Source: Streptomyces sp. NBC_01268 (GTDB taxonomy: Bacteria; Actinomycetota; Actinomycetes; Streptomycetales; Streptomycetaceae). Taken from it: a stretch of 64,000 bases of DNA. Shown here one piece after another: positions 1 through 64,000 of this stretch. Made by a program: the position numbers and the translations under genes. The notes beneath the pieces were generated by a model that was not told the origin of the DNA, made no database searches, and saw only the letters and a program-made list of their open reading frames with translations. How positions within the stretch are numbered: position 1 is the first letter of the stretch; the number at the start of each line of letters is the position of its first letter. The DNA is taken from contig NZ_CP108454.1 of NCBI RefSeq assembly GCF_036240795.1, positions 3,906,001 through 3,970,000 on the forward strand, given 5' to 3'.

Positions 1-961
1 CGCCGTCGGCGAGGTCGTCCCCGCCGCTGCTGGTCCCGGTGGACGGGAAGTCGTAGGTGCGGACCGCGGTCGTGGCCGCCGGCTTGTAGACGAAGACGTC
101 CTTGCCGTACGACGAGTCGGAGCCGGCCGCGACGGTGCCGTCCGGGGCGATCGCCACGGCGGCGCCGTGGTAGTCGCTCGGGAGGGTGCCGACCTCGGCG
201 AGGTCCGAGCTCTGCCACACGTGGTGCACGTTGCCCGCGTTGGCGGTGACCAGACGGGTGCCGTCCGGCGTGAACGCCAGGTCGTTGGTGACGCCGGACA
301 GCGTGCTGTCGTTGCGCGCGGTGCGGTTCGCCGTGCCCGTGGCCACGTCGTACTCGGCCAGCTTGAACCGGTTGTAGGACGAGGACGCGGCGGCGATCGT
401 GTTCGGGTCGGCCGGCGAGGCGGCGAGCCTCGGGGCGCCCGAGTAGTTCGTCTCGGTGTCCTGGCCCAGCGCGACCACCGGCTCGGCGCCGGAGAGGTCG
501 AGCGAACCGATGTCACCGTGGTCGCTGCCGGTCGGCTCGTAGCCGAACCAGATCTTGCCGCCCGCGAGCGCGAGGTGCCTCGGGTCGGTGTTCTCGCCGG
601 TGGCGTACCGGGCCGTCTCGGTGACGGTCGTGGTGTCCAGGGCGATGACGGCGTCGGCGCCCGAGACCGCGGCGTACAGGCTGGTCGAGTCGGCGGAGAG
701 CGCCAGACCCGTGACCCCCGGCAGACCGGTCGCGGTGGCCAGCACACGGCCCGCGTAGTCGGTCGCGACGAGCTTGCCGTAGGCAGGGTCGCTGATGAAG
801 ATGCGCTGGTGGACGCCGTCTACGACGACGTCGCCCACGGACGACACCGGCAGGAGGACGCTGCTGTCAGCAGACGCCGAACCCGCCGTACCCGCGACCA
901 GTGCCGCGGAGCTGAAGAGGACCGCGAGGGATGTCGCGGCCGAGAGAGTGCGCTTACGCAC
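1..961 (-). CDS. Secreted beta-propeller (YVTN-like) protein, 3' end outside window
   Basis: The frame is open from a GTG at 961 to the window edge, so only the N-terminal 320 or so residues are visible. A G-rich stretch (GGGGGG) about ten bases upstream serves as ribosome binding site. The product starts VRKRTLSAATSLAVLF and has a typical Sec signal peptide ending near SASA|DSS. It continues as repeated blades of the kind ISDPAYGKLVATD, LALSADSTSLYAAV and DLAFTPDGTRLVTANAG, which resemble YVTN/YncE-type beta-propeller repeats. It is probably an exported binding or cell-surface protein. Streptomyces proteins of this type often carry Ig-like repeats after the propeller, but that part is not in the window. 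No enzymatic motif is seen. Confidence 0.8.
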   Translation of the reverse strand, partial: MRKRTLSAATSLAVLFSSAALVAGTAGSASADSSVLLPVSSVGDVVVDGVHQRIFISDPAYGKLVATDYAGRVLATATGLPGVTGLALSADSTSLYAAVSGADAVIALDTTTVTETARYATGENTDPRHLALAGGKIWFGYEPTGSDHGDIGSLDLSGAEPVVALGQDTETNYSGAPRLAASPADPNTIAAASSSYNRFKLAEYDVATGTANRTARNDSTLSGVTNDLAFTPDGTRLVTANAGNVHHVWQSSDLAEVGTLPSDYHGAAVAIAPDGTVAAGSDSSYGKDVFVYKPAATTAVRTYDFPSTGTSSGGDDLADG

Positions 962-1102
962 GATGAAGAGACCCCCCAAAAATGGCCTCCGGCCCCCAGA
1001 TACGGGGCACGGTGATCCGCAGCCTAGATCACACCGCGGACAGCGCGCCTCCCGGTATCCGTCAAGCGGTCAACTTCCACGAAAGTCGACTTCTCGACCC
1101 TG

Positions 1103-2266
1103 TCATCCGCGCAGCCGCGCCGCCGCCCGTACGAGCGCGTCCACGCCCCGCTCGGCCTTGGCGCGGGGACAGCCCACGTTGAGGCGGACGAAGCCGGGGG
1201 TGCCGTACACGCCGCCCGGCATGATCGCGACCCGCTCGACGCTCACCAGCTCCTCCTGGAGCGCGGACTCGTCGATGCCCAGCGGGCGCAGGTCGATCCA
1301 GGCGAGGTAGCCGGCCTGCGGCGGGGACCAGACGACGCCCGGGAGGCCGTCGGCGATCCGTTCCTCGACCAGGCCCATGGTGCCGGCGACGTAGCCGCGC
1401 AGGGCGTCCAGCCAGGGGGCTCCGTGCCGGTAGGCGGCGATGTGGGCGGTGAGGGAGAGCACCGCGGGGGAGGCCAGGCCCTCGCCGGTCTCCATGCGCC
1501 GGACGAACGCGACCCGCTCGTCGGGGTCGCCGAGGAAGCCGTACGAGCCCGAGAGCGCGGGGAAGTTGAACGCCTTCGTGCCGGAGGTGACCATGGCCCA
1601 GCGGCGGCCCCGGCCCGCCTCCGCGACGGCCGCCCACGGCACGTGGCGGTGGCCCTCGGTGGTCAGGTCCGCGTGGATCTCGTCGCTGACGACGGAGACG
1701 CCGTACCGCTCGGCGAGCCGCGCGAACTCCTTCAGCTCGTCCGCCCGCCACACCCGGCCGGTCGGGTTGTGCGGGGAGCAGAGCAGCAGCATCCGGCTGT
1801 CGGGCCGGGCCAGCTCGCGCTCCAGGGCCTCCGGGTCGTCGAGCGGCACCCCGCGCAGCTCCCGCCCGAGGCCGGTGACCGCCTTGCGGAAGCCGTCGTA
1901 GGTGGGGGTGTGGACGACGACGCCGTCACCGGGCTCGGTCCACATCCGCAGCAGCTGGGAGAGCTGGCTGAGCACGGAGGGCGCGTAGACCATGGCCTCC
2001 GGGTCGACGACGGTGCCGTGCCGGTCCGCGTACCAGTCGCGGACGGCCTCGCGGAACTCGCCGAGCCGCCAGTCGGTGTAGCCGAAGACGCCGTGGCCGA
2101 CCCGCTCGCGCAGGGCGTCGAGGACGGCCGGCGGAGAGGTGAAGTCCATGTCGGAGATGGTGAAGGGCAGCAGATCGGGGTCGCCGAAGCGGTCGGCTAT
2201 GCCGTCCCACTGCACGGACCAGGTCCCGCGCCGGTCTGTCTCCCGGTCGAAGTCGAAGTCGGACAC
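1103..2266 (-). CDS. MalY/PatB-type PLP aminotransferase / cystathionine beta-lyase
   Basis: 387-residue fold-type I PLP enzyme. The PLP-binding lysine is K231 in VTSGTKAFNFP, with the cofactor aspartate in VVSDEIHADL (about residue 195) and the substrate-binding CSPHNPTGRV (about 163). The N-terminus (RRGTWSVQWD) and the SDEIHADL motif are characteristic of the MalY/PatB subfamily, whose members cleave cystathionine or cysteine S-conjugates and in E. coli also act as a regulator. The length is normal. The ATG lies 22 bases beyond the fbaA terminator hairpin, so it probably has its own promoter in or next to that gap. The substrate cannot be decided from sequence; C-S lyase is more likely than true transaminase. 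Confidence 0.88.
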   Translation of the reverse strand: MSDFDFDRETDRRGTWSVQWDGIADRFGDPDLLPFTISDMDFTSPPAVLDALRERVGHGVFGYTDWRLGEFREAVRDWYADRHGTVVDPEAMVYAPSVLSQLSQLLRMWTEPGDGVVVHTPTYDGFRKAVTGLGRELRGVPLDDPEALERELARPDSRMLLLCSPHNPTGRVWRADELKEFARLAERYGVSVVSDEIHADLTTEGHRHVPWAAVAEAGRGRRWAMVTSGTKAFNFPALSGSYGFLGDPDERVAFVRRMETGEGLASPAVLSLTAHIAAYRHGAPWLDALRGYVAGTMGLVEERIADGLPGVVWSPPQAGYLAWIDLRPLGIDESALQEELVSVERVAIMPGGVYGTPGFVRLNVGCPRAKAERGVDALVRAAARLRG

Positions 2267-2287
2267 CCTGCCTCATTTCCGGATACG

Positions 2288-2327
2288 ACGAGGGCCCGGC
2301 CCCGTCGGAACGGTGCCGGGCCCTCGT
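2288..2327 (-). terminator. Perfect 13-bp hairpin after fbaA
   Basis: ACGAGGGCCCGGC (2288-2300) pairs perfectly with GCCGGGCCCTCGT (2315-2327) around a 14-base loop. It lies just past the fbaA stop in the transcription direction, with no strong T-tract, as is common in streptomycetes. Confidence 0.75.
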
Positions 2328-2355
2328 GGACTGCCTGACTGCTACGGCGTGGCGC

Positions 2356-3378
2356 TTACTTCAGCTTCGTGCCGGCCGAGCGCAGCGCGACACAGGCCTC
2401 GCCGACGCGGGCGGCCATGCCGGCCTCGGCCAGCTTGCCCCAGGTGCGCGGGTCGTAGGTGGACTTCGTGCCGACCTCGCCGTCGACCTTCAGGACGCCG
2501 TCGTAGTTGCGGAACACGTGGTCCACGACCGGGCGGGTGAAGGCGTACTGGGTGTCGGTGTCGAGGTTCATCTTGACCACGCCGTTCTCCAGCGCGGTGG
2601 CGATCTCCTCGGCGGTGGAGCCGGAGCCGCCGTGGAAGACGAAGTCGAACGGGGAGGTCTTGCCGAACTTCTCGGCGACACCCGCCTGCAGGTCCTTGAG
2701 CAGCTCGGGGCGGAGCACGACGTTGCCCGGCTTGTAGACGCCGTGGACGTTGCCGAAGGAGGCGGCCAGCAGGTAGCGGCCCTTCTCGCCCAGGCCGAGG
2801 GCCTCGGCGGTGCGGACGGCGTCGTCGACGGTGGTGTACAGCTCGTCGTTGATCTCGTGGCTGACGCCGTCCTCCTCGCCACCGGTCGGGGTGATCTCGA
2901 CCTCAAGGATGATCTTGGCGGCGACGGCCTTGGCCAGCAGCTCCTGGCCGATGGCCAGGTTGTCGGCGAGGGTCTCGGCGGAACCGTCCCACATGTGGGA
3001 CTGGAACAGCGGGTCCTGGCCGCGGGCCACGCGCTCGGCGGAGATGTCGAGCAGCGGGCGGACATAGCCGTCCAGCTTGTCCTTGGGGCAGTGGTCGGTG
3101 TGCAGCGCGACCGTGATGTCGTACTTCGCGGCGACGATGTGCGCGAACTCGGCCAGGGCAACGGCGCCCGTGACCATGTCCTTCTTGTGCTGGCCGCCCA
3201 GGAACTCGGCACCGCCGGTCGAGATCTGGATGATGCCGTCGCTCTCGGCCTCCGCGAAGCCGCGCAGGGCGGCGTGGAGGGTCTGGGACGAGGTCACGTT
3301 GATGGCCGGGTAGGCGAACTTGCCTGCCTTCGCCCGGTCGAGCATCTCGTTGTAGACCTCGGGGGTTGCGATGGGCAT
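2356..3378 (-). CDS. fbaA: Class II fructose-bisphosphate aldolase
   Basis: Zinc-dependent aldolase of glycolysis and gluconeogenesis, splitting fructose 1,6-bisphosphate into dihydroxyacetone phosphate and glyceraldehyde 3-phosphate in the cytoplasm. The start is placed at the ATG of MPIATPEVYNEML because AAGGAG sits eight bases upstream; the frame stays open further but without a ribosome site. This gives 340 residues, the normal size. The HTDHC motif (metal-binding His and catalytic Asp) lies near residue 96, followed by EVEITPTGGEEDG, FGNVHGVYKPG and FHGGSGS for metal and phosphate binding. It is monocistronic between a terminator downstream and the parS-like palindrome upstream. Confidence 0.97.
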   Translation of the reverse strand: MPIATPEVYNEMLDRAKAGKFAYPAINVTSSQTLHAALRGFAEAESDGIIQISTGGAEFLGGQHKKDMVTGAVALAEFAHIVAAKYDITVALHTDHCPKDKLDGYVRPLLDISAERVARGQDPLFQSHMWDGSAETLADNLAIGQELLAKAVAAKIILEVEITPTGGEEDGVSHEINDELYTTVDDAVRTAEALGLGEKGRYLLAASFGNVHGVYKPGNVVLRPELLKDLQAGVAEKFGKTSPFDFVFHGGSGSTAEEIATALENGVVKMNLDTDTQYAFTRPVVDHVFRNYDGVLKVDGEVGTKSTYDPRTWGKLAEAGMAARVGEACVALRSAGTKLK

Positions 3379-3495
3379 TCGTCCGCTCCTTGTGATGTGC
3401 GGGTGTGTGGTGCTAGGCCCTGACCTAGAGGCGACGTCATCGTCGCCGCCCATCTTTCCAGACTCCTGTACGGGCTCCCACGGGCCGTACGGACA

Positions 3496-3533
3496 CAGAG
3501 GCGGGGTGTTTCACGTGAAACACCCCGCCTCTG
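3496..3533. promoter_or_regulatory. parS: 38-bp perfect palindrome with a consensus parS (ParB) site
   Basis: CAGAGGCGGGGTGTTTCAC is followed immediately by its exact reverse complement. The core TGTTTCACGTGAAACA at 3507-3522 is identical to the bacterial parS consensus bound by ParB, the chromosome-segregation protein. The palindrome has no loop and no adjoining T-tract, so ParB binding explains it better than termination, although it lies between the pyrE stop and the fbaA promoter and could do both. Streptomyces parS sites cluster around oriC with a few further out. Confidence 0.85.
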
Positions 3534-3598
3534 GATAAAACCGCAGGTCAGGACCGCATTCGCGGGGTCCCGGGACCTAAGTCACGACTTGACGGCGG

Positions 3599-4138
3599 TT
3601 ACGCCAGCCCGAGATCCGCGAGCTGGTAGCCGGTGAGGTACGGGAGACCCGCCCCGTCGATCGCGTCGGCCGCGCCCCGGTCGACGATGGTCGCCACGGC
3701 GACGACCTCGCCGCCCGCCTCACGGACCGCCTCGACGGCGGTCAGCGGCGAGCCGCCGGTGGTGGAGGTGTCCTCGACCACGAGGCAGCGCCGGCCCTTC
3801 ACGTCGGTGCCCTCGATGCGGCGCTGCATGCCGTGGGCCTTCTGGGCCTTCCGGACCACGAAGGCGTCGAGGCGCGCGCCGCGCGCGGCCGAGGCGTGCA
3901 GCATCGAGGTCGCGACCGGGTCGGCGCCCAGCGTCAGACCGCCCACGCAGTCGAAGTCCAGGTCGGCGGTCAGGTCCAGCATGACCTGCCCGACCAGCGG
4001 CGCGGCCTCGCCGTCCAGGGTGATCCGGCGCAGGTCGATGTAGTAGTCGGCCTCAAGACCCGAGGAGAGGGTCACCTTGCCGTGCACCACGGCCTTGTCC
4101 TTGATCTGCTGGAGCAGCTCAGCGCGTACGTCAGTCAT
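3599..4138 (-). CDS. pyrE: Orotate phosphoribosyltransferase
   Basis: 179 residues. Transfers ribose 5-phosphate from PRPP to orotate to make OMP in de novo pyrimidine synthesis. The PRPP-binding motif is CLVVEDTSTTGGS (about residue 116), the N-terminal part has HGKVTLSSGLEADYYIDLR, and the flexible-loop region RKAQKAHGMQRRIEGT is present. The ATG at 4138 lies 24 bases after the stop of the epimerase gene on the same strand, so the two probably form an operon. Transcription would end towards the palindrome at 3496-3533. Confidence 0.96.
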   Translation of the reverse strand: MTDVRAELLQQIKDKAVVHGKVTLSSGLEADYYIDLRRITLDGEAAPLVGQVMLDLTADLDFDCVGGLTLGADPVATSMLHASAARGARLDAFVVRKAQKAHGMQRRIEGTDVKGRRCLVVEDTSTTGGSPLTAVEAVREAGGEVVAVATIVDRGAADAIDGAGLPYLTGYQLADLGLA

Positions 4139-4162
4139 GCCGATGAGCTTAAAGCCGCTCGC

Positions 4163-4954
4163 TCAGAGGCGACGCCAGCGCCAGGTCGTCCCGACCTCCA
4201 AGGGGTCGATCGGGGTGACCAGGCGAGGGAGGGTGTTGAGGCCGTTCGGGGGGCCGGACTGCGGCTCGACGCAGACCGCGTCCGCGGGCTCGTCGTAGAT
4301 CACCAGCCACTCGGCCCGGCTGGTCAGACGCAGCTCCAGCTGCTCCGGCCAGGTGAGGGTGATGTCGACGCCGCCCGGCATCCCGAAACAGTCGTCCCAG
4401 GGGCGGGGGGTCGGCTCGATGCGACGGCCGGTGGGGAGGTGGTCCTCGCCGCGCTCCTCCTGCCAGCCGGGCGTGAAGTCGAGCTCGACGTCCTGGCCGC
4501 CGAGGTTGCGGTGGAACCAGGGGTGCCAGCCGGCCTGCGCCGGGAAGGAGCCCTCCGTCGCCTCGATGCCGAGCTGGAGCGTGAGGGAGTCCTCGGTCAG
4601 CTCGAAGGTCTGGGTGACCCGGCCCGGGTAGGGCCACGGGTCGGCCAGGTCGGTGGTGAAGGCGGCGGTGGTGTCGGTGACCCGGGCGGTCTTCCAGGCG
4701 ACGTCGCGGACGGTGCCGTGCAGGGCGTGCGGGGCGGCGTGCTCGCTGACGGGGAGCTGGTGGACGGTGCCGCCGTTGCGGAACCGCCCGTTCTCGGTGC
4801 GTCCCGCCCAGGGTGCCATCACGAAGGCGCCGTACCGCTCTCCCTGGAGCAGCAGTTCGGTGCCTCCGATGCGCAGGCCGTCGATGCGGCAGCCGTGCTC
4901 GGGGTCGATGGTCAACTCGGCGTCGCCGGCCGTCAGTCGCGTCAGAGTGCTCAC
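4163..4954 (-). CDS. Aldose 1-epimerase family protein
   Basis: 263-residue beta-sandwich protein of the aldose-1-epimerase (GalM/YeaD) superfamily. Members interconvert alpha and beta anomers of sugars or hexose 6-phosphates. Visible landmarks are GAFVMAPWAGRTENG near residue 42, HALHGTVRD with the first catalytic-type histidine, GWHPWFHRNL with the second, and a C-terminal CVEPQSGPPNGLN supplying the expected glutamate. It precedes pyrE by 24 bases and is preceded by the SRPBCC gene. The exact sugar substrate is not predictable. Confidence 0.88.
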   Translation of the reverse strand: MSTLTRLTAGDAELTIDPEHGCRIDGLRIGGTELLLQGERYGAFVMAPWAGRTENGRFRNGGTVHQLPVSEHAAPHALHGTVRDVAWKTARVTDTTAAFTTDLADPWPYPGRVTQTFELTEDSLTLQLGIEATEGSFPAQAGWHPWFHRNLGGQDVELDFTPGWQEERGEDHLPTGRRIEPTPRPWDDCFGMPGGVDITLTWPEQLELRLTSRAEWLVIYDEPADAVCVEPQSGPPNGLNTLPRLVTPIDPLEVGTTWRWRRL

Positions 4955-4986
4955 GCCACGACCTTATGGCCTGCCCCGACGCCTCG

Positions 4987-5796
4987 TCAGCGGCGCCGTC
5001 GCAGGGCGCGGCCGACCACCACCGCGGAGGCGATGGCCAGCGCGGCCGCGGGGGCGATCCAACGCAGCGTGGCGGTGGCGCTGGAGGTCTCGGGGGCCGG
5101 GACCGGGGCGTACCGGCCGCGCGGCGGGGCGTGGTCGACCTCCTCCGCGCTGCGCCCGATCATCGTGCGGCGCGCGTGGGCGGCCTCGGCGGCGGGCGGG
5201 AGGGGCGCCAGGGGGTCGGTGCCGTCGACGGCACCGACGGCGTCCTCGGCGATCCGTGCCGCGTCGAGATCCTCCGCCGACGTGCGGGACGGCTCCTCCA
5301 CGCCGTCGTCCACCCCGTCGTCGTCGGTGTCCGCCCCGGCCGCCAGCTCCGCCGCCATCTCGGCCTCGACGTCGGACACGGCCACCAGCGCCTCGGCGAA
5401 CCGGTCGAGCAGCCGGGCGGCCGCCGCGGCGCGGGCCTCGGGGCCGGTCTCGGCGAGCCGGCCTTCCGCCTTCACCCGGCCGCTGAAGGTGAGCGTGGTG
5501 CCCTCGGCCACCGGGGTGAGCGTGAGCGTCAGGTCCAGCGCCGCGGAGCCCTTGCCGCGCACCTCGCCGCCTTCGCCCTCGACGGCGAAGGCTCCGTTGC
5601 GCTCGCTGATCCGCAGCGCGCCGCGGTAGGTGATGGTGTTGCCGCCGACCCGGACCTTCAGCCGCCCGGCGAGCGGGTCCGCGTCCGGTTCGGCGTCCTG
5701 CTGGAGGCCGGGGACGCAGCGCGCGACCCGCGCCGGGTCCGTCAGGGTGGCGCGCAGGACCTCGGCCGGGACCGGGACGAACACCTCATGCTCCAT
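4987..5796 (-). CDS. SRPBCC (CoxG-like) protein with C-terminal membrane anchor
   Basis: 269 residues. Residues 1-150 form a START/SRPBCC-type domain: MEHEVFVPVPAEVL, then LRATLTDPARVARCVPGLQ, alternating beta-strands, and a C-terminal helix around LLDRFAEAL, as in the CoxG/YndB family. An acidic low-complexity linker (ADTDDDGVDDGVEE) follows, then one transmembrane helix (IAPAAALAIASAVVVGRAL) and a basic tail RRRR, so the domain is probably tethered on the cytoplasmic side. CoxG homologues bind hydrophobic ligands or help target Mo-hydroxylases to the membrane, but no such enzyme is next to it here. Function is inferred from fold only. Confidence 0.82.
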   Translation of the reverse strand: MEHEVFVPVPAEVLRATLTDPARVARCVPGLQQDAEPDADPLAGRLKVRVGGNTITYRGALRISERNGAFAVEGEGGEVRGKGSAALDLTLTLTPVAEGTTLTFSGRVKAEGRLAETGPEARAAAAARLLDRFAEALVAVSDVEAEMAAELAAGADTDDDGVDDGVEEPSRTSAEDLDAARIAEDAVGAVDGTDPLAPLPPAAEAAHARRTMIGRSAEEVDHAPPRGRYAPVPAPETSSATATLRWIAPAAALAIASAVVVGRALRRRR

Positions 5797-5871
5797 GGGA
5801 GCCGAGCCTACTCAGGCCCGGGCCGCCCGTCGCCTGTTTGCGTCCCCCCGGGGACCGGGGCCCCGCCGTGC

Positions 5872-7494
5872 TCAGTAGCGGGGGTGCACGAGGGTGGACG
5901 GCGGCAGGCCGGTCGCCTCCGGAGTGCGGGTGCGCTCGATGCGGGCCTCCGCCGTGGTGAGCGCGCGGGGGGTCAGGGAACGCAGGCGGGGCGCGGCCGG
6001 GGCCAGGCCGAGGGCGGGTGGCCGGGCGGCGGGGGCGGCGAGGAGGAAGCCCCACTGGCCGGGGGTCCGGTCGGGGGCCGAGCGGGCCGCCCGGGTGGGC
6101 GCCGTGGTGGTGCCGTCGGCCGCGCCGTAGGGGCGGGTGGCGAAGCCCGCGGCGCGGAGGGTGGCGTCCACCGTCCAGTAGGCGCGGGGGCGGGCGGCCG
6201 CCGAGCCGGCGTGGACGACGAGGCGGCCCCCCTCGGCCAGGACGCCGGCGACGAGCCCGTAGAACTCCTCCGAGTACAGCTTGGCGCCGGCGGTGAGTCC
6301 GGGGTCGGGCAGGTCGGAGATCACCACGTCGTACCGTTCCTGCACGGGCCGCGCCGCGCGCAGCCAGCGGAAGGCGTCGCCGTACGCGACGGTGACGCGG
6401 GGGTCCCGGAAGGCCTGCCCGTTGAGGGTGGCGAGCTCGGGGTCGGTGCGGACCAGGCGGACCACGCCGGGGTCGAGCTCGACGACGGTGACCGCGCGGA
6501 CGTCGGGGTAGCGCAGCACCTCGCGGGCGGCCAGGCCGTCGCCTCCGCCGAGGATCAGCACCCGGGCGCGGCGCCCGTTCATCGCGGGGTGCACCAGCGC
6601 CTCGTGGTAGCGGTACTCGTCCTGGCCGCCGACCCACAGCCGCCCGTCGAGGAAGAGGTCGGGCGGGCCGCCACGGCCGCCGGTCACCACCACCTCCTGG
6701 AGCGAGGTGCGGACGGCGACCCGTACGTCGGCGCCGTAGACGGCCCGGCGCGCGGCCTGTTCGAAGTCGTCGGCGAGGGCCGTCGCGGTGGCGAGGGCGC
6801 CGAGCACGGCGAGGTTGGCGCCGACCAGTAGCCACCGGGAGCGGGGCGTCAGGTCCCGGCGGAACAGCCAGAGCACGAGGGCGCCGCCCGCCACCGCGTT
6901 GACCGCGCCGGTGACGAGGGCGCCGGTGAGCTGCCCGAGCCAGGGCAGCAGCAGGAACGGGAAGGCGAGGCCGCCGACGAGGGCGCCGACGTAGTCCGCG
7001 GCGAACAGGTCGGCGACGGTGCCGGCCGCGTCCTGCTCCCGCCGGCCGCCCCGCTGGATCAGCGACATCAGGAGCGGGATCTCCGCCCCGATCAGCACGC
7101 CGATGGCCAGCGAGAACGCGACCAGCACGTACCGCGCCTCGCCGAGCCAGGCGAAGGCCGCGTAGAGCACCATCGCCGAGCAGCCGCCGACCAGCGCGAG
7201 CCCGCACTCGACCAGGCCGAAGCCGACCGCCGCACGGCAGCGCAGCCGCTTGGCGAGCAGCGAGCCGACGCCCATCGCGAAGACCATGACGGACAGCACG
7301 ACGGACGCCTGGGTGACCGAGTCGCCGATCAAGTAGGAGGCGAGCGCCACCAGTTCCAGCTCGTAGACCAGACCGCAGGCGGCGCACACGAACACCACCG
7401 CCAGGACCGGATACCGCACCGCGCGCGGCCGTTCCGGCGGCAACCGCACCGCCCGCTTGGGTGGCGGGGGCGCGGTCAGGGGCGGGTCGATCAT
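5872..7494 (-). CDS. Membrane-embedded spermidine-synthase-like protein
   Basis: 540 residues in two parts. Residues 28-235 contain about seven hydrophobic helices (from [23 protein letters not shown] to about [11 protein letters not shown]), the polytopic N-terminus common in actinobacterial 'spermidine synthase' homologues. Residues 250-500 form a Rossmann methyltransferase-like domain with [16 protein letters not shown] (aminopropyl-donor binding), an acidic [11 protein letters not shown] and VISDLPDPG. True aminopropyltransferases use decarboxylated SAM and putrescine; the membrane-fused versions have not all been shown to make polyamines. A basic Pro/Ala-rich C-terminal tail follows. It stands between the SRPBCC and DUF2617 genes on the same strand. 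Confidence 0.85.
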
Positions 7495-7569
7495 GCCCGT
7501 AACGCTACGTCACACGTCAGTTGCCGCTTGTCACCCACACGAGTGCATCTGGGGTGAACGGGCGGCGCA

Positions 7570-8088
7570 TCAGAGTGTCGCGGGCATACGGGCGCCGATC
7601 CGGGTTCTGGTCACCACCAACTGCCCTTCCTGCGGGTACGCGTGCCAGGTGCGCCAGCGCACCTGGCCCTCGTGGCGCTGCGCCAGCATCGCCGTGAAGG
7701 CGTGCGGCGAGCCGGGGAAGGTCCCCGCGAGGCCGTGGGGATGGTCGGCGACGAGCGCGAGCAACTCCTGTGCGCGGCCCGCGAACGAGCCCTGGGTCAG
7801 GGTCTCGACGCGCGCCGCGAACTCGTACTCCCACTCGCCCACCCGCTTGGACACGCCCAGCGGCAGCGGCGTACTGCTGCCGGGCATGCAGGCGACGGTC
7901 TCCGAGCAGTTGCGTTCCGCCTCCTCCAGGAGCACCTGGTGGGAGGCGCCGAGCAGCCGCAACTGCAGCTTGGCTCCGGATAGTTCGAGGTCGAGCACCG
8001 CGAGGGCGGGCAGCGGATCGCGCCCCAGCGCCCAGGCCAGGTCGGCCGCGCGGGTGTCGGTGTAGGAGGTCTTCAGGGTCGTGAGCAT
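7570..8088 (-). CDS. DUF2617 family protein
   Basis: 172 residues starting at the ATG of MLTTLKTSYTDTRAADLAWALG. Longer in-frame extensions lack a start with a good ribosome site and have non-conserved composition. The protein has the mixed alpha/beta make-up of the actinobacterial DUF2617 family, with ELSGAKLQLRLLGASHQV, NCSETVACMPG and WRTWHAYPQEGQLVVTRTR as conserved-looking blocks. No signal peptide or membrane helix is seen, and no function is known for the family. The gene lies upstream of the spermidine-synthase homologue on the same strand with a 75-base gap. Confidence 0.8.
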   Translation of the reverse strand: MLTTLKTSYTDTRAADLAWALGRDPLPALAVLDLELSGAKLQLRLLGASHQVLLEEAERNCSETVACMPGSSTPLPLGVSKRVGEWEYEFAARVETLTQGSFAGRAQELLALVADHPHGLAGTFPGSPHAFTAMLAQRHEGQVRWRTWHAYPQEGQLVVTRTRIGARMPATL

Positions 8089-8372
8089 GGGTCGGCTCCG
8101 CAAACACGGTTTGACGGGTGGGCCGGGGGCGTCCCGGCGAAATGGCTCCGACCGGGAGTGGGGATCGCCGGCTCGGGTCCACACACGGTCCGAGGGCTGG
8201 ATGTTCTCAACAGCGAGGGAATCATGAACCGCGGGCAGCTCACAGCGTTTTTACCCAACTTGACGTGCTTTCCATCCCCTCGGGGGCCCCACGGTTCAAC
8301 TGTTCAGTCGCATTCGATCGCGTGGTTCCCACACATGCCCAACGGAAGCGCGTACGAGGCCCGTTGCGGAGG
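8089..8372. other. Intergenic region without a gene
   Basis: About 280 bases between two minus-strand genes. It should hold the DUF2617 promoter. A short G/C hairpin (CCCCTCGGGGG near 8276-8286) may end transcription of the small gene above it. No coding sequence with actinobacterial codon bias was seen. Confidence 0.5.
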
Positions 8373-8591
8373 TCAGCTGGAGCCGCAGCCGCCGCCGCCA
8401 CAGGACGACCCGCACGAGGAGGACGACCCGCACGACGAGGAGGTCCCGCAGCCTCCGCCGCCGCCACTGCCGCCGCTTGACCAGCCGCCGCGCCGCCGCC
8501 GGCGCCGCTTGGCGGCACCGCCGCCGCCCCGCACCGCCGAGGTGAAGCCGATCACCACGATCGCGAAAGCCAGGATGATGAAGAATTCCAT
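8373..8591 (-). CDS. Small membrane protein with Cys/Gly/Ser-rich tail
   Basis: 72 residues from the ATG at 8591, preceded by GGGGGAAC. It has one N-terminal hydrophobic helix (MEFFIILAFAIVVIGFTSAV), a basic patch KRRRRRRGG, and a tail of Gly/Ser with five evenly scattered cysteines (CGTSSSCGSSSSCGSSCGGGGCG). Tails of this composition occur at the C-termini of TIGR04222-type membrane proteins, but here the tail is almost the whole protein. The positive-inside rule puts the tail in the cytoplasm. Function unknown; metal binding is possible but unproven. The upstream region carries the 13-bp tandem repeats. Confidence 0.65.
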   Translation of the reverse strand: MEFFIILAFAIVVIGFTSAVRGGGGAAKRRRRRRGGWSSGGSGGGGGCGTSSSCGSSSSCGSSCGGGGCGSS

Positions 8592-8615
8592 TTCGTTCCC
8601 CCGTACTCGTGTATG

Positions 8616-8667
8616 CCGTTCCGGTGTTCCGTTCCGGTGTTCCGTTCCGATGTTCCGTTCCGATGCG
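8616..8667. repeat. Four tandem 13-bp repeats in a divergent promoter region
   Basis: CCGTTCCGGTGTT at 8616-8628 and 8629-8641 are identical. 8642-8654 differs by one base (CCGTTCCGATGTT) and 8655-8667 decays to CCGTTCCGATGCG. The array lies 25 bases upstream of the small minus-strand gene and about 90 bases upstream of the plus-strand aminotransferase, so it may be an iterated regulator site. Confidence 0.85.
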
Positions 8668-8758
8668 CCGTTTCCCGGCGTGCGAGGGGGATTCCCGGCC
8701 CGCGACGCGCCCAAAGCGCACTTGAGCAAGTCCAGAGCTTCACCCGAGGATGACGCCC

Positions 8759-9934
8759 ATGACACGACCGCTGCTCAACCGCAGGCTCGCGGAGTTCGGC
8801 ACGACGATCTTCGCCGAGATGTCCGCGCTCGCCACCCGCACCGGCTCGATCAACCTGGGCCAGGGCTTCCCCGACACCGACGGCCCCGAGGAGATCCGCG
8901 AGGCCGCGGTCCGGGCCCTGCGCGAGGGCCACGGCAACCAGTACCCGCCCGGCCCCGGCGTCCCCGAGCTGCGTGCGGCGATCGCCGGGCACCAGCTGCG
9001 TCGCTACGGTTTGGAGTACGACCCCGACAGCGAGGTCCTGGTCACCGCCGGGGCCACCGAGGCGATCGCCGCCGCGCTGCTCGCCCTGGTCGAGCCCGGC
9101 GACGAGGTGATCGCCCTGGAGCCGTACTACGACTCGTACGCCGCCTGCATCGCGATGGCCGGCGGCACCCGCGTGCCGGTCACCCTCCGCCCGCACGACG
9201 GCGCGTTCACCCTCGACCTGGACGAACTGCGCGCCGCGGTCACCGACCGGACCCGGCTGATCCTCCTCAACACCCCGCACAACCCCACCGGCACCGTCCT
9301 CAGCCGCGCCGAGCTCACCGCGATCGCCGAACTCGCCCAGGAGCGCGACCTGCTCGTCGTCACCGACGAGGTGTACGAGCACCTGGTCTTCGACGACGCC
9401 GAGCACGTGCCGATCGCGTCGCTGCCCGGCATGCGCGAGCGGACCGTCACCATCGGCTCGGCCGGCAAGACGTACTCCTTCACCGGCTGGAAGGTCGGCT
9501 GGATCACCGCCACCCCCGAGCTGACGAGCGCCGTCCGCTCCGCCAAGCAGTTCCTGACCTACGTCTCCTCCGGGCCCTTCCAGTACGCCGTCGCCGAGGC
9601 GCTGCGGCTGCCGGACTCCTTCACCGACGGGCTGCGCGCCGAACTCCAGGCCAAGCGGGACCTGCTGACCGAGGGCCTCGCCGCCGCGGGCTTCGGCGTC
9701 CACCGGCCGGCCGGCACGTACTTCGTGACCACCGACATCCGCCCGCTCGGCGAGACCGACGGCTTCGCGTTCTGCCGGGCGCTGCCCGAACGCGCGGGCG
9801 TCGTCGCCATCCCCAACGCGGTCTTCTACGACCACCGCGAGGAGGGCGCGCCCTTCGTCCGCTTCGCGTTCTGCAAGCGCGTCGAGGTCCTCCAGGAGGC
9901 GGTGGACCGGCTGAAGAGGCTGGCGGGCGCCTGA
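8759..9934 (+). CDS. PLP-dependent class I aminotransferase (KAT/DapC-like)
   Basis: 391 residues. The start is the second ATG (8759) because GAGG lies nine bases before it, while the ATG at 8750 has its Shine-Dalgarno directly abutting. PLP lysine is in IGSAGKTYSFTGWKVGW (about residue 240), with NTPHNPTG (about 176) and VVTDEVYEHLVF (about 203). INLGQGFPDTDGP near the N-terminus is typical of the aminotransferase subgroup that includes kynurenine/glutamine transaminase, methionine aminotransferase and N-succinyl-diaminopimelate aminotransferase. The substrate is therefore uncertain. A hairpin at 9966-9994 ends the unit. Confidence 0.9.
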   Translation: MTRPLLNRRLAEFGTTIFAEMSALATRTGSINLGQGFPDTDGPEEIREAAVRALREGHGNQYPPGPGVPELRAAIAGHQLRRYGLEYDPDSEVLVTAGATEAIAAALLALVEPGDEVIALEPYYDSYAACIAMAGGTRVPVTLRPHDGAFTLDLDELRAAVTDRTRLILLNTPHNPTGTVLSRAELTAIAELAQERDLLVVTDEVYEHLVFDDAEHVPIASLPGMRERTVTIGSAGKTYSFTGWKVGWITATPELTSAVRSAKQFLTYVSSGPFQYAVAEALRLPDSFTDGLRAELQAKRDLLTEGLAAAGFGVHRPAGTYFVTTDIRPLGETDGFAFCRALPERAGVVAIPNAVFYDHREEGAPFVRFAFCKRVEVLQEAVDRLKRLAGA

Positions 9935-9965
9935 GGGGCGGTCGACCGGCCCGGATAGGGTCCCC

Positions 9966-9994
9966 CTCGCCCTGACCGAAACGATCAGGGCGAG
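9966..9994 (+). terminator. Hairpin after aminotransferase gene
   Basis: CTCGCCCTGA (9966-9975) and TCAGGGCGAG (9985-9994) form a perfect 10-bp stem with a nine-base loop, 32 bases after the stop. Transcription of the next gene must start after it or read through. Confidence 0.6.
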
Positions 9995-10016
9995 ACGACC
10001 ATGGGGGTACCCGCGC

Positions 10017-11795
10017 ATGTCCGCACCGAAGTCCTCACCCAGCCGCAGAGCGACGCTGCTCGCCTTCGCCGGAGTCGCGGCGGGCGGCGCCCTGCCGCTC
10101 GCCGCGGCGGCACCGGCCGCGGCCGGCCCGATCCCGTCGGCCGAGCCGCCGCTGGTGCCGTCGCCGCTGAACGGCGGGCCCGCGCCGGCGCCCGGCGCCC
10201 GGCTGCCGATGCTGATCGACCCCACCGATCCCTGGCACTTCACCGCGCACCCGGCCGGGGCGCTGACCACCCGCGCGACCGCCGGCGGCCTGGAGGTCTC
10301 GGACTCCAAGGGGGTGCTGGCGACCCTCACGACGGGGGCGAGCACCGTGACCGTGCGCGGGCCCAAGCGCTGGTTCACCGAGCAGAAGCGCACCGTCACG
10401 GACGCCTTCGACCGGACCCTGACCACGGGCGTCACCGGCTGGGGCCAGTCCCCGGACGGCGGCTCCTGGTCCCCCAACAGCAAGGACGACGCGAACGTCG
10501 GGGACTACAAGGTGGAGGCCGGCCGGGGCGTCATCACGCTCGGCACGGCCGGTTCGAGCCGCCATTCCGTCCTCTCCGACAAGAACCTCGGCGACGTCCG
10601 CGCCCGCGCCCGCTTCTCCTTCGACAAGAAGCCCACCGGCGCGCCCCTCTCGCTCGCCCTCACCTTCTCCCTGTCGGCCCTCTCCACCCACTACCGGGCC
10701 CGGCTGATCGTCACCCCGGCCGGGGACGTCCAGCTCACCCTGGAGAAGGCGCTGAACGACGAGGTCACCGTCCTCGCCCCGGCCGTCACGGTCGGCACCG
10801 GCTTCGCGGCCTTCGACCACTGGTGGGTGCAGGTCGAGAAGGCCGGTGACGTGCTGCGCGCCCGCGCCTGGAAGAACGGCGAGACGACCCCCGACTGGCG
10901 CTTCAGCCTGCGCGACCCCAGCCCGGACACCGCCCTCGGCGCCGGAACCGTCGGCGTCCGGGCCCAGGCCGCCACGGGCGCTGCCACCGGCGTGGAGGCC
11001 CGGGTCTACGACTTCCTCGTCGAGGAGGCGACCTGGGTCGACCCGCCCGTCATCACCCACGACACCTGGGTACGGGTGCTCCCGGAGCCCTTCGACGGCT
11101 CCTGGACGCCCGCCGTGGAGCAGCGGGTGCGCGCGTGGGCGGGCGACCTGTCGCCGGACGCGCTGGCGTACGCGGCCATGTTCCTGCCGTCCGCGCCCGC
11201 GGTCACCCGCGTGGTGAACGACGGCGACGGAGTGCCGCGCACCGTGAAGGTGCTGGGCACGTCCCAGTACAGCAAGCCGTCCCCGGACACCGGCGAGCGC
11301 ACGGTCGGCGCCGACTTCCAGGAGTACATGGGGATCTCCTGGGCCTTCCCGGGCTTCCCGACCCGTGCCCCGGAGGCACCGTTCCTGAACTCCCTCGACT
11401 GCTCGGGCTTCGTCCGGATGGTCTACGGCTTCCACATGGGCCTTCCGCTGCTCCACGAGAACGCGGCCCCCGACCACCGCGGTCTGCCGCGCACGTCGAC
11501 GAGGCAGGCGAAGGACGGCCCCGGCGTGATCGTCGCCGACGGCGGCACCGCGGTGCCGCCGCTCGACGGGCTGCGCATCGGCGACACGGTCTTCTTCGAC
11601 TCCGACACGGACCCGGAGGCGGGCGGCCACATCGGCATCTACCTGGGTGAGGACCACCACGGCTACCGGCGCTTCTTCTCCAGCCGCAAGACGCCCAACG
11701 GCCCGACCCTCGCCGACGTCGGCGGCCGGTCGGTCCTGAACGGCACGTCGGACGAGACCTACACCGACAAACTCCGGGTGATCCGCCGCTTCTGA
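10017..11795 (+). CDS. Tat-exported NlpC/P60-type cysteine peptidase
   Basis: 592 residues. The N-terminus SPSRRATLLAFAGVAAGGA with an Ala-rich cleavage region (AAAPAAAG) is a twin-arginine signal. Residues about 100-340 look like a beta-rich lectin/laminin-G-like region (TDAFDRTLTTGVTGWGQ, GTVGVRAQAATG). The C-terminal third (about 430-592) is an NlpC/P60 papain-like domain with catalytic Cys462 in NSLDCSGFVRMVYG and His538 in EAGGHIGIYLG. Such enzymes cut peptidoglycan stem peptides or related amide bonds. Export through Tat implies folding with cofactors or fast folding in the cytoplasm. GGGGG eight bases upstream is the ribosome site. Confidence 0.88.
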   Translation: MSAPKSSPSRRATLLAFAGVAAGGALPLAAAAPAAAGPIPSAEPPLVPSPLNGGPAPAPGARLPMLIDPTDPWHFTAHPAGALTTRATAGGLEVSDSKGVLATLTTGASTVTVRGPKRWFTEQKRTVTDAFDRTLTTGVTGWGQSPDGGSWSPNSKDDANVGDYKVEAGRGVITLGTAGSSRHSVLSDKNLGDVRARARFSFDKKPTGAPLSLALTFSLSALSTHYRARLIVTPAGDVQLTLEKALNDEVTVLAPAVTVGTGFAAFDHWWVQVEKAGDVLRARAWKNGETTPDWRFSLRDPSPDTALGAGTVGVRAQAATGAATGVEARVYDFLVEEATWVDPPVITHDTWVRVLPEPFDGSWTPAVEQRVRAWAGDLSPDALAYAAMFLPSAPAVTRVVNDGDGVPRTVKVLGTSQYSKPSPDTGERTVGADFQEYMGISWAFPGFPTRAPEAPFLNSLDCSGFVRMVYGFHMGLPLLHENAAPDHRGLPRTSTRQAKDGPGVIVADGGTAVPPLDGLRIGDTVFFDSDTDPEAGGHIGIYLGEDHHGYRRFFSSRKTPNGPTLADVGGRSVLNGTSDETYTDKLRVIRRF

Positions 11796-11883
11796 CCCGC
11801 GCGCCCCCTCCGTGCCGCGGTATTCGTCCGGTAAACCGATTTGTCGGGTAACACCGGATTCCCCGCGCGCACGGAGGTGCCCC

Positions 11884-13077
11884 CTGTCCGCCGAAACCCT
11901 CGACCGCCCGGCGTCCGCCCCCCTCGCGGCCTCGGCCGCCCGGCGGGTGCCCCGTTGGCGGGCCTCGCTGCGGCGGGCGGCGCCCGCGCTCGGGCTGTTC
12001 GCGGCCGCCCGGCTGACCGGGACGCTGGTGCTCGCGCTGTGGGCCTGGCACGTGGGGCGGTCGCCGCGGGCGCTGCTCGCGAAGTCCTGGGACTCGGACT
12101 GGTACACGCGGATCGCGGCGCACGGGTACGGGCGCACCCTGTTCTGGCCGGACGGCGGCGCCCAGTCCGACCTGGCGTTCTTCCCCCTGTACCCGGGGCT
12201 CGTGCGGGCCCTCGCGACCGTGCTTCCGGTGGCGTACGGGACGGCGGGGCTGCTGCTGTCCTGGCTCGCGGCCGGGGCGGCGGCCTGGGGGATCTACCTG
12301 GTCACGGAGCGGGTGGCGGGGCGGCCCGCCGCCGTGGTGCTGGTGCTGCTGTGGGCGCTGCTGCCGCACGCGGTCGTGCTGACCATGGCGTACACCGAGC
12401 CCCTGATGACCGCGTTCGCCGCCTGGGCGCTGTACGCCCTGCTGACCCGCCGCTGGCTGCTCGCGGGCTCCCTGGCCGCCCTCGCCGGGCTCTCCCGGCC
12501 CAACGGGGTGGCGGTGGCCGCCGCCGTCCTCGCGGCCGTCGCGGTGGAGCTGTGGCGGCGGCGTGGCCGTGTGGGGTGGCGCCCGTGGGCGGCGGCGGCG
12601 CTCGCACCGGCCGGCTGGCTGTCGTACGTGCTGTGGGTCGGGGCCCGCCGGGGCGACCTGCTGGGCGGCTACTTCGCCGTGCAGGACGGCTGGACCTCGC
12701 GCTTCGACTTCGGGCGGGGCGCGCTGCGCTTCGTCCGGGACATGGTGACGAAGGGCCCGACCCAGTTCGGCTACGTGATGGCGCTGGTGATCACCGCGGT
12801 GGGGGTGCTGCTCTTCGCGCTGCTGGTGCTCGTGGAGCGCCCGCCGCTGCCGGTGCTCGTCTACACGGGCGTGCTGGTGCTGATCACCGTCGGCGGTTCG
12901 GGCTTCTTCGAGTCGAAGCCGCGCTTCCTGCTGCCGGCCTTCCCGCTGCTGCTGCCGGCGGCCCTGGCACTGACGAGAGCCCGGCCACGCGCCGCGATCC
13001 TGGTGGTCGCGGGCCTGGCCGGGCTCTCGTTCGGCTACGGGGTGTACGTGCTCATGCTGGCACGCATGGCCCTGTAG
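11884..13077 (+). CDS. Polytopic glycosyltransferase-like (GT-C mannosyltransferase) membrane protein
   Basis: About 397 residues with roughly ten hydrophobic helices. The luminal SWDSDWYTRIAAHGYG near residue 65 is the DxD-like motif seen in PIG-V/Dol-P-mannosyltransferase-type GT-C enzymes, and FFPLYPGLVR and YTEPLMTAFAAWALY also match that family. It probably glycosylates an extracytoplasmic acceptor from a polyprenyl-phosphate sugar. GGAGG at 11873-11877 is ideally placed for a CTG codon at 11884 (…CTG TCC GCC GAA), so a rare CTG start is proposed. The nearest upstream alternative is GTG at 11812, which lacks a comparable site and would add a Pro/Arg-rich stretch. Confidence 0.78.
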   Translation: MSAETLDRPASAPLAASAARRVPRWRASLRRAAPALGLFAAARLTGTLVLALWAWHVGRSPRALLAKSWDSDWYTRIAAHGYGRTLFWPDGGAQSDLAFFPLYPGLVRALATVLPVAYGTAGLLLSWLAAGAAAWGIYLVTERVAGRPAAVVLVLLWALLPHAVVLTMAYTEPLMTAFAAWALYALLTRRWLLAGSLAALAGLSRPNGVAVAAAVLAAVAVELWRRRGRVGWRPWAAAALAPAGWLSYVLWVGARRGDLLGGYFAVQDGWTSRFDFGRGALRFVRDMVTKGPTQFGYVMALVITAVGVLLFALLVLVERPPLPVLVYTGVLVLITVGGSGFFESKPRFLLPAFPLLLPAALALTRARPRAAILVVAGLAGLSFGYGVYVLMLARMAL

Positions 13078-13094
13078 GAGTCAGGAGCGGCGAC

Positions 13095-13631
13095 TCACTC
13101 GCCGGACTCGCCGGACTCCTTCTCCTCCGGGGTCTCCAGACCGAACTGCTCGACGACCCACTTGTCGAACTCGATCGACGCGCGGACCCAGCTGACGGTG
13201 GAGGACACGAAGTGCTCCAGCGACACGCCGGTGCCGATCAGCATCTGGGCCTCACCGATGAGACGGAGGGTGGCGGAGCCGTCCTCCTCCTCGTGCAGGT
13301 GGGTGTAGACCTTGGGCCACAGGGTGCGCCGGTTCCAGTCGTCGATCGCGTCGAGGACCTTGGCGCGGTCGTCCGCCGAGTGCGGGCGGTCGTAGAACGT
13401 GCGGACGGAGAAGACCTGCTGGTCGTCCTCGCCGCGGAACATGAAGTACGTGCGGAATTCCTCCCACGGCGCCGCGAGGTCACCCTCGTCGTCGACGACG
13501 TACTTCAGCTCCATCTGGTCGAGGAGCTGCTTCACCAGGTCCTGGTCGGGAACGACGGGGCCCGCCGGTCCTGCGGCCTGAGGCTGGGGCTGTCCCCCGA
13601 AATTCGGAATCGAGGACGGGTCGATGCTCAC
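13095..13631 (-). CDS. YbjN domain-containing protein
   Basis: About 178 residues from a GTG at 13631 (MSIDPSSIPNFGG) with AAGGGA seven bases upstream; an ATG at 13661 has GGAGG directly abutting it and is less likely. After a Pro/Gln-rich leader, residues 35-165 show the YbjN fold: LLDQMELKYVVDDEGDL, RTYFMFRGEDDQQVFSVR, VYTHLHEEEDGSATLRL and VSWVRASIEFDKWV. YbjN proteins resemble type III secretion chaperones and are linked to stress or motility in enterobacteria; the actinobacterial role is unknown. It is convergent with the GT-C gene and lies downstream of clpB. Confidence 0.85.
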   Translation of the reverse strand: MSIDPSSIPNFGGQPQPQAAGPAGPVVPDQDLVKQLLDQMELKYVVDDEGDLAAPWEEFRTYFMFRGEDDQQVFSVRTFYDRPHSADDRAKVLDAIDDWNRRTLWPKVYTHLHEEEDGSATLRLIGEAQMLIGTGVSLEHFVSSTVSWVRASIEFDKWVVEQFGLETPEEKESGESGE

Positions 13632-13754
13632 CGGGATTTCCCTTCGTACGGATGTGGCCATCCTCCCTCATGCCGGGCGGGGGGTGGCAAGCCCCCACGG
13701 CGTGGATCAGCTGCAAGCTGATCCGGGCCGCGGGGGACGCCCGGAACGAGCGGC

Positions 13755-16343
<2,589 letters not shown>

Positions 16344-16412
16344 GTGCGGGGTCTCCTCCTGTGAGCTCGACTCGTACTCCTCGTACCGTATGACTCATAC
16401 AGCGTACATAAA

Positions 16413-16433
16413 GTTGAGTCTATTCCGCTCAAG
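16413..16433 (-). promoter_or_regulatory. HAIR operator (HspR site) upstream of clpB
   Basis: GTTGAGT-N7-GCTCAAG matches the HAIR consensus CTTGAGT-N7-ACTCAAG with two mismatches and exact spacing. On the minus strand TTGAGC within it could be the -35 box, with TATGTA 16 bases downstream as -10, so HspR binding would block RNA polymerase. Confidence 0.82.
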
Positions 16434-16470
16434 GTATCGGCAGGGGTCCGCGCGGCGGTAGTTTCCGGGC

Positions 16471-16875
16471 ATGGCGACTGACCCGAGGAACCCCGGCGAC
16501 TCGTATCTCAGCTTCTGGCGCGAGTACCACATGAGCACCCTGACCACCCCCCGGCCGAACGGCACCCCGCACGTCGTGGCGGTGGGCGTCACGTACGACC
16601 CCGAGAACGGGCTGGCGCGGGTGATCACCAACAAGCACAGCCGCAAGGTCGCGAACGTCCTGGCGGCGGGCTCGGACGGCGCGCGGGTGGCCGTCTGCCA
16701 GGTCGACAAGGGGCGCTGGGCCACCCTGGAGGGCATCGCCAGGATCCGCACCGAGGCGGAGGTCGTCGCGGACGCGGTGGACCGCTACGCGGAGCGCTAC
16801 GGCCGGGTGCCGGCCCCGAACCCGGACCGGGTGGTCATCGAGATCACGCTGACCCGCGCGATGGGCCGGGCCTAG
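16471..16875 (+). CDS. PPOX-class (split beta-barrel) FMN/F420-binding protein
   Basis: 134 residues, ATG start, divergent from clpB. It is the compact split-barrel flavoprotein fold: YLSFWREYHMSTLTTPRPNGTPHVVAVGVTYDPE, then NKHSRKVANVLA with the basic phosphate-binding region, and ATLEGIARIRTEAEVVADAVDRY. Proteins of this actinobacterial group are usually annotated as F420-dependent TIGR03618-type reductases or pyridoxamine phosphate oxidase homologues. The cofactor cannot be settled by sight. The gene ends at the hairpin 16901-16935. Confidence 0.82.
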   Translation: MATDPRNPGDSYLSFWREYHMSTLTTPRPNGTPHVVAVGVTYDPENGLARVITNKHSRKVANVLAAGSDGARVAVCQVDKGRWATLEGIARIRTEAEVVADAVDRYAERYGRVPAPNPDRVVIEITLTRAMGRA

Positions 16876-16900
16876 GCACGTCCGGTCCGGAGATGCACAA

Positions 16901-16935
16901 CGGCGCCATCGCGTTTCAGGTCCGCGATGGCGCCG
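16901..16935. terminator. Bidirectional 13-bp hairpin
   Basis: CGGCGCCATCGCG (16901-16913) and CGCGATGGCGCCG (16923-16935) pair perfectly. It separates the plus-strand PPOX gene from the convergent Rieske-like gene and can serve both. Confidence 0.75.
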
Positions 16936-16982
16936 CTGTGTGGGGGAAGTACCTGAGCGATCTACAACGACGGGGGAACCGC

Positions 16983-17303
16983 TCAGGCACTGCGGGGGGT
17001 GGCGGTGATGGTCTCGGGTTCGACCAGCTGGTGGTCCCGCTGGTCGAGATTGACGAAGATCATGCCGTACCGGATGGCACAGCGGACGGGCTGCGGAGCG
17101 CCACGGGGCCGGCGCAGACACCGGTAGGCACGGACGTCCTCGTCCTGCTCCCTGGCGACCACGATCGGTTCTCCGAAGAGGGTGACCATCAACGAGTCGC
17201 CACGGTGGGGGATGGCCGTGACGAGATCGACGAAGTGCCACCCGGACCGGTAGGCCGAAGCCATCTCCCGCCGGAAGGACCGGTCGTCCGGAGGCACGGT
17301 CAT
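16983..17303 (-). CDS. Rieske-fold-like protein with apparently lost histidine ligands
   Basis: 106 residues. The start ATG overlaps the stop of the peptide gene (ATGA), implying translational coupling. The middle resembles the N-terminal Rieske domain of ring-hydroxylating oxygenases: GWHFVDLVTAI, then LFGEPIVVAREQDEDVRAYR, and the terminal RYGMIFVNLDQRD that follows such domains. The expected C-x-H and C-x2-H ligands appear as C-L-R (in YRCLRRPRG) and C-A-I-R (in VRCAIRYG), 13 residues apart, so both histidines seem to be arginine. A classical Rieske 2Fe-2S cluster is then unlikely. The family assignment rests on pattern recognition only; no catalytic domain follows. Confidence 0.6.
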   Translation of the reverse strand: MTVPPDDRSFRREMASAYRSGWHFVDLVTAIPHRGDSLMVTLFGEPIVVAREQDEDVRAYRCLRRPRGAPQPVRCAIRYGMIFVNLDQRDHQLVEPETITATPRSA

Positions 17304-17521
17304 GCGTCCGCGCCCGCCGGGCTGGAGTCCCATACCGGGTCGAGCTGACCGACCGGGGCGAAGTCCCAGACGGGGTCAATCGGTGCCGCGACGACCTTGG
17401 CGGGCGTGCTGTCCCACACCGGGTCGCTGACGGCCAGCGCTCCTACTGCCGCCGCCCCAATGAAGACGGAAGCAAGTATCGAGCGAAGCAGTTTCGTGGA
17501 CATGAGCGGCTTCGACCTCAC
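17300..17521 (-). CDS. Short secreted peptide with three DPVWD repeats
   Basis: 73 residues from a GTG at 17521 (GAGAGG ten bases upstream) or 67 from the ATG at 17503. A basic start (MSTKLLRSIL) and hydrophobic stretch ending VGALA form a signal peptide with a plausible signal-peptidase-I site. The mature part of about 43 residues carries DPVWDSTP, DPVWDFAP and DPVWDSSP separated by eight and four residues. It contains no cysteine. It could be an exported signal, a RiPP precursor or a small wall-associated peptide. The stop overlaps the next start, and the LuxR-type regulator is divergent, so the three genes look like one unit. I do not recognise the family. Confidence 0.72.
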   Translation of the reverse strand: MRSKPLMSTKLLRSILASVFIGAAAVGALAVSDPVWDSTPAKVVAAPIDPVWDFAPVGQLDPVWDSSPAGADA

Positions 17522-17630
17522 TTGATGGTTTCCTCTCCCCCGCGTACAAGACGATGGCTCAGTCTTTGCGCTGGCACCACCGGGGCAATGCATCATGTTC
17601 CTGAAATACAGGATCCTGGGGGGTGTGCAT
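17522..17630. promoter_or_regulatory. Divergent promoter region between LuxR-type gene and DPVWD peptide gene
   Basis: Roughly 110 bases drive both directions. It contains the small inverted repeat CCTGAAATACAGG (about 17600-17612), close to the regulator start, as a possible operator. GGGGGG at 17618-17623 is the ribosome site of the regulator. Confidence 0.45.
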
Positions 17631-18635
17631 ATGCCGCAGAAACTCACAGAACCGACACATCCTCACGGGCATGTCGACCTCTGTGCAGCCGGAACGGACT
17701 TGTACGCAAGTGCGTTGCGGATCGGGCGAATAACCAGGAGTGAGGCAGAAGCCGCACCCTGCCTCATGGACCTCGACCTGCTGCACCCGGATCCGGACGA
17801 TCCGTCCTGGCTGCGGCCCGTCCCGCCGTCCGCCGCTCTCGCCCGGCTCGTCCAGCCGCTGGAGCGTGAGATCCAGGACCGGCGCGCCCTGGCCATGGGC
17901 CTCTCCAGCACGTTCGAGCCTTTCATGGCGATCAGCGCCCAGGACCCCTCGACCACCCACGCCATCACCGTGCTCGAAGGCCTCCACCGCATCGACGCCG
18001 TCCTCGGCCGGGCCACCGCCGAGTGCTCCCAGGAGCTCCTCACCGTCCAACCGGGCGGCGGACGCAGCGAACACACCCTCAACACCGCCCTCAACCGCAT
18101 CCAGCCGCTCCTCGACCGCGGCGTGCGGGTGCGCACCCTCTACCAGCACACCGCCCGCCACAGCCCCGGCATGCAGGTCTACCTCGAACAGGCCGGCATG
18201 GACCGCCTCCAGGTCCGCACCCTGGAGGAGAGCATCGAGCGGCTCATCATCATCGACCGCTCCGTCGCCCTCATCCCCGCCCGCCAGGACCGCCAGGTCG
18301 CCCTGGAACTGCGCCACCCCGGCCTCGTGGAGTACCTGGCGACCGTCTTCGAGCAGTCCTGGGCCCGCGCCACCCCCTTCGGCGAGCAGGTCCCCAACGC
18401 GCAGCGCAGGGACGGCATCAGCGGCGTCCAGCACTCCATCGCCAAGCTGCTCGTCGAGGGCCACGTCGACGAGGCCATCGCCCGCCGCCTCGGCATGAAC
18501 GTACGCACCTGCCGCGCCCACATCGCCAAACTGGCCGCCACCCTCGGCAGCGGCAGCCGCGCCCAGCTGGGCTTCCTCATCGCCCAGTCCGGCATCCTCG
18601 ACGAGCCCGACCCGGGCCCCGAGCAGAACGACTGA
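17631..18635 (+). CDS. LuxR-type transcriptional regulator with TrmB/PLD-like sensor region
   Basis: 334 residues from the ATG at 17631 (GGGGGG seven bases upstream); an ATG at 17595 has no such site. Residues about 105-255 (VLEGLHRIDAVLGRATAECSQ, then ALNRIQPLLDRGVRVRTLYQH and ERLIIIDRSVALIPA) resemble the phospholipase-D-like effector domain of TrmB and related regulators. The C-terminal part (SIAKLLVEGHVDEAIARRLG, RTCRAHIAKLAATLG) is a LuxR/GerE helix-turn-helix. There is no receiver domain. The divergent arrangement suggests that it controls the DPVWD peptide and Rieske-like genes, and the sensor might detect the peptide or a derivative. The last two statements are inference. Confidence 0.85.
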   Translation: MPQKLTEPTHPHGHVDLCAAGTDLYASALRIGRITRSEAEAAPCLMDLDLLHPDPDDPSWLRPVPPSAALARLVQPLEREIQDRRALAMGLSSTFEPFMAISAQDPSTTHAITVLEGLHRIDAVLGRATAECSQELLTVQPGGGRSEHTLNTALNRIQPLLDRGVRVRTLYQHTARHSPGMQVYLEQAGMDRLQVRTLEESIERLIIIDRSVALIPARQDRQVALELRHPGLVEYLATVFEQSWARATPFGEQVPNAQRRDGISGVQHSIAKLLVEGHVDEAIARRLGMNVRTCRAHIAKLAATLGSGSRAQLGFLIAQSGILDEPDPGPEQND

Positions 18636-18680
18636 CGGGAGCCGGCACGTGACCCGGGCCTGCCGGCCTGCCCGGGCACG

Positions 18681-18731
18681 CGAACGCCCGAGGCCCCCTC
18701 CGCCGGAACGGAAGGGGGCCTCGGGCGTTCG
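18681..18731. terminator. Bidirectional perfect 19-bp hairpin
   Basis: CGAACGCCCGAGGCCCCCT (18681-18699) pairs perfectly with 18713-18731 around 13 bases. It lies between the LuxR-type gene and the convergent dnaK operon end, and is the strongest terminator-like stem in this part. Confidence 0.88.
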
Positions 18732-18754
18732 TACGTGCGAGGGGGGCCGCGGGG

Positions 18755-19201
18755 CTACTCGCCGCGCTTGTGGCCCGGCCGCCAGACCACCAGGGCGCTC
18801 GCCTGCTGGACGTCCGTGTACGGCACCAGGTCACGCCGGTACGAGGCGTGGACCTGGGCCTCGCGCTGGCGCATCGCCGCCGCCGCGCCCTCGACCGCGG
18901 TCGACAGCTCGGCGATCCGGCTCTGCAGCGCCGCGACCTGGTTCTCCAGTTCGATGATGCGCTTGATGCCGGCCAGGTTGATGCCCTCGTCCTGCGACAG
19001 CTGCTGCACCTGACGGAGCAGCTCGATGTCGCGGGCCGAGTAGCGCCGCCCACGGCCCGCGGTGCGGTCCGGGGAGACCAGGCCCAGGCGGTCGTACTGG
19101 CGAAGGGTCTGCGGGTGCAGGCCGGACAGCTGGGCCGCCACCGAGATGACGTACACCGGCGTCTCGTCGGTCAGTTCGTACGGGTTGCGGCGGCGGTCCA
19201 T
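18755..19201 (-). CDS. hspR: HspR heat-shock repressor (MerR family)
   Basis: 148 residues. The N-terminal MerR helix-turn-helix (YVISVAAQLSGLHPQTLRQYDRLGLVSPDRTAGRGRRYSARD) is followed by a coiled helix (GIKRIIELENQVAALQSRI) and a C-terminal tail VVWRPGHKRGE. HspR binds HAIR inverted repeats and needs DnaK as co-repressor, giving feedback control of chaperone levels. It is the last gene of the dnaK-grpE-dnaJ-hspR operon, four bases after dnaJ. Two HAIR sites before dnaK and one before clpB are its expected targets within this window. Confidence 0.96.
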   Translation of the reverse strand: MDRRRNPYELTDETPVYVISVAAQLSGLHPQTLRQYDRLGLVSPDRTAGRGRRYSARDIELLRQVQQLSQDEGINLAGIKRIIELENQVAALQSRIAELSTAVEGAAAAMRQREAQVHASYRRDLVPYTDVQQASALVVWRPGHKRGE

Positions 19202-19205
19202 GTCC

Positions 19206-20390
19206 TCAAGCTCCCTTCGCGGCCTGGAACAGCTCTGCCCTGGGGTCCTCGCCCGCCGTGGCCTCGCGGTAGGTCTCCAAGGCCTCGCGGGCCTTGTCGC
19301 CCAGGTCCTTCGGCACCGCGATCTCCACGGTCACCAGGAGGTCGCCGCGCGTGCCGTCCTTGCGGACCGCGCCCTTGCCACGGGCGCGCATCGTGCGTCC
19401 GTTGGGCGTGCCCGCGGGCAGCTTCAGGGTGACCGGGGGGCCGCCCAGCGTCGGCACCTTGACCTCGCCGCCGAGCGCCGCCTCGTCGAAGCTGACGGGC
19501 ACCGTGACGGTGAGGTTGTCGTCCTTGCGGCCGAACACCGGGTGCGCGTCGACGTGCACGACGACGTACAGGTCGCCGTTCTGCCCGCCGCGCTCGCCCG
19601 GCGCTCCCTTGCCACGCAGCCGGATCTTCTGGCTGTCGCTGACGCCCGCGGGGATGCGGACCTGCATGGTGCGCGAGGACTTGGCCCGGCCGCTGCCCTT
19701 GCAGACCTCGCAGGGGTTCTCGGCGATCAGGCCGCGGCCCTTGCAGTCCACGCACGGGTCGGTCAGCGAGAAGCCGCCGCCGCTGCCGCGCGAGACCTGC
19801 CCGGTGCCGACGCAGGTCGGGCACACCCGCGGGGTGCCGTTCTTGTCGCCGGTGCCCGAGCACGCCTTGCAGGGCTGCTGGCTGGACATGCGCAGGGGCA
19901 CGGTCGCGCCCTCGATCGCCTCGGTGAAGCTGAGCGTCACCTCGGACTCGATGTCCTGGCCGCGGCGCGGCTGCGTACGGGTTCCCGCACCGCCGGCGCC
20001 CCGGTTGAACAGGCCGCCGAAGACGTCCCCGAGGCCGCCGCCGCCCCCGAAGCCACCGGCTCCGCCGGGGCCCTGGGCACCGCCGAACAGGTCGCCCAGG
20101 TCGAAGTTGAACGAACCGCCCGGCCCGCCGGGTCCGGCGCGGAAGCCGCCGTTGCCGAACAGGGCACGCGCGTCGTCGTACTCCTTGCGCTTCTTCGGGT
20201 CGCCGAGGACGTCGTTCGCCTCGGAGATCTCCTTGAAGCGCTCCTCCGCGTTGGTGTCGCCCTTGTTGGCGTCCGGGTGGTTCTCCCGGGCCAGCTTCCG
20301 GTACGCCTTCTTGATCTCGGCGTCGGTGGCGTCCTTGGGGACGCCGAGAACCTTGTAGTAGTCCTTCTCGACGAAGTCCTTCGTACTCAT
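19206..20390 (-). CDS. dnaJ: DnaJ (Hsp40) co-chaperone
   Basis: 394 residues, type I DnaJ. The J domain has HPD in [13 protein letters not shown] (about residue 37) and stimulates the DnaK ATPase. A long Gly/Phe region ([16 protein letters not shown]…) follows, then four zinc-binding repeats [24 protein letters not shown] and CEVCKGSG (about 160-225), and the C-terminal substrate-binding beta domains. It is in the operon between grpE (30-base gap) and hspR. Streptomycetes usually have a second dnaJ elsewhere; this is the dnaK-linked copy. Confidence 0.97.
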
Positions 20391-20420
20391 CGACGTCCCT
20401 CCTTCCGGACGGTCACTGCG

Positions 20421-21067
20421 TCACCCCTCTTCGGGGGCACCGCTCTCCTCGTCGGCCTTCGACTCTTCCTTGCCGGCCGGGGCCGCGCCCGGCTGGGGCT
20501 CGGCGACGGCCACCCGGGCGGGCCGGATGGTCCGCTCGCCGATCCGGTACCCCGGCTGCAGGATCGCCACGCAGGTCGTCTCGGTGACGTCCGGCGCGTA
20601 CGAGTGCATCAGGGCCTCGTGGATCGTCGGGTCGAAGGGCTCGCCCTCCTTGCCGAACTGCTGCAGGCCCATCTTGGCGGCGACGGTCTCCAGCGACTCG
20701 GCGACCGACTTGAAGCCGCCGACGAGCTCGCCGTGCTCCCGGGCCCGGCCGATGTCGTCGAGCACGGGCAGCAGCTCGGTCAGGAGGCTCGCCACGGCGA
20801 TCTCCTTGACCGTCACGCGGTCCCGCTCGACCCGGCGGCGGTAGTTCTGGTACTCGGCCTGCAGCCGCTGGAGGTCCGTCGTGCGCTCGGTGAGCGCCGT
20901 GCGGGCCTGGTCCAGCTGCGCCAGCAGGGCCACGTCACTCGCGTCCCCGGCCGGTGCCGCCCCCTCCGCCTTGTCGGCGGAGGCGGCGGCACCGTCCTCG
21001 GTCTCCTCGGGCGCGCCCTCGGCGGGGACTTCGGGCTTCTCGTCGAAGCCCGGGGTCTCCTCCGACA

Positions 21068-21068
<1 letters not shown>
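20421..21068 (-). CDS. grpE: GrpE nucleotide exchange factor
   Basis: 215 residues. GrpE dimers release ADP from DnaK. Acidic low-complexity ends flank the core: the long helix LDQARTALTERTTDLQRLQAEYQNYRRRV and the beta-wing with FDPTIHEALMHSY and CVAILQPGYRIGERTIRPARVAVAE. Its ATG shares one base with the dnaK stop (TGATG at 21066-21070), a sign of translational coupling within the heat-shock operon. Confidence 0.97.
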
Positions 21069-22953
<1,885 letters not shown>

Positions 22954-22984
22954 GATGCATGAGGGTCCGAACCAAGTCAACAGA

Positions 22985-23005
22985 CTTGAGTGGGGTGCAC
23001 TCAAC
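22985..23005 (-). promoter_or_regulatory. HAIR operator 2 of the dnaK operon
   Basis: CTTGAGT-N7-ACTCAAC, one mismatch to the HAIR consensus, centred 52 bases from operator 1. Between them on the minus strand lies a -35-like TTGACT. The two sites therefore bracket the likely heat-shock promoter, as described for the dnaK promoters of other streptomycetes. Confidence 0.92.
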
Positions 23006-23136
23006 TCTTCACCCTCCCCCGCGCTCAAAGGGCCCCTCCACAGGGTCGCAGAGGGCGCGTCATTCCCCGATAAGGACCGGTGCGGCGTGAGAGAGTCCGG
23101 ACATATCCCGTGATTCTCACCGGAAGGCGTGGGTGC

Positions 23137-23634
23137 ATGACGGCGAAACGCGCGGTCGACGTGGCGGGCGGGCTGGCCCTGCTGGCCGTCCTCTCCCCGC
23201 TGATCGCCCTCGTCGCCCTCTCCGTCACCGTCGGCACCAGCAGCCCGCACGGGGTGCTGCGGCGCCGCCCGGTCGCGGGCCGGGGCGGCCGGACCTTCAC
23301 GATGCTCACCTTCCGCACGAAGAGCCCGCTGGCCACGCTGCCGCTGCTGCTGCACGTCGTACGGGGCGAGATGTCGCTGGTCGGTCCGTGCCCGCTGGCG
23401 CCCGGACACCGGGAGTCCACCGGGGACGGGCGGCGCCGGCTCTCCGTACGCCCGGGGATGACCGGGCTGTGGCAGATCAGCGGGCGCTCGGAGCTGCCCT
23501 GGGAGGAGCGCGAGCTGCTCGACCTCCACTACGTGGACCACCACTGGCTGGGCATGGACCTGGTGATCCTTGCGCGTACGCTTCCAGCAGTCCGACGCCG
23601 CCGCCACGCGGAACCGGCGGCAAGGGTTGCCTGA
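23137..23634 (+). CDS. Short bacterial sugar transferase (WcaJ/exopolysaccharide type)
   Basis: 165 residues from the ATG at 23137, with GGAAGG nine bases upstream. Residues 10-35 form the single membrane helix (VAGGLALLAVLSPLIALVALSV). The catalytic domain has TFRTKSP, the hallmark GEMSLVGPCPLAPGH, RPGMTGLWQISGRSELPWEER and DLHYVDHHWLGMDL. These enzymes move a sugar phosphate from a nucleotide sugar to undecaprenyl phosphate to start polysaccharide assembly. It lacks the large N-terminal region of WcaJ, as the minimal PglC class does, and is shorter even than many PglC. No other polysaccharide gene is adjacent. Confidence 0.82.
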   Translation: MTAKRAVDVAGGLALLAVLSPLIALVALSVTVGTSSPHGVLRRRPVAGRGGRTFTMLTFRTKSPLATLPLLLHVVRGEMSLVGPCPLAPGHRESTGDGRRRLSVRPGMTGLWQISGRSELPWEERELLDLHYVDHHWLGMDLVILARTLPAVRRRRHAEPAARVA

Positions 23635-23752
23635 GCGACACAGATCACCGTGAGCTCCGCTACAGTGCGGCGCCACGAGCGGGTAATCTCGGCACGGACT
23701 GAATAAGTTACCGCTTAGTAGGCCCGACTGGCCCCCGCCCGAGGAGCCCCTC

Positions 23753-26014
23753 ATGCAACTCGCCGCGATCATCGTGTCGCTGGCCCTGACCGTGGTCGGC
23801 GTTGCCCTGCTCGCTCGCGCCATCGGTCAGTTCGTCCGCTACTTCAAGCTGGGCCAGCGCGTCCCGGCCGGCACCCGGACCGACAACCCCTACCAGCGCA
23901 GCGTGACGCTCGTCCGGGAGTTCCTCGGCCACACGCGCATGAACCGCTGGGGCATCGTGGGCTTCGCCCACTGGTTCGTCGCCATCGGCTTCCTGACCCT
24001 GCCGCCGACGATCATCACCGCGTACGGCCAGCTGTTCCAGGCCGACTGGACGCTGCCGATCATCGGCGGTTTCCTGCCGTACGAGCTGTACATCGAGTTC
24101 ATCGCCGCCATGACCACCGTCGGCATCGTCGTGCTGATGGCGATCCGCCTGCTGAGCCTGCCCTCGCGGCCCGGCCGCAAGTCACGGTTCACGGGCTCCA
24201 AGATGGGCCAGGCGTACTTCGTCGAGTACGTCATCCTCATCATCGGCCTGGCGATCTACGTGCTGCGCGGCCTCGAAGGCGCGATCCACCACGTCGAGCA
24301 CTACGAGGCCGCGTACTTCGCCTCGTACCCGCTGGTCCTGGCGTTCAAGGGCCTGAGCACCGCGACCCTGCAGAACCTGATCTACTTCACCGCCATGATC
24401 AAGCTGGGCACCACCATGGTCTGGATGATCACGGTGAGCCTGAACACCAACATGGGCGTCGCCTGGCACCGCTTCCTCGCCTTCCCGAACATCTGGTTCA
24501 AGCGCAACGCGAAGGGCGAGACCGCCCTCGGCGAGCTCCAGCCGATGACCTCGGGCGGCAAGCCGATCGACTTCGAGGACCCGGGCGAGGACGACGTCTA
24601 CGGCGTCTCCCAGGTCGAGCAGTTCTCCTGGAAGGGCCTCCTCGACTTCTCCACCTGCACCGAGTGCGGCCGCTGCCAGTCGCAGTGCCCCGCCTGGAAC
24701 ACGGGCAAGCCGCTCTCCCCCAAGCTCCTCATCATGTCGCTGCGCGACCACGCGCACGCCAAGGCGCCGTACCTGCTCGCGGGCGGCGGCAAGGACATGG
24801 AGGGCAACGAGAAGGCGACGCCGGAGCAGCTCAAGGACGTCCCCGCGTCGGCCCTCGCCGAGGCCGAGCGCCCCCTCATCGGCACCGCCGAGGAGAACGG
24901 CGTCATCGACCCGGACGTCCTGTGGTCCTGCACCACCTGCGGCGCCTGCGTCGAGCAGTGCCCGGTCGACATCGAGCACATCGACCACATCGTCGACATG
25001 CGCCGCTACCAGGTGATGATCGAGTCCGCGTTCCCGTCCGAGGCGGGCACGATGCTCAAGAACCTGGAGAAGAAGGGCAACCCCTGGGGGCTGGCCAAGA
25101 AGCAGCGCGTCGAGTGGACGAAGGAGGTCGACTTCGAGGTCCCGATCATCGGGAAGGACGCGGAGGACCTCTCCGAGTTCGACTACCTCTACTGGGTCGG
25201 CTGCGCCGGCGCCCTGGAGGACCGGGCCAAGAAGACCACGAAGGCCTTCGCGGAGCTCCTGAACATCGCGGGCGTCAAGTTCGCGATCATGGGCGGCGAC
25301 GAGAAGTGCACCGGTGACTCCCCCCGCCGCCTGGGCAACGAGCCGCTGTTCCAGCAGCTCGCCCAGGAGAACGTCGCCATGCTGAACATGGCGTTCGGCG
25401 AGGACGACGACGACCCGGAGACGAAGAAGCCGAAGTCGGCGAAGAAGATCGTCTCGACCTGCCCGCACTGCTTCAACACCATCGCCAACGAGTACCCGCA
25501 GCTCGGCGGCGAGTACGAGGTCATCCACCACACCCAGCTGCTCCAGCACCTCATCGACGAGGGCCGGCTGATCCCGGTGACCCCGGTCGACGGCCTGATC
25601 ACGTACCACGACCCGTGCTACCTGGGCCGCCACAACAAGGTCTACACGCCGCCGCGCGAGATCATGTCCGCCGTCCCCGGCCTGCGCCAGCAGGAGATGC
25701 ACCGCCACAAGGAGCGCGGCTTCTGCTGCGGCGCCGGCGGTGCCCGGATGTGGATGGAGGAGCGCATCGGCAAGCGCATCAACACCGAGCGCGTCGACGA
25801 GGCCCTGTCCCTCAACCCGGACATCGTCTCCACCGCCTGCCCGTTCTGCCTGGTCATGCTGACGGACTCCGTCAACGGCAAGAAGAACGACGGCAAGGCG
25901 AAGGAGAGCCTCCAGGTCGTGGACGTGGCCCAGCTGCTCCTCGACTCGGTGAAGACCCCGGCGGACCCGGAGCCGGCCGCCGAGCCCGAGCCGGAGCCCG
26001 AGCCGGCCGCGTAA
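23753..26014 (+). CDS. Membrane Fe-S reductase, HdrD/GlpC-like (Rv0338c-type)
   Basis: 753 residues, ATG preceded by GAGGAG. The first 240 residues hold about five membrane helices resembling a nitrate-reductase gamma-type anchor. Two 4Fe-4S motifs follow: CTECGRCQSQCP (about residue 303) and CTTCGACVEQCP (about 394). Two cysteine-rich CCG domains come next (CPHCFNTIANEYP; YHDPCYLGRHNK; GFCCGAGGARMWM; CPFCLVML), as in heterodisulfide reductase subunit D and glycerol-3-phosphate dehydrogenase GlpC. The mycobacterial homologue Rv0338c is annotated as an iron-sulfur-binding reductase. It probably passes electrons to or from the quinone pool; the donor is unknown. The C-terminus ends in a PEPEPEP tail. 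Confidence 0.88.
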   Translation: MQLAAIIVSLALTVVGVALLARAIGQFVRYFKLGQRVPAGTRTDNPYQRSVTLVREFLGHTRMNRWGIVGFAHWFVAIGFLTLPPTIITAYGQLFQADWTLPIIGGFLPYELYIEFIAAMTTVGIVVLMAIRLLSLPSRPGRKSRFTGSKMGQAYFVEYVILIIGLAIYVLRGLEGAIHHVEHYEAAYFASYPLVLAFKGLSTATLQNLIYFTAMIKLGTTMVWMITVSLNTNMGVAWHRFLAFPNIWFKRNAKGETALGELQPMTSGGKPIDFEDPGEDDVYGVSQVEQFSWKGLLDFSTCTECGRCQSQCPAWNTGKPLSPKLLIMSLRDHAHAKAPYLLAGGGKDMEGNEKATPEQLKDVPASALAEAERPLIGTAEENGVIDPDVLWSCTTCGACVEQCPVDIEHIDHIVDMRRYQVMIESAFPSEAGTMLKNLEKKGNPWGLAKKQRVEWTKEVDFEVPIIGKDAEDLSEFDYLYWVGCAGALEDRAKKTTKAFAELLNIAGVKFAIMGGDEKCTGDSPRRLGNEPLFQQLAQENVAMLNMAFGEDDDDPETKKPKSAKKIVSTCPHCFNTIANEYPQLGGEYEVIHHTQLLQHLIDEGRLIPVTPVDGLITYHDPCYLGRHNKVYTPPREIMSAVPGLRQQEMHRHKERGFCCGAGGARMWMEERIGKRINTERVDEALSLNPDIVSTACPFCLVMLTDSVNGKKNDGKAKESLQVVDVAQLLLDSVKTPADPEPAAEPEPEPEPAA

Positions 26015-26047
26015 CGGCCTCACGGCCTCACGGCCTCACGGCACTAC

Positions 26048-26086
26048 GGAAGGGCCGCCCCCCGCTTGTCGGGAGGCGGCCCTTCC
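26048..26086. terminator. Bidirectional 12-bp hairpin
   Basis: GGAAGGGCCGCC (26048-26059) and GGCGGCCCTTCC (26075-26086) separate the Fe-S reductase gene from the convergent secreted-protein gene. Three tandem ACGGCCTC octamers (about 26013-26036) stand just before it. Confidence 0.8.
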
Positions 26087-26097
26087 GGCGTCTCCGG

Positions 26098-26988
26098 TCA
26101 GCCGTCCTGACGCCCCGTACGGCGGTGGAAGAGGGCGCACCCGAGCCCGGCGGCCCCGAGGGCCGCCATGCCGCCGCCGGCCCCGATCAGGGCGGCGTGG
26201 TGGGTCCCCTCGGCGACGTTCTCGGCCCCGGCCCTCACGGCACCCTTGGGGACGGTCCCGCGCGGCACGACGACGGTGTGGCTCCGCTGCTGCCCCTCGT
26301 ACGAGGCGACCAACCTGCCGTCGAAGTCGTAGACCCAGCTGTTGGCGCCCTGCTCCGGGGCGTCGACGACGACGAAGCGGTGGGCGTTCCTCCCCTGCGG
26401 GACGATCTCGTACGTCCAGCCGTGGTGGCTGAGGGTCGGATTCCGCGCGCTGATCGAACCGAACCGGAACTCGACCCGGGCCCCCTTCTCGTACAGCTTG
26501 GCGACGGTGCCGTCGGGCAGGGTGACGCGGGCGTCCGCCTGGTGCGGCGCGGGCTTGGGCTTGGGCTTGGGCTTGGGGGTCGGCTTCGGCTCGGGGGTGG
26601 GCTTGGGGTCCGGGGTGGGCACCCGGTCCGTCCAGGAGCGGACGGAGCCGTCGGGGTCCAGGACGACGTGCAGCCCGTTGTTCTCGCCGTACGCGGCACG
26701 GCCGCCGGTGCTGGTCAGGGTGTCGAGCAGGGTCCCGCCGGCCCAGATCTCGGCCGCGTACTCGCCCGTGCCGGTCCGGTAGACCTTCGCGACCGACCCG
26801 TCGGCCAGCCGGTACGACTGGACGAAGGCCCGCTCGACGGGCGGGTCGACCTGCTGCTGCCCCTGCTGCTCCTCCTGGGTGACGGGCGCCGGGCCGTCGT
26901 CGGCGAAGGCGGCGGCCGGGAGGGAGAGGGCGGCGATGGTGCCGGTGGCGAGGGCGGCGGTGCGGAGGGTCCGGCGGGCGATACGCAT
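26098..26988 (-). CDS. Secreted two-repeat protein with KP-rich linker and C-terminal membrane anchor
   Basis: 296 residues from the ATG of MRIARRTLRTAALATG (AAGGA eight bases upstream); the frame extends upstream without a ribosome site. The signal peptide is cleaved near AAAFA|DDGP. Two related modules (SYRLADGSVAKVYRTGTGEYAAEI, about 55-115; ARVTLPDGTVAKLYEKGARVEFRF, about 150-220) are joined by a Lys-Pro linker encoded by GGCTTG hexanucleotide repeats. The C-terminus has a hydrophobic helix (AALIGAGGGMAALGAAGLGCALF) and a basic tail, so the protein is membrane-tethered outside the cell. No known domain name comes to mind. Confidence 0.75.
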   Translation of the reverse strand: MRIARRTLRTAALATGTIAALSLPAAAFADDGPAPVTQEEQQGQQQVDPPVERAFVQSYRLADGSVAKVYRTGTGEYAAEIWAGGTLLDTLTSTGGRAAYGENNGLHVVLDPDGSVRSWTDRVPTPDPKPTPEPKPTPKPKPKPKPAPHQADARVTLPDGTVAKLYEKGARVEFRFGSISARNPTLSHHGWTYEIVPQGRNAHRFVVVDAPEQGANSWVYDFDGRLVASYEGQQRSHTVVVPRGTVPKGAVRAGAENVAEGTHHAALIGAGGGMAALGAAGLGCALFHRRTGRQDG

Positions 26989-27176
26989 GGGAAAGTTCCT
27001 TATGCCTGGCTTGTTCGGCGACATTTCGAAGGTAGGGCTCCCATGTGTGGGCATTCCGTCGGATATGTAACGGCCGCCGCAGGTCCAGCCATCGACCGGG
27101 TAACCCCTAGGGGATGTCACAGCTCTGCCGCACTCCGCCTCCGAGGAGCGAACGCCCGGCCGGACCGGGTACGTTC

Positions 27177-28040
27177 ATGGACGTGGCTGGATTCAGGAAC
27201 GGACGCGGCCGGGCCGGTGGCCCCCCGCAGCAACCGCAACAACCGCATCGCCCGCAACGCCCGCAGCAGCAGGCGCCGTACGGGTACGACGCGGCACCTC
27301 CGTCGTACCCGCAGCAGCAGTACCCGCAGCAGCACCCGCAGCAGGCGTACGGCGAGCCCGAGTACTTCGGCGACCCGCACCCGCAGCAGCAGTACGCGGC
27401 GGCGAACAACCCGGGCCACACCCAGGTCTTCAGCGTCCACGACGACCCGTACGGCGCGGGCGCCACGTACCAGGCGGGTGCCGCCCCGGCGCCCACGGGC
27501 CCGCGGCTGCCCTGGAAGGCCCTGCTGAGCGGCATCGTGCTGCGCCCGGCGGACACCTTCCTGCGGATGCGGGACCACGCCGTGTGGGGCCCGGCCCTGG
27601 TCGTCACGTTCCTCTACGGACTGCTCGCGATCTTCGGCTTCGACAAGGCGCGCGACGAGGCGATCAACGCGACGCTGTCCACGGCCGTCCCGTACGTCCT
27701 GATGACCGCCGTCGGCTTCGTCATCGGCGGCCTGATCCTGGGCGCGGTCACCCACACGCTGGCCCGCCAGCTCGGCGGCGACGGCTCCTGGCAGCCGACG
27801 GTGGGCCTGTCGATGCTGATCATGTCGATCACGGACGCGCCGCGCCTGGTCTTCGCCCTCTTCCTGGGCGGCGAGAACGGCCTGGTGCAGGTCATCGGCT
27901 GGCTGACCTGGCTGGCCGCCGGCGCCCTCTTCACGGTCATGGTGAGCCGCTCCCACGACCTGCCGTGGCCGAAGGCCCTGGGCGCGTCGGCGATCCAGCT
28001 GGTGGGCCTGCTGAGCCTGATCAAGCTGGGCACGCTGTAG
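27177..28040 (+). CDS. Yip1-family membrane protein with Gln/Pro-rich N-terminus
   Basis: 287 residues from the ATG at 27177 (a GTG at 27183 is an alternative; neither has a strong Shine-Dalgarno). The first 120 residues are Gln/Pro/Tyr-rich and probably disordered and cytosolic. Residues 125-287 contain about five hydrophobic helices, with the Yip1-type feature RPADTFLRMRDHAVWGPALVVTFLYG and VIGGLILGAVTHTLARQLGG. Bacterial Yip1-domain proteins are of unknown function. It ends at the hairpin 28072-28105. Confidence 0.82.
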   Translation: MDVAGFRNGRGRAGGPPQQPQQPHRPQRPQQQAPYGYDAAPPSYPQQQYPQQHPQQAYGEPEYFGDPHPQQQYAAANNPGHTQVFSVHDDPYGAGATYQAGAAPAPTGPRLPWKALLSGIVLRPADTFLRMRDHAVWGPALVVTFLYGLLAIFGFDKARDEAINATLSTAVPYVLMTAVGFVIGGLILGAVTHTLARQLGGDGSWQPTVGLSMLIMSITDAPRLVFALFLGGENGLVQVIGWLTWLAAGALFTVMVSRSHDLPWPKALGASAIQLVGLLSLIKLGTL

Positions 28041-28071
28041 CGGCGACGGCTCCCCCGCACCCCCGCACGAG

Positions 28072-28105
28072 AAGGCCCCGCCGGCGAACGAGCCGGCGGG
28101 GCCTT
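28072..28105. terminator. Bidirectional 14-bp hairpin
   Basis: AAGGCCCCGCCGGC (28072-28085) and GCCGGCGGGGCCTT (28092-28105) with a six-base loop, followed by TTCCC on the plus strand. It serves the convergent Yip1 and phosphoribosyltransferase genes. Confidence 0.85.
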
Positions 28106-28132
28106 TCCCACATCCTGGGGGTCTCTTCGACC

Positions 28133-28630
28133 TCAGGCGTCGAGGACCTGGCCCTCACGCCGCACGACGGGCGGCTCGACGCTCCACGGGAAGTTGATCC
28201 ACTCGTCGGTCTTCTTCCACACGTACTCGCACTTCACGAGGGAGTGCGACTTCTCGTAGATGACGGCGGAACGGACCTCGGCGACGTGGTCGACGCAGAA
28301 GTCGTGGACCAGCTTGAGCGTCTTGCCGGTGTCGGCGACGTCGTCGGTGATCAGGACCTTCTTGTCGGAGAAGTCGATCGCGTCGGGCACGGGTGCCAGC
28401 ATGACCGGCATCTCCAAGGTGGTCCCCACGCCGGTGTAGAACTCCACGTTCACCAGGTGGATGTTCTTGCAGTCCAGCGCGTAGGCCAGACCGCCGGCGA
28501 CGAAGACTCCGCCACGGGCGATGGAGAGCACGATGTCCGGCTCGTAGCCGTCGTCGGCGATGGTCTGCGCCAGCTCGCGGACGGCGGTGCCGAAGCCCTC
28601 GTACGTCAGGTTCTCGCGTACCTCACTCAT
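28133..28630 (-). CDS. Purine-type phosphoribosyltransferase
   Basis: 165 residues. Type I PRTase fold with the PRPP motif KVLITDDVADTGKTLKL (about residue 90) and IVLSIARGGVFVAGGLAYAL (about 33). The size and the WINFPWS near the C-terminus fit xanthine-guanine phosphoribosyltransferase-like proteins of purine salvage. It lies 13 bases after the dcd stop, probably in the same transcript, which pairs two nucleotide-metabolism genes. The base specificity is not certain. Confidence 0.82.
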   Translation of the reverse strand: MSEVRENLTYEGFGTAVRELAQTIADDGYEPDIVLSIARGGVFVAGGLAYALDCKNIHLVNVEFYTGVGTTLEMPVMLAPVPDAIDFSDKKVLITDDVADTGKTLKLVHDFCVDHVAEVRSAVIYEKSHSLVKCEYVWKKTDEWINFPWSVEPPVVRREGQVLDA

Positions 28631-28643
28631 GCCTGCGACCGCC

Positions 28644-29219
28644 TCACACCTGGGTCCGATGGAAGTTCACGTAGGAGCGGGAGGCCGTCGGTCCCCGCTG
28701 CCCCTGGTACCGGGAGCCGTAGCGCTCGCTGCCGTACGGGAACTCGGCGGGCGAGCTCAGCCGGAACATGCACAGCTGCCCGATCTTCATTCCCGGCCAG
28801 AGCTTGATCGGCAGGGTGGCCAGGTTCGACAGCTCCAGGGTCACGTGCCCCGAGAAGCCGGGGTCGATGAACCCGGCCGTCGAGTGCGTGACGAGCCCGA
28901 GCCGCCCCAGGGAACTCTTCCCCTCCAGGCGCGACGCGATGTCGTCCGGCAGGGTGATGACCTCGTAGGTCGAGGCGAGCACGAACTCACCGGGGTGCAG
29001 GATGAACGCCTCGTCCCCCTCCGGCTCGACCTCGCGCGTCAGGTCCTGCTGCTCGATGGCGGGGTCGATGTGGGGGTGGCGGTGGTTCTCGAACACCCGG
29101 AAGAAGCGGTCAAGCCTCACGTCGATGCTCGAGGGCTGCACCATGGATTCGTCGTACGGGTCGATACGCACCCGTCCGGCATCGATCTCGGCCCGGATGT
29201 CCTTGTCTGAGAGAAGCAC
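28644..29219 (-). CDS. dcd: dCTP deaminase
   Basis: 191 residues from a GTG ([23 protein letters not shown]). It makes dUTP (or dUMP in bifunctional forms) from dCTP for thymidylate synthesis. Family motifs: [49 protein letters not shown] and [19 protein letters not shown], which contains the catalytic glutamate and trimer contacts. GGGAG stands only about one base from the GTG, an unusually tight ribosome site, but the conserved N-terminus leaves no other start. Confidence 0.96.
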
Positions 29220-29284
29220 GCTCCCACGATACGCAGAGGGTGCGGAGCTCCCCCAATCGGGAAGCACCCGCACCCTCCGGCACG

Positions 29285-29452
29285 TCAGCGCTGCCCGATC
29301 TCCACGGGCACCGCATGCCGCAGCCGCGCGCACCGAGGACACCGGACGAGCCGCCCGGGCCCGATCCGCCCCGCGTCGAGATGCTGCAGCGGGAACGAAG
29401 AGGTGCTGAAGACGTGCCCCTCGGCACAACGGACGACGGTGCGCTCGATCAA
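29285..29452 (-). CDS. Small zinc-ribbon-like protein
   Basis: 55 residues from a TTG at 29452 with AAGGGA nine bases upstream. Sequence landmarks are [15 protein letters not shown] and [16 protein letters not shown]: a C-x2-G-H and a C-x2-C pair about 30 residues apart, the layout of a small zinc-binding ribbon. It is cytoplasmic, with no membrane segment. It fills most of the gap between dcd and the tRNA gene. It resembles small conserved Streptomyces proteins of unknown function, but the call rests on motif and codon bias only. Confidence 0.55.
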
Positions 29453-29626
29453 CCCGATCAAGTCCCTTCCCCGACAAGCAAGTGGTGGACGAGACAGCCA
29501 CATTAGGGGATCAACGGGACACCGCTCCAGGCGGCACTCCGCGCACCGAAAGGCACGAACTTCGCCTCAAGTGGCGCATGGGGTACAGTGTGCGACGATG
29601 GCGCACCGATCTTCGGGGCGACTTTC

Positions 29627-29697
29627 GCGGATGTAGTTTAATGGTAGAACATGAGCTTCCCAAGCTTATAGCGCGGGTTCGATTCCCGTCATCCGCT
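29627..29697 (+). tRNA. tRNA-Gly (anticodon CCC)
   Basis: 71 nt. Acceptor stem GCGGATG/CATCCGC, D-arm around TAGTTTAATGGTAGAAC, anticodon arm TGAGC-TTCCCAA-GCTTA with anticodon CCC (reads GGG), and T-arm GCGGGTTCGATTCCCGT; discriminator T. CCA is not encoded. A 14-bp hairpin follows seven bases later. The 3' end is the kind of site used by integrating elements, and related sequences recur downstream. Confidence 0.95.
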
Positions 29698-29703
29698 CTT
29701 GAA

Positions 29704-29734
29704 CGAAGCCCCAGGTCAGCGACCTGGGGCTTCG
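29704..29734 (+). terminator. tRNA-Gly terminator hairpin (repeat copy A)
   Basis: CGAAGCCCCAGGTC (29704-29717), loop AGC, GACCTGGGGCTTCG (29721-29734): a perfect 14-bp stem. The 26-base core 29706-29731 recurs identically at 39633-39658, and a compensated variant lies at 34526-34556. Confidence 0.88.
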
Positions 29735-29795
29735 TCGTTGCCTGATGACCCTTGGGGCCGCGTGCCGTGCTTCGCGCAAGTTCCTTGGTGGCGCG

Positions 29796-30428
29796 TCAGA
29801 TCGGGCGCCCGTTCACCGACATGTCGGTGGTCACGAAGATCCGGTCGAGGTGGTGACGGAGCACCGCGATGGCCGACTCCGGGGTTCGCTGGCCCACCAG
29901 GATGCTCGTGCCCAGGGTCGCCGCCATCGCGAGCAGGCTGATCGCCTCCGTCCGTGCGGCGACTCCCGGGTCGGCCAGGCCTGACGCCTGCGCCTGTTCG
30001 AGCAGGCCGGTCACGGCGTTCTCGGCGGCGTCGGGGTTGTCGATGAACGGCTGGGCGGCCAGCGCCTCGTCGGTCACGGACAGGATCGAGTACGAGCTGT
30101 AGACGAGGTGGAAGGTGCGACCCTCCTCATCGGTCGGGAGGGACGCCAGCAGCAGCGCCTCGACGGTCGCGCGCGGGCCCGGGTCCGGACCGGCGGCGGC
30201 GAGGCGGGCGCCCACCCGTGCGGTGAAGCGGTCGGTCAGGTGCTGGAGGCCGTGGAAGAGCAGCTTCTCCTTGGTCTCGAAGTAGTACTGCACGAGCCGG
30301 AGCGACACGCCGGCCTCGGCGGCCACGTCGCGCATCCCGACGGCGTGCAGCCCTCGCCGCCCCGCGACCTGGATGAGCGCCTCGGCGATCTGGGCGCGCC
30401 GCTCCTCGTGATCCACACGCTTCGGCAT
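29796..30428 (-). CDS. TetR-family repressor
   Basis: 210 residues from the ATG of MPKRVDHEERRAQIAEAL; the longer reading has no ribosome site. TetR_N helix-turn-helix: GLHAVGMRDVAAEAGVSLRLVQYYFETKEKLLFHGL (residues 27-65). The C-terminal ligand domain ends ESAIAVLRHHLDRIFVT. It is divergent from the hydrolase gene at 30548, with an extended palindrome (30479-30516) between them. It therefore most likely represses both itself and the hydrolase, with the hydrolase substrate or product as candidate inducer. Confidence 0.9.
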   Translation of the reverse strand: MPKRVDHEERRAQIAEALIQVAGRRGLHAVGMRDVAAEAGVSLRLVQYYFETKEKLLFHGLQHLTDRFTARVGARLAAAGPDPGPRATVEALLLASLPTDEEGRTFHLVYSSYSILSVTDEALAAQPFIDNPDAAENAVTGLLEQAQASGLADPGVAARTEAISLLAMAATLGTSILVGQRTPESAIAVLRHHLDRIFVTTDMSVNGRPI

Positions 30429-30478
30429 GTTCCGGTGTCTCCGCCCGTCGATGGTGGGTCCGCTCCCCAACTCCTTCA

Positions 30479-30516
30479 TGATACCGCCGTACCATAGTCA
30501 TGGTACGGTCGTATCA
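30479..30516. promoter_or_regulatory. TetR operator palindrome
   Basis: TGATACCGCCGTACCAT (30479-30495), centre AGTC, ATGGTACGGTCGTATCA (30500-30516). Only two of 17 pairs mismatch. It lies in the short divergent promoter between the TetR and hydrolase genes, where repressor binding would shut both. Confidence 0.88.
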
Positions 30517-30547
30517 CGAAGAATGGATCTTCACAGGAGGTGCCGCC

Positions 30548-31486
30548 GTGCCCGAGAACACCGCCCGCGTACCCCGCGATGTCGGCCGCTACGTCACGGA
30601 CACTCTGCGCGACCGCTACTTCGCCGCCGCCGACGTGCTCTACGCGATGGGGGCACCCGTCCGCTCCGAGACCGACGTGGAGACCGCGTTCGGCACCACG
30701 CACGTCTACCGGTACGGGCCCGCGGACCCCGCCGCCGACTCCCGGACGCCGATCGTCCTGATCCACGGCGCCGGCTACAGCTCGGCGATGTGGTACCCCA
30801 ACACCCCCGGGCTCAGCCTCGACCGCCCCGTCTACGCCCTCGACACCCCCGGCGACGCCAACCGCAGCGTCCACCGCGAGCCCATGTGGCAGCCCGAGCG
30901 CGCCGCCCAGTGGATGGACGAGGCACTCGACGCGCTCGGCCTCGACCAGGTCCACCTCGTCGGCTCCTCCTACGGCGGCTGGCTGGTGCTCAACCAGGCT
31001 CACCTGCGGCCCGGACGGCTCGCCTCGGTCACCGCCCTCGACCCCGGCGGCCTGGAGAAGGTCGGCCTGCGCTTCTTCGCCTGGGTCTTCGTGAGCCTGT
31101 TCGCCACCTTCGCACCGAAGGCGCTGCGCCCCCGGCTCGCCAAGTGGCTGGACCAGCCGGTCATCGCCGTCCCCGAGATGCGCGAGTGGATCCAGCTCGG
31201 CGCCCGCGCCTACCGGATCCGCCGCCCCGCACCGCTGCCGCTGGCCGAGGACGAGCTGCGGTCCATCCGGACCCCGCTCTACGTGATCATGGGCAAGCAC
31301 AGCCTGCTCGTACACCCCAAGCGGCAGCTGGAGCGCGTACCGAGGCTGGTGCCGGGCGCCCGCGCCGAGATCATCTCCGCTTCCGGGCACGGCCCGCAGA
31401 TCGACCACCCCGCCGTGGTCAACGCCCGGATGCTCGCCTTCATGGAGGACGTCGACTCCCTCGACCCGGCTGCGGTCGACGCATAG
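30548..31486 (+). CDS. Alpha/beta-hydrolase
   Basis: 312 residues from a GTG with AGGAGG seven bases upstream. Oxyanion-hole motif VLIHGAGYSSAMWYPN (about 70), nucleophile elbow HLVGSSYGGWLVL (Ser about 142), and acid/histidine region VIMGKHSLLVHP … ISASGHGPQID (His about 287). The PNTPGLSLDRPVYALDTPGDAN segment is usual for esterase/carboxylesterase-like members. It is under the divergent TetR regulator. The substrate is unknown; inducible detoxification of an ester is one possibility. Confidence 0.88.
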   Translation: MPENTARVPRDVGRYVTDTLRDRYFAAADVLYAMGAPVRSETDVETAFGTTHVYRYGPADPAADSRTPIVLIHGAGYSSAMWYPNTPGLSLDRPVYALDTPGDANRSVHREPMWQPERAAQWMDEALDALGLDQVHLVGSSYGGWLVLNQAHLRPGRLASVTALDPGGLEKVGLRFFAWVFVSLFATFAPKALRPRLAKWLDQPVIAVPEMREWIQLGARAYRIRRPAPLPLAEDELRSIRTPLYVIMGKHSLLVHPKRQLERVPRLVPGARAEIISASGHGPQIDHPAVVNARMLAFMEDVDSLDPAAVDA

Positions 31487-31759
31487 CGCTGCGGCAGGGA
31501 GGAACAGCGCGGGCGGCGCCCACTCCGTGCCACAACGTGCCGCAGACGCATTGCAGGAGCGCTGGGGACGCTTGGCGTGCCTCGCACCGAGGAAGGTCCC
31601 GCTTGCGGCATCGAAGGGACGGCCGGATCCGACGCCGCCACGTCGGGACGGGCGTCACCCGTGTGCCTCGCTTCGCGGTCGACCTGATGCAGACGGTCGC
31701 TGTCCGTGTGAGCGTGATCCGAGGGAGTCCGTACCCACGCATCAGGAGGAGTCGCCGTC

Positions 31760-31957
31760 ATGGGCGGTAAGCAGGACAAGCATCAGGAGCCGGGCAAGGG
31801 CCGCGAGGCACGAGGTCACCAGCGACCGGGAGACCCCGCGCACCCCCAGCCGGGCAGGCAGTCCCGCGAACGGGAACAGCAGCAGGGCCAGAAGGAGACC
31901 TCGCGCCGCGAGGACGACCTACTGCGCGAAGAGGACCTTCACGACGAGCCGCTTTGA
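31760..31957 (+). CDS. Small, highly charged, disordered protein
   Basis: 65 residues with GGAGGAG well placed before the ATG. The product is almost entirely polar (Gln, Glu, Arg, Lys, Asp, Pro): MGGKQDKHQEPGKGREARG … REDDLLREEDLHDEPL. It has no hydrophobic core, signal or cysteine. Composition resembles stress-linked hydrophilin-type small proteins of streptomycetes, but no family is recognised. About 270 bases upstream (31487-31759) hold no gene. Confidence 0.55.
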   Translation: MGGKQDKHQEPGKGREARGHQRPGDPAHPQPGRQSREREQQQGQKETSRREDDLLREEDLHDEPL

Positions 31958-31972
31958 CCAGAGCAACACGCG

Positions 31973-32451
31973 TTCAACTGCGCCTTCCTGGACTGCCGCG
32001 GCTACGGCGAGGCGATCGACGCCGACGGCGCGTTCACGATGGACGAGGTCGCCGGGGACGCCTTGGCCATGGCCGACCATCCGGGCTGGGAGTCCTTCCC
32101 GGCAACCGCAGGGCGATCATCGACAACACCACCGGCGGGCTGCGCGATGACGCCTGGCTGGACGGGATGGTGAGCCGCTCGGTGGGATGTTCCTCGGCGA
32201 CGGCCTTTCGCACGTAGCTGGACTCCTGGGCGCGTGTCGACGTCCACGAGCGGGTGAAGGACAACCCGGTCCCCGTCCTCCTCCCCGCCGGCGCGAACGA
32301 CCCCGCGCTGGGGCCCGAGGCCATGCGAGCGACCTGGATGCAGTGGTCTCCGAATGCTCAGCTGGAGGTGCTCCCGGACACGGGACACTACGCACCGGAG
32401 GAGTCCCCCGAGGCCGTCGCCGCGGCCATCGAGCGATACCTCGGCCGCTGA
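31973..32451 (+). pseudogene. Broken alpha/beta-hydrolase gene
   Basis: The first part reads FNCAFLDCRGYGEAIDADG … FTMDEVAGDALAMADHPGWESFP in one frame, the usual stretch before the nucleophile elbow. The elbow itself is missing, and the homology resumes in another frame with NRRAIIDNTTGGLRDDAWLDG. That frame meets a TAG at 32215-32217 where TAC (Tyr) would be expected, then continues LDSWARVDVHERVKDNPVPV … LPDTGHYAPEESPEAVAAAIERYLGR to the normal C-terminus. The N-terminus is also gone. So there is truncation, an internal deletion with frameshift, and a stop: a clear relic. A Met-started fragment at 32254-32451 could still be translated, but no function is likely. Confidence 0.8.
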
Positions 32452-32923
32452 GGGTTCGGGATCGGGGGAACCGGACCGCCCGATTGGCCCGTCTTCCCCC
32501 CGATCTGTCCGGCCCGCAGTCGTACAATGGGACATGGATCGAGCACTCTCACGTGTGACGATCCGGAAGGGCGGCCTCGGCGGAGTGAATGCGCTGAGGC
32601 CGTTGTGACGACCGCCGCCATGAGGCCCGCGTCGCCCTACGCCATGTCGCCGCCCGGTGCCGGTGACCCATCGCGCGCGCGAGGTCCACTCCGAGGACGC
32701 GGTCGAGAAAGGCGAACGTCTCGAGGCTCCCGCTGGTCCGCCCGGCGTCGCACGCTCGTTCGCACGAACCGGAAGCCTCTCCCCGTATCGGGCTGAAAGC
32801 AGGCTGCTCGGACGTACGCTGGAAGTACCGGAAGTACTTCGAGCACCAGCGTCCACGCAGGTGTCATTTCCGGGGAACACGAAAAACCGGGCTGCCGACG
32901 GGCAGTCCGGGGGTAGGTCCGCC
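32452..32923. other. Gap without a convincing gene
   Basis: About 470 bases. It holds an imperfect hairpin (ATCGGGGGAA 32461-32470 with TTCCCCCCGAT 32494-32504) that may end the relic transcript. GGAAGTACCGGAAGTACTTC near 32820 has internal direct and inverted repeats. It probably includes the promoter of the next gene. Codon usage gives no real gene here. Confidence 0.5.
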
Positions 32924-33514
32924 ATGACCACCACCCTCGGCAGGACAGCGAACCGCGCCCTCACCCCAGGACTTCCGGCCCGCTTGTCGCTCACTCCGAA
33001 GACCACGCTCGCCGGTCGGCTCGACGGTGCCTGGTGGCCCTCTTCACGCGACCTGACAGCCGAGCTGCCGGCGCTGGTCGGCGCCCTCGAAGGACGCTGG
33101 GGCCGCATCACCCGCGTCCTGGTGAACCCCGGTCACTGGCCCGTCGTCCCGCACAAGGTCGCCGTCACCGGCGGCCACGCCCTGCACGTGGGCTGGTTCA
33201 CCGAGCAGGACCCGGACAAGATCATCCTGCTGTCCTACACGACCGGCCGCTGCGACCTGCTCGTGATTCCGCCGGAGACCGAACCCGCCTCCGCGGCCCG
33301 GCTGATGACTGCCGCCGCCTTCCCCGGAAGCATCCTCTCCGCAGGTGGGCTGATGGCCGGCGAGGCTGCGACCGGCCGCCGTATGCGGGAGGCGCGGAGC
33401 AGCGAAGACGCCTGGGAGAACGACGGCGGGGCCGCCCCGCCTCAGCCGCACCCGGCGGCGCGCCCCGTCGTCGGCGCGCGGATGATTCCGCTGCCGGGAC
33501 ACACCGGGAGGTGA
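32924..33514 (+). CDS. DUF5994 family protein
   Basis: 196 residues from the ATG of MTTTLGRTANRALTPG (GGGGGTAGG upstream). Conserved features: RLSLTPKTTLAGRLDGAWWPSSRDLTAELPALVGALEGRWGRITRV, VNPGHWPVVPHKVAVTGGHALHVGWF, and IILLSYTTGRCDLLVIPPETEP. This is the actinobacterial DUF5994 pattern, of unknown function and often found in several copies near stress-related genes. The Pro/Ala-rich C-terminus is variable. The stop lies five bases before the next gene. Confidence 0.8.
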   Translation: MTTTLGRTANRALTPGLPARLSLTPKTTLAGRLDGAWWPSSRDLTAELPALVGALEGRWGRITRVLVNPGHWPVVPHKVAVTGGHALHVGWFTEQDPDKIILLSYTTGRCDLLVIPPETEPASAARLMTAAAFPGSILSAGGLMAGEAATGRRMREARSSEDAWENDGGAAPPQPHPAARPVVGARMIPLPGHTGR

Positions 33515-33518
33515 GGAC

Positions 33519-33728
33519 ATGGAGATCGTGATCACGCTCCTGGCAGGCGCACTTCTGATCGTGCTCGGCACACGCCTGATCCACCGGCTGAACACCCAGC
33601 ACGACGCACGCATAGCGGCCCGCCACTTCAGCGACCCCTACCCCTCCCTCAGCCGTCCCCCCGGCAACAGCCACCCCAGGCCGCCCGAACGGATCACCGA
33701 TCGCCGGCCTACCGGCACCTGGCCCTGA
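33519..33728 (+). CDS. Small single-span membrane protein
   Basis: 69 residues; GGTGAGG stands four bases before the ATG, overlapping the end of the DUF5994 gene. Residues 3-20 form one membrane helix (IVITLLAGALLIVLGTRL), followed by a basic Pro-rich tail (IHRLNTQHDARIAARHF …). Likely co-transcribed with DUF5994. Function unknown. Confidence 0.65.
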   Translation: MEIVITLLAGALLIVLGTRLIHRLNTQHDARIAARHFSDPYPSLSRPPGNSHPRPPERITDRRPTGTWP

Positions 33729-33841
33729 CCCGCCTGGCCTCAGACCACTCCTCCGGCCGAAGGCCGCGGGTGGGGCACCCGACACCCGGGACAACCCACC
33801 CGCCGGCCTCTCGCTCTTTGTCCCGAACGGAGCACGCCGTC

Positions 33842-34108
33842 TTGCACCCCACCGAGAACGAACCACTGCCGCAGGCCGAACACGCCGAGATCCGTATCGT
33901 CTCCGCCACGCCCGAGGCCGCCCGCGTGGTCGCCGAAGTGATCCGCCGGTGCTTCGCCGGCGCGGAGCAGCGCAGCTACCCCGTGCCGGGCGGCGGCACC
34001 CGGCTCCACCTCACCGTCGACACCCAGACCGCCGCCGGACCCGCCCGCACCTGGCTCGCCACCAGCAGACCTCCCACCGGCACCGGCCCCCACACCGAGG
34101 AGCCCTGA
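33842..34108 (+). CDS. Small conserved-looking hypothetical protein
   Basis: 88 residues from a TTG at 33842 with GGAG nine bases upstream; no ATG/GTG in frame is better placed. The core EIRIVSATPEAARVVAEVIRRCFAGAEQRSYPVPGGGTRLHLTVDT forms an alpha/beta pattern (strand-helix-strand) like a small regulatory or ferredoxin-like fold. The C-terminus is Thr/Pro-rich. Not recognised. It precedes the winged-helix-like gene by 42 bases. Confidence 0.6.
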   Translation: MHPTENEPLPQAEHAEIRIVSATPEAARVVAEVIRRCFAGAEQRSYPVPGGGTRLHLTVDTQTAAGPARTWLATSRPPTGTGPHTEEP

Positions 34109-34150
34109 CCGGCCACGAACGACGCCACACGACGACAGGACCACGCGGCC

Positions 34151-34423
34151 ATGGCGACACTCCACGAGCGACAGCGGTACCGCCGGCAGATCCTCCAAGC
34201 CCTCTACACGGCCGCCGAAGGCAACCGCCTGCTCGGCGTCGCCGGAGCCGCGCTCAACCACGACCTGCGCATACCGGAGCAGGATCTCGCCGCCGCCTGC
34301 TCCTACCTCGCGGGCGAGGGGCTGGTCACCGTCGACTGGGAGCCGGGAAACACACCCGCGATGGTCTCGCTCACCCACCAGGGCATCCGCCTCATGGAAG
34401 CGGAGGAGGAAGAGGGCGGCTGA
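34151..34423 (+). CDS. Small winged-helix-like protein
   Basis: 90 residues: MATLHERQRYRRQILQALYTAAEGN, LDHDLRIPEQDLA-type helices (here LNHDLRIPEQDLAAACSYLAGEGLVTVDW) and a beta-wing VSLTHQGIRLMEAEEEEGG. The order helix-helix-recognition helix-wing suggests a winged helix domain without a ligand domain. Could be a DNA-binding accessory protein. Codon bias is fully actinobacterial. No partner is evident. Confidence 0.65.
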   Translation: MATLHERQRYRRQILQALYTAAEGNRLLGVAGAALNHDLRIPEQDLAAACSYLAGEGLVTVDWEPGNTPAMVSLTHQGIRLMEAEEEEGG

Positions 34424-34525
34424 ACCGGTCCGCCCCCGGTCACCGGCAAGCTGTGTCCCCGCACGGCAGGACCGGGCGAGGTCATCGCCGCCCGGTTGGA
34501 GGCAACGGGGATGATGCGGCTGGAA

Positions 34526-34556
34526 CGAAGGCCCCGGTCAGAGACCGGGGCCTTCG
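34526..34556 (+). repeat. Copy B of the tRNA-Gly terminator hairpin
   Basis: CGAAGGCCCCGGTC (34526-34539), loop AGA, GACCGGGGCCTTCG (34543-34556). The flanks GAACGAAG … CTTCGTCGTTG match the tRNA-Gly hairpin at 29701-29740, and the differences inside the stem are compensatory. It could serve as a terminator, but the shared flanks point to duplication of the tRNA-distal sequence. Confidence 0.75.
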
Positions 34557-34678
34557 TCGTTGTCCGGAGGTGTCGGGGCCCGCGTGCGATCGGCTGAAGC
34601 CGAGCGATCCGAGCCAGGCGTCCTTCCCTGCCGACGGCTCGATGCGCTATGCCTGCCGGACCGCCTAAGGAGGCTCTG

Positions 34679-35554
34679 GTGACCACGGCTCGGAACCCTC
34701 ACGCATCGGGTACACCCGCGCAGATGACCCGCTTCGACGACATCTACGGCCGACCGGACCCACGTTCGTACTTCGCGACCCTGGGTCCGTTGGACTATCA
34801 GGCACCCCATCACGCCCAGCGTCTCTTCCGCCGCCTCCTGCCTTTCGCCGGCTTCCGGGACAGCGTGCGGCAGGCCGCCGTGCTGGACATCTGCTGCTCG
34901 TACGGCATCAACGCGGCCTTGCTCAACCACCACGTGACGCTCCAGGAGCTGTACGACCACTACACCTCGCCGCGGTTCGCCACGCTGACGACCGCCGAAC
35001 TCGTCGAGGAGGACCGTGGGTACTACGCGGCACGGCGCCGCGCCGACGCCGTGCCCGTCATCGGCCTCGACATCTCCGCGCCGGCCATCGCCTACGCCCG
35101 CGCGGTCGGACTGCTCGACGACGGATTCACCGAGAACCTGGAGACCGCCGCGCCCAGCCCGGCGCTGCTCCGGGCCACTCGCGACACCCGCCTGATCACT
35201 GTGACCGGCGGGGCGAGCTTCCTGTCCGCCCGCACCTTCCGGGCACTCCTGGCGGGCAGGCAGGAGCCCCCCTGGGTGGCCGCCCTCGTCCTGCGGACCG
35301 TTTCCTACAAGGACACCTCCGACGGTCTGGCCGAGTTCGGCCTGACCACCCAGAAGGACACGTCCCGCACCTACCCGCAGCGGCGCTTCACCGACGCAGA
35401 CGAGCAGCGCTACGCCATCGCCGCGGTGTCCGCGGCCGGCGACGACCCCCGCGGCAAGGAGACCGACGGCCGCTTCCACACGGCCCTGCATCTGTCCCGC
35501 CCCCTCGCTCACGCGGCCGCTCATCCGCTGCACACCCTGCTGCCGGACCCCTAG
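34679..35554 (+). CDS. SAM-dependent methyltransferase-like protein
   Basis: 291 residues from a GTG with AAGGAGG five bases upstream. Motif I of class I methyltransferases appears as [16 protein letters not shown] (about residue 77), and [20 protein letters not shown] (about 133) supplies the acidic motif II. The glycine-rich loop is CCSYG rather than GxGxG, and the C-terminal half lacks an obvious motif IV, so activity is uncertain. No membrane segment. No biosynthetic neighbours suggest a substrate. Confidence 0.68.
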
Positions 35555-35882
35555 CAAGAGGGGGCGCGCGCCTTTTCTTCCGGGCGCCGCACCGGGGGAG
35601 AATGAATACCTGTGTTCGCGGTCTGAGGATTTAGCGGGTCTCGCGGGGAGAGTTTTTGTCGGCAACACGCAGGGGAAAATATTCGACACGCACAGGCTGC
35701 CGCGCCGTGCTACCTTCGAACCAGTTGCAGTTTTGGTACCCGAAGACTTCAAGCGCCTCCCGTCGGCCACAGGCCACATGGAGCGCTTTGTATTTACCGG
35801 TCATTTTCCGGGCAGGGCATCATCGCGGCGACACGGAGTCCGTAAGGTACGGGCTCTGGCGTACTGCCCAAGGAGATATGAC
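35555..35882 (+). promoter_or_regulatory. Leader/promoter region of the cold-shock gene
   Basis: About 330 bases without a gene, locally less G+C-rich (GGGGAAAATATTCGACACGC, TTTGTATTTACCGGTCATTTTCC). It ends with AAGGAGATATGAC before the csp start. A long untranslated leader is usual for csp genes, where RNA structure controls translation with temperature. No specific cold-box was verified. Confidence 0.5.
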
Positions 35883-36086
35883 ATGGCGAGTGGCACCGTG
35901 AAGTGGTTCAACGCGGAAAAGGGTTTTGGCTTCATCGAGCAGGACGGTGGCGGCCCTGACGTGTTCGCCCACTTCTCGAACATCGCCGCCCAGGGCTTCC
36001 GTGAGCTTCAGGAAGGCCAGAAGGTCACCTTCGACATCGCGCAGGGCCAGAAGGGCCCGACGGCCGAGAACATCGTTTCCGCCTGA
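35883..36086 (+). CDS. Cold-shock domain protein
   Basis: 67 residues, full-length CspA-type OB-fold. RNP1 KGFGFIEQD and RNP2 DVFAHFSNI are intact, with [13 protein letters not shown] at the start. It binds single-stranded RNA/DNA and melts RNA structure. AAGGAGA precedes the ATG. It is followed by a strong terminator and then by a DEAD-box helicase gene, a common functional pairing for RNA remodelling in the cold. Confidence 0.96.
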
Positions 36087-36104
36087 CGCCGGCGCACCAT
36101 ACGT

Positions 36105-36142
36105 AGCTGGGGCCCGCATCCCTCGGGGTGCGGGCCCCAGCT
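36105..36142 (+). terminator. Intrinsic terminator of the cold-shock gene
   Basis: AGCTGGGGCCCGCA (36105-36118) and TGCGGGCCCCAGCT (36129-36142), a perfect 14-bp stem followed by GCATTCTTTT, so stem plus T-tract. Confidence 0.9.
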
Positions 36143-36332
36143 GCATTCTTTTCCCAGGGCTCCCACTTCCTCCCGCGCCGCCGCGACTTCTCCGCCTGCG
36201 CGCGCCGACAATTCTTTGTCCTGGATAGAGCCGCTTGCTTTCTCATTTCGTTCGGCCCGTGCCTGTGATTCCCAGCGCTGTTCATCCGCCGGCGGAATTC
36301 CTCGATACGCGCCGTATCAAGGAAGGTTCCGC

Positions 36333-37844
36333 ATGAACCCCACCCGCACGAACAGCCGTTCCTCCCGTGCCCGCCGCGACGGCGGCCGCGGACACGTCTC
36401 CCCCACCGGTTCGGGCCGGAGCAACCGCTTCGGTTCGTCCGCCCCGAGCCGATCGGGAGCCCCCGGGCGCGCCGGCGGAGGCGGCCGGCGGCCGGCCGCG
36501 GTGCAGGGAGAGTTCGCCATGCCGAAGACGGTCACCCCGGCGCTGCCCGCCGTCGAGGCGTTCGCCGACCTCGACCTGCCGAAGGCCCTGCTGACCGCGC
36601 TCACCACGCAGGGCGTGTCCGTGCCGTTCCCCATCCAGGGAGCGACGCTGCCGAACTCCCTGGCGGGCCGTGACGTCCTGGGGCGCGGCCGGACCGGCTC
36701 CGGCAAGACCCTCGCCTTCGGCCTGGCCCTGCTGGCCCGCACCGCCGGGCAGCGCGCCGAGCCCCGACAGCCGCTCGCCCTGGTCCTGGTACCCACCCGG
36801 GAACTCGCCCAGCAGGTCACCGACGCCCTCACCCCCTACGCCCGCGCCGTGACGCTGCGCCTGGCCACCGTCGTCGGCGGGATGCCGATCCGCCGGCAGG
36901 CGAACGCGCTGCGCGGCGGTGCCGAGGTCGTCGTGGCCACCCCGGGCCGCCTGAAGGACCTCATCGACCGCGGCGACTGCCGACTGGACCAGGTCGCGAT
37001 CACCGTCCTGGACGAGGCCGACCAGATGGCCGACATGGGCTTCATGCCTCAGGTCACGGCGCTCCTGGACCAGGTCCGCCCCGGCGGTCAACGGATGCTG
37101 TTCTCCGCGACGCTGGACCGCAACGTGGATCTCCTGGTCCGCCGCTACCTCACCGACCCCGTCGTCCACTCCGTGGACCCCTCCCAGGGCGCGGTCACCA
37201 CGATGGAGCACCACGTCCTCCATGTGCACGGCGCCGACAAGCACCGGCTGACGACCGAGATCGCGGCGCGCGACGGCCGGGTGATCATGTTCCTGGACAC
37301 CAAGCACGCGGTGGACCGCCTCACCAAGGACCTCCTCGACTGCGGTGTCCGGGCCGCCGCCCTGCACGGCGGGAAGACGCAGCCGCAGCGGACCCGCACC
37401 CTCGCCCAGTTCAAGACCGGGCACGTCACCGTCCTGGTCGCGACGAACGTCGCGGCGCGGGGCATCCACGTCGACCACCTCGACCTCGTCGTCAACGTGG
37501 ACCCGCCGACCGATCACAAGGACTACCTCCACCGCGGCGGCCGTACCGCGCGGGCCGGTGAGTCCGGAAGCGTCGTCACCCTGGTCACCTCCCAGCAGCG
37601 ACGCGGCATGGCCCGCCTCATGACGGCCGCCGGGATCGTGCCCCGTACCACCCAGGTCCGTTCCGGCGAGGAGGAGCTCCGCCGGATCACGGGCGCCCAG
37701 ACCCCGTCCGGCGTCCCCGTGACGATCACCCCGCCGCCCCCCGAGCCGAGCAGGCGCGGCGCGACCTCTCGTGGACGGCGCCGCCCCGCTTCGGCCTCCC
37801 GACGCGTCAGCGGGCGTCGGCCCGCCTTCGACGCGGCGGCCTGA
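36333..37844 (+). CDS. DEAD-box RNA helicase (RhlE/CshA-like)
   Basis: 503 residues from the ATG of MNPTRTNSRSSRARRDGG (GGAAGG upstream). A basic disordered N-terminus is followed by the helicase core: the Q motif region PFPIQGATLPNSLAGRDVLGRGRTGSGKT (Walker A), PTRELAQQ, TPGRLKDL, VLDEADQMADMGF (DEAD as DEAD), SATL, MFLDTKHAVDRL, ATNVAARGIHV and HRGGRTARAG. The C-terminus is Arg/Ser/Pro-rich, suited to RNA binding. It unwinds RNA duplexes and fits with the adjacent cold-shock protein in cold adaptation. Confidence 0.95.
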   Translation: MNPTRTNSRSSRARRDGGRGHVSPTGSGRSNRFGSSAPSRSGAPGRAGGGGRRPAAVQGEFAMPKTVTPALPAVEAFADLDLPKALLTALTTQGVSVPFPIQGATLPNSLAGRDVLGRGRTGSGKTLAFGLALLARTAGQRAEPRQPLALVLVPTRELAQQVTDALTPYARAVTLRLATVVGGMPIRRQANALRGGAEVVVATPGRLKDLIDRGDCRLDQVAITVLDEADQMADMGFMPQVTALLDQVRPGGQRMLFSATLDRNVDLLVRRYLTDPVVHSVDPSQGAVTTMEHHVLHVHGADKHRLTTEIAARDGRVIMFLDTKHAVDRLTKDLLDCGVRAAALHGGKTQPQRTRTLAQFKTGHVTVLVATNVAARGIHVDHLDLVVNVDPPTDHKDYLHRGGRTARAGESGSVVTLVTSQQRRGMARLMTAAGIVPRTTQVRSGEEELRRITGAQTPSGVPVTITPPPPEPSRRGATSRGRRRPASASRRVSGRRPAFDAAA

Positions 37845-37890
37845 GCCCCACGTGATTCGGAAGTCGACCCATCTCTGCAGGAGGTACGTC

Positions 37891-38193
37891 GTGACACCGC
37901 TCCAGACGCAGCCCCGCTCGGCCTCTCCCTTCCCCGCGCGCAGGACGGTGACCGACGCCACGGACGGGGGAGGACTGGAGGTCTGGGACGACATGACCGT
38001 CGAGGTGGCCCTGGCCGTCATGGCCGGCGCCCGCGCCGGACGCCTGCTCGTCTGCGACGCCGACGGCCTGTACACCGGACTGGTCACCCCGGCCGAGCTC
38101 ACCGCCGTCCGCGACAGCCCCGCCTACACGGACCGCCTCCGACTGCGCGACCTGCCCGGCGACGGCCCGACGGTGACCCGCGGGCGGACGTGA
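37891..38193 (+). CDS. Single-CBS-like small protein
   Basis: 100 residues from a GTG with AGGAGG six bases upstream. Residues 25-95 look like one CBS motif: LEVWDDMTVEVALAVMAGARAGRLLVCDADGLYTGLVTPAELTAVRDS … RLRDLP. CBS pairs bind adenosyl ligands, so a single motif would have to dimerise. It follows the helicase by 46 bases and is probably in its transcript. The hairpin at 38215-38246 ends the unit. Confidence 0.75.
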   Translation: MTPLQTQPRSASPFPARRTVTDATDGGGLEVWDDMTVEVALAVMAGARAGRLLVCDADGLYTGLVTPAELTAVRDSPAYTDRLRLRDLPGDGPTVTRGRT

Positions 38194-38214
38194 GCCGACA
38201 CCCGAACCGCCCAC

Positions 38215-38246
38215 AGGGCCCGACCGGCACCCGCCGGTCGGGCCCT
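38215..38246 (+). terminator. Hairpin after the helicase/CBS unit
   Basis: AGGGCCCGACCGGC (38215-38228) and GCCGGTCGGGCCCT (38233-38246), a perfect 14-bp stem with a four-base loop. Confidence 0.85.
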
Positions 38247-38399
38247 CTCGCGTATCGGCGGGGGACGGGGGGCACGGTGCCGGCGGCCTCGGACGCGGGC
38301 GCCGCACGTGCCCTTCGGGCAAGCGACCGGGCGCTGTCGCGTGTCGTGCGCGTTCGGTTACCTGTTCACAGGACACGAAAAAATCTATGTCGGCCGGAG

Positions 38400-39104
38400 T
38401 AGACATTGGGCACTGGCGTGCTTATGGTTTCTCTCGTAGCCCAGAGAGAAAGAAGGGCCTGGCAGAGACGAACTGCCGGCAGTACAGGTTGTCGCAAGAG
38501 CAGGACGGTGCGGCGGTGGAGTTTCGAAGCCAGGGCTTTCGCAGGACGGCGACGGGACTGGCGGCCGGACCGGGTGGCCCGCAGTGATCAGGGGCCGCCG
38601 CAAGCGGGACCGCGGTCATGACAGGTGCGGTACCCGTGAGTGCAGTGCGCAGTACCCAGCAGTGAAGTCAGTGAGCGGTACCCCTGGTGAAGGCGTCGGC
38701 TGCGGACGCGCGCACCGGGGGGTTCGGCAGCGGGGTTCCAAGCCAGAACAGACGCAGGAGAGGCGACGGGGCCGGCTGTCGAGGAGTGGCGCTGTCACGG
38801 GCCACTGAGCAGTTCGCATCACCAGGAACACCCGTAGTACGCAGTTCCCCGCAGTAGAAGTGGATCGACGAGGAAGAACGGAGGAACCCACGCCATCAGG
38901 ATCGCCCGGGCGAAGCTGAGCCCGGGTACCGCAGGACATCGATAGTGAGGTGGTCTCCGGTCAAGCAACCGCGATCCCCGCAACCCCGACGGCAAGCAGG
39001 TCGGGTGCGCGGACACAGAACGCCGGCGCAGTATCAGGGCCGGCGGGTGGTGTAGAAGTTCCTTCGGGGCCCTGGTGCCATTACGGCACCAGGGCCCCTC
39101 AACG
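38400..39104 (+). ncRNA. Candidate long non-coding or leader RNA
   Basis: From about 38247 to 39125 no frame shows actinobacterial codon bias, and G+C looks lower than in the genes. An A-rich stretch (ACGAAAAAATCTATG, about 38376-38390) may mark a promoter. The segment is full of short repeated words (GCAGTAC/GCAGTA near 38480, 38650, 38836 and 39030; GCAGGAC near 38500, 38550 and 38931) and ends at the perfect hairpin 39066-39098, 28 bases before a MerR-type gene. It could be a stand-alone RNA or a long attenuator leader. The 5' end is a guess; I do not recognise an RNA family. Confidence 0.4.
39066..39098 (+). terminator. Perfect 14-bp hairpin immediately upstream of the MerR-type gene
   Basis: GGGGCCCTGGTGCC (39066-39079), loop ATTAC, GGCACCAGGGCCCC (39085-39098). 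Located between the non-coding stretch and the MerR-type start, it ends the former or attenuates the latter. Confidence 0.85.
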
Positions 39105-39125
39105 TGTTTCCCCAGAGAGGTGCAA

Positions 39126-39479
39126 ATGACAGCAGACGACTCGTACGGCCGTCTCGACGACGACGACTACCCCGCCTACACGATGGGCCGGGCCGCCGAG
39201 ATGCTCGGCACCACACAGGGCTTCCTCCGCGCCATCGGCGAGGCCCGCCTGATCACCCCGCTGCGCTCGGAGGGCGGCCACCGCCGTTACTCCCGCTACC
39301 AGCTGCGCATCGCCGCACGCGCCCGCGAACTCGTCGACCAGGGCACACCGATCGAGGCCGCGTGCCGCATCATCGTCCTCGAGGACCAGCTCGAAGAGGC
39401 CCAGCGCATCAACGCCGAATACCGCCGCGCCGCCGCGTCCGACGCCGACACATCCGACGCGCCACCAGACTCGGCTTGA
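39126..39479 (+). CDS. MerR-like helix-turn-helix regulator
   Basis: 117 residues, AGAGAGG before the ATG. An acidic start is followed by the MerR-type winged helix: YTMGRAAEMLGTTQGFLRAIGEARLITPLRSEGGHRRYSRYQLRIAARARELVDQG (18-75), then a coiled-coil helix CRIIVLEDQLEEAQRINAEYRR. It has no effector domain, as in short BldC/MerR-like regulators that often act with RNA-helicase/cold-shock clusters in streptomycetes. The terminator-like hairpin 28 bases upstream of the start suggests attenuation. Confidence 0.85.
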   Translation: MTADDSYGRLDDDDYPAYTMGRAAEMLGTTQGFLRAIGEARLITPLRSEGGHRRYSRYQLRIAARARELVDQGTPIEAACRIIVLEDQLEEAQRINAEYRRAAASDADTSDAPPDSA

Positions 39480-39531
39480 GGTGAGCCCGCCCACCGTCGG
39501 CATCGGCCGAAGGGTGCGCCCCAGGAGCTCG

Positions 39532-39658
39532 GCGGAGGATCGCTCACGAGCAGACGCCCGCGCCTGGTCCGCCCCGTGTCGGCACGACGACCGGCCTGCG
39601 CGGATTCGGTTCCCGTCCTCCGCTCCCTCGCAAAGCCCCAGGTCAGCGACCTGGGGCT
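39532..39658 (+). repeat. tRNA-3'-end-like relic plus copy C of the tRNA-Gly hairpin
   Basis: GCGGAGGAT (39532-39540) can pair with GTCCTCCGC (39615-39623) like an acceptor stem spanning about 90 nt. TTCGGTTCCC (39605-39614) resembles a T-loop with a changed A58. The segment 39600-39625 matches the 3' end of tRNA-Gly at 21 of 26 positions. 39633-39658 is identical to its 26-base downstream hairpin core (29706-29731). No proper D or anticodon arm was found. It is best read as a decayed tRNA or an attachment-site relic. Confidence 0.6.
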
Positions 39659-39749
39659 GGTGTTTTCGTCCAGCCCCGTCTCCCCGCCCTCGCACTGAGG
39701 ACGTGAACGGCTGCAGCGCATGGAGGCGCGCGGGCGCATACTGGCGGCA

Positions 39750-39971
39750 ATGACAAAGCCAGGAGCACCCAAGCGCTTTCTGCCCACCAGTCCCTTCAAG
39801 GCCCCGGTCACGCGGCCTCCGACGCAGTTCGCCGTAGGCGACCAGGTCACCCACGACGTGCACGGCCTCGGCCGGGTCATCGGCATCGAGAACGGAATCG
39901 CGGCGTTCGTGGATTTCGGCTCGACGCGAGAGCGGATCCTGAGTCCCTACGCCAAGATGAGCAAGCTGTAG
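39750..39971 (+). CDS. Small CarD/KOW-like conserved protein
   Basis: 73 residues from an ATG with GGCGG upstream. After a basic leader (KPGAPKRFLPTSPFKAPVTRP) comes FAVGDQVTHDVHGLGRVIGIENGIAAFVDFGSTRERILSPYAKMSKL. This is a compact SH3-like barrel pattern similar to the N-terminal RNA-polymerase-interaction domain of CarD/CdnL. No DNA-binding C-terminal domain is present. It is the first gene past the tRNA-like relic and ends before the two-component locus. Confidence 0.72.
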   Translation: MTKPGAPKRFLPTSPFKAPVTRPPTQFAVGDQVTHDVHGLGRVIGIENGIAAFVDFGSTRERILSPYAKMSKL

Positions 39972-40019
39972 GGCCACCCGGGCCCGGTCACGGCACACGT
40001 CCCGTCGCGCATCCGGAAC

Positions 40020-40048
40020 GTATCGGGGAGCGCTCGGGACCGTATCGG
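40020..40048. promoter_or_regulatory. GTATCGG direct repeats before the response-regulator gene
   Basis: GTATCGG at 40020-40026 and 40042-40048, 22 bases apart, with a half-matching CGCTCGG in the middle at 11-base spacing. OmpR-family regulators bind such 11-base-phased direct repeats. The same pair in the other orientation stands before the ABC exporter at 42337-42365. Confidence 0.65.
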
Positions 40049-40269
40049 CGGCCAAGGGCCAAGGGCGGGTGACGCGGAGCCCTCTTATGCGCTTCCACCT
40101 GGGGTTTCTCGTGGAGGCCGGGGGCTCGGCGGCGCGTCTCGGAGGGGTTCGGAGCACGGAGGGCCGTCCGTTCTCTGCCGTATCGTTCCGGGCGTGGCGC
40201 GGCCGCGCCCACGTCCTGGACGTGCGCCGGGGCCGTCCGCCCGCCGCCGCCCGAACAGGAGCCGTCCTC

Positions 40270-41016
40270 TTGTCCCCGACCGACCCGCCCGGTTCGCCCG
40301 ACTCCCCCGCGTCCACCGCGCGCGTGCTCCTCGTCGAGGACGACGACCTGATGCGCCGGTCCTTCGCCGTCGCCCTGGAGCGCTACGGCTACGAGGTGCG
40401 GGTCGCCGAAGACGGACTCGCCGGGCTCGAAGCCTTCCGCGAGCACGACTTCGACCTGCTGATCCTCGACGTGATGCTGCCCGGTCTCGACGGGATCGGG
40501 CTGTGCCGCAGGGTCCGGGAGAACAGCCTGGTCCCGGTCCTGATGATGTCCGCCCGGGGTGACGGCCTCGACGTGGTCGCGGGACTGGAGGCGGGCGCCG
40601 ACGACTACGTCGTCAAGCCGGTGGAGACGTACGTCCTGGTGGCCCGGATCCGCTCACTGCTGCGGCGCGCCACGTACTCGCCCGGGCCCCGGAGCGCTCC
40701 GGGCCCCGGCGGGGACCGGCCGGCCGACGAGGACGTGCTGGAGTTCGGGGACCTGCGGATCGACACCGCCGGAATGGAGGTCTTCGTCGCCGGCCTCCCG
40801 GTCGCCCTCACCCCGACCGAACTGAAGCTCCTCCTGGAGTTCGCCGCCCGCCCCGGCGTCGTCCTGGAACGGCACGCCCTCCTGCGGGACGTCTGGGAGT
40901 ACGGCTGGGACGGCGACAGCCGCGTCGTCGACCTGTGCGTGCAGCGACTGCGGCGCAAACTGGGCCGGGACCGGATCGAGACGGTCCGGGGCTTCGGATA
41001 CAAGCTCCGGCGGTGA
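40270..41016 (+). CDS. OmpR-family response regulator
   Basis: 248 residues from a TTG at 40270 with AGGAG eight bases upstream; upstream codons are not conserved in type. The receiver domain (about 20-130) has acidic ARVLLVEDDDL, phospho-acceptor Asp67 in LLILDVMLPGLDG, MMSARGD and DDYVVKPVE. A Pro/Gly linker leads to a winged-helix DNA-binding domain (LEFGDLRIDTAGMEVFVAG … LTPTELKLLLEFAARPGVVLERHALL … VVDLCVQRLRRKLG). Its stop overlaps the kinase start (GTGA). GTATCGG repeats upstream are likely autoregulatory sites. Confidence 0.92.
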   Translation: MSPTDPPGSPDSPASTARVLLVEDDDLMRRSFAVALERYGYEVRVAEDGLAGLEAFREHDFDLLILDVMLPGLDGIGLCRRVRENSLVPVLMMSARGDGLDVVAGLEAGADDYVVKPVETYVLVARIRSLLRRATYSPGPRSAPGPGGDRPADEDVLEFGDLRIDTAGMEVFVAGLPVALTPTELKLLLEFAARPGVVLERHALLRDVWEYGWDGDSRVVDLCVQRLRRKLGRDRIETVRGFGYKLRR

Positions 41017-42275
41017 CCGTGCCCCCCGCCCGCCCGCCCCGGCGCCGCCGCACCTCGCTGCGCTGGAAGATCGCCGCGCTCGCCGCCGCCACCGCCCTGC
41101 TCGTGGTGGCGGCGGTCGGCGTCCTCGTCCACCTGTGGACCGCGCACGACATCCGCGGGCGCGGCGAGGCACGGGCGTTCAACGCCGTGTACGCGGCCAT
41201 GGACGTCTACCGGCGGACCGGGGTCCTCACCGACGGCGCCAGGCTCGACCCCGACGACCTGCCCGCCGAACTGCGGGACCCGGCCGACACCGCCCGGCAC
41301 ACGGCCTACGACGCCCATGTCGAGGGGAACGTCGGGCCGAGCGCCTGGGCCGTCCAGCGGACCGGTGGACCGGGCAGCCCCGTCCTCGCCGTCCAGATCA
41401 ATCTCGGTCCGGACCACGCCAACCTCTCCCGCCTCGACGCGGCCATGGCCGCCGCCTCGCTCGTCGCGCTCGCGGCGGCCACCCCCCTCGCCGTCTACGG
41501 CGCCGGGCTGCTCGCCCGCCGGCTGGGCCACGTCGCCGAGACGGCGGCCCGGATCTCCGCCGGGGACCTCGACGCCCGCTCGGGCCCCACCAAGGGCGAC
41601 GACGAGGTCGCGGACATCGCCGCCACCGTCGACCGGATGGCCGACACCCTCGCGCGGCGGCTCCGCACCGAACGCCGCTTCACCGCCGACGTGGCCCACG
41701 AACTGCGCACTCCCGTCGGCGGGTTGCTGGCCGCCGCCGACCTCCTGCCCGCCGGCGAGACCGAGGACCTGCTGCGGGCCCGGATCCGCGACCTGCGCGC
41801 CCTCGTCGAAGACCTCCTGGAGGTCTCCCGGCTGGACGCGGGTGCCGAACAGCCGGTCCGCGCCCGGGTCCCGCTCGCCGCCGTGGTGACCGAGGCCGTC
41901 TCCCGCACGGGGGTCGAGGCGGAGGTCGCCGACACGGGCGCCGACGGCACCGCGCGGACCGTGGAGACCGACCCCCGGCGCCTGGAGCGGATCATCGGCA
42001 ACCTCGTCGTCAACGCCCACCGGCACGGCGACGCCCCCGTCCAGGTCACCGTCGACGGGCGGACGGTCGTCGTCCGCGACCACGGCCCCGGGTTCCCCGC
42101 CGACCTGCTGGCCCACGGCCCGCGCCGCTTCCACACGGGCGCCCGGGAGCGCGGCACGGGCCACGGCCTCGGGCTCACCATCGCCCTCGGCCAGGCCCAC
42201 GTCCTCGGCGCCGAACTCCGGCTGTCCAACGCCCCGGACGGCGGCGCCGTCGCCACCCTGCGGCTGCCGGGCTGA
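41013..42275 (+). CDS. Sensor histidine kinase
   Basis: 420 residues from a GTG overlapping the regulator stop. Basic N-terminus, membrane helix 1 (IAALAAATALLVVAAVGVLVHL), a sensor loop of about 100 residues, helix 2 (AAASLVALAAATPLAVYGAGLL), a HAMP segment, and a HisKA domain with phospho-accepting His229 in FTADVAHELRTPVGG. The ATPase domain has IIGNLVVNAHRHGD (N box), VVVRDHGPGF (G1) and GTGHGLGLTIALGQ (G2). The sensor loop is not of a recognised type. The pair most likely controls the ABC exporter encoded next. Confidence 0.93.
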   Translation: MTVPPARPPRRRRTSLRWKIAALAAATALLVVAAVGVLVHLWTAHDIRGRGEARAFNAVYAAMDVYRRTGVLTDGARLDPDDLPAELRDPADTARHTAYDAHVEGNVGPSAWAVQRTGGPGSPVLAVQINLGPDHANLSRLDAAMAAASLVALAAATPLAVYGAGLLARRLGHVAETAARISAGDLDARSGPTKGDDEVADIAATVDRMADTLARRLRTERRFTADVAHELRTPVGGLLAAADLLPAGETEDLLRARIRDLRALVEDLLEVSRLDAGAEQPVRARVPLAAVVTEAVSRTGVEAEVADTGADGTARTVETDPRRLERIIGNLVVNAHRHGDAPVQVTVDGRTVVVRDHGPGFPADLLAHGPRRFHTGARERGTGHGLGLTIALGQAHVLGAELRLSNAPDGGAVATLRLPG

Positions 42276-42416
42276 GGAAGCGGCAGCGCCGTCGCCCGAC
42301 CGGCACGCGCCCGACCGGTACACGCCCGAGCCGGCGCCGATACACGGACGCCCAGGCTCCGATACGTTCCCCCGACACCCTTCTCGTGCGTCTGACCGTA
42401 CGAGAAGAGGAGCACC
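42276..42416 (+). promoter_or_regulatory. Promoter region of the ABC exporter unit
   Basis: About 140 bases. Three near-copies of a 15-base unit (CGCCCGACCGGCACG type, 42294-42335) precede a CCGATAC pair (42337-42343 and 42359-42365, the inverse of GTATCGG). TTCTCGT (42381-42387) and ACGAGAA (42400-42406) form an inverted repeat just before the ribosome site GAGGAG. Expression thus looks regulated apart from the kinase gene. Confidence 0.6.
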
Positions 42417-43190
42417 ATGTCCGCCGACCTCCTGTCGCCGCCCCCGACGACCGGCATCGCGGCCGCCACCACCGACCTGTCGAAGGTCTACGGCGAGGGC
42501 GACACCCGGGTCGTCGCCCTGGACCGGGTCGACATCGCCTTCCGGGAAGGCGAGTTCACCGCGATCATGGGGCCGTCCGGCTGCGGCAAGTCGACCCTGA
42601 TGCACTGCGCCGCCGGGCTCGACTCGCCGACCTCCGGCTCCGTGCGCGTCGGCACCACCGAACTCGGCGGCCTCGGCGACCGGCGGCTCACACAGCTGCG
42701 CAGGGACCGGATCGGGTTCATCTTCCAGGCGTTCAACCTGCTGCCCACGCTCACCGCGCTGGAGAACATCACCCTGCCGCTGGACATCGCCGGGCGCCGC
42801 CCCGACCGGGAGTGGCTGGACCGCGTCGTCTCCATGGTCGGCCTCGCCGGGCGCCTGGACCACCGGCCCGCCCAGCTCTCCGGCGGCCAGCAGCAGCGCG
42901 TCGCCGTCGCCCGCGCCCTGGCCTCCCGCCCGGCGATCGTCTTCGGCGACGAGCCCACCGGCAACCTCGACTCGCGCGCGGGCGCCGAAGTCCTCGGCTT
43001 CCTGCGGGACTCGGTGCGCGAACTGGGCCAGACCGTCGTCATGGTCACCCACGACCCCGTCGCCGCCGGGTACGCCGACCGCGTGGTGTTCCTGTCGGAC
43101 GGACGGCTCGTCGAGGAGATGGCCCGCCCCACCCCGGACCGTGTCCTGGACCTGATGAAGAGCCTGGGCGCGCGGTCCCGGAACGGCTGA
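42417..43190 (+). CDS. ABC transporter ATP-binding protein (MacB/LolD type)
   Basis: 257 residues. Walker A GPSGCGKSTLMHC (about residue 47), Q-loop FIFQAFNLLPTLTALEN, signature LSGGQQQRVAVARAL, Walker B IVFGDEPTGNLD, and H-loop VMVTHDPVAAGYADRVVFL. FQAFNLLPTLTA and the size are typical of ATPases that pair with FtsX-like permeases. It powers the permease encoded 100 bases downstream. Confidence 0.95.
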   Translation: MSADLLSPPPTTGIAAATTDLSKVYGEGDTRVVALDRVDIAFREGEFTAIMGPSGCGKSTLMHCAAGLDSPTSGSVRVGTTELGGLGDRRLTQLRRDRIGFIFQAFNLLPTLTALENITLPLDIAGRRPDREWLDRVVSMVGLAGRLDHRPAQLSGGQQQRVAVARALASRPAIVFGDEPTGNLDSRAGAEVLGFLRDSVRELGQTVVMVTHDPVAAGYADRVVFLSDGRLVEEMARPTPDRVLDLMKSLGARSRNG

Positions 43191-43289
43191 GCCGCCCGGG
43201 CCCCGGCCGCCCACCCCGTAACGCCCCGCCCCGGGAGGCCCTGGACCTCCCCGGCGCCCCGGAACTCTCAGAAGGCCCTGGAAGCCCCC

Positions 43290-45851
43290 ATGTCGAGAAC
43301 AACCCTGCGCAACCTCCTGGCCCACAAGGCCCGGCTGGCCATGACCGTCCTGGCCGTCTGTCTGGGGGTCGCGTTCGTCAGCGGCACCCTCGTCTTCGCG
43401 GACACCACCGCCGCCGCCCAGCGCGCCGCCTCGTCGAAGAGCTTCGCCGGGACCGCCGTCACCGTCACCGAGAAGGCGCCCGGGCCCGGTGCCCAGGACG
43501 GGCCGCCGGTGAGCCCGCTCGACGACGCGCTCGCCGCGAAGCTGTCCCGGGTGCCCGGCGTCGCCGCCGTACGCCCCTCGGTCGACGGCCTGGCGACCCT
43601 GAACGCGGCGGACGGCACTCCGCTGCGCGCCGGGCGCGCCTGGTCGAACCTGGCCGCCGCGTACGTCCCCGGCGCGGACGGCGAGGACAGCCGCCACCCG
43701 CTGACCGAAGGCCGCGCCCCCGCCCGCGCGGGCGAGATCGCCGTCGACGGCCGCACCGCAACGGCCGGCGGACTCCGCGTCGGCGACACGGTCACCCTGG
43801 CCACGGACGGCCCGGTCATGACCGCACGGCTGGTCGGCCTCGTCACCACCGACGACACCCGGGTCACGGCCGGCGGCACCCTCGTCCTGTTCGACGAGGC
43901 CACCGCGCAGAAGCTGTTCTCGACCCCGGGCCACTACACCGGCATCGACCTGTCCGCCGCGCCCGGCACCGACGCGTACGAACTCGCCGAACGGGTCACG
44001 GCCGTCCTCCCCGCCGACCGCGCCGAGGCCACCACGGGCCAGGCCCAGGCGGCCCAGCAGGCCGTCCTGGTCAACACGCTGACCCGCGGCTACCAGAAGA
44101 TCCCGATGGTCTTCGCCGGGGTCTCGCTCGTCATCGGCTCCTTCCTCATCGTCAACACCTTCACCATGGCCGTGGCCCGGCGGGCCCGGGAGACCGCCCT
44201 GCTCCGGGCGATCGGCGCCTCCCGCCGCCAGGTGTCCCGCGCCGTCCTCCTGGAGGCGGTCGTGGTCGGTCTCGCCGCCTCGGCGGCCGGGTTCCTGCTC
44301 GGTCTCGGGATCGCGGCGGCCCTGCCCCACGTCCTCGGCGCCGACGGGAACGCGCTGCCCACCGGCCCCCTGGAGATCGGCCCGCGCTCGGTCGCGGCGG
44401 CGCTCGGCGTGGGGGTCGGCGTCACCGTCCTCGCCGCCTGGCTGCCCGCCCGCCGGGCGGCCGCGACCGCGCCCGTCGAGGCGATGCGCACGGCCGAACA
44501 GCCGCCCGCGGTCCAGCGGTTCCGGCTGCGCGGCGCCGTCGGTCTCGGCCTCCTCGTGCTGAGCGTCACCTGGCTGGTCTCGCTCAGCGGCGCGCGGGAC
44601 GCCTCCGAGGAGAACCTGCGGGACGCGATGACCGGCTGCGGTCTGCTCGTCGCCGCCCTGATCGCGCTCGCGCCGCCGCTCGCGTCGCCGGTGATCCGGC
44701 TGACCGGACGGCTGACCGGCCGCCTCGGCGTCCCCGGCCGCCTCGCCCGCGAGAACGCCCTGCGCGACCCGCGCCGCACCGCCGCCACCGCCGCCACCCT
44801 GCTCCTCAGCACCGGCCTCGTCACCGGGCTCGCCGTCATCGGGCACTCCACCGGTCAGGCCCTCGACCGCCAGGCGGCGGCCGGTCTCGGCGCGGACTAC
44901 GTCGTCGGCACCCGCTCCACCATGACGGGCATCGACCCCGGTGCCGTACGACGGCTGGCCGGCACCGACGGAGTGCGTACCGCCGCCGCGATCACGGACT
45001 CCACCCTGTTCACGGGCGGGGGCGTACGGGAGATCTCCGGCGTCGACCCCGCCACCGTCCGCGACACCATGAAGCTCGACTTCGTCTCCGGCTCCGTCGC
45101 GGAACTGGCGCCCGGCCGGATCGCCCTGTCCAGCAGCCTCGCCCGGGAGCGCGGGGTGACGACCGGCGGAGTGCTCGACGTGCGCCTCGGACGGGCGGGC
45201 GAGTCCACCCGGTACGAGATCGTGGGCGTCTACAAGGACAACCCGGTCGCCCGCGACGCGCTCGGTTTCCGCGCCGAGGTCGCGGAGCACAGCTTCCTGC
45301 CCGGCTCGGTCCAGCGCGTCCTGCTGCGCACCGACGGCACGGGCAGCAGGGCGCTGGAGACCCGGCTGCGGACCGCCGTCGGCAACAACCCGCTGCTGAA
45401 GGTGCAGGACCGGGACCAGCTCGTCCGGGAGTCCGCGGGCACCATGGGCGACCTGCTGGACGTGATGTACGGGATGCTCGGCATCGGCGTCGTCATCAGC
45501 GGGATCGGCATCGTCAACACCCTCGCCATGTCGGTCGCCGAACGCACCCGGGAGATCGGCGCGCTGCGGGCACTCGGCATGGACCGCGCGGGCGTCCGCC
45601 GCATGATCCGCCTGGAGGCGCTGACGGTGGCGGGCTTCGGCACCCTCCTCGGCCTGGCGGGCGGCCTGTTCGGCGCGTGGGCGGTGGGCTCCCTCGCCAA
45701 CGGCGCGATCGAGGAGTACACCCTCGTCCCGCCCTGGGGAACCCTCGTCCTCGTCTGCCTCCTCTCCCTCGCCGTCGGCACCCTCGCCGCCGCCGTCCCG
45801 GCCCGCCGGGCAGCGGCGCTGAGTCCACTGGAGGCGGTCGCGGACGTCTGA
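43290..45851 (+). CDS. FtsX-like ABC permease (MacB family)
   Basis: 853 residues. Helix at the N-terminus (LAMTVLAVCLGVAFVSGTLVF), a large extracytoplasmic domain (about 45-255), a first FtsX core (QKIPMVFAGVSLVIGSFLIVN … about 265-395), a central helix pair, a second periplasmic-like domain, and a second FtsX core (VMYGMLGIGVVISGIGIVN … about 725-850). Two-core permeases of this kind use mechanical transmission to export peptides, lipids or antibiotics or to drive envelope processes. With the ATPase and the two-component pair it forms a typical stress-sensing and detoxification module; the substrate is unknown. Confidence 0.93.
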   Translation: MSRTTLRNLLAHKARLAMTVLAVCLGVAFVSGTLVFADTTAAAQRAASSKSFAGTAVTVTEKAPGPGAQDGPPVSPLDDALAAKLSRVPGVAAVRPSVDGLATLNAADGTPLRAGRAWSNLAAAYVPGADGEDSRHPLTEGRAPARAGEIAVDGRTATAGGLRVGDTVTLATDGPVMTARLVGLVTTDDTRVTAGGTLVLFDEATAQKLFSTPGHYTGIDLSAAPGTDAYELAERVTAVLPADRAEATTGQAQAAQQAVLVNTLTRGYQKIPMVFAGVSLVIGSFLIVNTFTMAVARRARETALLRAIGASRRQVSRAVLLEAVVVGLAASAAGFLLGLGIAAALPHVLGADGNALPTGPLEIGPRSVAAALGVGVGVTVLAAWLPARRAAATAPVEAMRTAEQPPAVQRFRLRGAVGLGLLVLSVTWLVSLSGARDASEENLRDAMTGCGLLVAALIALAPPLASPVIRLTGRLTGRLGVPGRLARENALRDPRRTAATAATLLLSTGLVTGLAVIGHSTGQALDRQAAAGLGADYVVGTRSTMTGIDPGAVRRLAGTDGVRTAAAITDSTLFTGGGVREISGVDPATVRDTMKLDFVSGSVAELAPGRIALSSSLARERGVTTGGVLDVRLGRAGESTRYEIVGVYKDNPVARDALGFRAEVAEHSFLPGSVQRVLLRTDGTGSRALETRLRTAVGNNPLLKVQDRDQLVRESAGTMGDLLDVMYGMLGIGVVISGIGIVNTLAMSVAERTREIGALRALGMDRAGVRRMIRLEALTVAGFGTLLGLAGGLFGAWAVGSLANGAIEEYTLVPPWGTLVLVCLLSLAVGTLAAAVPARRAAALSPLEAVADV

Positions 45852-46018
45852 CGGGACCGACGGCGGTCCTCCCGGCGATCCGCAGGGCCGCCCCGGCGAG
45901 CAACAGGGCTCAGGCCGGCGGGAAGACGACCGCGCCGAACGCCGCTCGGGAGGGCCGGGGACCTCGGACGGAGGGCGACGGCAGGCCGGGAGGTCAGGTG
46001 GGACGTCAGGTGGGGACG

Positions 46019-46630
46019 TCAGGTGAAGAGGAAGGCCGTTGCGGTGCTCGCGCCCAGGGTCGCGCCCGCGACCGTCTGGGCGACCGTGTGGTAGGTCAGG
46101 GCCACGCGGGACCAGCAGACGCCGATCGTGAGCGTGTAGGCGAGCAGCCACCACGGCGAGTGGACCGCGGCCAGCAGGGCCACCACCGCCGAGGCCACGG
46201 CGGAGTCCACCGAGATCTTCCACACGGTGTTGACCGCGAGGAGGCCGATCGTCATCACCCACAGGGCGAGCATCGCGACCAGGATGGGCGTCGGCGCCCC
46301 GCCGAGGAGCATGAGCACCGAACCGGTGCCGAGGGAGCCGAGGATGACGAAGAAGATCGGCGCCCGCTGGGTGCGGTCGACGACGTGGCGGTCGCCCCAG
46401 GTGCCGCGCTTGCGCTCCCACTCGATGTAGCCGGCCGGGACCAGTCCCGCGCACAGGGCCCCGAGGAGGCCCCACAGCAGGCCGGTCCAGTGGCCGGCCG
46501 CGGCGAAGCCGATGCCGAGCATGCCCGCGAGGAGGACGTTGCGGGGCTGCAGGACGTCGGTGACGACGCGGGCCGTGGTGGTCAGGGACGTAGCGGCGGG
46601 GCCGGCCCCGGTGTCCTCGGTGCGGGTCAC
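46019..46630 (-). CDS. Polytopic membrane protein, PAP2-phosphatase-like
   Basis: 203 residues from a GTG with GGAGG seven bases upstream, overlapping the stop of the preceding gene (GTGA). About six membrane helices (NVLLAGMLGIGFAAAGHWTGLLWGLLGAL … SVDSAVASAVVALLAAVHSPWWLLAYTL … YHTVAQTVAGATLGASTATAFLF). The order VDSAVASAVVA … VALTYHTVAQTVAGATLGA is reminiscent of PAP2 membrane phosphatases, but the catalytic SGH and R-x6-H motifs are incomplete, so enzymatic activity is doubtful. Translationally coupled to the MAB_1171c-type gene. Confidence 0.75.
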   Translation of the reverse strand: MTRTEDTGAGPAATSLTTTARVVTDVLQPRNVLLAGMLGIGFAAAGHWTGLLWGLLGALCAGLVPAGYIEWERKRGTWGDRHVVDRTQRAPIFFVILGSLGTGSVLMLLGGAPTPILVAMLALWVMTIGLLAVNTVWKISVDSAVASAVVALLAAVHSPWWLLAYTLTIGVCWSRVALTYHTVAQTVAGATLGASTATAFLFT

Positions 46631-47880
46631 GCGCGGGCCTCCAGACCGGCGGCCCGGAGGACCCCGCGACTGCGCTGGTCCGGGATCGACTTGTACGCGG
46701 CGGCCACCCGTACGAGCCAGGCGACCTCGCCGTCCTGGTCGGTGGCGTGCTTCGTCTCGAAGGCGGCGGCCTTCCCGGCGGGGGTGCCGTCGGCCTTGGC
46801 GACCAGGGCCGCCTTGATCCAGTAGGCGTCGGCGAGCGCGTCGGCCTTCCCGGGGGCCGCGTCCTCCCCCGCCGCGGCGTCCTTGGCGGCGGTCAGCAGG
46901 CTGTCGGGGACGTAGTGGCGCAGCTTCTCGACCGCGTCGGCGATGTCGGCGGCCCAGCGGTCGACGCGCAGGTCCGCGGGGGTGTCGAAGCGGGTCAGCT
47001 CGCGGCCGAGCGAGGCCGGCGGGGCGAAGGGCTGGTCGGGGAAGGCGGTCATGAGCTCGCGCCACAGGGGGTGCAGGTTGACCTGGGCCCGCCACAGTCG
47101 GGCGCGGCGCCAGCCCTTGCTGAAGGCGGGGAGCGAGGCGCCCAGCGCGAAGAAGGTGAAGAGGACCAACTGGGCGGCCTCGGTGGCCTCGTCGAAGGCC
47201 AGCGCGAAGCTCTCGCTGGGCCGGTCGACGACGCTGATCCAGAGGAAGAGGGTGCGGCTGAGGGTGTAGCCGACGCCGATGAACATCGCGAAGGTCATCA
47301 TGCCGAGGCCGACCCGGAGGTGGAGCAGCTTGGCGTCGGCCGTGGCGAGGGCCCACTGGTAGGCGCAGACGGCGGACGCGGCGCCCAAGTACAGGTAGAA
47401 GACGCTCATGTAGAGCGTGGCGCCCCACTGGCCGGCGTGTTCGGCGACGAACCGGTCCGCGGGCACCGAGCGGTCCACCACCGTGAAGAAGAGCGCGGTG
47501 AGGAGGACGAGGGTGACCACGGAGGCCTTGGCGGCCACCTGCTGGATGAAGCGCGCGAAGCGGACGTGGCGGGGGACCGGGCCGCCCTCGGGGAAGTGCC
47601 CGTAGATGGCGACGATGTAGCTGAGGATGGCGAGGATCGCGATGGTGGACGTGTAGTGCTTGATCAGCACCGCGAGGTCCACGACGGGGCTGTTGTTGAG
47701 GCCTATGCGGACGACCTGCGTCTTGGTCCACAGGGCGACGGCGAAGCCCGCGTAGCAGCCCCACAGGGCGCGGCGGCGCTTGTCCTCCTCGTCGCCCCAG
47801 AGTGCGGCCGGCATGCGCCACAGGGCGACGGCGGTCATCAGACCGGCGATGAGGTAGCCGGCGAGGTCGAGCGCGGTCAC
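46627..47880 (-). CDS. MAB_1171c-family putative transporter
   Basis: 417 residues from a GTG; GAGGAAC upstream. Residues 1-240 contain about seven membrane helices (LDLAGYLIAGLMTAVALW … AAQLVLFTFFALGASLPAF). The C-terminal 170 residues are cytosolic and helical (LWRAQVNLHPLWRELMTAFPD … DIADAVEKLRHYVPDSLL). This matches actinobacterial MAB_1171c-type proteins, which recur next to XRE regulators and ImmA/IrrE peptidases. What they transport, if anything, is unknown. It is the third gene of a four-gene minus-strand cassette. Confidence 0.82.
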   Translation of the reverse strand: MTALDLAGYLIAGLMTAVALWRMPAALWGDEEDKRRRALWGCYAGFAVALWTKTQVVRIGLNNSPVVDLAVLIKHYTSTIAILAILSYIVAIYGHFPEGGPVPRHVRFARFIQQVAAKASVVTLVLLTALFFTVVDRSVPADRFVAEHAGQWGATLYMSVFYLYLGAASAVCAYQWALATADAKLLHLRVGLGMMTFAMFIGVGYTLSRTLFLWISVVDRPSESFALAFDEATEAAQLVLFTFFALGASLPAFSKGWRRARLWRAQVNLHPLWRELMTAFPDQPFAPPASLGRELTRFDTPADLRVDRWAADIADAVEKLRHYVPDSLLTAAKDAAAGEDAAPGKADALADAYWIKAALVAKADGTPAGKAAAFETKHATDQDGEVAWLVRVAAAYKSIPDQRSRGVLRAAGLEARA

Positions 47881-47948
47881 GTGAGTTCCTCGGGAAGGGG
47901 GCTGGGGGACGGGCGACGGGTGACGGGCGGCCGGTCAGGGCGGACGCG

Positions 47949-48497
47949 TCACGGCGCGGCGCGGCGGAAGAAGCCGCGCCGGCGGTGGGCCACCGGTCTG
48001 GAGAGCGAGTTGGCGAGGCGGCCGACCATGTCGTCACTGGTCACGTCCCGGGCCATGCGGGGGATGAGGGAGGCGCCGAACTCGGCGATCCGCTCGTCGT
48101 GGGTGTCGTACTGCGCGCGGGCCTGGACCGTGTCGGAGGAGAGCACCCGCTTGATGAGCGAGGTGTCGAAGACCGGCAGCAGCTGCCGCAGTCGGTCGGC
48201 GTCCAGGCTGGTGCCGTGGTCGAACCACTCGTGGCACAGCTCGTGCAGGATCACGTGCTGGGTCTGGTACGCGGTGGGGCGGCGCCGGTAGAGCACGTAG
48301 CTGGTGGTACCGGACTTCAGGCGCAGGCCGCAGGCCGCGTTGACGCGTGCCAGTCGTTCGGGCAGCTCCTGGAGGACGATGGTCCGGCCGCGGGCCGCCT
48401 CCATGTTCGCCACCAGGCCCTCGATGGTGAAGGGGGCGGGGATGGGAAGGTCAGCCAGCCCGGCTTCGCACTCTTTGCGCAGTTCACGCAGGGACAT
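47949..48497 (-). CDS. ImmA/IrrE-type metallopeptidase
   Basis: 182 residues from the ATG of MSLRELRKECEAG (AGAGG five bases upstream); an earlier ATG at 48533 has no site. The zinc motif HELCHEW (HExxH) is intact about 100 residues in, followed by a helical C-terminus with acidic DERIAEFGASLIPRMA. ImmA/IrrE proteases typically cleave a partner XRE-type repressor after a signal. The gene upstream encodes just such a regulator, 87 bases away. Confidence 0.88.
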   Translation of the reverse strand: MSLRELRKECEAGLADLPIPAPFTIEGLVANMEAARGRTIVLQELPERLARVNAACGLRLKSGTTSYVLYRRRPTAYQTQHVILHELCHEWFDHGTSLDADRLRQLLPVFDTSLIKRVLSSDTVQARAQYDTHDERIAEFGASLIPRMARDVTSDDMVGRLANSLSRPVAHRRRGFFRRAAP

Positions 48498-48583
48498 TGA
48501 GGCCTCTTGGTCGTCGTCACGCGTGTGTGACATGCGGTCGGCGAGTTTAGCCAACGCGGCTTGCCGACAGAGAGGCGCGTGCG

Positions 48584-49042
48584 CTAACTCCCGGGTCTCC
48601 CGTCCTCTGCGGCGGGGTCCGGGTGCTGCTCGGCCTTGGTGTCCGCGAGCAGGGAGAGGGCGAACTCCAGCAGTTCGGCCGGGAGTCCGTCGTCGTCGAC
48701 GCCGCGGCCGGCGACGCCGCTGATCTCGCCGGTGCGCCGCTTGGCGAGGAACCGGAGCCCGGCGACGACGTCGCCGACGACCTCCGACTCCTCCTTGAAG
48801 AACCGCCAGTCCACGCCGAAGCCCAGTCCGAGTGCCTTGAGGATCTCCTCGGAGGGCTGGGTGACCTTCCCGGCCAGGATGTTGGAGAAGTAGCTGTGGG
48901 AGAGGGAGCCGCCGCGCTCCTTGACCAGCTCGGCGAAGGTCCGCCCGGACACCTTCTGGCCGGGGAAGGTCTTCTCCAGCATGTACTCGACCTTCTGCCG
49001 CAACGACTGCAGCTCAGGCACGTGTTCGTCGCCGATGTCCAT
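48584..49042 (-). CDS. XRE-type helix-turn-helix regulator
   Basis: 152 residues; weak ribosome site (GGTAACCGGG). The helix-turn-helix is GRTFAELVKERGGSLSHSYFSNILAGKVTQPSEEILKALGLGFGVDWRFF (about 33-82), followed by an acidic helical C-terminus (LPAELLEFALSLLADTKAEQHPDPAAEDG). It probably represses its own cassette through the inverted repeat at 49074-49092 and is the likely substrate of the adjacent ImmA/IrrE peptidase. Confidence 0.87.
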   Translation of the reverse strand: MDIGDEHVPELQSLRQKVEYMLEKTFPGQKVSGRTFAELVKERGGSLSHSYFSNILAGKVTQPSEEILKALGLGFGVDWRFFKEESEVVGDVVAGLRFLAKRRTGEISGVAGRGVDDDGLPAELLEFALSLLADTKAEQHPDPAAEDGRPGS

Positions 49043-49073
49043 CCCGGTTACCTACGTTCGCATCCTGCACCGG

Positions 49074-49092
49074 CGCAAGTGCCGGGCTTGCG
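49074..49092 (-). promoter_or_regulatory. Inverted repeat before the XRE cassette
   Basis: CGCAAG (49074-49079), TGCCGGG, CTTGCG (49087-49092), 32 bases upstream of the XRE start and near a TTAACA-like -35 element. Candidate operator for the XRE protein. Confidence 0.55.
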
Positions 49093-49125
49093 TAAACACT
49101 CTACGTCACTGTTAACTGCAAAAAA

Positions 49126-49162
49126 CACGGCCAGGGCACCACAGGGGAGTGCCCTGGCCGTG
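49126..49162 (-). terminator. Intrinsic terminator for the Shedu-like unit
   Basis: CACGGCCAGGGCAC (49126-49139) and GTGCCCTGGCCGTG (49149-49162), a perfect 14-bp stem. On the minus strand it runs into TTTTTTGCAG, a true T-tract, so it ends transcription from the right before the XRE promoter. Confidence 0.9.
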
Positions 49163-49216
49163 CACCACGCCCGCGCGCCGCCCGGCCGGACCCGCCGCCC
49201 GGCACCGCCTAGAGGT

Positions 49217-49252
49217 GTAGCCCTTCGCGACGGGGGATGCGCGAAGGGCTAC
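49217..49252. other. Second hairpin in the gap after the Shedu-like unit
   Basis: GTAGCCCTTCGCG (49217-49229) and CGCGAAGGGCTAC (49240-49252), a perfect 13-bp stem with a ten-base loop. It lies between the partner-gene stop and the terminator at 49126-49162. It could be a backup terminator or part of a small RNA. The rest of 49163-49342 holds no gene. Confidence 0.55.
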
Positions 49253-49342
49253 CCGTGCAGTATGCCAGCCCCTCGGGGGCCGCTCCACAGGGCGCCCGGC
49301 CCTCTCGGGCCCCGGCCGAACCCCCGCCGGATCAGGGCCGGA

Positions 49343-49681
49343 TCAGCGCCGCAGGTGGCGGGAGGCGGCCAGGCAGGAGGCGAGCCAGCTCGCCTCGGCG
49401 CGGTCGATGATCAGGCCCTCGACGGTGATCAGGCCGTCCAGCACGCCGTCCGGGAGGCCGGCCCCCGTGCCGCCGACCCGGATCGAGTGGTCGCCCACGC
49501 GGTACAGCTGCCAGTCCATGTCGCTGTGCCAGAGGCGGGCGGTCCTCTCGCCGCGGCGCTGGGCGAACACGAGCTCCTCGCCGTGTTCGTTGAGGAAGTA
49601 GCCGGTGTAGTCCTCGCTCCTGATGTCACCGCCGCACAGGCCTGCCAGGTGCCGCTCGATCGTGGAAGGGGTGTCGGTCAC
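49343..49681 (-). CDS. Small partner protein coupled to the Shedu-like gene
   Basis: 112 residues from a GTG that overlaps the upstream stop (GTGA) with GGAG five bases before. Motifs such as IERHLAGLCGGDIRSEDYTGYFLNEHGEELVFAQRRGERTARLWHSDMDWQLYRV and GLIIDRAEASWLASCLAA suggest a compact alpha/beta fold. No transmembrane helix. The family is not recognised. Tight coupling implies a shared complex or an immunity/regulatory role for the nuclease-like protein; this is inference. Confidence 0.7.
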   Translation of the reverse strand: MTDTPSTIERHLAGLCGGDIRSEDYTGYFLNEHGEELVFAQRRGERTARLWHSDMDWQLYRVGDHSIRVGGTGAGLPDGVLDGLITVEGLIIDRAEASWLASCLAASRHLRR

Positions 49682-50931
49682 GGCCGCTCCTCGGTGCGCC
49701 GGGCCGCCGAGAGCGTCAGCATGCGCTCCGCCGACTCCAGCAGCATCCCGTACGTGATCACTTCGATCCTCGTCTGGTGCGCGTCGTACGTGCGCAGGGT
49801 CTCCGCGAGCTCCTGGGGCGTGATGTCCGCCGGCAGGTATCCCGGATGCCCGATCACCACCGTCGCCGAGGCCCGGCGGGTGTCCACGCCGTGCTCCTTC
49901 AGGATGGCCTCGCGGTTCTCGTCCAGGGTCCTGAGGTAGTTCTGGGCCTGGGACACCGCCCAGTGCACCTGCGCGCCCAGCATCAGGTGACCGCCACGCC
50001 GGAGGACCAGGGGCGTGACGGCGGCCCGCTTGAGCTCCACCACGTGCAGGGAGCCGTCGCCGCGCAGCAGCGGGATGTCGAGGACCGCGTCCGGCGCGTA
50101 CCTGCGGCGGGCCAGCTCCGACACGTACGCGCCGCCGAAGATCCACTCCTGGTCCTTGAGGCGGGCGTGCAGGGCTCCCTCCGAGCTGTCCGGGTCCTCC
50201 ACGACGGCCCGCAGGGCCGCGAGGCCCGCCCGCCGGGCCCTCAGCTCCAGCATCTGGGCCAGCAGCCCCGCGTCGGCGTCCGCCAGCAGGTCGCCCACCC
50301 GCCGCGCCGCCTCGGCGGAGGCGGGGCGCGGGAGGTCCCGCAGGACCAGCTCCATGTGCCCGAACTGCTGCAGCGAGCTCCGCTCCTGCGCGGACAGCCG
50401 GATGCCGCCTCCTCCCGCGCCTCCTCCCGCGCCTTCTCCCGCGCCTTCTCCCGCGCCCTCGCCCCCGCCGTCGCTCACGTGCTCCGAGGACAGGGCCAGC
50501 CCCCGGAACAGGTCCCTCGCGTCCGCCGCCGTCGCCTCCGGATCGTCGCGGCACAGCTCGTCCAGCACGGCCACCGCCCGCTCGGCCCCCAGCTCCAGCA
50601 GCCTGCGCATGTACGCCTCGCCGCGTCGGCGCGCCCGCTCGTCGTACTTCGCCTCGAGCACCGTCAGGAACATCTCGCCGCCCGCGTACGCCGCGAAGTC
50701 CTGGAAGCGCCGCGCGAGCGCGAAGTCCTGGCACAGCAGGGCCTCTTGCGCCGCGTCCTCCAGGGCGTTCACCAACGGGCGGCCCTTGCCGTACGTCGCC
50801 GCGCCCCGGGCCCGGCCGCCCATGACCCGCAGCACCTCGTCGACGCGCGCCCGCACGGTCGGCTCCGCCGTCAGCTCACGGGAGGTCTCCACCAACTGCT
50901 GGAGGGTGAAGCTGGATCGGAAGGTCCTCAT
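49678..50931 (-). CDS. Shedu-like (DUF4263) PD-(D/E)xK nuclease
   Basis: 417 residues. The C-terminal part (about 235-400) has the Shedu/DUF4263 layout: EGALHARLKDQEWIFGGAYVSELARRRY, then APDAVLDIPLLRGDGSLHVVELKRA, in which Asp … E-x-K form the PD-(D/E)xK centre, and VSQAQNYLRTLDENREAI. SduA proteins with this domain give single-gene anti-phage defence by nuclease action. The N-terminal 140 residues are helical, then comes a Gly/Glu repeat linker (GEGAGEGAGEGAGGGAGGGG) encoded by a 12-base tandem repeat. Defence function here is inferred from family; a housekeeping role is not excluded. Confidence 0.75.
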   Translation of the reverse strand: MRTFRSSFTLQQLVETSRELTAEPTVRARVDEVLRVMGGRARGAATYGKGRPLVNALEDAAQEALLCQDFALARRFQDFAAYAGGEMFLTVLEAKYDERARRRGEAYMRRLLELGAERAVAVLDELCRDDPEATAADARDLFRGLALSSEHVSDGGGEGAGEGAGEGAGGGAGGGGIRLSAQERSSLQQFGHMELVLRDLPRPASAEAARRVGDLLADADAGLLAQMLELRARRAGLAALRAVVEDPDSSEGALHARLKDQEWIFGGAYVSELARRRYAPDAVLDIPLLRGDGSLHVVELKRAAVTPLVLRRGGHLMLGAQVHWAVSQAQNYLRTLDENREAILKEHGVDTRRASATVVIGHPGYLPADITPQELAETLRTYDAHQTRIEVITYGMLLESAERMLTLSAARRTEERP

Positions 50932-51178
50932 GCCGCGACTCTAGGGGCGACCACTGACAGCGGGGTCCGGCCGGATCCGCACGCGCCCGCCGCCCGCAGC
51001 TCTTGATCATTCCGGGGATTCCCGTCCAAAGGGGCGGAAGTGCAGGGAACCCGGGCTCCTCTCTCCCCGTCTCCCCCCACGGGAAGAAGTCCGGCGTCCG
51101 CGGTCAGAGTGACACCAGGCGGACCTCGCTCGTTTAACGGCCAGACGGTTCACAGGATCCGCACACTGGGGGCGAACG
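50932..51178. promoter_or_regulatory. Divergent intergenic region
   Basis: About 250 bases between the Shedu-like gene and the GT2 gene, holding both promoters. CATTCCGGGGATTCCCG near 51009 is a small imperfect inverted repeat. No gene is seen. Confidence 0.4.
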
Positions 51179-52834
51179 ATGAAGGTCCCGGCACAGCCAA
51201 CGGTCTCCGTTGTCCTGCCTGTCTACAACGCGATGCCCTACCTCCGGCTGACGCTCCATTCGATCGAGCAGCAGACCGTGGGCCTGGACGCCCTGGAGGT
51301 CGTCGCCGTGAACGACGGCAGCACCGACGGCAGCGGCGAGGTGCTCGACGCCTGGGCCGCCCGGCATCCGGGGCGGGTGAAGGTCGTGCACCAGGAGGCC
51401 TCCGGCGGCCCGAGCCGGCCGCGGAACGTCGGGCTCGACCACGCCACCGGCCGGTACGTGTTCTTCGTGGACGGCGACGACTGCCTCGGCCCCGAGGCGC
51501 TGGAGCGGCTCGTCGCCATGGCCGAGCGCAACGGCTCCGACACCGTGCTCGCCAAGCTGGTCGGGGTCGGACGGCGGGTGCCCAAGCAGGTGTTCGCGAA
51601 GAACGTCGACCGGGCCGACCTGTCCAAGGGCGACGTCTACTACACCCTCATGCCGTTCAAGCTGTTCCGCCGCGAGGTCATCGAGAAGCACGGCCTCCGC
51701 TTCCCCGAGCACATGCGGATCAGCGAGGACCAGCACTTCGTCGCCCGCGCCTACCTGCACAGCAAGGTCATCTCGATCGTCGGCGACTACGACTGCTACT
51801 ACGTCGTCAAACGCGGCGACGACGGCAACATCACCGCCGACGGCATCGAGTTCGGCACCGCCCTGCGGCAGGCCGCCGAGATGGTCGAGCTGGTGAAGGG
51901 GATGACCGGGCCCGGACCGCTGCGCGACCACCTCGTCGGGCGGCACGTCAACGTCGAGATGATCCGCCGCTTCGGCCAGGGCTTCCTCGACGCCGGCGCC
52001 GACGAGCGCAAGCAGCTCGTCGAGCTCGCCCGGCCGCACGCCCGGGAGTGGATCGGGCCCGGCGTCCTCGCCCGGATGCCCGTCCACGAGAAGCTGATCG
52101 CGCACTGCCTGCGCGAAGGGCTCGTCGACGAACTCGCCGCCGTCGTCCGCTGGCAGCTCGCCGGCCGGCCCGGCAAGGCGCTCGTCCGGGACGGGCGGGT
52201 GTACGCCGCCCCGCCCTACCCGCCGGCCGACTCCCCCGCGTACGGGGAGCTGTGCGACATCACCGGCCAGACGCTCGGCGCCAGCCCGCGCCGCCGGGTC
52301 GACCGGCTCGCCTGGCGCGGCACCGTGCTCGAACTCTCCGGGTACGCCTATCTCGACCAGGTCGACACCGACGACCTGGTCACCGAGGTCGTCCTGCGGC
52401 ACACCACCAGCGGCCGCGAGCTCGCCGTCACCGCCGAGCAGACCCCCTCGCCGCACCTCACGGTCAGCCGCGGCAGGGAGACGTACGACTACGGGCGGGC
52501 CTGCTTCCGTGCCTCCGTCGACCTGGCCGGCGCCGACGGCGGCGGGCCGCTCCCCAAGGGCGACTGGCAGCTCTCCCTGCGCTGCACCGCGCACGGACTG
52601 ACCGCCCGCGGCGCCCTCGGCAACGCCCTGGGCGGCAAGGTCAGCAAGCGGGCCGACGAGCACGCCGTCACCCTGCCCGGCACGTCCAAGCGGCTGCACA
52701 CCGTACGGGTCGGGCCCAGCGACGGCGAGCTGGTGCTGCGGCTGCGGCCCGCGCACTCCGCCGTCTCCGCGTACGCCGCCAGCTTCGGCTGGAAGGCGGC
52801 GCGGGCCGTGCGCGCGCGGATCAACTGGAAGTGA
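51179..52834 (+). CDS. Family 2 glycosyltransferase, teichoic-acid-type
   Basis: 551 residues. The GT-A domain occupies 1-240: VSVVLPVYNAMPYLRLTLHSIEQQT, VNDGSTDGSGE, ASGGPSRPRNVGLDHATGRYVFFVDGDDCL (DxD) and RISEDQHFVARAY. The rest is a helical segment plus a beta-rich C-terminal domain (about 365-520) of the kind appended to glycosyltransferases that build wall polymers. No membrane helix. It probably adds sugars to a teichoic acid-like or capsule polymer. Its 3' end overlaps the convergent membrane-protein gene by 14 bases. Confidence 0.88.
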   Translation: MKVPAQPTVSVVLPVYNAMPYLRLTLHSIEQQTVGLDALEVVAVNDGSTDGSGEVLDAWAARHPGRVKVVHQEASGGPSRPRNVGLDHATGRYVFFVDGDDCLGPEALERLVAMAERNGSDTVLAKLVGVGRRVPKQVFAKNVDRADLSKGDVYYTLMPFKLFRREVIEKHGLRFPEHMRISEDQHFVARAYLHSKVISIVGDYDCYYVVKRGDDGNITADGIEFGTALRQAAEMVELVKGMTGPGPLRDHLVGRHVNVEMIRRFGQGFLDAGADERKQLVELARPHAREWIGPGVLARMPVHEKLIAHCLREGLVDELAAVVRWQLAGRPGKALVRDGRVYAAPPYPPADSPAYGELCDITGQTLGASPRRRVDRLAWRGTVLELSGYAYLDQVDTDDLVTEVVLRHTTSGRELAVTAEQTPSPHLTVSRGRETYDYGRACFRASVDLAGADGGGPLPKGDWQLSLRCTAHGLTARGALGNALGGKVSKRADEHAVTLPGTSKRLHTVRVGPSDGELVLRLRPAHSAVSAYAASFGWKAARAVRARINWK

Positions 52835-54293
52835 GCGGGGTCCCCTCGTCGCCGGGACCGCCCCGTCCCACGGTCGGGCCGCCCCCGCCTTCCGCCGGGC
52901 CCCGGGGATCCGCCGGGACGGACGGACCTGACGGACCCGACGGACCCGAGGGACCCGACGGACCCGACGGACCCGAGGAGCCCGAGGGGCCCGACGGACC
53001 GGCCGGGTCCACCGGTCGGGCGGGCTCCTTCGGCGCCTCCGCCAGGAACTCCGTCACCGCGAAGGCGAAGAGCAGGGCGAGCGCCAGGCCGACCACCACC
53101 CAGCCCGTGGGGTACGACCAGAGCACGTACGTCAGCACGGCCGCCGCCACCAGCACCCAGACGATCCACCGGCGGTGGCGGCCGACGAACGGGCCCACCG
53201 GGCCGGTGCGGAAGCCCGCGTGGTCGGCGGTCGTACGGGCCGCGCCGATGCCCGAGTGCCACACGCCCCGCACCAGCGTGGCGTACTTCCCGGGGCCGGA
53301 GAGCCAGGCGGCGAGCGCGACGACCACGCCGAGGACGGCGACCATCCGCACCGAGGTGCGCAGGTAGCGGATCAGGATGTCGTAGACGGAGCCCGCGGCG
53401 GCCGGGGAGACGCCGTTGGGCAGGGCGTTGAGATAGACCGTGCGGAACACGGTCAGGCCGATCCCGAGGACCAGCGCCCCGGCGACGACGCCGAGGGCCG
53501 CGGCGACCAGGCTGCGACGCCGGTGGGTGGCGAGCAGGACGCCTCCCGCGATGAGCACGACGGCGATCACCGGCAGCCAGAAGCCCATCTTCTGCAGGAG
53601 CGCGAAGCCGGTCTTCACCTTCCCGATGTCGTCGGCCTGGACGAGGGTGAAGTCGGTGTGGACCTCGGGGATCTTCCCCGCCACGGTCAGACCGGAGTCG
53701 ACCAGCCGCTGTTTGACCTGGTCGACGACGGGCGCGAGGTCCAGGGTCACCGTGTTCTGCTCGATCTTCACGGCGCCCTCGTCGCTGCCGGTGAGGGCCC
53801 GGTCGAGGGAGGTGTGGACGGCGCGGTTGGCCTCGTCCCAGATGTTCTGGAAGGTGCCGGAGGCCACGATCTCCTGCGTCTTCTCGTGGACGAAGCTGCC
53901 GACCGCGCCTTCGAGGGAGTCGCCCAGCTTGCCCAGGGCCTTCTCCAGGACCGGGCGCTGCTCGGGGGCGACGCCTTCGAGGAGGTCGCCGAGGTCGATG
54001 TGCTCCATGACCACGTTGGTGACGCGGGTGGCGACGGCGGCCTGGACGTCGGCGTCGCTCGCCAGCGGGGCGACCGTGGACACGTACCGGTTCGTGTCGC
54101 CGAGCAGGTCGGCCGTCCAGGCCGCGACCAGGCTCAGCGGGGCCAGGACGCAGCCGATGACGATGAGGAGCGCCGAGAAGAAGGCGCGCACCCGGTGGTG
54201 GGCGGGGGCAGGTGGGCGCGCCACCGCCTCCGCCTCCAGGGCGGCCACCCGGGCCCTCAGCGCAGCGAGTTCGTCGTCACCACCGGTAGTCAT
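52821..54293 (-). CDS. Membrane protein with large extracytoplasmic domain and Ser-Gly-Pro repeat tail
   Basis: 490 residues; GGAGG precedes the ATG. A short coiled coil (DELAALRARVAALEAEA) and a membrane helix (FFSALLIVIGCVLAPLSLVAAW) lead to an extracytoplasmic domain of about 190 residues (DTNRYVSTVAPLASDADVQAAVATRV … EVHTDFTLVQADDIG). Four or five further helices follow, and a cytosolic tail of repeated SGP units encoded by GACGGACCC-type nonamers (about 52919-52990). This is a common streptomycete membrane protein architecture of unknown function. Transcription converges on the GT2 gene with overlap. Confidence 0.78.
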   Translation of the reverse strand: MTTGGDDELAALRARVAALEAEAVARPPAPAHHRVRAFFSALLIVIGCVLAPLSLVAAWTADLLGDTNRYVSTVAPLASDADVQAAVATRVTNVVMEHIDLGDLLEGVAPEQRPVLEKALGKLGDSLEGAVGSFVHEKTQEIVASGTFQNIWDEANRAVHTSLDRALTGSDEGAVKIEQNTVTLDLAPVVDQVKQRLVDSGLTVAGKIPEVHTDFTLVQADDIGKVKTGFALLQKMGFWLPVIAVVLIAGGVLLATHRRRSLVAAALGVVAGALVLGIGLTVFRTVYLNALPNGVSPAAAGSVYDILIRYLRTSVRMVAVLGVVVALAAWLSGPGKYATLVRGVWHSGIGAARTTADHAGFRTGPVGPFVGRHRRWIVWVLVAAAVLTYVLWSYPTGWVVVGLALALLFAFAVTEFLAEAPKEPARPVDPAGPSGPSGSSGPSGPSGPSGPSGPSGPSVPADPRGPAEGGGGPTVGRGGPGDEGTPLTSS

Positions 54294-54399
54294 GCCGCCT
54301 CCGGAGTCGTTCCGGCGCACGGCGAGACGCCGCGGCCGATCATCCCGATTGTGTGCGGTGCGCGAAGGTCTGTCGCTTCGAGCGCGGCCATTTGGGATC

Positions 54400-55485
54400 A
54401 TGCGGTCCATGCCGTCCACGCCGAACACGTCGTCCCCGTTGTCTTCGTCGTCCCCGTTGTCCCCGACGTCCCCGTCGTCAGAACCGGCCGCACCGGCGAC
54501 ACCGGCGACGCCTGCGACGCCGGCCGCGAAGCTGCGCTGCGCGATCCTCGACGACTTCCAGGGCGTCGCCCTGTCCTGTGCCGACTGGAGCACGCTCGAC
54601 GCCCGGGTCGAGGTCCGTGTCCTGCGGGAGCACCTCACCGACCGCGACGCGCTCGTCGCCGCCGTCGAGGACTGCGAGATCCTCGTGGTGATGCGCGAGC
54701 GGACCCCGCTCGACGCCGCCCTCCTGGAGCGGCTGCCCCGGCTGCGGCTGATCGTCACCTCGGGCCTGCGCAACGTCTCGATCGACGTCGCCGCCGCCCG
54801 CGCCCGCGGCGTCACCGTCTGCGGCACCGCCAGCGGCTCCGAGCCGCCCACCGAGTTGACCTGGGCTCTGATCCTGGGCCTGGCCCGGCAGGTGCACACG
54901 GAGAGCCGGGCGATGCGCGAGGGCGGGCCGTGGCAGTCGACGCTCGGCCTCGACCTGTCCGGGCGCACCCTGGGTCTGGTGGGCCTCGGCAAGATCGGCG
55001 GCCGGGTGGCGCGGATCGGCCTCGCGTTCGGCATGGACGTGGTCGCCTGGAGCCCGCACCTGACCGACGAGCGGGCCGCCGAGCACGGGGTGCGGCGGGC
55101 GGAGAGCCTGCCCGCCCTGCTGGCCGGCAGCGACGTCGTCTCCCTGCACATGGTGCTCTCCGACCGCACCCGCGGCCTGCTCGGGGAGGCGGAACTGCGG
55201 GCGATGCGCCCGGGCGCGTACCTGGTCAACACCTCCCGCGCGGGCCTGGTCGACGGGGCGGCGCTGCTGGCCGCGCTGCGCGAGGGCCGGATCGCGGGGG
55301 CCGGGCTCGACGTGTACGAGACGGAGCCGCTGCCCGCCGACGACCCGCTGCGGACCCTGCCGAACGTGCTCGCGCTGCCGCACCTCGGGTACGTGACGGA
55401 GGCCAACTACGCGCGCTACTTCGGGCAGGCCGTCGAGGACATCGAGGCGTTCCTGGCGGGGGCTCCGGTCCGCGAGCTGGACTGA
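54400..55485 (+). CDS. D-2-hydroxyacid dehydrogenase
   Basis: 361 residues from the ATG at 54400 (54409 is an alternative). The first 40 residues are Ser/Pro/Thr-rich and encoded by short repeats. NAD-binding GLGKIGG in TLGLVGLGKIGGRVAR (about residue 190), catalytic Arg region VTSGLRNVSIDVAAARARG, substrate-side LVNTSRAGLVDGAAL, Glu in GLDVYETEPLP and catalytic His in LPHLGYVTE are all present. It resembles glycerate/phosphoglycerate dehydrogenase-like reductases, not SerA itself (no ACT domain). The substrate is unknown. A 16-bp hairpin follows. Confidence 0.88.
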   Translation: MRSMPSTPNTSSPLSSSSPLSPTSPSSEPAAPATPATPATPAAKLRCAILDDFQGVALSCADWSTLDARVEVRVLREHLTDRDALVAAVEDCEILVVMRERTPLDAALLERLPRLRLIVTSGLRNVSIDVAAARARGVTVCGTASGSEPPTELTWALILGLARQVHTESRAMREGGPWQSTLGLDLSGRTLGLVGLGKIGGRVARIGLAFGMDVVAWSPHLTDERAAEHGVRRAESLPALLAGSDVVSLHMVLSDRTRGLLGEAELRAMRPGAYLVNTSRAGLVDGAALLAALREGRIAGAGLDVYETEPLPADDPLRTLPNVLALPHLGYVTEANYARYFGQAVEDIEAFLAGAPVRELD

Positions 55486-55509
55486 CCGCCCGGACGCGCC
55501 GGACACGGG

Positions 55510-55546
55510 TCGGCCCCGTACCCCTGCGAGAGGGGTACGGGGCCGA
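55510..55546. terminator. Bidirectional 16-bp hairpin
   Basis: TCGGCCCCGTACCCCT (55510-55525), loop GCGAG, AGGGGTACGGGGCCGA (55531-55546). Perfect stem between the dehydrogenase and the convergent cbtA gene. Confidence 0.9.
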
Positions 55547-55593
55547 TGACCGTGCACGGGAGGTACGGGGTGTACCCGCCGTACGGTGGCGGC

Positions 55594-56445
55594 TCAGGCG
55601 ACCGGGGCCGGCTGCGCCACCTGTGCCGGGGCGGGACGCGGGGCGAGGAGCCGCTCCGCGAGCAGGCCGAAGGCGAGCCCGAAGACCACCCACAGACCGG
55701 CCTGGATGCCCAGGGTCGCGAGCCGGAACTCCCACAGCACGGCGGCCGGGAAGGACGCCTGCACCGAGTCCCCGTTGCCGGGCAGGAACAGGCACGCGAC
55801 GGCGATCGCGGCGACGAAGCCCGCGCCCGCCAGGACGGTGGCGTTCCAGTTGCCGAGGCACGGGGCGAGCCGGCGGCCCGCGACGATCGCCGCGACGCCG
55901 AGCAGCACGCTCAGCAGGATCATCAGGAAGAACAGGGTGGTGCGCTGCCCGATGGTGTCCGGATTGCCGACGGCCGGCGGGGTCGCCGGGTACTTCAGGA
56001 ACGGCACCAGATAGACCGTGGTGAAGGCGGCCGCCGCGACGAGCGCCGCGGTCGCCTTCGGGGTGAAACGGCCCACCCGGCCCAGGACGAAACAGAACGC
56101 CAGCGAGGCGATGCCGCCGAGGGCGACCCCGTAGACGAGGACGCCGGTGGCGAGACCCGCCGTGGACTGGAGGTCCCGGCTGACGATCTCCTCCTCTTCG
56201 GCGGGGGCCGCGGCCTGCCCATGGCCCGCGCCATGGCTGTGGGCTGCCGCGTGCTCCGCCTTGGCGGCGGCCTCCTCGACGGCGATCGAGGCGTTGACGG
56301 ACGGTTCACCCGCGACGTAGGCGACGCCGAAGGCGAACAGTCCGGCGATCAGGCCCGCGAGCATGCCGCGGACCAGGAGCCGCCCCACGAGCGAACCCGT
56401 GGGGGCGGCGGGGGACTGAGCGGGGGATGGAGCGGTGGATGACAT
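55594..56445 (-). CDS. cbtA: CbtA family cobalt transporter subunit
   Basis: 283 residues with about seven membrane helices (LVRGMLAGLIAGLFAFGVAYVAGEPSV at the N-terminus). A His-rich loop HAAAHSHGAGHG (about residue 68) is suited to metal handling, and LATGVLVYGVALGGIASLAF is conserved-looking. CbtA and CbtB together were predicted from B12-riboswitch regulation as a cobalt uptake system. The cbtB stop lies 16 bases upstream of this start, and the cobalamin riboswitch precedes both. Confidence 0.9.
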   Translation of the reverse strand: MSSTAPSPAQSPAAPTGSLVGRLLVRGMLAGLIAGLFAFGVAYVAGEPSVNASIAVEEAAAKAEHAAAHSHGAGHGQAAAPAEEEEIVSRDLQSTAGLATGVLVYGVALGGIASLAFCFVLGRVGRFTPKATAALVAAAAFTTVYLVPFLKYPATPPAVGNPDTIGQRTTLFFLMILLSVLLGVAAIVAGRRLAPCLGNWNATVLAGAGFVAAIAVACLFLPGNGDSVQASFPAAVLWEFRLATLGIQAGLWVVFGLAFGLLAERLLAPRPAPAQVAQPAPVA

Positions 56446-56460
56446 GTGCGCGGTTGCCCC

Positions 56461-56691
56461 TCAGTGGCAGGGGAAGCCGAGCAGGTGGCGCCCGTCGTGC
56501 ACCCACTCGTGCACGTCGCTGCCCGCGAACAGGGACGTGGCGCCCTGCTCGGCACCGACGAAGTAGAGCGCGACGAGCATCAGGATCCCGGCGAACGCCG
56601 CCCACGGGAGCACCGCGCGGACCGGCAGGGAAACCGGAACGGCGATGGACGGGGTGGACGTGACGGCGGGCGACGCGATGGCCTCGGCCAT
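56461..56691 (-). CDS. cbtB: CbtB cobalt transporter subunit
   Basis: 76 residues; GGAGG before the ATG. One membrane helix (LPWAAFAGILMLVALYFVGAEQGA) and a C-terminal HEWVHDGRHLLGFPCH with several histidines, the hallmark of CbtB. First gene after the cobalamin riboswitch, so its translation or transcription is expected to fall when adenosylcobalamin is plentiful. cbtA follows in the same transcript. Confidence 0.92.
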   Translation of the reverse strand: MAEAIASPAVTSTPSIAVPVSLPVRAVLPWAAFAGILMLVALYFVGAEQGATSLFAGSDVHEWVHDGRHLLGFPCH

Positions 56692-56719
56692 GGTGGAACC
56701 TCCTCGGGAACTCGCGTCC

Positions 56720-56850
56720 CATACGGTGGTGCGCGACGACGGTCGTCGGGTCTGACTCACCCGTCCCGGGAACGCCGGGGCGGGCTCACAGTGGCGCGAC
56801 CGTGCCGGACTTGCACCGGACTTCCGTCTCGCCGTCGTCGTTCTGTGGAA
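56720..56850 (-). promoter_or_regulatory. Cobalamin riboswitch
   Basis: On the minus strand: GGAAGTCCGGTGCAAGTCCGG (complement of about 56803-56823), then GCGCCACTGTGAGCCCG (B12 box region, about 56781-56797) and further GTCAGACCCGACGACC (about 56741-56756). This order and wording match the cobalamin-riboswitch core. It lies between the promoter and cbtB. The outer limits are approximate. Confidence 0.9.
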
Positions 56851-56933
56851 TTGACGCCTGACCGTACCGCGCCCGTCACTCCGCGCCAAGGGCGCCCGGG
56901 AGGCGGGCCGATGAATTGAGGGATGAATCACCC

Positions 56934-57503
56934 ATGACCGTGCGCCCCCTGTCCGTACGGCTCACGCTGGTCTCCCCGGCGATGACGGCCGCCCTGCGCG
57001 AGGCCCGGTTCGACGACAGCGGGCCGGTCGAGGCGGTGGCCGCGGGCCCGTTGGCGCTTCCTGCGGGGGCCCGGGTCGTCGCCTCGCCCTCCGGGCGGTG
57101 CCGGGCGACGGCCGAGGCCCTGGGCCTCGACCCCGCCTCGGTGCGGGCGGAGCCCGCTCTCGCGGGCTGCGCGATGGGCCGCTGGCGGGGACGCCGGCTC
57201 GACGAACTGACGGCGGTGGAACCGGAGTCGGTGGCGGCCTGGCTCGCCGACCCCGACGCGGCCCCGCACGGCGGCGAGTCCCTGCGGGAGCTGCGCGTAC
57301 GGGTCGCCGCCTGGCTGGACGCGCTGGAGCCGGGACCCGTCCACGCCTTCGCCGAACCGGACGTCGTCCGCGCGGCCGTCGCCCACGCGCTCGGGGCGCC
57401 CGACTCCGCGTTCTGGCGCCTGGACGTGCGCCCGCTGCACGCGGTGGAGCTGTCGGGGCGGACGGGGCGGTGGAACGTGCGGCTGGGGGCGCCGGTCGCC
57501 TGA
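56934..57503 (+). CDS. Histidine-phosphatase-fold protein lacking catalytic histidines
   Basis: 189 residues. The overall pattern is the phosphoglycerate-mutase-like/CobC superfamily: VRLTLVSPAMTAALREARF where LVRHGET is expected, ASPSGRCRATAEALGL (the usual substrate-phosphate Arg), GRWRGRRLDEL, GGESLRELRVRVAAWLD, and HAFAEPDVVRAAVAHAL where the second catalytic HG should stand. Both catalytic histidines are thus replaced (SPA and EP). It is probably a pseudo-enzyme. It is divergent from the B12-controlled cbtBA unit, and CobC-type phosphatases belong to cobalamin assembly, so a regulatory or binding role there is possible. Confidence 0.8.
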   Translation: MTVRPLSVRLTLVSPAMTAALREARFDDSGPVEAVAAGPLALPAGARVVASPSGRCRATAEALGLDPASVRAEPALAGCAMGRWRGRRLDELTAVEPESVAAWLADPDAAPHGGESLRELRVRVAAWLDALEPGPVHAFAEPDVVRAAVAHALGAPDSAFWRLDVRPLHAVELSGRTGRWNVRLGAPVA

Positions 57504-57545
57504 GCCGCGACGCCGGCCTCCGCCGACCGCGCCGGCCCCTCCCCG

Positions 57546-57902
57546 TCAGCCGAGGGAGGCGCGCGCGAGGTCCAGGAACTCCGCGTCGGTGAGCCCCAGT
57601 CGGCGGGCCTCGGCGGCCAGTTCGCGGAGCCGGTCGACGAGTTGGGCGCGGCCCGGTGCGGCGGCGCCCGGCACGATGACGGCGCCGCGCCCGCGACGGA
57701 GCTCGATCAGCCCCTCCTCGCGCAGCTGTTGGTAGCCGCGCAGCACGGTGTGCACGTTGACCCCGAGGGAGTCGGCGAGCTCCCGCGCGGCGGGCAGTCG
57801 CTCGCCGGGCCGGGCGCTGCCGTCGGCGAGAGCGCCCCGGACGCAGCCGGCGATCTGGTCGCCGAGGGGGACGGAGGAGGCGGGATCCACCCGGAACAGC
57901 AC
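57546..57902 (-). CDS. GntR-family regulator (YtrA type)
   Basis: 118 residues from a GTG with AAGGA eight bases upstream. The winged helix is at VPLGDQIAGCVRGALADGSARPGERLPAARELADSLGVNVHTVLRGYQQLREEGLIELRRGRGAVIV; only a short helical tail follows, as in the YtrA subfamily. It lies two bases after the DUF1648 membrane-protein gene and is probably in one operon with it. The inverted repeat at 59008-59032 in the promoter is a likely operator. Confidence 0.9.
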   Translation of the reverse strand: MLFRVDPASSVPLGDQIAGCVRGALADGSARPGERLPAARELADSLGVNVHTVLRGYQQLREEGLIELRRGRGAVIVPGAAAPGRAQLVDRLRELAAEARRLGLTDAEFLDLARASLG

Positions 57903-57904
57903 GG

Positions 57905-58954
57905 TCAGTCCTTTCGGGGGGCGGGGCGGCCGGGGGCGGGGGTGCCGGTGGCCGGAGTGCCGGTGGCGGGGGTGGCGGGGGTGCCGTTGGCCGGAGTGCC
58001 GGTGGCAGGGGTGCCGCGTCCGCTCGCGGCGCGTTCCACGAGTGCGTTGAGCAGGCCCGCGGCCGTCGTCGCGTCGTCGACGGTGACGACGAACTCCCGA
58101 CCGTCGCGGCGCCGTACGGCGAGTGCCCGGCCGGAGCGCAGGATCACGCCGGACGCCGCGGGCCGGACCCGGTAGCCCCAGCCGCCGAACTCGGCGACCG
58201 GTTCGACGTCCCGGGTCGTCGCGCCGGTGATGTCGTCGAGCGGCACCCGCAGCCGGGGCCGGGCCACGAGGGCGGGCCGGACGGTCAGGCCGCGCCGGTC
58301 GGCGTGCACCCGGACCCGGCTCAGCGCGGTGCCGGGCAGGCCGACGGCCAGCGGGATCAGCGCGTACGGCCAGGCGGCGAAGAAGGGTACGACGAGCGCG
58401 GCGAGCAGGAAGGCGGCGCCGAGCAGGATCATCGGGAGCGAGCCCGTGGTCCGCGCCCAGCCCGCGAGCTCCCCGGCCGCGAGGTCGAGCCGGGGCGCGT
58501 CGGCGGGCACGGACACCTCCCGCGCGGGCTCCGCCGGGACGAGCCGGGTGAGCGCCCACCCGGCGGCGGCGGCGAGGGCGCCGATCGCCAGGGCCACGGT
58601 CAGCACGGCGATCCGCAGGCGCGCCTCGGCCGGGTCGGTGACGTCCAGGTTGGCGCGCAGTTGCAGCGCGAGCAGCCCGCCGGTGAACCCGGCGGTGGCC
58701 CAGGCGCCCCACAGCACCCGGCGCCGGACGAAGAGGGCCCAGCCGACGCCGAGGGCGAGCAGCAGGGCCGAGCTGACGGCGAGGTACCCGCCGACGGCGG
58801 TGAAGCCGTCGGCGCGTCCGTCGGCGCCGAAGTGGGTGGCGAGGCGGTCGGGCAGCCGGTCGCGCCAGAGCGCGCACAGCAGCGGGCCGACGGCGAGGGC
58901 GAGCAGGAACGGCAGTGCGGCGAGCAGCCGCAGCCGGGTGGCGGCACGGTTCAC
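57905..58954 (-). CDS. DUF1648-domain membrane protein
   Basis: 349 residues from a GTG with GGGGAGG five bases upstream. N-terminal DUF1648-like segment: LPFLLALAVGPLLCALWRDRLPDRLATHFGADGRADGF, then about five membrane helices to residue 215, and a C-terminal PH-like cytosolic domain (VRVHADRRGLTVRPALVARPRLRVPLDDITGATTRDV … REFVVTVDDATTAAGLLNAL). The tail is a Thr/Pro/Ala repeat encoded by a minisatellite (about 57925-58018). DUF1648 proteins with YtrA-type regulators are common in Gram-positives and often respond to envelope stress. Exact role unknown. Confidence 0.8.
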   Translation of the reverse strand: MNRAATRLRLLAALPFLLALAVGPLLCALWRDRLPDRLATHFGADGRADGFTAVGGYLAVSSALLLALGVGWALFVRRRVLWGAWATAGFTGGLLALQLRANLDVTDPAEARLRIAVLTVALAIGALAAAAGWALTRLVPAEPAREVSVPADAPRLDLAAGELAGWARTTGSLPMILLGAAFLLAALVVPFFAAWPYALIPLAVGLPGTALSRVRVHADRRGLTVRPALVARPRLRVPLDDITGATTRDVEPVAEFGGWGYRVRPAASGVILRSGRALAVRRRDGREFVVTVDDATTAAGLLNALVERAASGRGTPATGTPANGTPATPATGTPATGTPAPGRPAPRKD

Positions 58955-59007
58955 AGGATCCTCCCCTGGCTCCCATGGATGGTTCTCCTGGGTTCCACTG
59001 AGTTCTA

Positions 59008-59032
59008 CTTGTTCGCACTCTACTAGAACAAG
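59008..59032 (-). promoter_or_regulatory. Inverted-repeat operator for the DUF1648/GntR unit
   Basis: CTTGTTC (59008-59014), 11 bases, GAACAAG (59026-59032). On the minus strand TTGTTC can act as -35 with TAGAAC 18 bases later as -10, so the repeat lies inside the promoter. Confidence 0.65.
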
Positions 59033-59105
59033 CAGCTCTCGCGGCGACCTGTGAGCTCCGGATGCGGGCCGTGACGTACGGGCGGCGGTGTGGGACGGTG
59101 GGCGC

Positions 59106-60017
59106 ATGCCGGTACCCGTGATCCTCGACTGCGATCCCGGACACGACGACGCCTTCAACATCCTGCTCGCCGCGGCCCATCCGGCCGTCGACCTGCTCGC
59201 CATCACCACCGTGGCGGGCAACCAGACGGTGGAGAAGACCACGCTCAACGCGCGCCGGGTGTGCTCCGTGGCCGGGATCCACGGCGTCCCGATCGCGGCC
59301 GGCCGGGACCGCCCGCTGCACGCCGGGCCGTACGGCGCGCCGCGCGTCGCCGAGCACATCCACGGCGACTCGGGGCTCGACGGGCCCGGCTTCGGCGAGG
59401 GCGAGCCGCCCGTGCCGCAGGACCCGCGCGACGCCCTCGCGCTGACCCGGGACATCCTGCTCGCCCACCCCGAACTGGCCGCCAGGATCGAGCGGATCGT
59501 GCTGATGGGCGGGTCGACGGGGCGCGGCAACACCACGCCGGCGGCCGAGTTCAACATCCTCTGCGACCCGGAGGCGGCGGACCTCGTCTTCCGCAGCGGG
59601 ATCCCGCTGACCATGTTCGGCCTGAACGTCACCCACCAGGTCCGGGCCACCCCCGAGGTGCTCTCGCGACTCGCCGGGCTCGGCACCCCGCTCGGGCGCC
59701 TGTGCGTCGAGCTCCTGACGTACTTCGCCGCGACCTACCGCGAGGTGTACGGCTTCGACGCGCCGCCGCTGCACGACCCGCTGACCGTGGCCCACCTGAT
59801 CGACCCCTCACTGGTCAGCCTGGTGCGGGCGCCGGTGGCGGTCGAGCTGGCCGGCACGTACACGCGCGGGGCGACGGTGATCGACCTGGACGGGGTGACC
59901 GGCCTCCCGGCCAACGCCGAGGTCGGCATCGAGGCGGACGCGGACCGCTTCTGGGACCTGATCGTGGACGCGGTGCGGGTGCTGGGGGAGCGGTCCGGGG
60001 CGACACCCCCGAGGTAA
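59106..60017 (+). CDS. Nucleoside hydrolase
   Basis: 303 residues. The calcium-binding DxDxGxDD motif is ILDCDPGHDDAFN at the N-terminus. VLMGGSTGRGNTTPAAEFNILCDPEAADLVF (about 135-165) and MFGLNVTHQVRATPEVL supply active-site and substrate residues, and LHDPLTVAHLIDP the conserved aspartate. Normal length for inosine-uridine-preferring hydrolases, which split ribonucleosides to base and ribose for salvage. Cytosolic. Not clearly co-transcribed with its neighbours. Confidence 0.93.
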   Translation: MPVPVILDCDPGHDDAFNILLAAAHPAVDLLAITTVAGNQTVEKTTLNARRVCSVAGIHGVPIAAGRDRPLHAGPYGAPRVAEHIHGDSGLDGPGFGEGEPPVPQDPRDALALTRDILLAHPELAARIERIVLMGGSTGRGNTTPAAEFNILCDPEAADLVFRSGIPLTMFGLNVTHQVRATPEVLSRLAGLGTPLGRLCVELLTYFAATYREVYGFDAPPLHDPLTVAHLIDPSLVSLVRAPVAVELAGTYTRGATVIDLDGVTGLPANAEVGIEADADRFWDLIVDAVRVLGERSGATPPR

Positions 60018-60018
60018 C

Positions 60019-60103
60019 GAGACGCAGCGTCTTGCCTGAAGCGGCATCGCCGCGTACGGTGAGCGCATCGAGATTGCGAGACGGACCGTCTCGTCTCGCA
60101 ATC
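60019..60103. promoter_or_regulatory. Two related palindromic operators before the ABC-F relic
   Basis: GAGACGCAGCGTCTT (60019-60033) and GAGACGGACCGTCTC (60078-60092) share the pattern GAGACG-N3-CGTCT(C/T), 59 bases apart. The second is nested in a longer stem GATTGCGAGACG (60072-60083) / CGTCTCGCAATC (60092-60103). This looks like a TetR-type operator pair, but no TetR gene is adjacent. Confidence 0.6.
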
Positions 60104-60172
60104 GCGATCGGATCGCACGCCGTCGCCCCACCCGTGATCCGCCCCCTGTCGTCCAGCCCCGGGAGGCCGCCC

Positions 60173-60502
60173 TTGTTCCGTGCCCACCTCACCGACGTCA
60201 CCAAGCGCTACGACACCCGGCTCGTCCTCGACCGGGTCTCCCTCTCCGTCCGCGCCGGCGAACGGGTCGGCGTCGTCGGCGACAACGGCTCCGGCAAGTC
60301 CACGCTCCTGCGGCTGCTCGCCGGCCTGGAGCACGCTGACACCGGCACCGTCACCGTCGAGGCGCCCGGGGGCCTCGGTCACCTCGCGCACTACCCGGGC
60401 ACCCTGGTGGTCGTCAGCCACGACCGGCGCCTGCGGAACGGCTTTAGGGGGCGGCGGGTGGAGCTGGAGCCGTGGGTCAGCGCCGTGACGTCTTCTTCCT
60501 GA
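60173..60502 (+). pseudogene. Internally deleted ABC-F ATPase gene
   Basis: 109 codons from a TTG (GGGAGG six bases upstream). The first half is the start of an ABC-F protein: FRAHLTDVTKRYDTRLVLDRVSLSVRAGERVGVVGDNGSGKSTLLRLLAG (Walker A) … GGLGHLAHYPG. It jumps directly to the very end of the second ATPase domain, GTLVVVSHDRRLRNGFRGRRVELEP (H-loop region). The signature and Walker B motifs, the linker and most of domain 2, about 400 residues, are missing in frame. ABC-F proteins protect ribosomes from antibiotics; this one cannot hydrolyse ATP normally. The 3' end overlaps the convergent lipoprotein gene. Confidence 0.75.
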
Positions 60503-60800
60503 CGCTGCCCGAGGTCCCGCCCCCCGGCCGGTACGGCTTCGCCGAGCGCCCGCCGACGCCCGGGGTGATCCGGACCTCCGGCGGGGCCGCGGACGGGGAC
60601 CCGGCCGGAACCTCCGACCCTGCCCCGGTGGCCGAGGGCGTCGGGGGCGCCGTGGTGGTGGGCTGCCCGGCGGTCGGCGACGAGCTCTTCGGGGCGGGCG
60701 GCTTCGGCGGCACGGCGCCGCTCCCTCCGCCCGAACAGGCCCCCAGGGCCAGGCCGAGACCCAGCACCACGGCCGTCGTCACCACTGCGCGGGCCCGCAC
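60477..60800 (-). CDS. Small Pro/Ser/Thr-rich lipoprotein
   Basis: 107 residues from a GTG at 60800; in-frame GTGs at 60806 and 60809 are equally possible. VVTTAVVLGLGLALGACSGGGSG is a lipoprotein signal with lipobox L-G-A-C. The mature part is a low-complexity Pro/Ser/Thr/Gly chain and a basic end (RPGGGTSGSVRKKTSRR), without a recognisable domain. Lies 63 bases after the cobN stop on the same strand and may be in its transcript. Whether it takes part in cobalt or cobalamin handling is unknown. Confidence 0.62.
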   Translation of the reverse strand: MRARAVVTTAVVLGLGLALGACSGGGSGAVPPKPPAPKSSSPTAGQPTTTAPPTPSATGAGSEVPAGSPSAAPPEVRITPGVGGRSAKPYRPGGGTSGSVRKKTSRR

Positions 60801-60862
60801 GCCCACCACCCCACCCCAGCCGGATTCCCGATCCGCACGCACGTGCGGATCGGGATCGTAAC

Positions 60863-63800
60863 TCAGGCCTCGCCCGCGCCTTCCTCGAGATCGCCCTCGG
60901 TCTCCAGGAACACCTGCCGCAGCGCGGCCAGCGTCTCCGGGTCCGGCTTCTCCCACATGCCGCGGGACTCGGCCTCCAGGAGACGCTCGGCGATGCCGTG
61001 CAGCGCCCACGGGTTGGCCTCCTTCAGGAAGGCCTGGTTCTCCGGGTCGAGGACGTACGCCTCGGTCAGCTTGTCGTACATCCAGTCGGCGACCACGCCC
61101 GTCGTGGCGTCGTAGCCGAAGAGGTAGTCGACCGTCGCCGCCAGCTCGAACGCGCCCTTGTAGCCGTGCCGGCGCATCGCCTCGATCCAGCGCGGGTTGA
61201 CCACGCGGGCGCGGAACACCCGGGAGGTCTCCTCGACCAGTGTGCGGGTGCGGACCGTCTCCGGGCGGGTGGAGTCGCCGATGTACGCCTCGGGCGCCGT
61301 GCCCTTCAGCGCGCGGACGGTCGCCACCATGCCGCCGTGGTACTGGAAGTAGTCGTCGGAGTCCGCGATGTCGTGCTCGCGCGTGTCCGTGTTCTTCGCC
61401 GCGACCGCGATCCGCTTGTACGCCGTCTCCATCTCGGCCCGCGCCGGGCGCCCTTCGAGCCCCCGGCCGTACGCGTAACCGCCCCACACGGTGTACACCT
61501 CGGCCAGGTCGGCGTCGGTGCGCCAGTCGCGCGAGTCGATCAGCTGGAGCAGACCCGCGCCGTACGTGCCGGGGCGGGAGCCGAAGATACGGGTGGTGGC
61601 GCGCCGCTCGTCGCCGTGCTCCGCCAGGTCCGCCTGGGCGTGCGCCCGCACGTAGTTGTCCGCGGCGGCCTCGTCGAGACCCGCGACCAGCCGTACGGCG
61701 TCGTCGAGCAGCCCGATGACGTGCGGGAACGCGTCCCGGAAGAAGCCGGAGATGCGCAGCGTCACATCGATGCGGGGCCGGCCCAGCTCGGCGAGCGGGA
61801 TGGGCTCCAGGCCGTTCACGCGGCGCGAGGCGTCGTCCCAGAGCGGGCGGACGCCCAGCAGGGCGAGCGCCTCGGCGACGTCGTCGCCCGCGGTGCGCAT
61901 CGCGCTCGTGCCCCACAGGGACAGGCCCACCGAGGTCGGCCACTCGCCGTTGTCCGTGCGGTAGCGCTCCAGGAGCGAGTCGGCGAGCGCCTGGCCGGTC
62001 TCCCACGCGAGGCGGGACGGCACGGCCTTCGGGTCGACCGAGTAGAAGTTGCGGCCGGTCGGCAGCACGTTGACCAGGCCGCGCAGCGGCGAGCCCGAGG
62101 GCCCGGCCGGGACGAAGCCGCCGTTCAACGCGTGGACCGCGTGCGTGAGTTCGTCGGTGGTGCCGGCCAGGCGCGGGACGACCTGCTCGCAGGCGAAGCG
62201 CAGCACCGCGTGCACCTCGGCGCCGTACGCGCCGGCCACGGAGCCGATCGCGTCCACGGACCAGTCCGCCGCCTCCATGCCCTCGACCAGCTCGCGGGCC
62301 TTCGCCTCCGCCTCGTCGGCGGTGGTGCGCGTCGCCGCCGACTCGTCCAGGCCGAGCGCCTCGCGCAGGCCCGGCAGCGCCTGCGTGCCGCCCCAGATCT
62401 GCCGGGCCCGCAGGATCGACAGGACCAGGTTCACCCGGGCCTCGCCGACCGGGGCGCCGCCCAGGACGTGCAGACCGTCACGGATCTGCGCGTCCTTGAC
62501 CTCGCACAGCCAGCCGTCGACGTGCAGCAGGAAGTCGTCGAAGCCGTCGTCCTCCGGCCGGTCCTCCAGGCCCAGGTCGTGGTCCAGCTTCGCCGCCTGG
62601 ATCAGCGTCCAGATCTGCGCGCGGATCGCCGGCAGCTTCGCCGGGTCCATGCTGCTGATCTGCGCGTACTCGTCGAGCAGCTGCTCCAGGCGCGCGATGT
62701 CGCCGTACGAGTCGGCGCGGGCCATCGGCGGCACCAGGTGGTCGACGAGCGTGGCGTGCACGCGCCGCTTGGCCTGGGTGCCCTCGCCCGGGTCGTTGAC
62801 CAGGAACGGGTAGACCAGCGGCAGGTCGCCGAGCGCGGCGTCCGGGCCGCAGGCGGCGGACAGGCCGGCGTTCTTGCCGGGCAGCCACTCCAGGTTGCCG
62901 TGCTTGCCCAGGTGCACCATCGCGTCCGCGCCGAAACCCCCGTCCTCGGCGCGGGCGGCGATCCAGCGGTAGGCCGCCAGGTAGTGGTGCGACGGCGGCA
63001 GGTCCGGGTCGTGGTAGATCGCGATCGGGTTCTCGCCGAAGCCGCGCGGCGGCTGGATGAGGACCAGCAGGTTCCCGCGGCGCAGCGCGGCCAGCACGAT
63101 GTCGCCCTCGGGGTTGCGGGAGCGGTCCAGGAACATCTCGCCCGGGGCCGGGCCCCAGTGCTCCTCGACCTGCTCGCGCAGCTCCGCCGGGAGTTCGGCG
63201 TACCAGCGCTTGTAGTCGGCGGCCGGGATGCGGACCGGGTTGCGGGCCAGCTGCTCCTCGGTGAGCCAGTCCTGGTCGTGGCCGCCGGCCTCGATCAGGG
63301 CGTAGATCAGCTCGTCGCCGTCGCCGGAGACCAGGCCGGGGATGTCCTCGACCGGGCCGAAGTCGTAGCCCTCGGCGATGAGCCGGCGCAGCAGCGCCAC
63401 GGCGGAGGCCGGGGTGTCGAGGCCGACGGCGTTGCCGATGCGGGAGTGCTTCGTCGGGTACGCGGAGAGGACGAGCGCCAGCTTCTTCTCGCCGTTCGCG
63501 ATGTGCCGCAGACGGGCGTGCCGGACGGCGATGCCGGCGACGCGGGCGGAGCGCTCGGCGTCCGCCACGTACGCGGGCAGCCCGTCCTCGTCGATCTCCT
63601 TGAAGGAGAACGGGACGGTGATGAGCCGGCCGTCGAACTCCGGGACGGCGACCTGGCTGGCCGCGTCCAGCGGCGACAGGCCCTCGTCGTTCTCCTCCCA
63701 CGCGGCGCGCGAGCCCGTCAGGCACAGCGCCTGCAGGATCGGCACGTCCAGGGCGGCGAGCGCGCCCGCGTCCCAGGCCTCCTCGTCGCCGCCCGCCTGC

Positions 63801-64000
63801 GCCTCGGCCGGCTTGGTGCCGCCCGCCGCGAGGACCGTCGTGACGATCGCGTCGGCCCCGCGCAGCTCGTCGAGGAGCTCGGGCTCCGGGGCCCGGAGCG
63901 AGGCCACGTACAGGGCCTTCGCCCGGGCGCCCTGCCGCTCGATCGCGTCGCAGAGGGTGCCGACGAAGGCGGTGTTGCCGCTCATGTGGTGGGCGCGGTA
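60863..64000 (-). CDS. cobN: Cobaltochelatase subunit CobN, 5' end outside window
   Basis: About 1045 residues visible; the frame runs open through YRAHHMSGNTAFVGTLCDAIE to the window edge, so the first 150 or so residues are missing. Family features: RHIANGEKKLALVLSAYPTKHSRIGNAVGLDTPASAVALL, the GFGENPIAIYHDPDLPPSHHYLA and MVHLGKHGNLEWLPGK stretch with conserved histidines, and VDYLFGYDATTGVVADWMYDKL near the C-terminus. CobN, with CobS/CobT-type or ChlI/D-like partners, inserts cobalt into hydrogenobyrinic diamide in the aerobic B12 pathway. cbtBA and a B12 riboswitch lie 4 kb away. Confidence 0.97.
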   Translation of the reverse strand, partial: YRAHHMSGNTAFVGTLCDAIERQGARAKALYVASLRAPEPELLDELRGADAIVTTVLAAGGTKPAEAQAGGDEEAWDAGALAALDVPILQALCLTGSRAAWEENDEGLSPLDAASQVAVPEFDGRLITVPFSFKEIDEDGLPAYVADAERSARVAGIAVRHARLRHIANGEKKLALVLSAYPTKHSRIGNAVGLDTPASAVALLRRLIAEGYDFGPVEDIPGLVSGDGDELIYALIEAGGHDQDWLTEEQLARNPVRIPAADYKRWYAELPAELREQVEEHWGPAPGEMFLDRSRNPEGDIVLAALRRGNLLVLIQPPRGFGENPIAIYHDPDLPPSHHYLAAYRWIAARAEDGGFGADAMVHLGKHGNLEWLPGKNAGLSAACGPDAALGDLPLVYPFLVNDPGEGTQAKRRVHATLVDHLVPPMARADSYGDIARLEQLLDEYAQISSMDPAKLPAIRAQIWTLIQAAKLDHDLGLEDRPEDDGFDDFLLHVDGWLCEVKDAQIRDGLHVLGGAPVGEARVNLVLSILRARQIWGGTQALPGLREALGLDESAATRTTADEAEAKARELVEGMEAADWSVDAIGSVAGAYGAEVHAVLRFACEQVVPRLAGTTDELTHAVHALNGGFVPAGPSGSPLRGLVNVLPTGRNFYSVDPKAVPSRLAWETGQALADSLLERYRTDNGEWPTSVGLSLWGTSAMRTAGDDVAEALALLGVRPLWDDASRRVNGLEPIPLAELGRPRIDVTLRISGFFRDAFPHVIGLLDDAVRLVAGLDEAAADNYVRAHAQADLAEHGDERRATTRIFGSRPGTYGAGLLQLIDSRDWRTDADLAEVYTVWGGYAYGRGLEGRPARAEMETAYKRIAVAAKNTDTREHDIADSDDYFQYHGGMVATVRALKGTAPEAYIGDSTRPETVRTRTLVEETSRVFRARVVNPRWIEAMRRHGYKGAFELAATVDYLFGYDATTGVVADWMYDKLTEAYVLDPENQAFLKEANPWALHGIAERLLEAESRGMWEKPDPETLAALRQVFLETEGDLEEGAGEA

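Follow-up and report, generated by a model that had tools for sequence, protein, structure and literature searches.

Among described signaling systems, the closest to the locus reported here are the RRNPP systems of the Firmicutes, which include Rap-Phr, Rgg-SHP, and PlcR-PapR, diversify at the level of strains, and signal through tetratricopeptide-repeat receptors. PMC10075063 defines the family by two genes, one for a propeptide and one for its receptor. In LuxR/LuxI systems, the receptor joins an AHL-binding N-terminal domain to a C-terminal LuxR-type DNA-binding domain, and the TrmB-type regulators of archaea carry a sugar-binding domain (PDB title). Within Streptomyces, the 655 Da signal of S. 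coelicolor imported by BldK is presumed, in PMC9640686, to be an extracellular peptide taken up by this oligopeptide transporter. The locus described below resembles the RRNPP systems in that a precursor for export, from which a short linear peptide would derive, is encoded next to a regulator that is presumably cytoplasmic, but it differs from them in carrying up to 12 core copies per precursor, in belonging to Actinobacteria, and in the model of its regulator, which joins a PLD-fold sensor to a LuxR-type helix-turn-helix. We propose, with a probability of about 0.8, that it encodes a clade-specific peptide pheromone of 4–5 residues that is sensed by a cytoplasmic PLD-LuxR receptor. This reading is drawn because the core word differs between species and two regulator residues predict one of its letters.

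The locus lies in a stretch of 64,000 nucleotides from Streptomyces sp. NBC_01268 (hereafter the window), in a segment between clpB and the hspR-dnaJ-grpE-dnaK genes (names from ORF reading). The initial annotation had described here a LuxR-type regulator, an exported peptide with three DPVWD repeats, and a Rieske-like protein devoid of His ligands, and all three genes are found where it placed them. The regulator gene (17631..18635, plus strand) encodes 334 aa, and the peptide precursor gene (17300..17503, minus strand; 67 aa) is divergent from it. The Rieske-like partner gene (16983..17303, minus strand; 106 aa) starts with an ATG that overlaps the peptide stop codon as ATGA. Between clpB and the partner gene, there is also a PNPOx-type oxidoreductase gene (16471-16875, plus strand), whose product matches Pfam PNPOx_N (E 3.4e-14) and TIGR03618 (E 2.9e-21, just under its cut-off).

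The partner was matched in 327 of 392 Streptomyces genomes (E 1e-6), with five matches weaker than 1e-20. In ten genomes without the partner, the orthologous regulator was also absent, the best matches there being distant homologues that are at most 41% identical. A scan of named genomes gave 500 loci, 80 of which were kept. In total, 269 partner loci were parsed, 221 of them unique, as some genomes are represented twice. Excluded before the count were L157, an additional copy of the partner gene in G023 that is 68% identical and has no adjacent precursor, a match to a true oxygenase (L158), two loci where no partner is expected (L159, L160), two 10-base placeholders, and 16 more loci without a partner. 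In every one of the 269 parsed loci, an exported precursor with 1–12 copies of [DEN]xxW adjoins the partner, which argues that the repeats are not due to chance. The pairing of peptide and partner, which the initial annotation had suggested looking for elsewhere, is therefore present in other genomes.

The window precursor begins with a presumed Sec-type signal sequence (approximately residues 1–25; 17429..17503, minus strand), read from the sequence by composition only, and continues with three copies of the core DPVWD at 17411..17425, 17363..17377, and 17327..17341, all on the minus strand. The ORF translation contains DPVWDSTP, DPVWDFAP, and DPVWDSSP, exactly as first reported. Across the 221 unique loci, the precursor stop codon falls between 59 bases before and 7 bases after the partner start and most commonly overlaps it (+1 in 135/221), and the core occurs in 40 versions across species. 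Copies within one precursor are nearly identical at core positions 1–4 (0.99, 1.00, 0.98, and 1.00 for copy pairs from the 192 multi-copy precursors, with positions 1 and 4 partly fixed by the search pattern), less so at position 5 (0.74), and variable in the flanks (0.22–0.51). Between species, core positions 2 and 3 agree in only 25% (0.25). The precursor C-terminus lies at W+1 in 38/221 loci, at W+2 in one, and at W in none, while the precursors of three loci in other genera (L352, L363, L349) end at W. Since the copies are near-identical against variable flanks, and since precursors end at W+1, the unit is delimited to 4–5 residues. We note that Asn replaces Asp/Glu at core position 1 in five loci (L233, L240, L244, L245, and L262; NTSW, NTVW, NSSW, and NTQW). 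Averaged over pairs of sequences, identity amounts to 0.84 in the partner and, in the regulator, to 0.87 in the DNA-binding domain and 0.63 in the sensor.

The model of the regulator combines a PLD-fold sensor domain (residues 108–253; 17952..18389, plus strand) with a C-terminal LuxR-type helix-turn-helix domain (residues 260–324; 18408..18602, plus strand), in line with the original description of a LuxR-type protein with a TrmB/PLD-like sensor. The Pfam GerE match is below its cut-off (E 0.0068). Neither a TPR family nor an AHL-binding family is among the Pfam matches of the regulator; it shares with the LuxR of AHL systems the C-terminal DNA-binding domain but not the N-terminal ligand domain. 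Compared with the LuxR-family quorum-sensing receptors RhlR and VqmA, the ligand domain is modelled as PLD-fold and the signal would be a ribosomal peptide. In contrast to TrmB-type regulators, the helix-turn-helix is LuxR-type and C-terminal, and the proposed ligand is a peptide encoded in the genome. The catalytic motif of phospholipase D is HxKxxxxD; direct reading of the 334 residues finds no HxK. No signal sequence is visible by eye, and the regulator is presumably cytoplasmic.

Within Streptomyces, single residues of the sensor follow the letter at core position 2. In 217 regulators, residue 136 pairs Leu with Pro (82/83), Met with Ser (58/58), and Val with Thr, Ile, Leu, or Val (75/75), and residue 157 pairs Asp with Ser/Thr (88/88), Gly with Ile/Leu (32/33), and Ser with Val (10/10). 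The triplet of residues 136, 157, and 208 is cleaner still, with MDC going with Ser in 42/42, VDC with Thr in 24/24, and LVV with Pro in 51/51. The window regulator has Leu at 136 (18036..18038), Ile at 157 (18099..18101), and Ile at 208 (18252..18254), all on the plus strand, and its core has the Pro that goes with Leu136. An acidic residue would suit a hydroxyl side chain, and Gly would give room for branched residues.

Adjacent genes may drift together, and the coupling could then reflect nothing but shared ancestry; the peptide and regulator genes are indeed adjacent in every parsed locus. In simulations, the motif letter at core positions 1–3 was evolved along trees with the number of changes matched (216 taxa, 182 columns, 300 runs per tree). 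Normalised mutual information with core position 2 is 0.678 for residue 136 and 0.595 for residue 157. The simulated maximum over the 182 columns is 0.262 on a species-proxy tree built from the partner and non-sensor codons; on the tree of the sensor itself, from which the top columns were removed, it reaches 0.433, so both residues exceed all 300 simulations even there. For core positions 1 and 3, the best columns pass the family-wide 95% level on the species-proxy tree but not on the stricter sensor tree, and their coupling is thus within reach of the sensor gene tree alone. Position 2 itself changes 40 times on the species-proxy tree and 27 times on the sensor tree, and the pairings of Met/Asp with Ser and of Val/Asp with Thr return in homologues from other loci and genera, as described below. 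Linkage as the whole explanation is for these reasons very improbable.

A rule for position 2 was fixed before 23 further Streptomyces loci were fetched. It was correct for 22 of the 23, with one no-call; four of these regulators had been seen before, and on the 19 new ones it made 18 calls, all correct (18/18), and the one no-call. Two loci (L155 and L156, in G047 and G050) have three and four tandem regulators and a diverged partner (43–46% identical), and their precursors are single-copy and end in DPTWG or DPAWD. Their five extra regulators all have Val157; three have Leu136, which fits the Pro expected from the rule, and two have Phe136, which is outside it. Taken together, the sequence comparison strongly supports recognition of the peptide by the regulator, and one of the two options first offered for this locus, a processed signal that the regulator senses, gains its strength from this residue-level coupling.

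In the mechanism that we propose, the precursor would be exported by the Sec route and cut into identical short [D/E/N]-x-x-W peptides, usually with one further residue (DPVWD in the window). The released peptides of 4–5 residues would accumulate outside the cell and then re-enter it, probably by an oligopeptide permease, a route that would resemble that of the BldK-imported signal in both the extracellular peptide and its transporter. Inside, the PLD-fold sensor of the divergently encoded regulator would bind the peptide directly, with residues 136, 157, and 208 as the putative site that reads peptide position 2, and each species or clade would consequently have its own channel. The peptide-bound regulator may then alter transcription through its LuxR-type helix-turn-helix, at least from the shared intergenic region and possibly of other genes. 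A variant of this scheme keeps the peptide in the cell: unprocessed precursor or cytosolic fragments would bind the regulator before export, as feedback or as a gauge of secretion status. The coupling suggests recognition wherever it takes place, and a regulator that is presumably cytoplasmic, with no visible signal sequence, would suit such a gauge. On the other hand, near-identical tandem copies and ends at W or W+1 fit the release of a short unit, and the strong variation between species fits a cell-to-cell channel better; we judge the intracellular variant unlikely.

In the divergent intergenic region, an inverted repeat GTTCCTG-N5/6-CAGGA (17597..17613, plus strand) is a conserved candidate operator that is prominent in the consensus built from an alignment of 221 such regions, although G047 and G050 carry changes in its right half. 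Its position in the divergent promoter region suggests autoregulation of the pheromone–receptor pair. The exact sequence GCATCATGTTCCTG occurs once in the window's genome (G000), at the window locus. The pattern is not enriched genome-wide (6 sites in G000 vs 14 for a reversed control), so no regulon is in sight through this repeat and none can be named.

Similar pairs also occur at other loci and outside Streptomyces. We judged 39 pairs, in 102 loci with distant regulator homologues (sets of 14, 30, and 58; 31–75% identity to the closest of seven profile rows), in which the homologue has its own exported DxxW peptide, usually divergently encoded; the remaining 63 loci gave no accepted peptide. 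The peptide filters differed among these sets, and the pairs are related by descent. With the stricter filter, an exported DxxW ORF was found in 3/30 loci, against 0.17% of 600 shuffles and 0/30 downstream regions. A looser filter on 20 chosen locus entries, a set that had no shuffle control, added pairs. In the last 58 loci, such an ORF was found in 27, against 3.9% of 232 shuffles, and three were dropped as false: a helix-turn-helix protein (L397), an Arg-rich ORF with the motif near its start (L407), and an enzyme-like fragment (L429). From the looser filter, the ORFs of L353, L357, and L364 were rejected as parts of the regulator gene, and those of L154 and L371 and the extra ORFs of L347, L356, and L372 were also judged false. 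Another ORF of L353, the second ORF of L352, and L362, where residue 136 is gapped, were left out. Beside the regulator homologue of L362, we observe a divergent ORF of 37 aa (from the last likely Met) that ends in ENMNWD and has no clear signal sequence.

Applied blind to the 27 ORFs of the last 58 loci, the rule gave 14 right, 6 wrong, and 7 no-calls. After curation, with the three false ORFs dropped and L432, whose repeated core is DWGW, counted against it, the rule is correct in 12/18 calls. Val136/Asp157 predicted Thr in 9/10 and Met136/Asp157 predicted Ser in 2/2, so the Asp157 parts hold in 11/12, whereas the Leu136-Pro part failed on these distant homologues (1/6; failures at L381, L382, L400, L421, and L431). 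In the full set of 39 pairs, Ser accompanies Met136/Asp157 in 8/8 (leaving out L371, a Met/Asp regulator with only an EPRW ORF that was judged false), Thr accompanies Val136/Asp157 in 13/14, and Ser accompanies Asp157 with any other residue 136 in 6/7. Ser or Thr stands at position 2 in 27/29 pairs with Asp157 vs 2/10 without it (Fisher p 2.9e-5, which is only a guide because the pairs are related by descent). Asp157 thus dominates outside Streptomyces, since Val/Asp-Thr and Met/Asp-Ser held and Leu136-Pro did so in only one of six. The rule is also broken outside the blind test at L140 (Leu/Asp, Ser), L141 (Val/Ser, Pro; a weak ORF), and L363 (Leu/Asn, Val).

The window's genome itself holds a second pair, L345 at approximately 6.84 Mb, with the core DTSWG and a Val/Asp regulator. 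An accepted peptide was found for only 2 of its 14 regulator homologues; the other 12 have no convincing peptide, and three ORFs beside them that pass a loosened pattern (EKLW, DEFW, NFMW) were read as membrane proteins. In other genera of the family, two loci (L449 and L450) array four or five regulators beside one precursor whose cores have an aromatic residue at position 2 (DWKW/DYGW/DYAW; DFNWT at the C-terminus). In a different family, L355 and L359 encode exported peptides with DSSWGCGGC beside Met/Asp-type receptors, and the cysteines may mark a modified form.

The Rieske-like partner appears less central. By sequence, its Rieske assignment is weak: the Pfam Rieske match is below the cut-off (E 0.01, 16.2 bits; cut-off 20.3), as is the NCBIfam match to glycine-betaine monooxygenase (E 3.5e-7, 29 bits; cut-off 670). 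Among the 50 structural matches listed for the predicted model, the titles are those of Rieske-type oxygenases, with one title uninformative, and the best E is 1.1e-3, with none at E ≤0.001. The replacement of the C-x-H and C-x2-H ligands by C-L-R and C-A-I-R was correctly described: the window partner reads RCLRRPRG...RCAIRYG, and Arg at both His positions (R64, R78) is invariant in 47 aligned sequences. In S. venezuelae, the partner is SVEN_3427. In G047 and G050, the first ligand motif is deleted. The partner matches the N-terminal Rieske region of Rieske oxygenase alpha subunits and then stops, without the His ligands. Searches covering 393 genomes from the class and 150 from the family, with up to 12 and 32 candidates scored per genome, respectively, gave no full-length partner outside Streptomyces. 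The weak matches there lie in frames of 365–816 codons, and nearly all align to only about the N-terminal two-thirds of the partner, the pattern expected of true Rieske oxygenases. One weak match, in G781, spans residues 15–89 in a frame of 389. Within the window's genome, the only match is the window's own. The partner is probably a non-catalytic, Streptomyces-specific accessory that is translationally coupled to the precursor, and it looks ancillary. The three-gene system first proposed calls for revision, as a full-length partner was seen in Streptomyces alone and the peptide–receptor pairs found elsewhere do without it.

The other option first offered, maturation of a repeated-core RiPP, bears on the same gene. 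The peptide would then be a RiPP, or else a small antimicrobial, whose pathway the regulator would control. A short secreted precursor with repeated cores, the translational coupling of a pseudo-Rieske gene to it, and the cysteines of some distant peptides would all suit such a product. Against this, no RiPP-modifying enzyme was recognised by eye among the ORFs of 14–22 kb, the partner is without cluster ligands and was not found outside Streptomyces, the unit is only 4–5 residues, and a coupling to single regulator residues is expected of a receptor. We find no support for this option and hold it to be improbable.

We return to the pheromone–receptor reading and its place among known systems. 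As in the RRNPP definition, an exported propeptide gene adjoins the receptor gene (the signal sequence being judged by composition), and our best reading, by analogy, is that the window system would work like RRNPP systems while being unrelated to them. In line with the expectation that no system with this combination had been described, we found no such peptide–receptor system in the titles and abstract openings of open-access papers, and within this scope the pair looks previously unrecognised. As modelled, the receptor does not fit the RRNPP family, and the locus is no AHL system either.

By gene order, SCO3664-SCO3666 of S. coelicolor lie between clpB and hspR and would be a candidate counterpart of the window locus. 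PMC6585502 counts transposon insertions in SCO3664 (termed a "regulator") among those with a more than 50-fold increase in actinorhodin, and PMC3282765 assigns SCO3665 (327 aa) and SCO3666 (394 aa) to the LuxR family. A broader proposal, for which we see the chances as evenly balanced, is that Streptomyces and their relatives share a "language" of linear Trp peptides of 4–5 residues, in which a PLD-LuxR receptor reads each channel by the 136/157 code and which has more than one channel at least in the window's genome, and that development or antibiotic production is controlled in a species-specific manner by the conserved channel adjacent to the dnaK operon. PMC10075063 contrasts Actinobacteria, whose signals are typically small molecules made by enzymes, with Firmicutes, which rely on oligopeptides. 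That picture would change if the main antibiotic producers had a peptide channel that spans the genus, is specific to each clade, and has a receptor code that can be read. If the proposal is true, signal–receptor co-evolution would be testable by swapping two residues, and cheap synthetic peptides could switch a conserved regulator in many strains.
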